DNA of 34,992 bases from Bacteroidota bacterium. GTDB lineage: Bacteria; Chloroflexota; Anaerolineae; Aggregatilineales; Phototrophicaceae. How positions within the stretch are numbered: position 1 is the first letter of the stretch; every line of letters begins with the position of its first letter. The notes under the pieces are model-generated. The model did no database searches and was not told the origin of the DNA. It saw nothing but the letters and a program-made list of their open reading frames with translations. Position numbers and translations under genes: made by a program. Shown here piece by piece: positions 1-34,992 of the stretch. The DNA lies in contig JAPUDW010000428.1 of assembly GCA_027492915.1 (NCBI GenBank), forward strand, positions 1 to 34,992. The letters run 5' to 3'.

Positions 1-353
1 TTCTCGCGGCGGATGAGCGAGCCGGCCAGCGACACCGATGCAAATACCATCAACACCGTATCACGCTTTAAGCCCGCTTCGATTTCAATCCTCACAAAAT
101 CGTCCGAGTTATCCAACCGCCGCTGCCCATTAGTCTCGTGGGCATCCAGCCAGCGCAGCCCAATAATCACCAGCAGCACATCACACCGCGAGACTTCCTC
201 ATTGAGCATCGCTGGATAATTCGCACCCGGCGGAATAACATCCACATCTTTAAAAACGGCCTGTTCGCCAAACGCCAAACACAAGCGGTCATAAATACGC
301 CCGCTCACGGCGGCACTATCGGAACGGCGGTAGGAAATAAAGATGCGCGGCAC
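1..353 (-). CDS. TIR-domain protein, N-terminal part (cut by window edge)
   Basis: About 117 residues are visible, read leftwards from a GTG at 353. The GTG is preceded by a GAGGAG ribosome site (plus-strand 359-364) five bases upstream. The product opens with PRIFISYRRSDS, the strand A/box 1 motif of bacterial TIR domains, and continues with VFKDVDVIPPGANYP, CDVLLVIIG, RWLD and FVRIEIEAGLKR. The last segment carries the Glu at the place of the catalytic residue of NAD-cleaving TIR proteins. Bacterial TIR proteins of this kind often carry C-terminal WD40, TPR or sulfatase-modifying-factor-like domains, but that part lies outside the window. After RDTVLM the residues no longer resemble the usual VIPVLVDGA strand, so a frameshift or real divergence near position 60 is possible. 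The role (signalling or defence by NAD cleavage) is inferred from the family. Confidence 0.82.
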   Translation of the reverse strand, partial: MPRIFISYRRSDSAAVSGRIYDRLCLAFGEQAVFKDVDVIPPGANYPAMLNEEVSRCDVLLVIIGLRWLDAHETNGQRRLDNSDDFVRIEIEAGLKRDTVLMVFASVSLAGSLIRRE

Positions 354-391
354 ACAAACTCCTCGACGTTAGCCCGTGTATATGCTTCCTA

Positions 392-419
392 ATTATAGTG
401 AATGGCGAGGGATGGGCAA
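392..419 (-). promoter_or_regulatory. Candidate sigma70-type promoter for the TIR gene
   Basis: On the minus strand a TTGCCC box (plus 414-419) is followed after 16 bases by a perfect TATAAT (plus 392-397). It would start RNA near 385, about 30 bases before the GTG start. The -35 box touches the U-tract of the terminator of the gene behind it, a compact terminator-promoter arrangement. The -35 match is only 4 of 6. Confidence 0.45.
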
Positions 420-450
420 AATAAAAGACTTACGCCGATGAGCGCAAGCC
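418..450 (-). terminator. Intrinsic terminator after the YceI-like gene
   Basis: In minus-strand RNA, GGCUUGCGC pairs with GCGUAAGUC (nine pairs, two of them G-U) around a six-base loop, followed by UUUUAUUUU. It begins 28 bases after the stop codon of the YceI-like gene. Confidence 0.75.
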
Positions 451-478
451 TTCTATACCGCTTCAAATCAGTTCATCG

Positions 479-1378
479 CTAGGCGGGAACAACAGCCGCC
501 ACAAACTTAATATCGAGTGTCACTTCATCGCTGACATTCGCTACACCGGGGGCGTTCGGGATTTGCAGGTTGTACTGGGCGCGTGTCACTGTGGTAGTTG
601 CCGAGCCTTCCAGCTTATCCTCACCCGCTGTCACCGAAACGTCAAACGTCACAGTCTGGGTAATGTCGCGAATCTTGAGGTCACCGATTACTTTGAAGTT
701 AATGGTCGAGCCAACCGCTACCGTATCCGGCAGGCCAGTGATCGAAGTCGGGGTGAACTCGATAAACTGATAATTATCCGAAGCCGACTCCAGAATTTCG
801 CTGCGGATTGCGCGATTGCGGAATTCTTGATCGGTCGCCAATGTACGGGCGTTGATGCGGATCACACCAATCTTAGAATTGGCAGGGGTGGCAAAATCGA
901 CGAATATGTCGCCAGCAACTTGATCGGTCTTGCCAACCACAGTCGTCGGCTGACCACGCAAATCTTCGGTCAGCGTAAAGCTCACTTCAGACCCGCTGGT
1001 TTCAATGCGGTACAGGCTTCCCGCGCTCGCTGCTACAGCCGCAGTCGCTTCTTCGGTTGCTTCGGAGGTCGGCACAACTGTCGCAGACATCGGCTCAACT
1101 GTTGCTTCTGCGGTAGATTCCACCGTCGCTTCAGCCTCGGCATCCGTACCGGAGCCTGCAACTGCTGTACTGAGTGCTTCATTGGTCGCAATGAGTTCAG
1201 CAACTTGTGTTTCCAGCGCATTAGGCGTTGCAGTTGAAAGGTCAAGCGTTGGCGCAGTCAAAGGTTCGGTTGCCTCACCTGAACCGCCAACGATATAAAT
1301 ATAGGCGAAAATGCTGACAGCAGCAGTGATACCCATCAGGATAAGGATACCGAGAATATTCAAACTACGACGCGACAT
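479..1378 (-). CDS. Membrane-anchored YceI-like domain protein
   Basis: The protein is 299 residues. ATG at 1378 is chosen over an in-frame ATG 21 bases upstream because GGAGG lies four bases before it and overlaps the upstream option. Residues about 8-30 form a single N-terminal membrane helix. Residues 34-118 are a low-complexity linker rich in Ala, Glu, Thr and Ser. Residues about 122-296 match the YceI lipocalin-like beta-barrel pattern: YRIETSGSEVSFTL, then IRINARTLATDQEFRNRAIRSEIL, then IGDLKIRDITQTVTFDVSV. YceI proteins bind isoprenoid-type lipids in the periplasm or at the cell surface, so a lipid-binding role outside the membrane is likely, but the ligand cannot be named. It lies 110 bases downstream of the propeller gene on the same strand, with a hairpin between them and a terminator after it. 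Confidence 0.88.
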   Translation of the reverse strand: MSRRSLNILGILILMGITAAVSIFAYIYIVGGSGEATEPLTAPTLDLSTATPNALETQVAELIATNEALSTAVAGSGTDAEAEATVESTAEATVEPMSATVVPTSEATEEATAAVAASAGSLYRIETSGSEVSFTLTEDLRGQPTTVVGKTDQVAGDIFVDFATPANSKIGVIRINARTLATDQEFRNRAIRSEILESASDNYQFIEFTPTSITGLPDTVAVGSTINFKVIGDLKIRDITQTVTFDVSVTAGEDKLEGSATTTVTRAQYNLQIPNAPGVANVSDEVTLDIKFVAAVVPA

Positions 1379-1411
1379 TTGTCCTCCAGAGATTTTCATA
1401 GATGATATGTG

Positions 1412-1446
1412 AGGGAGACTACAGCATAATAGCAGAGGGTCTCCCT
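1412..1446. other. Inverted repeat between the propeller and YceI-like genes
   Basis: AGGGAGAC (1412-1419) and GTCTCCCT (1439-1446) form a perfect 8-base inverted repeat with a 19-base loop. Neither strand has a clean U-tract after it, so it is not a standard terminator. It may be a transcript-processing stem or a protein-binding site upstream of the YceI-like gene. Confidence 0.45.
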
Positions 1447-1488
1447 AAAATAACCGTTTGCGCTAATATTACTCATTAGCTTCTAAAA

Positions 1489-2523
1489 TTATGTTCCCCC
1501 AAGGGTGATGACCTCGCCGCTGTCGGGCGCACCCAGCGCATTCACAGAAACATACAGCGTGCCGTCCTCACTCTGGGCGATTCCGTAGGGCGAACTCAAA
1601 CCTTCGGCGATCACTTCCAAGTTCTCGGCATCGAGCTTGATAACGCTGCCGCTGTCGGCATTAAAACCGGTATCACCGAAACCATCCGCCATCTGCACAG
1701 CGTACAATGAACCATCTGCCCCAATAAGGACATCCGTAATGAGGGTCAGGTCATTGTAGGCGATTTTAAGCGCACCATCCGCGCCATAAACTTCGATGCG
1801 TGCGCCACCTGCCGCGAACGGGAACCCGCTCAAGAAGCCCACATACACATCACCATCAGGGCTAATATCAACCGAAGTCGGCACCGATTGAGGGGCGTCT
1901 TGTGCAGCCGGCCACACGGCGAATACCTGTAAACCATCCTCGGCTGTCCACGTCAAAAGCGAGTTACCACTGGCATCGGCAATAAACACCTTGCCATCCG
2001 CATCCACCGCCAACGCCGCCGGATTAGAAACCAATTCTTCGGCTTGGTCAGGGTTATTCTCAGTCTCGAAGGCTGCGAGGTCGATCACCTGCTTGGCTTC
2101 GCCAGTTGCCTTATCGAACTCAACCAGCGCCGCGCCGACCTTACCTTCGGGGAAGCCATCCGTCAGGCTCATGCCCAGCGTTGCCCAAATGCTGTCCTCG
2201 GTTACGTAAACATCCGTCACGCCCTCAATCTGACCAGCGGCATCCATGCTAATCAGACCGGGGATAACAACCGCCTGTTCACCATCCACTGATACCGCCG
2301 AAATTTGCGCCGTTTCGCCGAACTTCAACGGCCCAAAAGGTCCAGTTCCATCAAGGTCGCCGCCCGAACCTGCTTCCGCAATATAGAGAGTACCGTCGCT
2401 GTCGAACGAAATATGGCGCGGCGAATTTAACCCTGCTGCCACCGCTTCACCTTGCGCCGAGACTAAGCTCGCACTCAATGTCAATGCGACCATACCCGCA
2501 CCTAATATCGCTTTCTTAAACAT
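1489..2523 (-). CDS. Secreted ScyD/ScyE-like beta-propeller protein
   Basis: The protein is 344 residues. ATG at 2523 is preceded by AGAGGA with a six-base gap. Residues 1-23 are a typical signal peptide ending LVSA before QGEAV. The rest consists of repeated propeller-blade motifs: LNSPRHISFDSDGTLYIAEAG, NPAALAVDADGKVFIADASGN, PTSVDISPDGDVYVGFL and SSPYGIAQSEDGTLYVS. Order, length and the early GGD region fit the ScyD/ScyE family, named after scytonemin-cluster proteins but widespread as secreted propellers in Chloroflexota and Actinobacteria. No other scytonemin gene is nearby, so pigment synthesis should not be inferred. No catalytic residues can be pointed to. It is the first gene of a likely two-gene unit with the YceI-like gene. 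Confidence 0.8.
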   Translation of the reverse strand: MFKKAILGAGMVALTLSASLVSAQGEAVAAGLNSPRHISFDSDGTLYIAEAGSGGDLDGTGPFGPLKFGETAQISAVSVDGEQAVVIPGLISMDAAGQIEGVTDVYVTEDSIWATLGMSLTDGFPEGKVGAALVEFDKATGEAKQVIDLAAFETENNPDQAEELVSNPAALAVDADGKVFIADASGNSLLTWTAEDGLQVFAVWPAAQDAPQSVPTSVDISPDGDVYVGFLSGFPFAAGGARIEVYGADGALKIAYNDLTLITDVLIGADGSLYAVQMADGFGDTGFNADSGSVIKLDAENLEVIAEGLSSPYGIAQSEDGTLYVSVNALGAPDSGEVITLGGT

Positions 2524-2710
2524 GGATGTTCCTCTCTAAAAACGCCAATAAGCACTTCCATTTAGGAAGTGAATGCCAGACATTATATGGAAAAAGAATT
2601 AAATGAGGGGTTAGAACTGCATGAGCGGGGTAGTCAAATGACGCACACACGGCAGCACCCACGGGGAAAAGTACCTTTGTACTGTTCCTCGTGAGCGCGC
2701 GTCTAAAATG

Positions 2711-2971
2711 TTAATAAGCCGCTGGCACACCGATTTCCTGAACATCCACCGGCACGCCATCAAGCTGGTTGGGAATCAATTCTTGGGGCGTGAGCGAATC
2801 CGCTGGCACCTTCTGGTCAACCATCACCACGACGCCTACAACACCGGTGTACACGCCATCCTTCTTGACCAGCCCCACCGCTACCCCAATAACATGCGGG
2901 ATCTTCAGCAGCATGTCAATGTATTTGGTTTGTACCAATGTCGCTCTCGCGGTCTGTTCATCCTGTCCCAT
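2711..2971 (-). CDS. Short protein homologous to the N-terminal domain of the adjacent peptidase
   Basis: The protein is 86 residues. ATG at 2971 is chosen because GAGGAGG lies five bases upstream. In-frame codons further upstream run into the end of the preceding gene. The body (IPHVIGVAVGL, VVVMVDQKVPADSLTPQELIPNQLDGVPVDVQEIG) aligns along its length with residues about 10-78 of the peptidase encoded just upstream (VVGVAVGL, VLVERKVPVAALSASEAVPKEVDGV, VVEVGYLRAY). It has no catalytic residues and no signal peptide. The 25-base gap suggests co-transcription with the peptidase. It looks like a duplicated pro-domain encoded as a separate protein and could chaperone or inhibit the peptidase. 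That role is inferred. Confidence 0.75.
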   Translation of the reverse strand: MGQDEQTARATLVQTKYIDMLLKIPHVIGVAVGLVKKDGVYTGVVGVVVMVDQKVPADSLTPQELIPNQLDGVPVDVQEIGVPAAY

Positions 2972-2996
2972 ACAAACCTCCTCTGCACTTTGATCG

Positions 2997-4100
2997 CTAC
3001 AAATTGACCTGCAAAGCATTCAGTACGGCATCAATCGGGTTGAAAATAGTCGATAAACTCGACCCCGCGAACAGCAGCCCCACCGCCTTATTCTCGGCAG
3101 CATCCACAATCAACGAGCCAGAATCACCGCCCTGGCTCATCGGCGTCGTAATAATTTGTCCGGTAAAACGCGCCGTGCGTGCGCCGTAAGCCACGTTCAC
3201 AGTCGCGTTCAACAGGGTAATCGTACCCGTGGTGTACCCTGTGGTGCGGCCTGACTTACGAACAGCCATATTCAACCCTGCCGCCTTCGTCCCATGTACC
3301 TGCCCGATGCCCACAATATCCCCCGTAAACTTGCTGGGATCAACCGGCTTGGCGAGCGCACAATCCACTTCGTTCGAGGGCGTTTGTGCCACCGCGTCCA
3401 CAACCGCCGCTTGCGAGTTCGTCGGCACAACCACCGTACTCGGAACAACACGCTGCTGCGAACCCACCAGCGCCGCCACCGCATTGACCACCGCGACCAC
3501 CGAATTCACAATCGTGCAGCTTCCCGGTGTCCCCGGCGTGGGCGGCACGGTCGGCGGGTTGGGGGTTGGGGTGGTGGGCGTCGTTGGAATATCAGGGTCA
3601 TCCACATACCGCAGCGCGATAAAGCGTTCCAACCGCGCCACCATATCCGCCGGATTTTGCCCGCCATCGGCTGGCCCCGGTTGAAGAATCGCATCACCAA
3701 CCAGCGCGTTATTGCTGTTCGCCAGCACATGATTATTCGAAAGAATGAGTTTTTCACCCGTCAGGCGATCAGTGACAATCGTGCCGAGCGTTCCGGCGGT
3801 AATCTTATAGTGACCAATGCTAATGCCGCTGGGGATTTCTGGCCGGTAACGGTCACGCGGGCTGTCGTAAGCGCGGAGGTAGCCGACTTCGACCACATCC
3901 GTTTTCACGCCGTCCACTTCCTTTGGCACCGCTTCGGACGCAGACAGTGCCGCGACAGGCACCTTACGCTCGACCAAAACACAAACCGAAGGCTCGCCCA
4001 CACTATTTTTCAAACCGACGGCGACACCGACCACATTGGGCTTGGCTAAAAGTGAGTTCTGAAAAACACGTTGCGCCTGAAAAACATCATTCAGTGCCAT
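2997..4100 (-). CDS. Trypsin-fold serine peptidase-like protein with N-terminal pro-domain
   Basis: The protein is 367 residues. ATG at 4100 has GGAG seven bases upstream. Residues 1-78 form a GVAVGL-containing domain shared with the small downstream gene. Residues about 92-367 look like a chymotrypsin-fold peptidase: His124 in LSNNHVLAN, Asp246 in NEVDCALA and Ser327 in MSQGGDSGSL fit a His-Asp-Ser triad in the right order and spacing. The stretch 170-195 is a Pro/Thr-rich linker inside the catalytic domain, between His and Asp. KSGRTTGYTTGTI before the serine matches a family of bacterial trypsin-like proteins without signal peptides. No export signal is visible at the N-terminus, so its location is uncertain. 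Substrate unknown. Confidence 0.82.
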   Translation of the reverse strand: MALNDVFQAQRVFQNSLLAKPNVVGVAVGLKNSVGEPSVCVLVERKVPVAALSASEAVPKEVDGVKTDVVEVGYLRAYDSPRDRYRPEIPSGISIGHYKITAGTLGTIVTDRLTGEKLILSNNHVLANSNNALVGDAILQPGPADGGQNPADMVARLERFIALRYVDDPDIPTTPTTPTPNPPTVPPTPGTPGSCTIVNSVVAVVNAVAALVGSQQRVVPSTVVVPTNSQAAVVDAVAQTPSNEVDCALAKPVDPSKFTGDIVGIGQVHGTKAAGLNMAVRKSGRTTGYTTGTITLLNATVNVAYGARTARFTGQIITTPMSQGGDSGSLIVDAAENKAVGLLFAGSSLSTIFNPIDAVLNALQVNL

Positions 4101-4350
4101 ATAACCACTCCATCCAAATAAGCAAACAAACCAGCTTTTTCATTGTAGCATCGTTTATGAGGGAGCGCTGACACCGAATGCGTCACGTTTATCGTGGTCG
4201 AAAGTGTGTTAAACTCGGTCATGAGGTTATAAATTCGTGAGATCACCGAACTTTTACAGCCAGTATACGATATAGTATGAGTTCACACATCATAACAAAA
4301 GTGAACAGCGCGTGCTGACGAACATCACCCCCATAAACAGGAGAGCCAAC

Positions 4351-5250
4351 GTGAAAAAAGGACTATTGGTTATTGTATTCGGCGTGTTTCTGTTGGGCGC
4401 GTGCAGCCCCGCTACTCCTGTGAAACAGTTTTCAAGAGGCGACGAACTAGCCTTTTACGATTTCACCGCGCCAACCACTTTTGAAGAAGGGCTTTATGGT
4501 AACGGTGTCGCCCGTCTGCAAATTAGCAGCGGCGTTTACAACATCGCCATCACCGCTGGCGACAACACCATGTACTACGGTCAATGGGGTGAATCGGCCA
4601 GTGATGTCGTCCTCGATGTCGAAGCCAGCCAAACCAGCACCGATCTCAACACGACCTATGGCGTGATGTGCCGTGTGCGCGGTACCGTCGGCCTAAACGT
4701 ACTGCCAAATGCCGCTGCCACCGAAGTCATTGACCTGTCCAGCGTAGAAACCATCGCCGCCAGCCCGGATGCCGAAGCCACGCTCGACCCGATTGCCGGG
4801 GCAACCGCCGACGCGACAGCGGAAGCAACCGCAGAAACCACGGTTGAGGCTCCCGCCGAAGCAACTGCTGAGGCAACCGATGAAGCCACGCTTGAAGGTG
4901 GCACTTCCAACGCAATCCGCGACAACACCACCAACAACGGCGATGGATACTTGTTCATGATACAGGGCAGCGGGCGCTATGCCATCTTCCGCTCGCAAGG
5001 GCGCAAGCTCACGCCGCTGGTCGAGTGGGCGACTTCCAGCGTCATCAACACCGGCGCGGCACAAAACCGCATTCGCGCGGTGTGCATGGGCAGCTATTTG
5101 GCGCTGTACGTAAACGGGCAGTTCCTTGCCGACGCCACCGACGATCTCTATAGTACCGGTCAGGTTGGCTTGGTCGGCGCGACAGCCGCCCGTGCCGGCA
5201 TGACCGTCACCTTCGACAACTTTATGGTCAGCACGGCTAAGCCCAAATAA
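4351..5250 (+). CDS. Lipoprotein with Glu/Ala/Thr-rich insert
   Basis: The protein is 299 residues. GTG at 4351 is preferred over an ATG 39 bases upstream, because AGGAG lies just before it and the product then begins directly with a signal: VKK, a hydrophobic stretch, and lipobox LLGAC with lipidated Cys18. Residues about 26-130 and 190-290 look like two parts of one extracellular beta-sandwich: FYDFTAPTTFEEG near the start, and IRAVCMGSYLALYVNGQFLADATDD followed by GQVGLVGATA near the end, the pattern of LamG/concanavalin-like domains. Residues about 138-182 are a low-complexity insert of Ala, Glu and Thr. Function unknown; a glycan- or surface-binding role is a guess. The next gene starts five bases after its stop. 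Confidence 0.78.
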   Translation: MKKGLLVIVFGVFLLGACSPATPVKQFSRGDELAFYDFTAPTTFEEGLYGNGVARLQISSGVYNIAITAGDNTMYYGQWGESASDVVLDVEASQTSTDLNTTYGVMCRVRGTVGLNVLPNAAATEVIDLSSVETIAASPDAEATLDPIAGATADATAEATAETTVEAPAEATAEATDEATLEGGTSNAIRDNTTNNGDGYLFMIQGSGRYAIFRSQGRKLTPLVEWATSSVINTGAAQNRIRAVCMGSYLALYVNGQFLADATDDLYSTGQVGLVGATAARAGMTVTFDNFMVSTAKPK

Positions 5251-5255
5251 TCACC

Positions 5256-6026
5256 ATGCTTGAAGCAGATCCTGTATTTGGTAAAGTCCTCGATAATTAC
5301 CCCAGCAATCGGGCGCGTTTGGTCGCGCCCACCGTTGTTCTCTCTGCTGTCGCCGCCGTCATCCTCAACGCCACCCTCGCCACGGTTGAATCGTGGTGGG
5401 GGCCGCCGCTGACGGTCATCATTATGGCAGCCGTCGTGCTGGTACTGGGTTGGCGCACCTTGCACTATTGGAACCGCGAAGTTGTGCTGTACGAAAACGG
5501 CTTCAGCTACCGCGAAGGCGCACGCCCCATCTTCTTCTTGTATCACGAAGTCCTCAGCGTCCGCCAGCAGGGGCAGCGTTTGGCTTACTTCGGCGGCCTC
5601 ATCCGGCGTAACACCTTTCAATTCACCCTCACCACCCTGCGCGGTGAAGTCATGACGCTCGACAATTTATATGTACGCGTCGAAGAACTCGGCGAGCAAA
5701 TGGAAAAGCGCATCTATGCCGTACTCGACCCGTACTTGCAAGAACTGATGGGGAAAGGCGAGAAAATCCCCTTCTCCAACACCCTGCGCCTCAGCACCAC
5801 GGGTCTGCACGAAAAAGGGCGTGACCTGCCGTGGTCGAGCTTCGACGGTTACAAAATTAGCAGCGGTCAGCTTACCCTGTTCACCCAACCGGATAAATCC
5901 GAGTGGCTTACCATCCCCCTGCCCGAAGTCGATAACCTGCCTTTGCTCATCCGCTGGCTCAAACAGCGCGAACACACCCCACCCACCATGATCACCATCG
6001 AACCCACCCGCTCAACCTCTCCATAA
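5256..6026 (+). CDS. Two-helix membrane protein of unknown function
   Basis: The protein is 256 residues, starting five bases after the stop of the lipoprotein gene and probably translated with it. Residues about 22-40 and 50-68 are two hydrophobic helices separated by a short loop. After them come a soluble region starting VVLYENGFSYREGARPIFFLYHEVLSVRQQG and a second one, LRLSTTGLHEKGRDLPWSSFDGYKISSGQLTL. Both halves resemble PH-like bacterial membrane-associated domains (DUF6585/YcxB style), where a Tyr-x-x-Gly segment is followed by an aromatic strand. This similarity is by eye only. No catalytic motif is seen. Confidence 0.7.
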   Translation: MLEADPVFGKVLDNYPSNRARLVAPTVVLSAVAAVILNATLATVESWWGPPLTVIIMAAVVLVLGWRTLHYWNREVVLYENGFSYREGARPIFFLYHEVLSVRQQGQRLAYFGGLIRRNTFQFTLTTLRGEVMTLDNLYVRVEELGEQMEKRIYAVLDPYLQELMGKGEKIPFSNTLRLSTTGLHEKGRDLPWSSFDGYKISSGQLTLFTQPDKSEWLTIPLPEVDNLPLLIRWLKQREHTPPTMITIEPTRSTSP

Positions 6027-6088
6027 CTTTGTATTGTAGAAACGCTTTAATCCACCGTAAATATGCCGCCCGAATACCCTGATTTATT

Positions 6089-6123
6089 CCCTCCCTGTTA
6101 CTACGGGGAGGGCTAGGGTGGGG
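6089..6123. repeat. Dispersed GC hairpin repeat, copy 1
   Basis: CCCTCCC and GGGGAGGG flank the loop sequence TGTTACTAC, followed by a GGGTGGGG tail. An inverted copy with the same loop bases occurs at 20792-20829, and a related hairpin at 19471-19522. The rest of the 285-base gap before the ABC transporter holds nothing else I recognise. Confidence 0.7.
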
Positions 6124-6311
6124 TTGCTTCGTTATTTATCTTTACAGCCTCTTAATAACACGAAACCAAAATCCTTCTGCAATCTTTCCTTTGCCTATCA
6201 ACCTTTACCCGCTTATCCCGCCCTATCCTGCCCATAGGTTCAGTAGACTCTAGGCCATCTGTTCGGTAAAATTTAACCTCGCGAACACATGGTCTTGGCA
6301 GGAGGTTAACG

Positions 6312-8273
6312 ATGCACGGTGGCGGCTGGTGGGTTTATGCTTGGGGCAGCGATAATGACAACAATAAGAGCGTCACATGGCCGCTGGTCAAACGCGTCCT
6401 CAACTACGCCCGTCCTTATTGGGACAAGATTGGCATTACCCTATTTACAATTCTCGTCACGACCGGTTTGGGCTTGCTTACGCCCTTGATCTTCCGTGAT
6501 CTGATCGACAACGCCCTGCCGAACGGCGACACAGGTCGCTTGAACGTCCTCGCGCTAGGCTTGGTGCTCATCCCGATTGTCGTTAGCTTGGTCGGCATGT
6601 ATTCACGCCTGCTCAACGCCCAGATCGGCGAAGGTGTGATCTTCGATTTACGCACCGCACTCTATAACCATATGCAGCGTATGTCCTTGCGATTCTTCAC
6701 CAACACCAAAGTTGGCGAATTGATGAGCCGCCTCAATAACGATGTGGTTAACGCGCAGTCCGCCATCAGCGACACGATTGTGACGATGGTCGTCAATATC
6801 GTGCAGGTCATCGCGGTATTGGGTGTCATGCTTACGCTCGACTGGCGTTTAACCGTCATGAGCGTGGCTGTCCTGCCCGTGTTCATCTTCATCGCCCGTA
6901 GGCGCGGCGGTTCGCTGCGGCAAATCCGGCGCGAGGGTATGGAGTACAACGCCCAGATGAACGCCATGATGAACGAAACCCTGAACATCGGCGGCACGCT
7001 GCTCGTTAAGCTGTTCGGGCGCGGCAAGCTCGAAACGGATCGCTTTGCCAATCGCGCCGGTAAAGTCCGCGACATTGGCATAAAAGAGGCCTACCTCGGT
7101 AACCAGTTCTGGGTGATCGTCGGCATGGTTGGTGTGGTCGGCACGGCGGTGGTTTACTGGGTCGGTGGTCATCTCGTGCTGGATGGTGTGTTCAGTATCG
7201 GTACCATCGTGGCCTTCAGCGCCTACCTCGGTCAGTTGTACGGCCCGCTGCAATCCCTCACCAACTCACCTGTCATCTTCGCCCGTTCGATGGTTAGCTT
7301 CGAGCGTGTGTTTGAAGTCATCGACCTACCGTTGGAAATTATTGAGAAGCCGAACGCAACAGTACTGGAAGATGTGCGCGGCGAACTGACATTCGAACAC
7401 GTCAACTTCACCTACGACACCGATACCGAAAGTCTGCTCTCGGAAGTCAACCGCCCCGGCAGAATGGAAAATGTGAAGAACGCACTGTCGCTCGACTCTG
7501 CCAACGGCAATGGCAGCGAAAAACCCGCTAAAGCCGAACCCGACGGCGACACAGATAAACCCCACACGCAAGCCCGTGAAGCCGCCCTTGATGATGTCTC
7601 GTTCAGCATCAAACCGGGACAGCTCGTCGCGCTTGTCGGCCCCAGCGGTGCGGGTAAAACCACCATGACCTATCTCATTCCCCGCCTCTACGATCCAACT
7701 TCCGGTCGTATTCTGATCGACGGGTATGACCTGCGCGATGTAACACTGGAATCCTTAGCGACTCAAATCGGCATGGTGACGCAGGAAACCCACCTGTTCC
7801 ACGATACCATCCGAACCAATCTACTCTATGCCAAAATCGACGCAACACAGGCCGAGATCGAAGCCGCCTGTAAAGCTGCCAACATCCACGACTTCATCAT
7901 GGGTCTAGCTGATGGTTACGACTCGGTCGTCGGGGAGCGCGGTTACCGCCTCAGTGGCGGTGAAAAGCAGCGACTCGCCATCGCACGGGTCATCCTCAAA
8001 AACCCGCGTATCTTGGTATTGGATGAAGCCACCAGCCACCTCGACAGCCAATCAGAAGCGCTCATTCAAGACGCGTTAAAAACCGTAATGGACGGTCGCA
8101 CCAGCCTCGTTATCGCCCACCGCCTCAGCACCATTCTCGCCGCCGACCAAATCCTCGTAATGGATCGTGGTCAGATCGCGGAACAGGGTACACACAGCGG
8201 ACTGTTGGCGAAAGGCGGGCTATACGCCAATCTCTACGAAACACAGTTCAAAGGCGAGCGCGAACTGGCCTAA
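6312..8273 (+). CDS. ABC exporter half-transporter (permease fused to ATPase)
   Basis: The protein is 653 residues, with GGAGG six bases before the ATG. Residues about 25-335 form the six-helix type I exporter domain; FYSIS-like coupling segments include FDLRTALYNHMQRMSLRFF and VGELMSRLNNDV. Residues 357-650 form the nucleotide-binding domain: A-loop Tyr368, Walker A GPSGAGKT (443-450), Q-loop Gln491, signature LSGGE (547-551), Walker B ILVLDE (567-572) and switch His603. All motifs are intact, so an active ATPase is expected, working as a homodimer or with a partner encoded elsewhere. Unusual is an approximately 50-residue charged insertion (about 372-424) between the A-loop strand and the strand before Walker A. 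The substrate cannot be told; lipids, drugs or peptides are all possible for this MsbA/LmrA-like class. No partner gene is adjacent. Confidence 0.93.
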   Translation: MHGGGWWVYAWGSDNDNNKSVTWPLVKRVLNYARPYWDKIGITLFTILVTTGLGLLTPLIFRDLIDNALPNGDTGRLNVLALGLVLIPIVVSLVGMYSRLLNAQIGEGVIFDLRTALYNHMQRMSLRFFTNTKVGELMSRLNNDVVNAQSAISDTIVTMVVNIVQVIAVLGVMLTLDWRLTVMSVAVLPVFIFIARRRGGSLRQIRREGMEYNAQMNAMMNETLNIGGTLLVKLFGRGKLETDRFANRAGKVRDIGIKEAYLGNQFWVIVGMVGVVGTAVVYWVGGHLVLDGVFSIGTIVAFSAYLGQLYGPLQSLTNSPVIFARSMVSFERVFEVIDLPLEIIEKPNATVLEDVRGELTFEHVNFTYDTDTESLLSEVNRPGRMENVKNALSLDSANGNGSEKPAKAEPDGDTDKPHTQAREAALDDVSFSIKPGQLVALVGPSGAGKTTMTYLIPRLYDPTSGRILIDGYDLRDVTLESLATQIGMVTQETHLFHDTIRTNLLYAKIDATQAEIEAACKAANIHDFIMGLADGYDSVVGERGYRLSGGEKQRLAIARVILKNPRILVLDEATSHLDSQSEALIQDALKTVMDGRTSLVIAHRLSTILAADQILVMDRGQIAEQGTHSGLLAKGGLYANLYETQFKGERELA

Positions 8274-8304
8274 CCAACCTCTCAAACAATTTTAGACTGC
8301 ACAT

Positions 8305-8331
8305 TGTAGGGGCTTGCTGCTGGCAAGCCCC
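8305..8331. repeat. TGTAGG-flanked palindrome, copy 1
   Basis: GGGGCTTGC (8309-8317) pairs perfectly with GCAAGCCCC (8323-8331), preceded by TGTA. It lies just downstream of the ABC transporter gene. There is no U-tract, so it is placed in a dispersed palindrome family with copies at 11579, 19586, 19644 and 21019 rather than called a terminator. Confidence 0.65.
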
Positions 8332-8376
8332 CTCAAAACACCGGCACGAAAGTTTGTAAACTCTAACCGAATCCGG

Positions 8377-8406
8377 TTGACATAAACAATACAAATGTTC
8401 TAAAAT
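8377..8406 (+). promoter_or_regulatory. Strong-looking promoter with no evident gene behind it
   Basis: A perfect TTGACA (8377-8382) is followed after 18 bases by TAAAAT (8401-8406, five of six). Seven bases later comes a perfect inverted repeat GAGTGAT/ATCACTC (8413-8438). No convincing open frame follows for about 530 bases, so the transcript, if made, could be a small RNA. Confidence 0.4.
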
Positions 8407-8438
8407 AAGTTGGAGTGATAACATATCTTTCATCACTC

Positions 8439-8967
8439 ACGCACTTTAACAACCGCATGTATTAGGCTTTGTCTTTAGCTGATGACTGGCGGCTAAAAAC
8501 TACTTTTGCAGCAAACATTGCAGCAGCGCCCCTATCGCCAATTTTGCAGCAACTCTAGCCGAGTCATCCGCCGAATGTGCAGAAAAATAAACGCTGAAAT
8601 TGCCGCATTTGCTGCTTTTGCCGCTTGTTCCGCATATTGAGCTTTCTCTGGCGTTCTGGGCGATTCCGCTTTGGCTTTAGCGAATCACGAGTGACTGGAT
8701 TGAAGCTAATTGCCAATCGCTAACGGCTAAAAGCTGCTTTATGACGGCGCCGCCATCGCCGCCAATTGAGGGAGAAATGAGTGTCACCACACCGACAACT
8801 GCGACAATTCCGACATAAAAATGGCCTTTGTATGAAGCTAAAAGCCAATCACTAACGGCTAACCGCTAAAACCATTTTCCGCATCAAATTTCGATATGCA
8901 GCTCGCCCTTACCCGCTTCTCAAAACTCAGGTATCCTTTTGCGGTATAAGATAAATGGATTATATGC
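8439..8967. repeat. Non-coding stretch with degenerate direct repeats
   Basis: No convincing gene is seen. Two imperfect copies of a roughly 36-base unit starting TGAAGCTAA and containing CTAACGGCTAA lie at 8701-8736 and 8833-8868 (about 31 of 36 bases equal). A weaker relative (CTGGCGGCTAAAA) is near 8484. The stretch 8505-8640 repeats short GCAGCA/TTTTGC words and contains CATCCGCCGAAT (8565-8576). The reverse complement of that word occurs twice in the gap near 20490-20580. Confidence 0.6.
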
Positions 8968-9369
8968 ATGACGATTGAAGTCACTTGGGATGCCCGCCTG
9001 CCAAACCTGATCCGTTATACCTTCCCGCAGCGCTGGAAGTGGGACGAATATCTAGCCGGTTTCGAGCAAGAATTATCGCTTGCTCAAACACTCAATAACG
9101 AGCGCTATGATGTGATCGGCGATTTTCTAAACAGCCCTTACCTGCCCACCGGCTCCGGCATCAACCTTGTCTATAATGCCTTTAAAAAGAGCAAACATCA
9201 GCGCGGCCTCGTGGTGGTTGTAACCAACAACCTGCTCATCCGCACGATGGTCGAAGTCGGCACGAAAGCCTACAGCGAAACCCGCAACGCCTTCGCCACC
9301 ACCAACAGCCTGACCCAAGCCTATGCCATCATCAAAAAAAGCAGGCTGCCCATCCCACAAGTATCCTAA
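8968..9369 (+). CDS. Hypothetical protein, 133 residues
   Basis: A soluble 133-residue protein opening MTIEVTWDARLPNLIRYTFPQRWKWDEY, with a central hydrophobic strand RGLVVVVTNN and a predicted helix TKAYSETRNAFATTNSLTQAYAIIKK. The alternation of strands and amphipathic helices and the length suggest a small alpha/beta fold of the STAS/SpoIIAA type, in which the opening segment would be two beta strands. I cannot confirm the family. No signal peptide or membrane helix. There is no clear ribosome site, but the reading frame is clean and ends just before the toxin-antitoxin pair. Confidence 0.65.
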   Translation: MTIEVTWDARLPNLIRYTFPQRWKWDEYLAGFEQELSLAQTLNNERYDVIGDFLNSPYLPTGSGINLVYNAFKKSKHQRGLVVVVTNNLLIRTMVEVGTKAYSETRNAFATTNSLTQAYAIIKKSRLPIPQVS

Positions 9370-9436
9370 TCAATCGTTCCGGCGTGGTGTAAAATAGACA
9401 GCAATCAACCGCTGCCGATGTTGGGAGGCATGTACC

Positions 9437-9754
9437 GTGACACTCATACAATTGACGGGCAGAATTAACGACGCTGGTGAACTTGAACTCACACTGCCAG
9501 AAGGGCTGCCTTCGGGTGAAGTACAGGTAACGCTCGAAATACCCGCCATCGCTGCCGACGACACCCCGTGGGAAGAACGCCCGTGGACGGATGAAGAATT
9601 GGCAGCCCTCTCCAAAATCGAACCCAAAACGGGTGCAGAAGTTGCAGCATGGCTAGAACAAGTAGGTACAACAGGCTGGGAAACGTTAGGCAAGACAGGT
9701 GAAGAATGGGTAGAAGAACAACGGCGTAAACATCAGGACAAAACTCGATGGTAA
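9437..9754 (+). CDS. Antitoxin-like partner of the VapC toxin
   Basis: The protein is 105 residues. GTG at 9437 is chosen because GGGAGG precedes it by eight bases and no ATG in this frame is nearby. The first 35 residues, LIQLTGRINDAGELELTLPEGLPSGEVQVTLEI, look like a short AbrB/DUF-type DNA-binding beta segment. The remainder is acidic and probably helical, as expected for the part of an antitoxin that wraps around a PIN toxin. Its stop overlaps the toxin start by seven bases, the usual coupled arrangement of such modules. The antitoxin call rests mainly on this context. Confidence 0.72.
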   Translation: MTLIQLTGRINDAGELELTLPEGLPSGEVQVTLEIPAIAADDTPWEERPWTDEELAALSKIEPKTGAEVAAWLEQVGTTGWETLGKTGEEWVEEQRRKHQDKTRW

Positions 9755-10125
9755 GAGGATTAATCGACACATCAATTTTGGTCGATCTATTACGCCATTA
9801 TTCGCCAGCAATAACATGGTTTTCCACTCAAGTTGATTTAGGGGTATCGCAAATTGTTTGGCTAGAATTGCTTCAAGGGGCAGGTAATAAACTCGCTCAA
9901 CAGCGCGCCCAACAATTATTACAACAATTGGATCAACTCCCGACGAATGAAATAGATATGAATTGGGCGATTCAACACCTTATCCGTTACAAACTCAGCC
10001 ACAATGTCGGTGGTATAGACTGTCTCATTGCCGCAGCAAGCCACCGTTTACAAATCCCGTTGTACACCATGAACCTTAAACATTTCACCCCTTTATTGGG
10101 ATCATTGGCACAGAAACCTTACTAA
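9748..10125 (+). CDS. VapC-type PIN-domain toxin (ribonuclease)
   Basis: The protein is 125 residues, the normal size for VapC. The PIN acidic residues are present: Asp7 in GLIDTSILVDLL, Glu40 in VWLELLQG and Asp91 in VGGIDCLIAAAS, with Asn109 in the TMNLKHF segment where many VapC proteins have N or D. These residues bind Mg2+ in family members that cut tRNA or rRNA. The ATG lies inside the last codons of the antitoxin gene, so the two are translationally coupled. The RNA target cannot be told. The gene is more AT-rich than its neighbours, in keeping with a horizontally acquired module. Confidence 0.88.
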   Translation: MVRGLIDTSILVDLLRHYSPAITWFSTQVDLGVSQIVWLELLQGAGNKLAQQRAQQLLQQLDQLPTNEIDMNWAIQHLIRYKLSHNVGGIDCLIAAASHRLQIPLYTMNLKHFTPLLGSLAQKPY

Positions 10126-10141
10126 ACTCACGGAACTACTC

Positions 10142-10519
10142 ATGACAGAACCTCTACATTTCGCTTGCGGCTGGGTTATTCGCCCCGACACCGACTACGA
10201 CGCCCTGATGACCACCGCCGCCAACTGTGACTGCGAACTGGTCGCCGTCGCCCCTATCAACATGACCCAGCAGGGTTTAGCCGTGATGACCTTCGCCATT
10301 CGCACCTTGGAAGAAGCTCATCTGGTCAACTTCATCCGTCAATACCCGCCCGATATGGGTCTCACCCACTGGTATGGTGTACCCGCCTACTACTGGGAAA
10401 AGGGTACCCCGCTGTACGTCGAACTCATACCGGAGGACATCCGCGAGCAGTGGTTAGCCGGTTTGAACGCCTACGGCCAGCATAATGACCAGCAGCGCAA
10501 GAAACTCGGCACGCCCTAA
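10142..10519 (+). CDS. Hypothetical protein, 125 residues
   Basis: I do not recognise this gene. It encodes 125 residues, soluble, with FACGWVIRPDTDYDALMTTAANCDCELVAVAPINM at the start and WYGVPAYYWEKGTPLYVELIPEDIREQWLAGL near the end. Codon use matches the chromosomal neighbours rather than the AT-richer toxin gene. It begins 16 bases after the toxin stop, so it could be read from the same transcript, but nothing links it to the toxin. No clear ribosome site. Confidence 0.65.
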   Translation: MTEPLHFACGWVIRPDTDYDALMTTAANCDCELVAVAPINMTQQGLAVMTFAIRTLEEAHLVNFIRQYPPDMGLTHWYGVPAYYWEKGTPLYVELIPEDIREQWLAGLNAYGQHNDQQRKKLGTP

Positions 10520-10588
10520 GTACGGATTCGCCTATTCATCTATTCAAAATTAGAATGCTCTATAACTTATGACGTTATGGAGGCCGCT

Positions 10589-11572
10589 ATGAATCGTACC
10601 GGAATAAGTCTACTGGTCGGCTTCGGGTTAAGTGTTGGTATCTTCACCGTAGGGGCGCAGGCTGACGTTAAGCAGTATACTAGCGCCGATGTCGATTGGC
10701 AGAACGTAGCCACCATTGATTACATGGCAGGTGCAAAGGGGGCTAACCTGTACATGAGTGTCGCGGTGGATGCCGAAGATAATATTTACATCGCTAATTA
10801 TTCCAATATCCTCGTTGTGGATGGCGAAACCGGTAAAACCATCGGCACCATTGTTGACCCTACCGGCACTATTCAACAATATAGTGATGTTCAACCAACC
10901 AGCAATGGCAATGTCTGGATAGCCGACAACCGAAGCCGCGTCTACTTGGTCGACCCTGACGGCAACATCCTCAAGACAGTGGCCTTCGAAACATCAGCAA
11001 ATTTTCAAAACGAAGCCAATCCGGGCGAAATCGAGCTGGATGCAGAGGGCAATTTAGTTGTGTCTTACGCGGGCTACGGCATCCACTTTCAAGAGTTCAC
11101 ACCGGAAGGCGAATACATCCGGTCGATCATCACCGGTGCGGATAAACTTATGGGTGTCCAATACTTCACCTTCACACCGGATAACACACTCTTCTTTCAG
11201 GGTGTCGGTATTGGTTGGATCACGGAAGAAGATGGTAATGCCGTAACCCATCAAGTTGCACCTGATTTGTTATCGAGTGAGCGGTTTATTCAATATCGGG
11301 GGATCGCCATTGATCCCGATGGGAATATCTACTTCGCGGCCAGCGAGAGTGGCGACACCGGTCTAGCCATTTATAAGGCTGACTCTGAAGGCAACATCCT
11401 CGCTCAATATGGTATCGGACAAGAACGTGCCTATTGGTCAGACACATTCGGCGCAGGCGAAATCGGTTATTCGCCTTCCCTCGCATTGACGAGTGATGGC
11501 TCACTGATTATCGCAAGCGCCAACAACATGTACAGCCAGCTTGTTAAGCTCAACGTGCAGGAACCGGAATGA
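10589..11572 (+). CDS. Secreted NHL/SMP-30-like beta-propeller protein
   Basis: The protein is 327 residues. ATG at 10589 is chosen over one 12 bases upstream because GGAGG lies five bases before it. Residues 1-25 are a signal peptide (cleavage likely after VGAQA). Propeller blades follow: MSVAVDAEDNIYIANYSN, VQPTSNGNVWIADNRSRVYLVDPDGNIL, IELDAEGNLVVSYAGYGI, IAIDPDGNIYFAASESG and LALTSDGSLIIASANN. This is the NHL/gluconolactonase-like pattern of strands with Asp-x-Asp/Glu-Gly-Asn turns. No metal-binding or catalytic residues can be assigned by eye. It stands alone and is likely monocistronic, with a dispersed palindrome after it. Confidence 0.78.
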   Translation: MNRTGISLLVGFGLSVGIFTVGAQADVKQYTSADVDWQNVATIDYMAGAKGANLYMSVAVDAEDNIYIANYSNILVVDGETGKTIGTIVDPTGTIQQYSDVQPTSNGNVWIADNRSRVYLVDPDGNILKTVAFETSANFQNEANPGEIELDAEGNLVVSYAGYGIHFQEFTPEGEYIRSIITGADKLMGVQYFTFTPDNTLFFQGVGIGWITEEDGNAVTHQVAPDLLSSERFIQYRGIAIDPDGNIYFAASESGDTGLAIYKADSEGNILAQYGIGQERAYWSDTFGAGEIGYSPSLALTSDGSLIIASANNMYSQLVKLNVQEPE

Positions 11573-11578
11573 TCGTGT

Positions 11579-11601
11579 GGGGGCAGCCGTCCGCCCCTAC
11601 A
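11579..11601. repeat. CCTACA-flanked palindrome, copy 2
   Basis: GGGGC at 11580-11584 and GCCCC at 11593-11597 form the stem, followed by TACA. It lies just after the propeller gene. The flank matches the other copies while the stem bases differ. Confidence 0.5.
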
Positions 11602-11659
11602 GAATCACTCTGACCTCTGCTATGCTTCTGACATCGCAAACAATCAAACACGAAACATC

Positions 11660-12574
11660 ATGACTGACTGGTATCTGATCGTCGGGTTGGGCAACCCCGG
11701 CAAAGACTATGAAGACACGCGCCACAATGTCGGCTTCCGCGTCGTGGACGAACTCGCCCGTCGCTATGGGCTGACCTTCGGCAAAACCGAGCGTAAAGCT
11801 CAAGCCGCCAGCGGGACTATCAAAGATAAAAAGGTGATCCTCGCCAAGCCGCAAACCTACATGAACCTGAGCGGCGAAGCGGTGCGTTCCCTCACCGATT
11901 TCTACAAGGTAGAACCCGATCGCATTCTCATCATCGCCGACGACCTCGATATTCCGCTCGGTACGGTGCGGCTGCGCCAATCGGGCAGCGCGGGCGGTCA
12001 AAATGGCATCAAGAGCATTATCCAGCACCTCGGTACGCAGGAAGTCAACCGTCTGCGCTTCGGTATTGGTCGACCACCGGGGAAGATGCAAGCCAAGGAT
12101 TATGTGCTGGGTGCGTTCAAAGGGGACGATGCGATCCTCGCTTCGCAAGTGATCGACCGTGCGTCCGCGGCGGCTGAAACGTGGCTCACGGATGGTATCG
12201 AACTCGCAATGACACGCCACAACGGCAACATTGATGATCCGAAGCCTGTTCCCAAGAAAGCTCCGTTGGAGAAGCGCAAACAGGTCGAACTCGAACCGGA
12301 TTTTGACTCGCTTAAAAACCATCTCGACATTGACGGTAAGCTGAAGTGGTGGCCTTCCAAACGTTCGAAGCAGTTACTTGCGCTCGATTATCTGGCGACC
12401 AAGTTTGAAGTGGGCAAGGTCTACAGCGAAAAAGATGTGAATGACCTACTCAACCAATGGCATACCTTTGGCGACCCTGCCCTCTTGCGCCGCGAACTAT
12501 TTGACGACGCGCTGCTCAACCGCCAGCAGGACGGAACAGAATACTGGTATACGCCAACCACAAAAATATATTAG
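11660..12574 (+). CDS. pth: Peptidyl-tRNA hydrolase fused to a DUF2087 domain
   Basis: The protein is 304 residues, about 110 longer than ordinary Pth. Residues 1 to about 190 are Pth, which frees tRNA from prematurely released peptidyl-tRNA in the cytoplasm. Asn12, catalytic His22 (GNPGKDYEDTRHNVGF), Asn69 (KPQTYMNLSG), IIADDLDIPLG and GGQNGIKSI are all present. After a charged linker (about 195-212), residues about 213-300 match the DUF2087 pattern: hydrophobic opening, WWPSKRSKQLLALDYLATKFEVG, then YSEKDVNDLLNQWHTFGDPALLRREL and GTEYWYTP. DUF2087 usually occurs alone or behind a DNA-binding domain and looks like a small winged-helix-type module. The stop is continuous with no sign of frameshift. 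The fusion may add RNA or ribosome binding (inferred). Confidence 0.93.
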   Translation: MTDWYLIVGLGNPGKDYEDTRHNVGFRVVDELARRYGLTFGKTERKAQAASGTIKDKKVILAKPQTYMNLSGEAVRSLTDFYKVEPDRILIIADDLDIPLGTVRLRQSGSAGGQNGIKSIIQHLGTQEVNRLRFGIGRPPGKMQAKDYVLGAFKGDDAILASQVIDRASAAAETWLTDGIELAMTRHNGNIDDPKPVPKKAPLEKRKQVELEPDFDSLKNHLDIDGKLKWWPSKRSKQLLALDYLATKFEVGKVYSEKDVNDLLNQWHTFGDPALLRRELFDDALLNRQQDGTEYWYTPTTKIY

Positions 12575-12605
12575 CGCTATATGCCGTGATGACGAAGGCA
12601 AAACG

Positions 12606-13256
12606 ATGACACTCGACATCTGGTTATCCTTGGCGCTCATTCATATCACCGCCGTTATCACCCCCGGCGCGAACTTCCTCGCCGTCACGCAAACCGCGCT
12701 CACCCGCTCACGGCGGGCGGGTGTGTGGGTAGCACGGGGCATCATCACCGGTTCGATGATTCATGTGGTGGCGGGTTTGGTCGGCGTCGCGGGGGTTATC
12801 TCACAAATTCCGGTGCTGTTCGCTGCCATACGCTTGCTCGGCGCGCTGTACTTCGCCTATGCTGGCTTCAAAATGCTGCAAACGGCATACCGTGAATTCC
12901 GGCAGCACCAAACCCGCCCTGCTGTAAACAGCCCTGTAACCGATCAATCCACGCTCGAAGATTTAACACCGTCACAGGCATACCGGCGCGGCCTGTTCAC
13001 CCACCTTTCCAACCCCGCGTCGATGCTCTATTACGTATCGCTGTTCACGGGCTTCGTACCGCTGACTGCTTCAATCAGCGATAAACTTCTGGTGACGGTC
13101 GGCTTGTTAAGTACGACCACTATCTGGTATTCGCTGGTTGCCCTGATCTTCTCACAAAGCCGCATCCGAACCTTCTACCTGCGCTTAATGCCCTATATGA
13201 ACGCCCTATTTGGCGTATTGTGGATTGCGCTGGCGTTCAAACTGATCGCTGCCTAA
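12606..13256 (+). CDS. LysE/RhtB-family amino-acid exporter
   Basis: The protein is 216 residues, with ATG at 12606. Upstream in-frame ATGs fall inside the end of the pth gene and give a non-hydrophobic leader. The start LSLALIHITAVITPGANFLAVTQTALTRSRRAG matches the family's PGP/PGAN segment at the end of helix 1. FKMLQTAYREF closes the first half, and the second half has RRGLFTHLSNPASMLYYVSLF, the conserved LxNPK-like motif (here NPAS). Six helices are expected. Members export amino acids such as lysine, homoserine or threonine; the substrate here is unknown. It begins 31 bases after the pth stop and may share its transcript. Confidence 0.88.
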   Translation: MTLDIWLSLALIHITAVITPGANFLAVTQTALTRSRRAGVWVARGIITGSMIHVVAGLVGVAGVISQIPVLFAAIRLLGALYFAYAGFKMLQTAYREFRQHQTRPAVNSPVTDQSTLEDLTPSQAYRRGLFTHLSNPASMLYYVSLFTGFVPLTASISDKLLVTVGLLSTTTIWYSLVALIFSQSRIRTFYLRLMPYMNALFGVLWIALAFKLIAA

Positions 13257-13536
13257 TTGTCATACCTCATGAACCTTAGCCACATATGGTGAGTATTAGA
13301 TTTGAAAATTCACAAGCTAATGTGCTGCGTATTTATAAAATAGGGCTAAAGTATGAGTTGGGTATAATTCGAATCTTAATTTTTATTGGATTAATCCACT
13401 TCACAAATTCGCTGCCAATTTTACGTAATCCACTCTTAATCTCCATAACATCTCCATAAACTTACTTTAATATTTGGGCTTTCACCCGTAACAATGTTCC
13501 CCAATGAGTTCATTGTCATTTTATGCTGTCGGAACA

Positions 13537-15372
13537 ATGTTCAAATTTCGTCTTATCATTCCATTACTCCTCCTCACAGCCTGCTCAACGGTTACTGATC
13601 CCACGCCTGATATAAACGCTCTTGTCGCGGCAGCACTCGCCGAGCGCGAACAAACAGCCGCACGCAGCGCCCCTATCCTTGAGTCACCCGAAAATGATGC
13701 CGTATTCGATAACATTGCTGCCGTCAAACTCGGCTGGAGTTGGACACGCCCCTTAGCCGAAGACGAGGTGTTCGACGTGCGCGTGTGGCGGGAAAACGAC
13801 CCCCATAACGGAATCGCATGGACGCAGGATACATCAATGGATATGACCCAATGGCTGCTGTACCAAGAGCCGGGGAAATTCTCGTGGACAGTAACTGTAC
13901 TTAAAAAAGACGATGCAGACAGTGAGGCGCGCGAAATCACGGACTTAGCTGCCGAGCACAGCTTCACCATGAGCAAGATGAACATGGACATCCTCGAAGT
14001 ACCAGAGGGTTTCGAGTCCAAACTCTATGCGCATCTCCCCATCACCCAACCGACAGTCATGAGCTTTAACGACCGAGGAGCGCTGGAAGTGCTGTCGCTG
14101 GATGGGCATATTGTAGAGATGACCGACACCGATGATGATGGCTATGCCGAAACCGCCACCCTAATTTATGAAGATCCCGACGACCAACTGAACCATGCGG
14201 TTGGTATGGCCTATCGCGATGGCAAGACCTATATATCGGACGCTGGACGTATCAGCATTCTAAGCGACGAGGATGCGGATGGTACCCTCGATAAGCTGCA
14301 ACCGATTGTCGAGGGCTTACCGACATGGCAGCACACCTTCCACTCGAATAATGGCATCGCCTTCGGGCCGGATGATAAGTTGTATGTGAGCGTTGGCTCG
14401 ACAACTGACCACGGGCCGCTGCAAATGGAAAATGAAGCGTCAATTCTGCGAATGAACCCCGACGGAACCGAGATGGAAGTGTTCGCGACCGGTTTCCGCA
14501 ACGCCTACGACCTCGCCTTTTCACCCGCTGGCGAGTTATTCACTGCCGATAACAGCCCCGACGAACCGGACGAAAGCCTACCCTATCTGCCACCGGAAGA
14601 ACTGAACTACGTGCAAGAAGGCAAGAATTACGGTTTTCCGTATGTCTACGGCACAGCAGGCAGCAACGACCAATACACCGCACCAGTCACTGACCTGTTC
14701 ACCTCATCCGCCAGCAGCGGCTTGACGTATTACTCTGCCAGCCAATTCCCAACGGAATACGAAGGTATCTTCTTAGCGCAGTTTGGTACGGGCGCAGGTT
14801 TTTCGAAGGCGCTGGGCTTAACCAATGGTCAGCAGGTGGTTCATATCGCCCTGCAACCAGATGGTAAGGGTGGTTATACCGGCAAGTGGAAGCCGTTCGC
14901 ACGCTTCCTGACCGAGTACGGCGTGTATAACCCGATTGATGTAACGGTCGGGCCGGATGGGGCGCTGTACATCACCGAATGGAACACGACCACCGTTTAC
15001 CGGATTGCCTATGTCGGTGAACCTACCGCTAAAGCCAGTGAGATGGCTGCCGACAGCGCAACGGTACCGCAGTCGATTGGCGAAACGATTTTCCGCAGCG
15101 GCGCGAATGGCGCACCGGCGTGTGTCACCTGCCATGTGGTCGATACCAGTGCTGCGAGTGTTGGCCCATCATTGTTGGGCTTAAATGCGGTCGCTGATAC
15201 GCGGGTAAGTGGTTTGAGCGCGGCGGATTACGTGCGCCAATCCATCCTGCATCCGAACGAGTATGTGGTCAATGGATATATCGCTGGTGTGATGTACCAG
15301 AACTACGAAGGACAGGTTACCGACGCGGATACTGATGCGCTCGTAGAATATGTGCTGTCGCTCGAAAAATAG
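13537..15372 (+). CDS. Lipoprotein sorbosone/glucose dehydrogenase-like propeller with C-terminal cytochrome c
   Basis: The protein is 611 residues from ATG 13537, chosen because the product then begins with a clean lipoprotein signal: MFKFR, a hydrophobic stretch, LLTAC with Cys16. An ATG 33 bases upstream only lengthens the leader. Residues about 30-140 are an Ig-like segment. Residues about 150-505 are a six-bladed propeller of the PQQ-dependent sugar/sorbosone dehydrogenase kind: LEVPEGFESKLYAHLP, NNGIAFGPDDKLYVSVGS, RNAYDLAFSPAGELFTADN, VTVGPDGALYITEWN. Residues about 510-611 are a class I cytochrome c: heme motif CVTCH (529-533) and likely axial Met586 in GYIAGVMYQ. It would oxidise a sugar-like substrate outside the membrane and pass electrons through its own heme. 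PQQ use is a family assumption. The 280-base gap before it is AT-rich and holds a tandem pair of ATCTCCATAA. Confidence 0.87.
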   Translation: MFKFRLIIPLLLLTACSTVTDPTPDINALVAAALAEREQTAARSAPILESPENDAVFDNIAAVKLGWSWTRPLAEDEVFDVRVWRENDPHNGIAWTQDTSMDMTQWLLYQEPGKFSWTVTVLKKDDADSEAREITDLAAEHSFTMSKMNMDILEVPEGFESKLYAHLPITQPTVMSFNDRGALEVLSLDGHIVEMTDTDDDGYAETATLIYEDPDDQLNHAVGMAYRDGKTYISDAGRISILSDEDADGTLDKLQPIVEGLPTWQHTFHSNNGIAFGPDDKLYVSVGSTTDHGPLQMENEASILRMNPDGTEMEVFATGFRNAYDLAFSPAGELFTADNSPDEPDESLPYLPPEELNYVQEGKNYGFPYVYGTAGSNDQYTAPVTDLFTSSASSGLTYYSASQFPTEYEGIFLAQFGTGAGFSKALGLTNGQQVVHIALQPDGKGGYTGKWKPFARFLTEYGVYNPIDVTVGPDGALYITEWNTTTVYRIAYVGEPTAKASEMAADSATVPQSIGETIFRSGANGAPACVTCHVVDTSAASVGPSLLGLNAVADTRVSGLSAADYVRQSILHPNEYVVNGYIAGVMYQNYEGQVTDADTDALVEYVLSLEK

Positions 15373-15415
15373 AAAGATTCCGCAAGCTAAACGCATCTAG
15401 TCAAAATAATGATGC

Positions 15416-15658
15416 TCATTCCCACCAGCGATACCATACTTTGCGGCGCAGACCATATACACGACCAATCGGAGCGGGTGACATATAGTAGAGCCACGCC
15501 CAAAACATGGCTAAAAAGACGAAGCTGCCAATCGCACCAATCACTAGACCAATAATCCCGCCCATCGTTACATCACGCCCCGTGCGCTGATGAAGATAGG
15601 CTGTTCCAAATGAACCTATAATCGCACCCGCAATTGACCACATAGCCAAATACCACAT
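15416..15658 (-). CDS. Small two-helix membrane protein
   Basis: The protein is 80 residues from ATG 15658, chosen because GAGG lies upstream (GAGGG, seven bases before). The longer in-frame extension is Cys-rich, AT-rich and reaches the mfd start region, so it is unlikely. Helix 1 (MWYLAMWSIAGAIIGSFGTAYL) and helix 2 (MGGIIGLVIGAIGSFVFLAMFWAWLYY) carry Gly-x-x-x-Gly-type spacing and are joined by a charged loop. The tail RVYGLRRKVWYRWWE is basic, so it probably faces the cytoplasm. Function unknown. Confidence 0.68.
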   Translation of the reverse strand: MWYLAMWSIAGAIIGSFGTAYLHQRTGRDVTMGGIIGLVIGAIGSFVFLAMFWAWLYYMSPAPIGRVYGLRRKVWYRWWE

Positions 15659-15808
15659 TTGAAAACCCTCATCACCAATACTTGATTTATATAGGTTACA
15701 ACAAAATTTACAGTCGCTCAGAAAAGAATTAATCAACATTGTAAAGATCTTGTGTAAACCAAAACCAATATCACTTATGCTCTCATTCCTTATTTTAGCT
15801 GCAAAGTT

Positions 15809-15814
15809 TATAAT
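15809..15814 (+). promoter_or_regulatory. Candidate -10 box upstream of mfd
   Basis: A perfect TATAAT lies 20 bases before the first possible mfd start. The -35 region (TTCCTT) is poor. RNA would start near 15821, leaving only about 14 bases before ATG 15835. That favours either a very short leader or the downstream ATG at 15877. Confidence 0.35.
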
Positions 15815-15834
15815 AGACGGTTGCTCATTGCCTG

Positions 15835-18800
15835 ATGGGCAATCATGATTCACTAGTCAGGATAGAAACTGAGCTTATGCAACTCACTGGACTTCTGGAC
15901 TTACTACGAGGCAGCGGGGTTTACCGCGATCTGCTCACCCGTTTGCAGGGTGACAGCGCCATGCCTGACCTGAGTGTCATCCGTGCGGCACGCCCATTTC
16001 TACTCGCGGCGCTGGCACAGGATTGGCAGGGGCCGATTATTTATATCACGGGGCGGATTGACCGCGCCTATAATGTATCCGAGCAGTTACCCGTATGGTT
16101 GGGCGACCGAGCGATTTACCGTTTCGCTGAGCCGACACCGCTGTTCTACGAACGTACCCCGTGGGTCGAAAATGTGATTCGTGGGCGCATCGCCACGCTG
16201 GCAGCGCTCACCCCACCGGACGACCAACCACCGGCCAATGTACAACCGATTGTGGTAACTTCAGCACGGGCAGTTATGCAGCGCACAATGCCCGTTAACC
16301 AATTCCGTAAGGCAACCATCATCCTCAAGCCGGGGCAGCGACACACCTTAGACGTTCTGCTGGGACGTTGGTTGAAGCTGGGATATGAGCCAGTTACCGT
16401 GGTGGTGGAGCCGGGGACATTTAGCCGGCGCGGTGGCGTGGTCGATATTTTCCCACTGGCAGCCGATAAGCCGATTCGCATTGACTTTTTCGACGATGAA
16501 ATTGACAGCATCCGCGTTTTTGACCCGTCAACACAGCGTTCGGCAGATAAGCTGGCATTAGTCGCCATCCCGCCTGCGCGAGAAGTGCTGCCGGAACAAA
16601 CACCGCCGCTTGCAGCGCACCTCGCGCCCTTTTTCGCAAGTTTAGCTTCGACGGCTGAGGACGCAACCTCACCGAACCGTGATGCCGAGCCACTGACGAA
16701 TGGAGTGGCTTTCTCATACCTCGAACACTATCTACCCTATATTTATCCGCAGCCCGTTAGCCTGCTGGATTATGCGCCGGATGATGCGCTGATCGTCGTC
16801 GAAGATTGGGCAGAACTGCGGGACACCATCGCAGGGATTGAAGAAGGCGCGATTCAAACCCGCGCAGAACGGTTGTCATCGAACCAACTGGCGGCTGACC
16901 ATCCACTGCCCTATTTAACATGGGACGCACTGGCAGAAGAATTCGAGAACCGCACAACCGTCCACTTCGGCAGCATGTCGTACACTGAGGATGATGACGA
17001 CACCGAAGAAACACCCGCCCCAGTCGAAGAAGCCGCTGCTTCATTCCGGTCGGTGTTCGCGCCGGAAGAACGTTTTGGTGGGCAGTTGAAGCCGCTACTG
17101 GCACGTCTTCGCAATTACCAGAAATCGGGCGATTGTGCAGTGGTCGTGTCACAGCAGTCGGTACGGGTGGCTGACCTATGGCGCGAACAAGAAGGCTTCG
17201 TGCCGACCGTCAAGGATCTGATAGAGCCGCCAATGCCGGGGACATTCGTGCTGGTGGACGGGGCGCTGGGCGAAGGTTGGAAGATGCGGCTGCCGGGTAT
17301 CGAAGTGCGCCTGCTGACCGACGCGGAAATATTCGGTTGGAACCGCCCCGAACCGCGCCGCCGTAAAACGGTTACCAAAGGACGTTTGCCCGAATCCAGC
17401 TATGCCGACTTGAACGCGGGTGATTTCGTCGTTCATCAGGATTACGGTATCGGTCGATTTGGTGGGATGCGCCGCCGCACGATTGAAGGCAACGAGCGTG
17501 AATATTTAGTTATCGAATATGCTGGCACAGATATGGTGTTCGTGCCGATTCATCAGGCTGACCGGCTGACTCGGTATGTGGGGCCGGACGACCGACCGCC
17601 GAGTCTGAGCCGCCTTGGTAAGCCGGATTGGGCGAAAGTGACCAGCCAAGCCCGTAAAGCAGTGGAGGACGAAGCCAAGGAACTGCTGGAACTGTATGCC
17701 AAGCGCATGGCAACACCCGGCCACCCCTACACGCCGGATACACCGTGGCAGCACGAACTGGAAGCCTCATTCCCCTATGTGGAAACTGAGGATCAACTCC
17801 GCGCTATCCGTGAGGTAAAGGGCGATATGGAACAGGCCGTGCCGATGGATCGCTTGATCTGCGGTGAAGTCGGCTACGGGAAAACCGAGGTGGCTTTACG
17901 GGCGGCGTTCAAGGCGGTGATGGGCGGCAAGCAGGTAGCGCTGCTGGTGCCGACGACCGTACTTGCCCAGCAGCATTACGAGAACTTTAGCCAACGCCTG
18001 ACGAACTTTCCGGTGAAAGTCGAGATGATTTCGCGCTTCCGCACCAAGGACGAACAACGGGCAATCCTACCGTTGATCGCGAATGGGGAAATCGACATTA
18101 TTGTTGGGACACATCGCATCCTGCAAGATGACGTGATCTTCAATAATTTAGGGCTGGTCATCATTGACGAAGAACAGCGTTTTGGGGTTACGCACAAAGA
18201 ATCGCTCAAGAAGATGCGAACCGAAGTCGATGTGCTGACACTCACTGCCACGCCGATTCCCCGTACCCTGTATATGAGCTTAACAGGTGTACGAGACATT
18301 ACCATGATTCAAACACCACCGGAAGAACGGCTGCCGATCATCACACATGTCGGGCCGTTTGACGAGCGTTTGTTACGGCAGGCAGTTGTGCGGGAACTGG
18401 AACGCGGCGGGCAAATCTTCTACGTGCATAATCGCATCAATACGATGGACTCGGTACGGGAGAAGTTAGAGCAAGTCGTGCCGGAAGCGCGGGTGGTTGA
18501 GGGTCACGGGCAGATGGACGAACGACTGCTGGAAAAAGTGATGGGTGCATTCGGACGGGGTGAATACGATATTCTGCTGTCCACGTCGATTATCGAGAAT
18601 GGCATTGATATTCCCAACGCGAATACGCTGATTGTTGACCGCGCCGATTGGTTCGGCATGTCACAGTTGTACCAGCTCCGTGGACGGGTAGGACGCAGCG
18701 CTCAACAAGCGTATACCTACTTCTTCCACGCCAGCAACAACCGCCTGAATGATGAAGCCCGAACACGCTTGGAAGCACTGGCGGAATACACCGAACTGGG

Positions 18801-19422
18801 CGCAGGCTACCAGATTGCGATGCGCGATCTTGAGCTGCGCGGCGCGGGGGACATCCTCAGCACACGGCAAACGGGGCATGTAGCCGCGATTGGTTTGCAC
18901 CTGTATACGCAGCTTTTGACACACGCAGTACAGCAGCTTAAGAGCGACATCAACCATGATGTACAGCCGCCGCTGCCGATCAGCAACGTGACGATTGACC
19001 TGCCCCTGCCAGCTTACCTGCCCAACGACTGGATTAACGAGATGGCGCTGCGGTTGCAAATTTACCGCCGAGTGGGCAGCCTGAACAGCATGGAAGATGT
19101 TGACATGATGCGCGACGAGCTGCGCGACCGTTTCGGAACGCTACCGCCAGCAGTCGATGGGCTAATGTATGGTATTGATGTCAAAATTCTGGCGCAAAAG
19201 GCCGGGGCAACGGCGGTTGTCACCATCAATGATTTCATCAACATACGCCTGCCGTATCTGGCGGAAATTAACCGCGAAAAGTTGGAGGCGGACATCGGCA
19301 ACGGTGTGCGAGTCACGCGAACCGCCGTGATGCTTTCCACCGGGGACGAGACGTGGCAGTTACAACTACTGGATGTGCTGGCGAAGTTGGCTGAGGGTGT
19401 GCAGTCCGGCGTGGGGTTGTAA
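15835..19422 (+). CDS. mfd: Transcription-repair coupling factor Mfd
   Basis: The protein is 1195 residues from ATG 15835; ATG 15877 (14 residues shorter) is an equally possible start, and neither has a good ribosome site. Mfd uses ATP to push stalled RNA polymerase off damaged DNA and recruits UvrA. The N-terminal UvrB-like part includes GTFSRRGGVVDIFP and IRIDFFDDEIDSIRVFD. The CarD-like RNA polymerase-interacting domain begins near residue 525 (NAGDFVVHQDYGIGRFGGM). The translocase has Walker A GEVGYGKT (677-684), DEEQ (778-781), LTATPIPRTLYMSLTG and RGRVGRS. A C-terminal D7 domain follows (LPAYLPNDWINEMALRLQIYRR). An acidic linker near residues 385-400 (DDDDTEETPAPVEE) lies between N-terminal domains. 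All core motifs are intact. Confidence 0.97.
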   Translation: MGNHDSLVRIETELMQLTGLLDLLRGSGVYRDLLTRLQGDSAMPDLSVIRAARPFLLAALAQDWQGPIIYITGRIDRAYNVSEQLPVWLGDRAIYRFAEPTPLFYERTPWVENVIRGRIATLAALTPPDDQPPANVQPIVVTSARAVMQRTMPVNQFRKATIILKPGQRHTLDVLLGRWLKLGYEPVTVVVEPGTFSRRGGVVDIFPLAADKPIRIDFFDDEIDSIRVFDPSTQRSADKLALVAIPPAREVLPEQTPPLAAHLAPFFASLASTAEDATSPNRDAEPLTNGVAFSYLEHYLPYIYPQPVSLLDYAPDDALIVVEDWAELRDTIAGIEEGAIQTRAERLSSNQLAADHPLPYLTWDALAEEFENRTTVHFGSMSYTEDDDDTEETPAPVEEAAASFRSVFAPEERFGGQLKPLLARLRNYQKSGDCAVVVSQQSVRVADLWREQEGFVPTVKDLIEPPMPGTFVLVDGALGEGWKMRLPGIEVRLLTDAEIFGWNRPEPRRRKTVTKGRLPESSYADLNAGDFVVHQDYGIGRFGGMRRRTIEGNEREYLVIEYAGTDMVFVPIHQADRLTRYVGPDDRPPSLSRLGKPDWAKVTSQARKAVEDEAKELLELYAKRMATPGHPYTPDTPWQHELEASFPYVETEDQLRAIREVKGDMEQAVPMDRLICGEVGYGKTEVALRAAFKAVMGGKQVALLVPTTVLAQQHYENFSQRLTNFPVKVEMISRFRTKDEQRAILPLIANGEIDIIVGTHRILQDDVIFNNLGLVIIDEEQRFGVTHKESLKKMRTEVDVLTLTATPIPRTLYMSLTGVRDITMIQTPPEERLPIITHVGPFDERLLRQAVVRELERGGQIFYVHNRINTMDSVREKLEQVVPEARVVEGHGQMDERLLEKVMGAFGRGEYDILLSTSIIENGIDIPNANTLIVDRADWFGMSQLYQLRGRVGRSAQQAYTYFFHASNNRLNDEARTRLEALAEYTELGAGYQIAMRDLELRGAGDILSTRQTGHVAAIGLHLYTQLLTHAVQQLKSDINHDVQPPLPISNVTIDLPLPAYLPNDWINEMALRLQIYRRVGSLNSMEDVDMMRDELRDRFGTLPPAVDGLMYGIDVKILAQKAGATAVVTINDFINIRLPYLAEINREKLEADIGNGVRVTRTAVMLSTGDETWQLQLLDVLAKLAEGVQSGVGL

Positions 19423-19470
19423 GGGGGCGTTTAAAAAGTGCCTCGCTCCCTCACTCCTTATCATTTCAAC

Positions 19471-19522
19471 CTCACCCTCCACTCCCTCTCCAATTTGCTG
19501 AGTACAGCTTGGAGAGGGGGAG
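19471..19522. repeat. Dispersed GC hairpin repeat, related copy
   Basis: CCCTCTCCAA (19484-19493) pairs perfectly with TTGGAGAGGG (19509-19518), preceded by CTCACCCTCCACT. It shares the pyrimidine-rich left arm and purine-rich right arm of the hairpins at 6089 and 20792, but has a different loop. Confidence 0.6.
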
Positions 19523-19585
19523 TCATACAAGATCGGTCTGATCGGGTGTTTCAAAGCACTCGCCACCACATCTTAGCCGCAAAGC

Positions 19586-19610
19586 GGAATGGTCTGAGAC
19601 CATTCCCTAC
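19586..19610. repeat. CCTAC-flanked palindrome, copy 3
   Basis: GGAATGGTCT (19586-19595) and AGACCATTCC (19597-19606) form a perfect 10-base inverted repeat around a single base, followed by CTAC. It is the longest perfect stem of this family in the window. Confidence 0.62.
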
Positions 19611-19643
19611 GAGAAAAGCATATTTGCGGTAGGTGACGCGGAC

Positions 19644-19664
19644 GGAGCGCACTGCGTTCCTACA
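19644..19664. repeat. CCTACA-flanked palindrome, copy 4
   Basis: GGAGCGC (19644-19650) pairs with GCGTTCC (19654-19660, one G-T pair), followed by TACA. It lies in the same gap as copy 3, between convergent mfd and the CoA-binding gene. Confidence 0.5.
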
Positions 19665-19691
19665 GAATAACCATTCGACCTTCTTAAGCAG

Positions 19692-20171
19692 TTAGTTAGG
19701 CAGCCGCCCCATGAGGCCATAAACGCCACGAATGAAACGATGAACACCATCGGAGGTTTGCCCGAACATGAGCGGGCAGGCTCCGGCGATGACCGTGATG
19801 TGGTGTTCGTGACAGTAAGTCACGGCTGATTCCGATACGCTGGTTACCGGCCCGTGGACACCACCATGCATCCACACACGGGTGATACCGGCTTCGGCAC
19901 AATCATGCACGATCTGATCCGTTATTTCAGGGCGGGTGATGATGACTACACCATCAACAACCACAGGAATTGCTTGAAGGCTTTTATAGCAAGTAACACC
20001 TTCAACCGTATCGGCGTTGGGGTTGACCGGATACACCTCGTACCCCGTGTCACGGAAGCGGCGATAAATGGCATTGGCAGCGCTGGCAGAGTCGGTTCGC
20101 GAAACGCCTGCGACCGCGATCCGCTTTTGGGCAAGAAAATCATCCACTTTAGCGGTTAAAGTACTCGACAT
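19692..20171 (-). CDS. CoA-binding domain protein (YccU-like)
   Basis: The protein is 159 residues. Two adjacent ATGs follow a GAGG site; the second (20171, six bases from GAGG) is the better spaced. A Rossmann fold of the CoA_binding_2 kind is visible: KRIAVAGVSRTDSASAANAIYRRFRDTGYEVYPVNPNADTVEGV in the first half, then VDGVVIITRPEITDQIVHDCAEAGITRVWMHGG and ITVIAGACPLMF. The length is typical of the single-domain family, whose members resemble the N-terminal domain of succinyl-CoA synthetase alpha. The cellular role is unknown in most species; CoA or a nucleotide ligand is expected. Confidence 0.88.
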   Translation of the reverse strand: MSSTLTAKVDDFLAQKRIAVAGVSRTDSASAANAIYRRFRDTGYEVYPVNPNADTVEGVTCYKSLQAIPVVVDGVVIITRPEITDQIVHDCAEAGITRVWMHGGVHGPVTSVSESAVTYCHEHHITVIAGACPLMFGQTSDGVHRFIRGVYGLMGRLPN

Positions 20172-20791
20172 CATAAACCTCGTAGAAATCAATTTATCTC
20201 ATCACTGTTCATATTCATTGAAATACAGATGATTCAGAATCTACAGTGATAGGTGTAATGGTTGACGGGTTATGATGGTCAGCAACAGGCTTTTTCTTAT
20301 TGCTCAAATTTCGCAGATTTTGCCCTAAAGGACTCCTTCGTTCGCAATACTTCCGCCGAAATGGCGTGCGGGAAGTTCCCTTGCATCCGCGGAATCGTCA
20401 TTTTGTGTCGGCAGGAATGAGGGAGGCTGACGCTGAAATGGCGCAGGTTCGGCTGAACGCTCCCGTATGGCTGCCGCCGATGTCGATTCGGCGGATGTCG
20501 GGGAGGGAACTGCCGAATTGACACAAACGCCGCGAAATGCTCTCGTATAGCTGCCGCCCCTTCTGTCGATTCGGCGGATGCAAGGGAGGGAACTGCCGAA
20601 TGAATACAAGCCACTGCCAATACATTAACGCAAAGGCGCAAAGGAAAATTGAAAATAAATCTCCACCCCAGAGAGAGAAACTTCGCACAGCGCGCCAAGA
20701 AGAGAAGAAAAATTTAGCACAAAAGCTCCAAGGGACAATGGCATAGGGTAGGACTACATTAAGTGGTGGATGGTGAAATTGAGTGCAGCTA

Positions 20792-20829
20792 CCCCACCCC
20801 CAGCCCCTCCCCGTAGTAACAGGGAGGGG
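20792..20829. repeat. Dispersed GC hairpin repeat, copy 2 (inverted)
   Basis: Read on the minus strand it repeats the 6089-6123 element: CCCTCCC, the same TGTTACTAC loop, GGGGAGGGG and a GGGTGGGG tail. Near identity over about 35 bases at two unlinked places shows a true repeat family. Confidence 0.7.
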
Positions 20830-21018
20830 AGAAAATACAAATTTAGGGGGTAAATTCTTGACGATTTGCAGCAAGAAAATGCTTCCACCGTTTAGTGTGG
20901 TGCTACCTGGCATAGCAACAAGACTAATTTTAGCACAAAAATTCTTATTCAATGGTTCGAATTTTCAAACTTTTGGGATTTGCGTTGGGAAGTTGGTGGT
21001 TAAAAGTAAGTAGCGCTG

Positions 21019-21041
21019 GCTGGATGAATCCAGCCCCTACA
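21019..21041. repeat. CCTACA-flanked palindrome, copy 5
   Basis: GCTGGAT (21019-21025) and ATCCAGC (21028-21034) form a perfect stem, followed by CCCTACAATG. The flank equals that of copy 1 in reverse (CATTGTAGGGG), although the stems differ. Confidence 0.6.
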
Positions 21042-21134
21042 ATGTGAACCTAAAATTTACAGGTGTCGAACTTCATCACTTACCAGTTGACCACTACCCT
21101 CCGTTTAGTGCAGTAAGACCAGCACTGGCAGCTT

Positions 21135-21620
21135 TTAGGCTTCCCGTTTGATGTCCTCGAATGTGCCATCGGTGATGGTGGCTAGTTGGCCGAGGGTAAC
21201 GCCGAAGATGGCATTGCTGGCTCCACCAGCGGGATAGACCTGCTCGAAGCGCTTGAGTGAGTCATCAAGGTAGATGGCACGGGGCTTGGTGCGATGACCA
21301 AGCGGAGGGACACCACCGGGGGCATAACCAATGAGGTCGATGCACTGCTCCGGCGTAGCAAACTTCACCTGCTTGCGGGTAATCCCTTGCAGCGCGGCGA
21401 CTTTGCGATCATCAACACGCTGGTCGCCGCTGGCGATGACGACAATGGGTTTATCATCAACAATGAAGCAAATGCTTTTAGCAATTTGACCTAGTTGGCA
21501 GCCTATTTCATCAGCGGCTAACTGTGAGGTGGCGGTCGAATTTTCGAAGAAGCGGATGGTAATGCCAAGGTTAAAGGTATCCAACACGTTTTGTACATGC
21601 TGCGGTGATAAAGGCTCCAT
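21135..21620 (-). CDS. YbaK/ProX-type aminoacyl-tRNA deacylase
   Basis: The protein is 161 residues, with GGGAG six bases before ATG 21620. The family pattern is clear: LAADEIGCQLGQIAKSICFIVDDKPIVVIASGDQRVDD in the first half, then IDLIGYAPGGVPPLGHRTKPRAIYLDDSL, where GG(V/I)PP and GH are the hallmark substrate-pocket residues. Such free-standing editing proteins hydrolyse mischarged tRNAs (for example Cys- or Ala-tRNA(Pro)) in the cytoplasm. The exact tRNA cannot be told from sequence. It is transcribed away from the macro-domain gene. Confidence 0.9.
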   Translation of the reverse strand: MEPLSPQHVQNVLDTFNLGITIRFFENSTATSQLAADEIGCQLGQIAKSICFIVDDKPIVVIASGDQRVDDRKVAALQGITRKQVKFATPEQCIDLIGYAPGGVPPLGHRTKPRAIYLDDSLKRFEQVYPAGGASNAIFGVTLGQLATITDGTFEDIKREA

Positions 21621-21696
21621 TGTTTTCTCCCGTGATGACGATTTTTTCCGTCACAATATTAAGACATTCACGATTTACGCGCCAATGTTAAGAGTT

Positions 21697-21725
21697 TTGC
21701 AATGAATATTAAATTATTTTATACT
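21697..21725 (+). promoter_or_regulatory. Candidate promoter of the macro-domain gene
   Basis: TTGCAA (21697-21702) and TATACT (21720-21725) are separated by exactly 17 bases in an AT-rich stretch. RNA would start near 21732, about 27 bases before the chosen ATG. Confidence 0.55.
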
Positions 21726-21758
21726 CAGGCACTTCTTTTATTGTAAGTGAGCGAGCAT

Positions 21759-22337
21759 ATGAGTCTAGCACAAGCCTACCAAGTTAAGATCAACGATACC
21801 CTTATTGAACTACATGAAGGTGATATTACGGTTCAAGATGCGGATGCCATTGTTAATGCCGCTAATTCTTCGCTGCTCGGTGGAGGAGGTGTCGATGGGG
21901 CGATCCACCGTGCGGCGGGTCCACGCCTGTTGGAAGAAACACGCAGGCTCAATGGATGCCAAACGGGAGACGCAAAAATAACCAGCGGGCATAACCTAAA
22001 AGCGCGGTATGTTATTCATGCAGTTGGGCCAATTTACCAGCAAAACGATCCCAATGTGCCGCTGCTGCTGGCGAGTGCATACCGTCGCAGCTTGGAAGTC
22101 GCCGCAGAAAATGACCTACAGACGATTGCTTTTCCATCAATTAGCACAGGGACATACGGCTATCCGGTGGAAGAGGCAGCGCCGATTGCATTAGAGACAA
22201 TATTGAAATTTGTGATTCATTACCGAGGGATAAAACGAGTAGGCTTCATTCTGTTTAATTCTCAAATACGTGAGAATTATGGAAGCGCTCTCAAACGCCT
22301 ATTGAACCAAAACCCCGACATTATGAAGCCAATTTGA
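21759..22337 (+). CDS. Macro-domain protein (ADP-ribose hydrolase-like)
   Basis: The protein is 192 residues from ATG 21759; an in-frame GTG 12 bases upstream is possible and neither start has a strong ribosome site. The ADP-ribose pocket is well preserved: GDITVQDADAIVNAANSSL, then GGGGVDGAIHRAAG, then CQTGDAKITSGHNL and PSISTGTYGYPVEEAA. These are the features of MacroD/YmdB-type enzymes, which remove ADP-ribose from proteins or cut O-acetyl-ADP-ribose. It stands alone with its own promoter. A link to the NAD-cleaving TIR gene at the window start is possible in principle but 21 kb separates them. Confidence 0.92.
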   Translation: MSLAQAYQVKINDTLIELHEGDITVQDADAIVNAANSSLLGGGGVDGAIHRAAGPRLLEETRRLNGCQTGDAKITSGHNLKARYVIHAVGPIYQQNDPNVPLLLASAYRRSLEVAAENDLQTIAFPSISTGTYGYPVEEAAPIALETILKFVIHYRGIKRVGFILFNSQIRENYGSALKRLLNQNPDIMKPI

Positions 22338-22412
22338 ATACCACACCGACCGTTGGCTTCGCCCGCTGTGGTACACCCGTTCCCGATGAAATTCTACGAT
22401 GAAGTGTACGAC

Positions 22413-22859
22413 TTAGTCTGTAGCCATCGATTGTAAGTTTGCCAGAACACTCTGGAAACCTTTGAAATCGCCGCCGGACACAGTCTTGCGAATACGCGCA
22501 TCGATTTGCTCAGCGCTATCCAACACTTCTTCACGATGGCTGTTACCTTTTTTAGTCAGGTATATACGAACAGCTCTACGATCTGAAGAATCGGGTCTTC
22601 TTTCGATCATATCTTTATTCTGGAGTTTATCCAAAATTGGTGTAAATGATGTCGCTGCGCGGCCTACTGCACGGGCTAATTCAGATGCATGTTGACCATC
22701 CGTCTCATACAGGGATCGGAGTATATACCATTCAATTACCGTCAATCCTAGGGGTTCAACTACCTGACCATAAACTTGGTCAAGATTACGCAAAGCGATA
22801 TCTAAATTACACCAGATACTGCCATTAAAGCGCATAGATTGATTCTTCGATTCAGTCAT
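22413..22859 (-). CDS. MarR-family transcription regulator
   Basis: The protein is 148 residues, with GAGG five bases before ATG 22859. The winged-helix core reads LTVIEWYILRSLYETDGQHASELARAVGRAATSFTPILDKLQNKDMIERRPDSSDRRAVRIYLTKKG. The DSSDRRAVRIYLT wing is the family signature. It should bind DNA as a dimer and respond to a small ligand or oxidant, neither of which can be named. It follows the FHA gene by 61 bases on the same strand. A perfect palindrome in that gap could be its own operator. Confidence 0.92.
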   Translation of the reverse strand: MTESKNQSMRFNGSIWCNLDIALRNLDQVYGQVVEPLGLTVIEWYILRSLYETDGQHASELARAVGRAATSFTPILDKLQNKDMIERRPDSSDRRAVRIYLTKKGNSHREEVLDSAEQIDARIRKTVSGGDFKGFQSVLANLQSMATD

Positions 22860-22881
22860 TAGTACCTCAGTTTTATGTTTT

Positions 22882-22894
22882 TCTGCTAAGCAGA
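22882..22894. promoter_or_regulatory. Palindrome upstream of the MarR gene, candidate operator
   Basis: TCTGCTAAGCAGA is a perfect 6-1-6 inverted repeat 22 bases before the MarR start codon, in an AT-rich context. MarR regulators often bind such sites near their own gene. There is no direct proof. Confidence 0.4.
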
Positions 22895-22920
22895 GTTAAT
22901 AAGGGGAATGCACAAATAAA

Positions 22921-23259
22921 TCATTCTAAAGAAAGCGAAAAAACTAAGTCACCAAGACCTAGTTCGTCGCCAGAATTCACCATATAAGGAATGTCGGGTT
23001 TTAATCTTTTGCCATTAATAAACGACCCATTAATAGAACCGAGATCTAGTATATGAAGTTTGGATTGGTAACGGACAAAAACCGCATGACGGCGCGATAC
23101 ACCTTTATCGAGGGCTTTAAACTCGGCAAGGTCAATATCAGGTATAAAGCTGCTCCGACTATCAGAGCGGCCTAATACATAACCATCTGTATTTGAAAGT
23201 GCGACTTTCAAACTTTGTGTGGGGTTATCACTTAATTGCAGTATCAGACTACTATCCAT
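22921..23259 (-). CDS. Stand-alone FHA-domain protein
   Basis: The protein is 112 residues, essentially only an FHA domain, which binds phosphothreonine peptides. Conserved residues are present: GRSD (30-33), SRRHA (55-59), and LDLGSINGSFINGKRL with Asn77, Gly78, Asn82 and Gly83. AGGTAGGA lies immediately before ATG 23259. Such small FHA proteins usually act as adaptors for Ser/Thr kinases, but no kinase is in the window. It precedes the MarR gene and may be co-transcribed. Confidence 0.9.
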   Translation of the reverse strand: MDSSLILQLSDNPTQSLKVALSNTDGYVLGRSDSRSSFIPDIDLAEFKALDKGVSRRHAVFVRYQSKLHILDLGSINGSFINGKRLKPDIPYMVNSGDELGLGDLVFSLSLE

Positions 23260-23800
23260 TCCTACCTACATTGTATTACTACGATCAGGACATATTAGTA
23301 TTATGAATATAACGCCGAAAAATAACGCATTATTACAATCTTTTCTGTAACGTATTGCGTAAGTGATAAACTAAGCCACGCTATTATCTAAAATGATGGC
23401 ATAATCTTCAACGGCGTATTTTTATGTTAATCTGGTTTGAAATACTTCTGATACTTTATACCCGTTTTAGGGGTACTTTAACGTTTAATTTATCAAAAAT
23501 GCGCATGAAATCAAGTTTAACTATCCAATACAGTCAACATTTATTTCGAAACACATTAATTCCTCATATCATTGAAATACAATATCATACCAATAATACC
23601 ATAAGAGAATATGAAATAGCAAAAACCAATCTTTTGCGACAATGGGATGTAATAGCATCCGTTATACCCCATTCGCACAAACGATTTCCACAACAGGCGA
23701 TAAATATTTCAATAATCGATTAACATTAGTAATTGCGCAGAGATTTAAGTTTGTGTAATAAATGTATCATAAATCGAACCATTGTTAAACGTTTAAGTGT
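23260..23800. other. AT-rich gap without a convincing gene
   Basis: The 541 bases are much richer in A and T than their surroundings. A 99-codon open frame (23424-23723, plus) exists but lacks a ribosome site and looks like random AT-rich sequence. TTAAACGTTTAA (23785-23796) is a perfect palindrome just after the end of the next gene. Promoters for the FHA gene are expected here, but I could not pick one with confidence. Confidence 0.55.
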
Positions 23801-24310
23801 TTAAGGTTTCCAAGTTGTAATATCAGGATGATCAAGTGGGGCAAAACTTAATAAGGTGGATGTGTTTTCTTCTTTGGTGTAATAAACGATGTAGTCTTGA
23901 TTGATCTGGAGGCGTTGGTCTGGAGCTAGACTCCGTTTAAACTTCATCACGTTTCCAGACTGCGAGGTTAAGGTGAATGGCCGCCAAAATTGCCAGCGTG
24001 GGGGTAAGCGTTGACCGGTGTGGAAAATACCGTAATAAATTTTGACACGTCTATACTGCCACCACCGCTGGTAGAGCCGGAATAGTCCATAAGCTATCCC
24101 TACTGCCCCCACCATCCATAAACCGCCCACGAACAGCGTAAACAATAAACTGCGTAACAAGATGATTGCGGGAACCATAAGCAGGAGTAAGGATATAAAC
24201 GGTTCGAGAACGATCTCGCGCAGTTGATCCGGGTGCAGCCTATTCACGCGGTTGACGAGCAAGAACTGGCGCATTTTTGGTGAAACACGAACATCAATTA
24301 TTACATTCAT
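23801..24310 (-). CDS. Two-helix membrane protein of unknown function
   Basis: The protein is 169 residues. After a soluble start (MNVIIDVRVSPKMRQFLLVNRVNRLHPDQLREIVLEP) come two adjacent hydrophobic helices, about residues 38-57 and 59-78, then a basic segment LYQRWWQYRRVKIYYG and a C-terminal soluble part ending QINQDYIVYYTKEENTSTLLSFAPL. The late part resembles the short beta domain seen in several DUF-type bacterial membrane proteins. It starts 15 bases after the EamA stop on the same strand, so it is probably the last gene of that unit. No ribosome site is evident. Confidence 0.68.
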   Translation of the reverse strand: MNVIIDVRVSPKMRQFLLVNRVNRLHPDQLREIVLEPFISLLLLMVPAIILLRSLLFTLFVGGLWMVGAVGIAYGLFRLYQRWWQYRRVKIYYGIFHTGQRLPPRWQFWRPFTLTSQSGNVMKFKRSLAPDQRLQINQDYIVYYTKEENTSTLLSFAPLDHPDITTWKP

Positions 24311-24325
24311 GGGGCAAGCGTGATC

Positions 24326-25294
24326 CTATTCTTCGAGTACAGGTATTTTGATGCGACTCCCCAATTGTAATACGATGACGCTGGCAATAATAAACGCGCC
24401 GCCGATGAGCTGAACACCTAGCAGTTGTTCGCCCAAAAACCAGCCCGCAAATACAAGGGTTAGAATTGGCTCTACCGTGCCGATGATCGAAGCGCGCGCC
24501 GCACCGATTTTTTGTATGCCAACCGTTAAAAAGAAACCGGCAAACACTGTGCTCAAGCTGGCGATTGCAAGCATTCGCAGCCACAGCTCAACACCATTTG
24601 GATGACTGGCCGCTAAGTTCGGCAGTGAGAATGCGATTTGGCCGATATTCGGCAGCAGGTCGAGCGACGTTTGTGCTGCCCTAAAGGGTATCAGGAATAC
24701 GAGCGTTAGGAAAGCACCGGTGGTCGTCCATGCGCTGGCCTGCCCGAAAGCCGTATGCCCTTTTAATACACGGCTGCTCAACATGAAATAGACAGCGATG
24801 AGTAAAGCGCAGAACAGTGCCAACAGCACGCCGACAAGGTTATCATTGCCAACACCCTGCCCGAAGTCGGGTACGGTTAGCACAATGCCGATGGTGGTCA
24901 GTACGAGGGCAACCCACCCTGCCAATGGCAAGCGTTCGCCCATCAAAGCCGATAGGACGGCGACGATGGCTGGATAGGTGTAAAACAAAACGACAAACGT
25001 GCCTACGGGCACACGTTCGAAGCCATAGAAGGTCGCAACGGCTGCCACAGCGAGGATTGCCCCCATCAGCATCAATTTAAGGCGCGGGAGAGGTTTGTCA
25101 CCCGCTGGCAGGCGCAATAGAGGCACGATCAGCCATATTAAAGGCACGGCCAGAGCAAAGCGCCACGTTGCAATATCAAGCGGCCCAAGCCCAGCGAGTT
25201 GTAAACCTTTGATAAATACGGGTAGGATGGAATAACCGGTCACGGAGGCCAACACCAACAAGATGCCGTCGCGTTCGTCTCGTGACATGTTCAT
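24326..25294 (-). CDS. EamA-family (DMT) transporter, second copy
   Basis: The protein is 322 residues with ten expected membrane helices in two EamA repeats. Repeat 1 begins LVLASVTGYSILPVFIKGLQLAG and contains FYGFERVPVGTFVVLFYTYPAIVAVLSALMGERL. Repeat 2 ends with FLTVGIQKIGAARASIIGTVEPILTLVFAGWFLGEQL, the family's closing signature. EamA proteins export or import metabolites such as amino acids or purines; the substrate is unknown. ATG 25294 is five bases after the stop of the paralogous gene upstream, so the two are read together. The two proteins align along their whole length, showing tandem duplication. Confidence 0.93.
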   Translation of the reverse strand: MNMSRDERDGILLVLASVTGYSILPVFIKGLQLAGLGPLDIATWRFALAVPLIWLIVPLLRLPAGDKPLPRLKLMLMGAILAVAAVATFYGFERVPVGTFVVLFYTYPAIVAVLSALMGERLPLAGWVALVLTTIGIVLTVPDFGQGVGNDNLVGVLLALFCALLIAVYFMLSSRVLKGHTAFGQASAWTTTGAFLTLVFLIPFRAAQTSLDLLPNIGQIAFSLPNLAASHPNGVELWLRMLAIASLSTVFAGFFLTVGIQKIGAARASIIGTVEPILTLVFAGWFLGEQLLGVQLIGGAFIIASVIVLQLGSRIKIPVLEE

Positions 25295-25299
25295 CGTGT

Positions 25300-26244
25300 T
25301 TAGCCTGTCACCGGAGGCGATTCATCAAGCGCTGCATCGGCAACGGTTTCACGCCGCAGTTGTAATAAGATCACGCTGGCGAGGATGAAGCCAGCACCCA
25401 ACAATTGTATCCATTCCAAAGTCTCATGTTGGATTAGCACAGCCCACACGAGAGTCAAGACCGGTTCGATCATGCTGATGATGGAGGCACGGGGCGCACC
25501 GAGGCGGCTCATGCCAGCGTAGAAGCTAAAGATGGGGATGACAGTGCTGATGACGGACAGCCCCAGCAAACCGACCCAGACATTGATGTTGGGCGGAATG
25601 GTGGTTGCGTCGGACTGCAAGCCGCGAAAGGCCACCAACAGCACGACGTAGATGAATGAGCCGCTGATGCTCCACGCACTCGCAGCCGACAGGTTCTTCA
25701 CACCTTTTACCACGCGACCGCTGAGCAGGATATAGAGCGCGTAGGTCACGGCGTTGGTGAGTACCAGCACCACGCCAAGCGGATCGACACCTTCTAGCCC
25801 TTGAAATAGGTTCGGCACGGTCAATATGACACCGATTAAGGTTAGGCCAAGCGCAAACCAACCGCGACCGGATAAACGTTCGCCAAACGCAATCGCGCCA
25901 ATGGCGACCATCGCGGGATAGGTGTAGATGAGGACAGTGTAAAGGGAAACCGGCAGACGTTCGACCGCAAAGAACGCAACCATCGCCACAACACCGAAGA
26001 GCAGCCCCATCGCGATCAATCGTCCACGCGGTAAGCGTTCGACGGGCTTACCCGACTGCCCACGCCGCAGCCAAACCATCGCCAGCCATGTTATCGGCGC
26101 GGAGATGACAAAACGCCACACCAAAATATCCAGCGGGGAGAAGGTGCTGTTGTCGTAGATGAATTTGGTGAAAATGGCAAAGAAGGAATACCCTGCTGCC
26201 GCAACCAGAATAAACAGCAGGCCATCGCGTTGTGTGCGGTTCAT
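25300..26244 (-). CDS. EamA-family (DMT) transporter, first copy
   Basis: The protein is 314 residues from ATG 26244, which has AGGA five bases upstream. A longer in-frame start at 26373 would overlap the nuo terminator and is rejected. Ten membrane helices: LLFILVAAAGYSFFAIFTKFI at the start, AFFAVERLPVSLYTVLIYTYPAMVAIGAIAFGERL in repeat 1, and FSFYAGMSRLGAPRASIISMIEPVLTLVWAVLIQHETL in repeat 2. It is a paralogue of the next gene. Substrate unknown. It is the first gene of a three-gene unit with the second EamA gene and the membrane protein. Confidence 0.93.
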   Translation of the reverse strand: MNRTQRDGLLFILVAAAGYSFFAIFTKFIYDNSTFSPLDILVWRFVISAPITWLAMVWLRRGQSGKPVERLPRGRLIAMGLLFGVVAMVAFFAVERLPVSLYTVLIYTYPAMVAIGAIAFGERLSGRGWFALGLTLIGVILTVPNLFQGLEGVDPLGVVLVLTNAVTYALYILLSGRVVKGVKNLSAASAWSISGSFIYVVLLVAFRGLQSDATTIPPNINVWVGLLGLSVISTVIPIFSFYAGMSRLGAPRASIISMIEPVLTLVWAVLIQHETLEWIQLLGAGFILASVILLQLRRETVADAALDESPPVTG

Positions 26245-26278
26245 ATCAATCCTATTAGGGCGGACAAATAACGATGTA

Positions 26279-26284
26279 AGTATA
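26279..26284 (-). promoter_or_regulatory. Candidate -10 box for the EamA unit
   Basis: TATACT on the minus strand, 35 bases before the EamA start and after the nuo terminator. The -35 region is poor, so this is tentative. Confidence 0.32.
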
Positions 26285-26335
26285 AAGGGGCTATAACGAA
26301 TGATGCAGAGCCAAATAGTGCCACAAACGGGTAAC

Positions 26336-26362
26336 AAAAAAGGACGAGGTATCCCCCGCCCT
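26336..26362 (-). terminator. Intrinsic terminator of the nuo operon
   Basis: In minus-strand RNA, AGGGCGGGG pairs with CCUCGUCCU (nine pairs, two G-U) around a GAUA loop, followed directly by a run of U. It lies 24 bases after the nuoN stop. Confidence 0.85.
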
Positions 26363-26386
26363 TCATCATACACAGTGCCAATAAGT

Positions 26387-27901
26387 CTACTTGATGACTG
26401 CGGCTACGACAGTCAGCTTATCGGTCAGGTTGGTTGCAAGGAAAGGCAGAATACCCATCACAACCGTACCCGCAAAGGCGACGTAGATCGCCCAATTGAC
26501 GTATTCAGTCGCGCCTTCAGCCTTGTCGCCCTCACCATCACGCAGATACATGTTGACGATGATACGTAAGTAATAAAATGCGCTTACCACACTCGTCAGC
26601 ACGCCGATGATTGCCAGCGGGAGCAAGTTTGCTTCCAACGCCACACGGAACACATACCATTTACCGATGAAACCAGCGGTGAGCGGAATACCGGTGAGGC
26701 TGAGCATAAACACCGCCATCATAAAGGCAAGTGCGGGGCGGCTCTTTGCCAACCCGATGAAGTCTTCAAGGCTGGTTCCGCTACCGTCGTCCTTTTCAAT
26801 CGCCATCGCGACACCGAACGCGCCGAGGTTGGTGAACATATAGGCGATGAGATACAGAAGCGCAGCCTGAATTGAACCCACGCCCAGACCGGATGTACCC
26901 GCCGAGGCGACAGCCATCATAATGTAACCGGCATGAGCAATGGACGAGTAGGCCAGCATACGCTTGATATTCGTTTGGGCAATCGCCACGAAGTTACCAA
27001 GCAGGATGGTCGCCGCAGCCACCAACCAGAACGTTTGCTGCCACGCGGCAACCGTTTCACCACTCTTGAGGAAGAAGGTCGGCAGGGCAATTACGACGAT
27101 ACGCAGCAGCGCCGCGAAACCGCCAATCTTGGCACCAACGCTCATGAAAGCAGTCACGGGAGTGGGCGCACCTTCATAAACATCGGGCGTCCACATATGG
27201 AAAGGAACGACTGCTACTTTAAAACCGAGGCCAACTAAGATCAAGCCAGTACCTAGCAGCAGCAGGAATGCGGCAGAACCACCGGTCGCGACGATTTGCT
27301 CCACGCTGGAAAAAATTGCTGGCAGTGTAGTTGTACCGGTCGCGCCGAACACCAGCGCCGAACCATACACGAAGAATGCACTGGCAAACGCGCCGAGGAT
27401 AAAATACTTCATACCGCTTTCTTCCGAGCGCACATCCGGCACACGGAAAGCCGCCAAGATGTACAGCGGGATACTCAGCAGTTCCAGCGACACGAATATA
27501 GTCACCAGATCGTTCGCGCTTGCCATGAACATCATGCCGCTCAAGCTGAACAGGATCAGCGCGTAAAACTCACCGCGTTCGATTCCAGTACGCTTGAGGT
27601 AATCAATGCTCATCAGGATGCTAATGAAGCCGGTAACCAGCACAATGACATTCGCGATGCTGGTGAAGCCATCCGCCACAAACATACCTAAAAAGGCGGT
27701 TCCGCTTTCATTAAACGTGAACAAATTCACTATGAAGCTAAAAACAATTGTGCCGAGCGCCAAAAACGCCGTCACGATTTTGCGGTCACGCGGGATGAGT
27801 ACCACGTCGATCAGCAGCAGCAAACAAGCGCCGACTGCCAGCACCACACCGGGCGCGCTCATCCATACGTTTAAGTCAGCAAAACTCGGAACTGAAAACA
27901 T
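26387..27901 (-). CDS. nuoN: NADH-quinone oxidoreductase subunit N
   Basis: The protein is 504 residues, with AGGGG six bases before ATG 27901. NuoN is one of three antiporter-like proton-pumping subunits of the complex I membrane arm. The length is normal and about 14 helices are expected. Key charged residues are present: Glu140 in FVSLELLSIPLY and Lys228 in LGFKVAVVPFHMWTPDVYEGAPTPVTAFMS, the conserved lysine-helix segment. MLAYSSIAHAGYIMM marks the second half. It is the last gene of the operon, after nuoM with a 63-base gap that holds a terminator-like hairpin. Confidence 0.97.
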   Translation of the reverse strand: MFSVPSFADLNVWMSAPGVVLAVGACLLLLIDVVLIPRDRKIVTAFLALGTIVFSFIVNLFTFNESGTAFLGMFVADGFTSIANVIVLVTGFISILMSIDYLKRTGIERGEFYALILFSLSGMMFMASANDLVTIFVSLELLSIPLYILAAFRVPDVRSEESGMKYFILGAFASAFFVYGSALVFGATGTTTLPAIFSSVEQIVATGGSAAFLLLLGTGLILVGLGFKVAVVPFHMWTPDVYEGAPTPVTAFMSVGAKIGGFAALLRIVVIALPTFFLKSGETVAAWQQTFWLVAAATILLGNFVAIAQTNIKRMLAYSSIAHAGYIMMAVASAGTSGLGVGSIQAALLYLIAYMFTNLGAFGVAMAIEKDDGSGTSLEDFIGLAKSRPALAFMMAVFMLSLTGIPLTAGFIGKWYVFRVALEANLLPLAIIGVLTSVVSAFYYLRIIVNMYLRDGEGDKAEGATEYVNWAIYVAFAGTVVMGILPFLATNLTDKLTVVAAVIK

Positions 27902-27932
27902 AATCTACCCCTAAAACAGTTGAGGCGTTTCT

Positions 27933-27955
27933 AAAAAGGGCGGCTTACACCGCCC
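27933..27955 (-). terminator. Terminator-like hairpin between nuoM and nuoN
   Basis: In minus-strand RNA, GGGCGG pairs with CCGCCC around a UGUAAG loop and is followed by UUUUU. The stem is short (six G-C-rich pairs), so it may only partly stop transcription and lower nuoN output relative to nuoM. Confidence 0.55.
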
Positions 27956-27964
27956 CGACCGATT

Positions 27965-29524
27965 TTAGCGCAGTACGGTACTCGCTACTGAATGGACGTT
28001 CTGAGCGATCTGTGTGACCGCCGGCCCCATCGAGTCGAAGAACACCTTCGGCTGCACACCAATCCAGATAATAACCACGATCATTGCAATCAAGACCGTG
28101 TATTCGCGCCAATTCGGCTTCTCAAGGTGGTTATTTTCTTCATGGGTCACATCACCCATGAACACCTTCTGGTACATGTACAGCATGTAAACGGCTGCCA
28201 AGATGACGCCGAGGGTTGCGAACAGTGCGTAGAAGAAACCGAGTGTCTCGCTGCCAAACGCGCCCATCAAAATGGTGAATTCGCCAACGAAGCCGTTCAA
28301 ACCGGGCAAGCCCATGCTGCTCAGGGTAATCACGAGGCTCAAGCCGCCAAACACAGGCAGAACCTTCCAGATACCACCATAAGCCGCGATGTCCTTGGTG
28401 TGGCGACGTTCATACAGCACACCGACGAGCAAGAACAAGCCGCCGGTACTAATACCGTGATTGACCATTTGCAAGATCGCGCCCTGAATACCGATGGTGT
28501 TCAGTGCGAAGATACCGAGGATAACGAAACCCATATGGCTGACCGAGGAGTAAGCCACGAGCTTCTTGACATCGGTTTGGGCGTAAGTGACCCATGCGCC
28601 GTAAATGATGCCGATAACCGCCAAGCCCGCGACAAACGGTGCCCATGCAACCGATGCCTGTGGGAACAGCGGCAGGCAGAAGCGGATGATGCCATAGGCA
28701 CCGAGCTTCAGCAGCACACCAGCCAGAATAACTGAGCCAGCGGTTGGGGACTGAACGTGGGCGTCTGGCAGCCAACTGTGGAATGGGAAAATCGGCACTT
28801 TGATAGCAAAAGCGATCAAGAAACCGAGGAACAGGAACGACTGCGTACTAAAGATGCCGCTGAACGGGAATACCAGACTGCCCGACTGGATCAGCGCGGT
28901 AATCGTCGGCAGGGAGAAAGTACCGGCGTTGATGCCCACATACAGGATCGCCAGCAGCATCAAGATCGAGCCAGCCATCGTGTACAGGAAGAACTTGACG
29001 GCGGCGTAAATGCGATTTTCCGCACCCCAGATGCCGATCAAGAAATACATCGGGACGAGCGTGACTTCCCAGAAGATGTAGAACATAAACAGGTCTTGGG
29101 CCATGAACACGCCCAACATGGCGAATTCCAGCAAGAGCATGAAGATGAAGTACAGGCGGTCACGTCCGCGTTCGTGCAGCACATGCACCCCGAACGAGCT
29201 GAGAATGGCGACCGGCATAATGAAGCCCGTCAGCACAATCAGCAGAATGCTTACGCCGTCCACACCCAGCGAGAAGCTGATGCCAATGCTCGGTATCCAC
29301 TCCATCTGCTGGACGAATTGCATACCGGGGTTAGAGGGGTTGAAGGTCGCCCACATAATGAGTGTGGCGATGAAGGTCGCACCGCTAAAACCAAGCGCCG
29401 TCCATTTAATATTCTCGTTTGCATGTCCGTGCTCATCATGCTCACGCATGAATAGCAGAGGGATAATCCCGATCAGTGGGAGAAATAACACCACTGTCGA
29501 GAGTGAAATCGCGGAACTTCCCAT
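27965..29524 (-). CDS. nuoM: NADH-quinone oxidoreductase subunit M
   Basis: The protein is 519 residues, with GAGGAG before ATG 29524. It is an antiporter-like proton-pumping subunit in the middle of the membrane arm. Glu153 in FYIFWEVTLVPMYFLIGIWG and Lys242 in FAIKVPIFPFHSWLPDAHVQSPTAGSVILAG are the conserved pumping residues; VAYSSVSHMGFV and GLPGLNGFVGEF are further family marks. The length is normal. A short HDEHGH stretch follows helix 1 (residues 29-34), a small echo of the His-rich inserts of NuoL. Confidence 0.97.
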   Translation of the reverse strand: MGSSAISLSTVVLFLPLIGIIPLLFMREHDEHGHANENIKWTALGFSGATFIATLIMWATFNPSNPGMQFVQQMEWIPSIGISFSLGVDGVSILLIVLTGFIMPVAILSSFGVHVLHERGRDRLYFIFMLLLEFAMLGVFMAQDLFMFYIFWEVTLVPMYFLIGIWGAENRIYAAVKFFLYTMAGSILMLLAILYVGINAGTFSLPTITALIQSGSLVFPFSGIFSTQSFLFLGFLIAFAIKVPIFPFHSWLPDAHVQSPTAGSVILAGVLLKLGAYGIIRFCLPLFPQASVAWAPFVAGLAVIGIIYGAWVTYAQTDVKKLVAYSSVSHMGFVILGIFALNTIGIQGAILQMVNHGISTGGLFLLVGVLYERRHTKDIAAYGGIWKVLPVFGGLSLVITLSSMGLPGLNGFVGEFTILMGAFGSETLGFFYALFATLGVILAAVYMLYMYQKVFMGDVTHEENNHLEKPNWREYTVLIAMIVVIIWIGVQPKVFFDSMGPAVTQIAQNVHSVASTVLR

Positions 29525-29590
29525 AAGTACGCTCTCCTCAAAATCCGGCTGCGATTAAACTAGAACCGCATGTTTGCCATTATAACCAAC

Positions 29591-32098
29591 CTACCGTTGC
29601 AAGGCAGGGAGTATCAAAATCACGATGACCAGTACCACACCCAACATAAAACTGATGGCGTAAGTACGAACGTATCCGGTTTGCACCTTGCGCACACCAC
29701 CGCTGATCCAGCGCACGATGCGGGCGACACCGTTGACGATGCCGTCAATCAGGCCAATATCGACAGGCTTGCTCAGGAGTTGGGCAATCCCATTGAAGCC
29801 TTTGGCGATCACCGTATCGTGGAAGTAGTCGTGCCAGAAACGCCAGTCAAGGGTATTCGCCAAGAACTGCGACAGCTTATTAAAGGGATTCTCGAACAAC
29901 CGGAAGTAGGTTTCGTCCCAGTACAACCGCGCGTTCGCCAGCCCGAAGATCGTATCACCGCCCGAAACACGGTCAATCAATGGGTCATGGTCAGCCACAG
30001 TCGCCGATTTGCCCTTGCCGTAGATGGAACGTGCGGCAAAGATCGCGCCTAGCGCCAAAGCCAGTGCGAACAGGGCAACACCCGGTTGGAATTCCGCCGC
30101 GTGTACGTGAACAAGGCTGTGTTCCAGCCACGTCGTAAAGTTATGGGCGGTGAAAATATTTTCCAGCCCCAACACGTTTGAGGGTGTGTTCAAGAAGCCA
30201 CCGAAGATGCTCAAGAAAGCGAGCACGATCAGCGGGAAGGTCATCGAGAATACGCTTTCCGGCGCGTGGTCAGCAGCCTCGGTACGGGGTTGACCGAAGA
30301 ACACCATTTCAATTTGCCGCCACATATAGAAGGCTGTGAAAGCGGCTGCCGCGACAAGCAGTACGAAAACGATATAACCGCCAGCCGATGCGAGGAATGA
30401 GCTTGCGCCCAAACCCTTCAGCCACGAGTCCGCCAGAATTTCGTCCTTCGACCAGAAGCCAGCGAAGGGGAAGATACCGGCTAAAGCCAGTGTACCGACT
30501 ACGTAGGTGATAAAGGTGATGGGCATCCGACGAGCCAAGCCACCCATATTGCGCATGTCTTGCGGGTCAAAGTCGTGGTCGTCGTGATGCTCGTCACCAT
30601 GCCCATCGCCGTGGGCATCATGGGCGTCGTGTCCGTGGTCATCATGACCGTGACCGTGTGAACGGTGCGCCGCGTGGTGATGACCGTGTTCCATACCATG
30701 AATGACCGAACCGCTGCCAAGGAACAACAGCGCCTTGAAGAATGCATGTGTAACCAAGTGGAACATGGCCGCGCCGTATGCACCGACACCGACCGCCGCC
30801 ACCATGAAGCCAAGCTGGCTAACGGTACTGTAAGCCAGAACGCGCTTGATATCCCACTGCCCCAGCGCCACAAAACCAGCCATTAAAGCGGTTGTTGCGC
30901 CGACAATGGCGACAATGAATGAGGTCAGTTCAGCGTTATAGAAGAATACGTTGCTCCGGCACATCATGTATACGCCAGCCGTAACCATCGTCGCGGCGTG
31001 GATGAGCGCGCTAACGGGTGTTGGACCCGCCATCGCGTCCGGCAGCCAGACAAACAATGGGATTTGCGCGGATTTACCGGTCGCACCCAAGAGCATAAAC
31101 AAGGTGATAATCACCAGTACAGTTTCAATCGGCAATGAGAACGGGCCAAAGTCAACTTGATGGTGATCTTTTACCATCCGCTCGGCTTGACCAAATACGC
31201 CAAGCTGTTCGGTGGGGATATGGTCATTATTGGTATAAACGACACTGGTGGTTATGCCGTGACCGTCATCGGCAGCAGCTTCACCGTGACCACCTTCGGT
31301 AGTAGCGGCTGCTGCGCCATGTGCGTCAGTTTCAGCGGGTACTGCTTCACCGTGGCTATCGGTGGCAGCGGCCTCACCATGCTCACCTTCAGCGGGAGCA
31401 GCCCCATGCTCACTGGTTTCGCCATGAGCGCCTGCATTAATGTTGGCAATTTCGCCGGGGCGATAATAATCGAGGGTGCCGAACGTCCAGAACATCAGGA
31501 AAACGGCAGTTAAAATACCGAAGTCTCCCACACGGTTCAAGATCATGGCTTTACGAGCGGCGTTACTGTTCTTCCAACCCACACCATTCGGACGGTCAAA
31601 CCAAAAACCGATGAGGAGGAACGAGCAGACGCCCACGCCTTCCCAGCCGACGAACATCATCAAGAAGTTGTTGCCCGTCACCAGAATGAGCATGAAGAAC
31701 AAGAACAAGTTCAGGTAGGTAAAGAAGCGGGAGAAACGCGGATCGCCGTGCATATATCCGGCGGCGTAAATGTGAATGAGCGAGCCTACACCCGTCACCA
31801 CCAGCATCATCGTCACACTGAGCGTATCAACACGCATTTGCCACGGGATGCTCACATTTGCAGTGCCGATTTGAATCCAGCCATCCAAGAACGGCGGGTT
31901 TACGACAACCGACTCATAGCCGCTGCCGCGCAGGTACGCCCACAGCAGTACCGCCACCGCGAACGACAAGAGCGCCGCTGTTGTGCCGAGGATACTCGAC
32001 AGCCGTTCGCCCAGCCGCGGCCCCACAAACAGGTTTAATATAAACCCGATGAGCGGGATAAAAAGAATGAGTGTCACTAATGACGGGTAATTTTCCAT
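29591..32098 (-). CDS. nuoL: NADH-quinone oxidoreductase subunit L with two His-rich insertions
   Basis: The protein is 835 residues against about 610-660 in most bacteria. GAGG lies before ATG 32098. NuoL is the distal antiporter-like subunit, with a lateral helix linking the pump units. Core residues are kept: Glu153 in GWEGVGVCSFLLIGFW, Lys342 in GKSAQIPLFVWLPDAM and Lys551 in GFWSKDEIL. Two insertions explain the extra length. Residues about 216-316 contain repeated HG-E-A units. Residues about 469-509 are very rich in His and Asp (HGHHHAAH, HGHGHDDHGHDAHDAHGDGH). By helix count the first faces outside and the second the cytoplasm. Both could bind metal ions or protons. The C-terminal helical part (residues 670-835) is present. 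Confidence 0.97.
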   Translation of the reverse strand: MENYPSLVTLILFIPLIGFILNLFVGPRLGERLSSILGTTAALLSFAVAVLLWAYLRGSGYESVVVNPPFLDGWIQIGTANVSIPWQMRVDTLSVTMMLVVTGVGSLIHIYAAGYMHGDPRFSRFFTYLNLFLFFMLILVTGNNFLMMFVGWEGVGVCSFLLIGFWFDRPNGVGWKNSNAARKAMILNRVGDFGILTAVFLMFWTFGTLDYYRPGEIANINAGAHGETSEHGAAPAEGEHGEAAATDSHGEAVPAETDAHGAAAATTEGGHGEAAADDGHGITTSVVYTNNDHIPTEQLGVFGQAERMVKDHHQVDFGPFSLPIETVLVIITLFMLLGATGKSAQIPLFVWLPDAMAGPTPVSALIHAATMVTAGVYMMCRSNVFFYNAELTSFIVAIVGATTALMAGFVALGQWDIKRVLAYSTVSQLGFMVAAVGVGAYGAAMFHLVTHAFFKALLFLGSGSVIHGMEHGHHHAAHRSHGHGHDDHGHDAHDAHGDGHGDEHHDDHDFDPQDMRNMGGLARRMPITFITYVVGTLALAGIFPFAGFWSKDEILADSWLKGLGASSFLASAGGYIVFVLLVAAAAFTAFYMWRQIEMVFFGQPRTEAADHAPESVFSMTFPLIVLAFLSIFGGFLNTPSNVLGLENIFTAHNFTTWLEHSLVHVHAAEFQPGVALFALALALGAIFAARSIYGKGKSATVADHDPLIDRVSGGDTIFGLANARLYWDETYFRLFENPFNKLSQFLANTLDWRFWHDYFHDTVIAKGFNGIAQLLSKPVDIGLIDGIVNGVARIVRWISGGVRKVQTGYVRTYAISFMLGVVLVIVILILPALQR

Positions 32099-32185
32099 AA
32101 TGCCCCTCTGTATCGAGCGATCTGTTTACGCGGTACTGTGGTGATCAGGTATCAGCACAGGTTCCGGCACTCAGTACGACTCGGC

Positions 32186-32488
32186 CTACCCTTCCATCTG
32201 GTGCAATTCGTCGACGTTGATACTTTTCTTAGTGCGGAAGATTGCCACAATCAATGCAAGGCCAACCGCGACTTCGGCGGCTGCGACCGCAATGACGAAG
32301 AACACAAACAAGTGCCCTTCCATCTGGTTCCACTGCTTGGCAAAAGCGACCAGCGCAAGGTTCGCCGCGTTCAACATCAGTTCAACCGACATGAACAGTA
32401 GGATGGCATTCTTCTTTAAAAGCACGCCCATCGCACCAAGAATAAACAACACCGCGCTCAACATTACAAAATCGGTTGTATGAAGCAT
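32186..32488 (-). CDS. nuoK: NADH-quinone oxidoreductase subunit K
   Basis: The protein is 100 residues, the standard length, with AGGAG ten bases before ATG 32488. Three helices. The proton-channel glutamates Glu36 (LLFMSVELMLNAANL) and Glu72 (VAAAEVAVGLALIVAIFR) are at exactly the positions known from E. coli. It lies 29 bases after nuoJ and 87 bases before nuoL. The nuoK-nuoL gap has no clear element beyond a long-range GTACTG/CAGTAC pair. Confidence 0.97.
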   Translation of the reverse strand: MLHTTDFVMLSAVLFILGAMGVLLKKNAILLFMSVELMLNAANLALVAFAKQWNQMEGHLFVFFVIAVAAAEVAVGLALIVAIFRTKKSINVDELHQMEG

Positions 32489-32517
32489 TTTTCACTCGCT
32501 CCTGAATTCACACTGCA

Positions 32518-33834
32518 TTAGTCGCCAGCCGCCGGTTCACTTTGTTGTGCTGGCAAACGCGGCACAGCCTCACCTGCCACATCCTGACCAATCTGGTCGC
32601 CAATGACGTTGGTCAGCGGCTTCATCACCTTACGCCGGACATCGCGGCGGCGGGGTTGGAAGCCTTCTTTGTGGGTCAAGGTAATCGCACCGACCATTGC
32701 GGCCAGCAGCAGAATAGCGATCAGTTGGAAGGGCAGCATGTACTTGCTAAACAGTAAATTACCAATCGACTGCGGGCTACCAAACGGTTCAACGGCCTTA
32801 TCCACCAAGGGAATAGCGACGTTGCGTGTGCTGCCATCCAGCAATTCTTCGGTTCCAATCACCAGCAGTTGCGATGTATCGCGCTTAATGGTGTAAACTT
32901 CGAGATTGTTCAGGTTCGCCACGCGCAGCAGTTTGCTATAGTCAGGCTGGTTCGCGTCCACTTCGGTGAACACCCACGAACGCTGGGTCGCATCTTCGCT
33001 GATGAGTGGCAGCTCGACCAACGCGCCCGGTTGAATATCGGCCTGAATAATTCGGTCATCACGCAGCGACAAATTCGTTTCAGCGTTATCCGAATCAGCA
33101 CCGAAGTCAATCAGGTTCAAAGGCTTATCATAACCGTTGAAAATAGCGACCCGTGCTGTCCGCGCATCCACCGATTCGACATTGCTTTCGACAAGGCTGA
33201 CAGTCGGCGGGGTGCTTTTCGTACCGCCATAAGCAACTGCGGTATAAGCGTTTGCCTGACGTGTGGTTTCACCAGAGAGCGAGAAGTTCACCGTCTGCAC
33301 AACATCAGTTGTACCGGCGGGGTTCAAGGTCACTGTGTAATCACCCGGCTCAACTGGTTGAAAACTAGTCGCCTTACCGAAGGCCAAATTGCTTGCAAAC
33401 AACTCGCCATTGGCGTACACATCCACGGCTCCGGCATACGGCGCGGCATGAACCACGCGCAGTTCCGGTTGGCGATTGATCGTACCATTCAGGTCAATTT
33501 TGCCGGTGCTGATGCTGTAGAACGACACCACCGCGAATGACACACCTAAAGCGGTTGCGACAATTTCTAACCAGCGGAAACGGCGTACCGGCAAGGTTGT
33601 TTTTTCTGCCCCTAAGAGCATGATTACAAATAAGAACAACACCATAATCGCCCCGGCGTATACAGCAATTTGTATCATCGCAAGGAAAGGTGCGTCCAAC
33701 ATCAGGTACAACAGCGCAACACAGGCAAAGTTCACAATGAGGAACAGTGCGCTGTGGACGGCGTTATCGCTCAACAGCATAAATACTGCCGCGAATACTG
33801 CCATACCCATCACAATAATAAACAGTGCTTCCAT
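32518..33834 (-). CDS. nuoJ: NADH-quinone oxidoreductase subunit J with DUF4397-like insertion
   Basis: The protein is 438 residues; ordinary NuoJ is about 170-200. Residues 1-108 hold four helices: the start with MEALFIIVMGMAVFAAVFMLL, SALFLIVNFACVALLYLML, IQIAVYAGAIMVLFLFVIMLLGAEK (the highly conserved NuoJ helix) and WLEIVATALGVSFAVVSFYSI. The fifth, SKYMLPFQLIAILLLAAMVGAITLTHK, is at 363-389. Between them residues about 110-357 form an insertion. Its first half (124-210) starts LRVVHAAPYAGAVDVYANGE and contains LAFGKATSFQPVEPGDYTVTLNPAG, the clear pattern of DUF4397 beta-sandwich domains. Residues 226-345 may be a second, diverged copy. Basic residues in the loop before helix 4 and in the C-terminal tail (PRRRDVRRK) put the insertion on the outer face. 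The C-terminus is about 50 residues longer than usual. Confidence 0.93.
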   Translation of the reverse strand: MEALFIIVMGMAVFAAVFMLLSDNAVHSALFLIVNFACVALLYLMLDAPFLAMIQIAVYAGAIMVLFLFVIMLLGAEKTTLPVRRFRWLEIVATALGVSFAVVSFYSISTGKIDLNGTINRQPELRVVHAAPYAGAVDVYANGELFASNLAFGKATSFQPVEPGDYTVTLNPAGTTDVVQTVNFSLSGETTRQANAYTAVAYGGTKSTPPTVSLVESNVESVDARTARVAIFNGYDKPLNLIDFGADSDNAETNLSLRDDRIIQADIQPGALVELPLISEDATQRSWVFTEVDANQPDYSKLLRVANLNNLEVYTIKRDTSQLLVIGTEELLDGSTRNVAIPLVDKAVEPFGSPQSIGNLLFSKYMLPFQLIAILLLAAMVGAITLTHKEGFQPRRRDVRRKVMKPLTNVIGDQIGQDVAGEAVPRLPAQQSEPAAGD

Positions 33835-33908
33835 ATGGTATTCTCACTATTGGATGCTGACTGCCAACGTTTGTGCAGTTTAGCGCAAACTACGTCAGAC
33901 TTCAAATC

Positions 33909-34025
33909 TCAAAACACACAATTAGGGGCGGATTTTAACACCGCCCCTGCTATTCCCTCAATCAATTGGAGACCCAACTTACCACCCACATCGTACAGCG
34001 CGAACGGATAAGTTGACGACTCCAT
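33909..34025 (-). CDS. Possible 38-residue protein between nuoI and nuoJ
   Basis: An ATG at 34025 with GAGG five bases upstream opens a 38-codon frame (MESSTYPFALYDVGGKLG at its start) in the otherwise unusually wide 235-base nuoI-nuoJ gap. No family is recognised. Part of the frame coincides with an inverted repeat at 33924-33948, so it may instead be a non-coding element. Confidence 0.28.
   Translation of the reverse strand: MESSTYPFALYDVGGKLGLQLIEGIAGAVLKSAPNCVF
33924..33948. other. GC-rich inverted repeat in the nuoI-nuoJ gap
   Basis: AGGGGCGG and CCGCCCCT form a perfect 8-base stem around a nine-base loop. On the minus strand the left arm and loop start (GGGGCGGTGT) match the hairpin between nuoM and nuoN. 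No U-tract follows, so a processing or RNA-stability stem is more likely than a terminator. Confidence 0.5.
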
Positions 34026-34038
34026 TTAAGCCTCATAT

Positions 34039-34056
34039 CTGCTGACCGGTCAGCAG
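34039..34056. promoter_or_regulatory. Perfect 18-base palindrome after nuoI
   Basis: CTGCTGACCGGTCAGCAG is a perfect 9-plus-9 palindrome 13 bases beyond the nuoI stop. It could be a dimeric regulator site or, in RNA, a seven-pair stem with a CCGG loop. There is no U-tract. Confidence 0.45.
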
Positions 34057-34069
34057 GTTACGCGCCATG

Positions 34070-34564
34070 CTAGAGCGGGTTTTGCATATCCGGTATCGAG
34101 CGTGTGTAAACGCCCTTTTCCACCGTTTGTGGCGTATCCGGCTTGCCTTCCGGCGGCGGGTCAATCAGCATATCCTTGGTAAAAATCGCGTCGCGGCGGT
34201 CGGTGAAGCTCATGCGATGTTCATGCCCCAGCACAATGGCCTCGGTCGGGCAAGCATCTTCGCAGTAGCCACAGAAAATGCAGCGCAGCATGTTAATTTC
34301 GTAGGTCTTGGCATAACGTTCGCCGGGGCTGTAACGCTCCTCGTCCGTATTCTCTGCTGCCTCAACCCAGATCGCGTCCGCAGGGCATGAAGCCGCGCAT
34401 AACGCGCAACCGATACACTTCTCCAAGCCGTTGTCGTAGCGCTTGAGTTCGTGCCGTCCCTTATAGCGTTCAGAAAATTCCTGCACCTGTTCTGGATATT
34501 GAATCGTAACGGGTGTTTCCAGCAGGTGCTTAAATGTTGTTGCAAAACCGCGTATGACGTTCAT
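34070..34564 (-). CDS. nuoI: NADH-quinone oxidoreductase subunit I
   Basis: The protein is 164 residues. GAGGAG lies 11 bases before ATG 34564. NuoI carries iron-sulfur clusters N6a and N6b in the peripheral arm, passing electrons towards N2 and quinone. Both 4Fe-4S motifs are complete: Cys50, 53, 56 and 60 (CIGCALCAASCP) and Cys95, 98, 101 and 105 (CIFCGYCEDACP). The length and order of segments are normal, with a somewhat long C-terminal tail (residues 130-164). It is followed by nuoJ after an unusually wide gap. Confidence 0.97.
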   Translation of the reverse strand: MNVIRGFATTFKHLLETPVTIQYPEQVQEFSERYKGRHELKRYDNGLEKCIGCALCAASCPADAIWVEAAENTDEERYSPGERYAKTYEINMLRCIFCGYCEDACPTEAIVLGHEHRMSFTDRRDAIFTKDMLIDPPPEGKPDTPQTVEKGVYTRSIPDMQNPL

Positions 34565-34602
34565 CTTCTAAAACACTCCTCAACCCGTTTGGTTCAATTG
34601 AT

Positions 34603-34630
34603 CGGGGTGAATAGCAGCCTACCCACCCCG
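34603..34630. other. Hairpin upstream of nuoI
   Basis: CGGGGTG (34603-34609) pairs with CACCCCG (34624-34630) across a 14-base loop, in the gap between nuoI and the preceding gene. No U-tract follows on the minus strand. Confidence 0.35.
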
Positions 34631-34643
34631 CAGTGATCGTCTA

Positions 34644-34992
34644 CTACTTAGCCTTCTTCTCGCGGATCTTGGCGAGCATGGCTTCCTTGTCGAACTTCGG
34701 CTTGGCACCAGCGGCTGGCTTGGGCGCGTCCGCAGCAGGCGCAGCAGCTACCGGAGGTGCAGCCGTTTCAGCCGCTACAACGGTTGGCGCCGCAGCTACA
34801 GCTTCAACTGCCGGAGCAGCTTTCTTGACCGATGCGGCTATCGTCTTTTGGGCGGGTAAAGCCTCGCCACCGAACGTACCGTACTGCTTGGCAAAGGTAA
34901 CGCTGGGGTTTTCCGGCTTCTTCGGTGCTTCCGGCTCAACATAATTTGGGCTGGTCGCCGCAATCTTTTGCAGTTGGTCAATGGCGAAAGAC
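34644..34992 (-). CDS. C-terminal tail of the gene upstream of nuoI (cut by window edge)
   Basis: 116 residues are visible, ending at TAG 34644 with a second TAG directly after it. They start SFAIDQLQKIAATSPNYVEP, then PKKPENPSVTFAKQYGTFGGEAL. An Ala/Pro/Val-rich stretch of about 45 residues follows, then a basic end FDKEAMLAKIREKKAK. No catalytic motif or membrane helix is visible. In common operon order nuoH precedes nuoI, so this could be an unusual tail of NuoH, or a separate subunit. The identity is open. The tail is probably soluble and flexible. Confidence 0.7.
   Translation of the reverse strand, partial: SFAIDQLQKIAATSPNYVEPEAPKKPENPSVTFAKQYGTFGGEALPAQKTIAASVKKAAPAVEAVAAAPTVVAAETAAPPVAAAPAADAPKPAAGAKPKFDKEAMLAKIREKKAK

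Follow-up and report, generated by a model that had tools for sequence, protein, structure and literature searches.

Few biological machines are as highly conserved as the membrane core of respiratory complex I. The enzyme is usually thought to grow through added subunits, not through domain insertions into its core membrane subunits. One of these, NuoJ, is tied to coupling and to the active/deactive transition. In E. coli complex I, the NuoG G-loop and C-terminal extensions are insertions that have been interpreted as stabilizing (PMC8357420). Outside complex I, an extracellular domain of the mammalian peptide transporters PepT1 and PepT2 offers the closest structural parallel to the feature described here. 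It consists of two immunoglobulin-like sandwiches arranged in tandem between TM9 and TM10, is missing in homologues from bacteria, plants, and fungi, and binds trypsin, and in PepT2 it has no obvious role in substrate specificity or transport (PMC4597091).

The window, meaning the whole stretch of DNA that was analyzed, is a 34,992-bp contig (C428) that belongs to a draft genome of 6.86 Mb assembled as 445 contigs. On its minus strand, a nuo operon is represented by its distal half. The contig end cuts nuoH, and the C-terminal tail that remains (34644..34991) matches the end of a 628-aa NuoH ORF in another genome, G012. Then follow nuoI (34070..34564), which has 4Fe-4S domains and is 92-95% identical in congeners, nuoJ (32518..33834), and nuoK (32186..32488; Pfam Oxidored_q2, E=4.3e-29). 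The remaining genes are nuoL (29591..32098; Pfam Proton_antipo_M/N), nuoM (27965..29524), and nuoN (26387..27901). NuoL carries two histidine-rich loops, such as HGHGHDDHGHDAHDAHGDGHGDEHHDDHD, with a total of 40 His, and these are possibly metal-binding.

Relatives with long flanking sequences preserve the complete operon order C-D-E-F-(small TPR protein)-G-H-I-J-K-L-M-N, and thus the operon encodes an NADH-oxidizing enzyme. The gene for the small TPR protein is conserved in the operon (L113:3692-4111), and several relatives have it between nuoF and nuoG. Its product may be an accessory subunit or an assembly factor. In family f1, NuoH has an N-terminal extension with one or more extra hydrophobic segments and a long C-terminal tail (L113:6660-8351; L200:15243-17126, minus strand). 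The genome of the window also encodes a second, ordinary NuoJ of 178 aa on another contig. At a contig end of the same genome (L203:8795-10627) lies a second, ordinary nuoH-nuoJ pair with no nuoI between the two genes.

The nuoJ gene in the window is an uninterrupted ORF of 438 codons plus a stop. The initial annotation described it as a continuous gene with a long insertion between helices 4 and 5, and this description holds. The Oxidored_q3 family (PF00499) matches NuoJ with E=3.4e-38 in two stretches on either side of an inserted ectodomain of ~240 residues (~residues 112-352; 32779..33501), which lies inside the interval 32764-33507 originally assigned to it. Residues 1-110 (33505..33834) comprise TM1-TM4 of the Oxidored_q3 core, as defined by Pfam and an AlphaFold model, and include a YAGAIMVLF motif that is invariant in the aligned core. 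Beyond the insert, an FGSP motif and TM5 occupy residues 353-390 (32665..32778), as placed by the alignment and the model. All five expected membrane helices can be recognized in the full-length model, four before the insert (2-21, 25-44, 49-79, and 87-110) and a helical pair after it (354-388, broken at 365), although these helices are poorly modelled and have low confidence.

Comparison with the Pfam DUF4397 profile (PF14344), the check proposed with the original domain call, identifies residues 124-233 as DUF4397 with E=5.1e-18 and 66.2 bits against a gathering cut-off of 30.6. This match excludes an insertion without any domain match and bears out the earlier identification of its first half; the motifs quoted at that time are present, and Pfam finds both Oxidored_q3 and DUF4397 in 26 of 26 aligned relatives. 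We refer to this half as lobe 1 (about residues 121-222; 33169..33474), and its pLDDT in the full-length model is about 90. For the second half, or lobe 2 (about residues 223-348; 32791..33168), four of the five sequences compared yield no Pfam match, and one yields a DUF4397 match of 22.4 bits, below the cut-off. When profiles built from the 26 sequences are compared with hhalign, the two lobes match with 88-94% probability (E about 2e-7 in a single pairwise test) and align in register across most of their length. Together with the strands of the model, this profile match suggests that lobe 2 is a further, diverged DUF4397-like sandwich in tandem with lobe 1.

An AlphaFold prediction based on eleven aligned homologues gives the insert ~eight strands per half and a bilobed beta-sandwich form, with a pLDDT of 83 and a pTM of 0.81 when the insert is modelled alone. 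Mean identity among the 26 sequences is 62% for the helix core, 33% for lobe 1, and 27% for lobe 2; the lobes retain their fold while their sequence is free to drift. Few residues of the insert are invariant (P12, R15, D27, L75, R117, L212, F240, and G241 in alignment numbering), and these look structural. A role as a ligand- or metal-binding ectodomain was rejected on the composition of the insert, which has no Cys and a single His, and on the lack of a conserved polar cluster visible in the alignment.

In a Foldseek search with the insert model, PepT1 and PepT2 are the sole matches below E=0.001. VIA-align superimposes the model on the PepT2 extracellular domain, the best match across the full insert, with a Z score of 15.0 over 177 aligned residues (rmsd 3.0, 16% identity). 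HGSNAT comes next at a Z of about 10, then AlgF at 8-9 and, at about 7, transthyretin-like folds. Searching PDB sequences with the insert profile returns chance-level matches only and no PepT protein up to E=1.

Charge distribution indicates the side of the membrane on which the insert resides. The loop between TM3 and TM4 carries 4 K/R and the C-terminus 9 K/R, while the insert is acidic, with 18 K/R versus 32 D/E, and NuoJ topology is conserved among complex I structures. For these reasons we infer that the insert is extracytoplasmic and lies on the P-side face of the membrane arm, in agreement with the initial annotation, which had placed it outside the membrane by the positive-inside rule.

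The insert is widespread within one order of the class Anaerolineae. Insert-bearing NuoJ proteins of 400-490 residues, the long homologues that were to be sought in follow-up, occur in 93 of the 98 genomes of the family to which the window belongs, which is every genome in which the gene was found. The remaining five show no match to NuoI of the operon either, which means that those genomes, or their assemblies, lack the operon. Four other families of the order (f2, f3, f4, and f7) also carry the insert, bringing the distribution to at least five families. One insert-bearing genome, G058, comprises just one contig (5,631,885 bp) and has a NuoJ ORF of 485 codons (L201:9982-11436) with a DUF4397 match of E=2.9e-12. 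Phototrophicus methaneseepsis ZRK33, an isolate of the family Phototrophicaceae, likewise has a one-contig genome (PMC8941918). In a sample of 298 genomes from the class, the insert was seen only in the order of the window, and the best-matching NuoJ frames outside this order are mostly 165-290 codons long with no insert match. A wider search of genome contigs recovered at least 10 full-length matches, and among the matches listed all are Chloroflexota records.

Searches of the literature found no paper treating DUF4397 together with complex I, and by their titles the DUF4397 papers are not on complex I. Articles on NuoJ and Chloroflexi include none on subunit structure as judged by title and abstract. 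Complex I itself is well known; the insert apparently has no published description in the literature searched.

Among close congeners, dN/dS for both lobes is about 0.05-0.13 where computable, with a value of 0.21 for lobe 2 in one more distant pair, and these values are indicative only because dS is close to saturation. They point to purifying selection on the insert. To place the insert in the history of the order, we refer to a FastTree phylogeny with local supports built from concatenated NuoG-H-I-K-L-M-N, in which f1, f2, and f4 represent the insert clade; f3 and f7 were left out for having too few genes. Family f8, which lacks the insert, is the first branch. Families f5 and f6, likewise without an insert in NuoJ, form a clade that is the sister group of the insert-bearing one. 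Genome G108 is nested inside f2 and retains the operon, but its NuoJ ORF has only 214 codons. The insert thus appears to have been lost there while the operon was kept, which indicates that the enzyme core can do without it. Relatives without the segment (f5, f6, f8, and G108), regarded at the outset as a sign against a genuine insertion, therefore do exist, but one gain and one loss account for them on the tree, which we consider the simplest history. The genome of the window encodes proteins with DUF4397 in tandem, whose N-termini are signal- or lipoprotein-like and which are 34-40% identical to the insert in their best segments, and it is plausible from this resemblance that the insert derives from such secreted proteins of the lineage.

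The sister clade has a different insertion. In f5 and f6, NuoH (L190:11247-12800, L205:10818-12308, and L194:13608-15062; minus strand) is longer by about 100 residues, which lie between two consecutive helices, the first of them following the quinone-binding loop. This segment matches Baseplate_J with E=2e-4 to 3e-7 in whole NuoH, and all three matches are above the family cut-off, one of them barely. Within the order only these three genomes carry it in NuoH, and it is absent from the families with the NuoJ insert, such that the two inserts are mutually exclusive in a sample where f5 and f6 amount to three genomes only. NuoH topology places the segment outside the membrane. These observations fit a scheme in which two different beta inserts occupy adjacent subunits on the same membrane face of the same enzyme, with the NuoH insert gained separately. 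Many genomes of the order also encode ~515-550-residue proteins with a Baseplate_J-like region resembling the NuoH insert (for example G058:C1:3329601-3329885), and these are possible donors.

We favor, with a probability of about 60%, a model in which the NuoJ insert is a non-catalytic structural or docking ectodomain that was gained once. In this model, the extracytoplasmic TM4-TM5 loop of NuoJ would have received an ectodomain of tandem DUF4397 units, whose two lobes would each fold on their own at the outer (P-side) surface of the membrane arm. The lobes would carry out no catalysis and might stabilize the NuoH-NuoA-NuoJ-NuoK part of the arm, bind a periplasmic or respiratory partner, or both, by comparison with PepT1 and PepT2. 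The initial suggestions that the insert caps the membrane arm, holds a supercomplex together, or ties complex I to the cell envelope remain plausible.

A narrower form of this model, whose probability is counted within that of a structural or docking ectodomain in general, holds that the lobes bind one specific partner, such as a quinol oxidase, ACIII, a periplasmic cytochrome, or a wall component, and thereby position complex I in a supercomplex or tether it to the envelope. The predicted fold resembles those of the trypsin-binding PepT domain (PMC4597091) and the periplasmic protein AlgF, and two independent P-side inserts on the neighboring subunits NuoJ and NuoH would suit such a role. However, the fast divergence of the lobes relative to the core disfavors one conserved strong binding site, there is no obvious conserved patch in the alignment, and no partner gene is linked within the operon. 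We regard a dedicated partner as somewhat doubtful. The same divergence, along with the loss in G108, might instead be expected of a near-neutral passenger domain that arrived through a recombinational fusion into a loop permissive enough to tolerate it, but retention across five families under purifying selection, with insert length and two-lobed build conserved, makes this distinctly improbable. That the feature is an assembly chimera or a misread gene might be suspected from a 35-kb piece of a 445-contig assembly. This explanation has essentially no remaining likelihood and is refuted by the same structure in dozens of independent genomes, one of them the single-contig G058, which also eliminates the assembly join considered earlier. 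The two-lobed insert in NuoJ is confirmed as real and is no artefact.

Returning to the structural or docking role, the NuoJ ectodomain and its independent NuoH counterpart constitute a natural experiment on the load tolerated by the outer face of the proximal arm. We tentatively entertain the broader idea, at somewhat less than even odds, that complex I of this one order repeatedly gained P-side beta-sandwich ectodomains on its proximal arm (tandem DUF4397 in NuoJ, Baseplate_J-like in NuoH) as a fused bacterial counterpart of the mitochondrial P-side supernumerary subunits, serving arm stability or supercomplexes. With a cultured isolate and deposited proteomics, the NuoJ ectodomain is testable now.

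Compared with known complex I subunits, the protein shares with NuoJ/ND6 (e.g. PDB 4hea and 8e9g) the same five-helix core, the YAGAIMVLF motif, and a gene position between nuoI and nuoK. However, the solved NuoJ homologues listed are 145-252 aa long and none matches the insert, whereas this one has 438 aa and a two-lobed insert. The E. coli NuoG insertion is similarly lineage-specific and in a bacterial complex I subunit, but it consists of 94 residues in the peripheral arm, in contrast to a beta domain on the P side. The secreted DUF4397 (PF14344) proteins share sequence family, tandem arrangement, and genome with the insert; those inspected start with a signal- or lipoprotein-like segment, whereas the NuoJ copy is inside a respiratory membrane subunit. 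The luminal domain of HGSNAT is also a beta-sandwich lobe in a membrane protein, but it is a single lobe, belongs to an enzyme, and has no sequence link to the NuoJ insert. PepT1 and PepT2 (PDB 5a9h, 5a9i, and 5a9d) are likewise polytopic proteins with two sandwiches in tandem that face outside and lie between two of their helices. They are unrelated to the NuoJ case in host protein, domain of life, and sequence, and the likeness is taken here as one of build, with no claim to shared ancestry.
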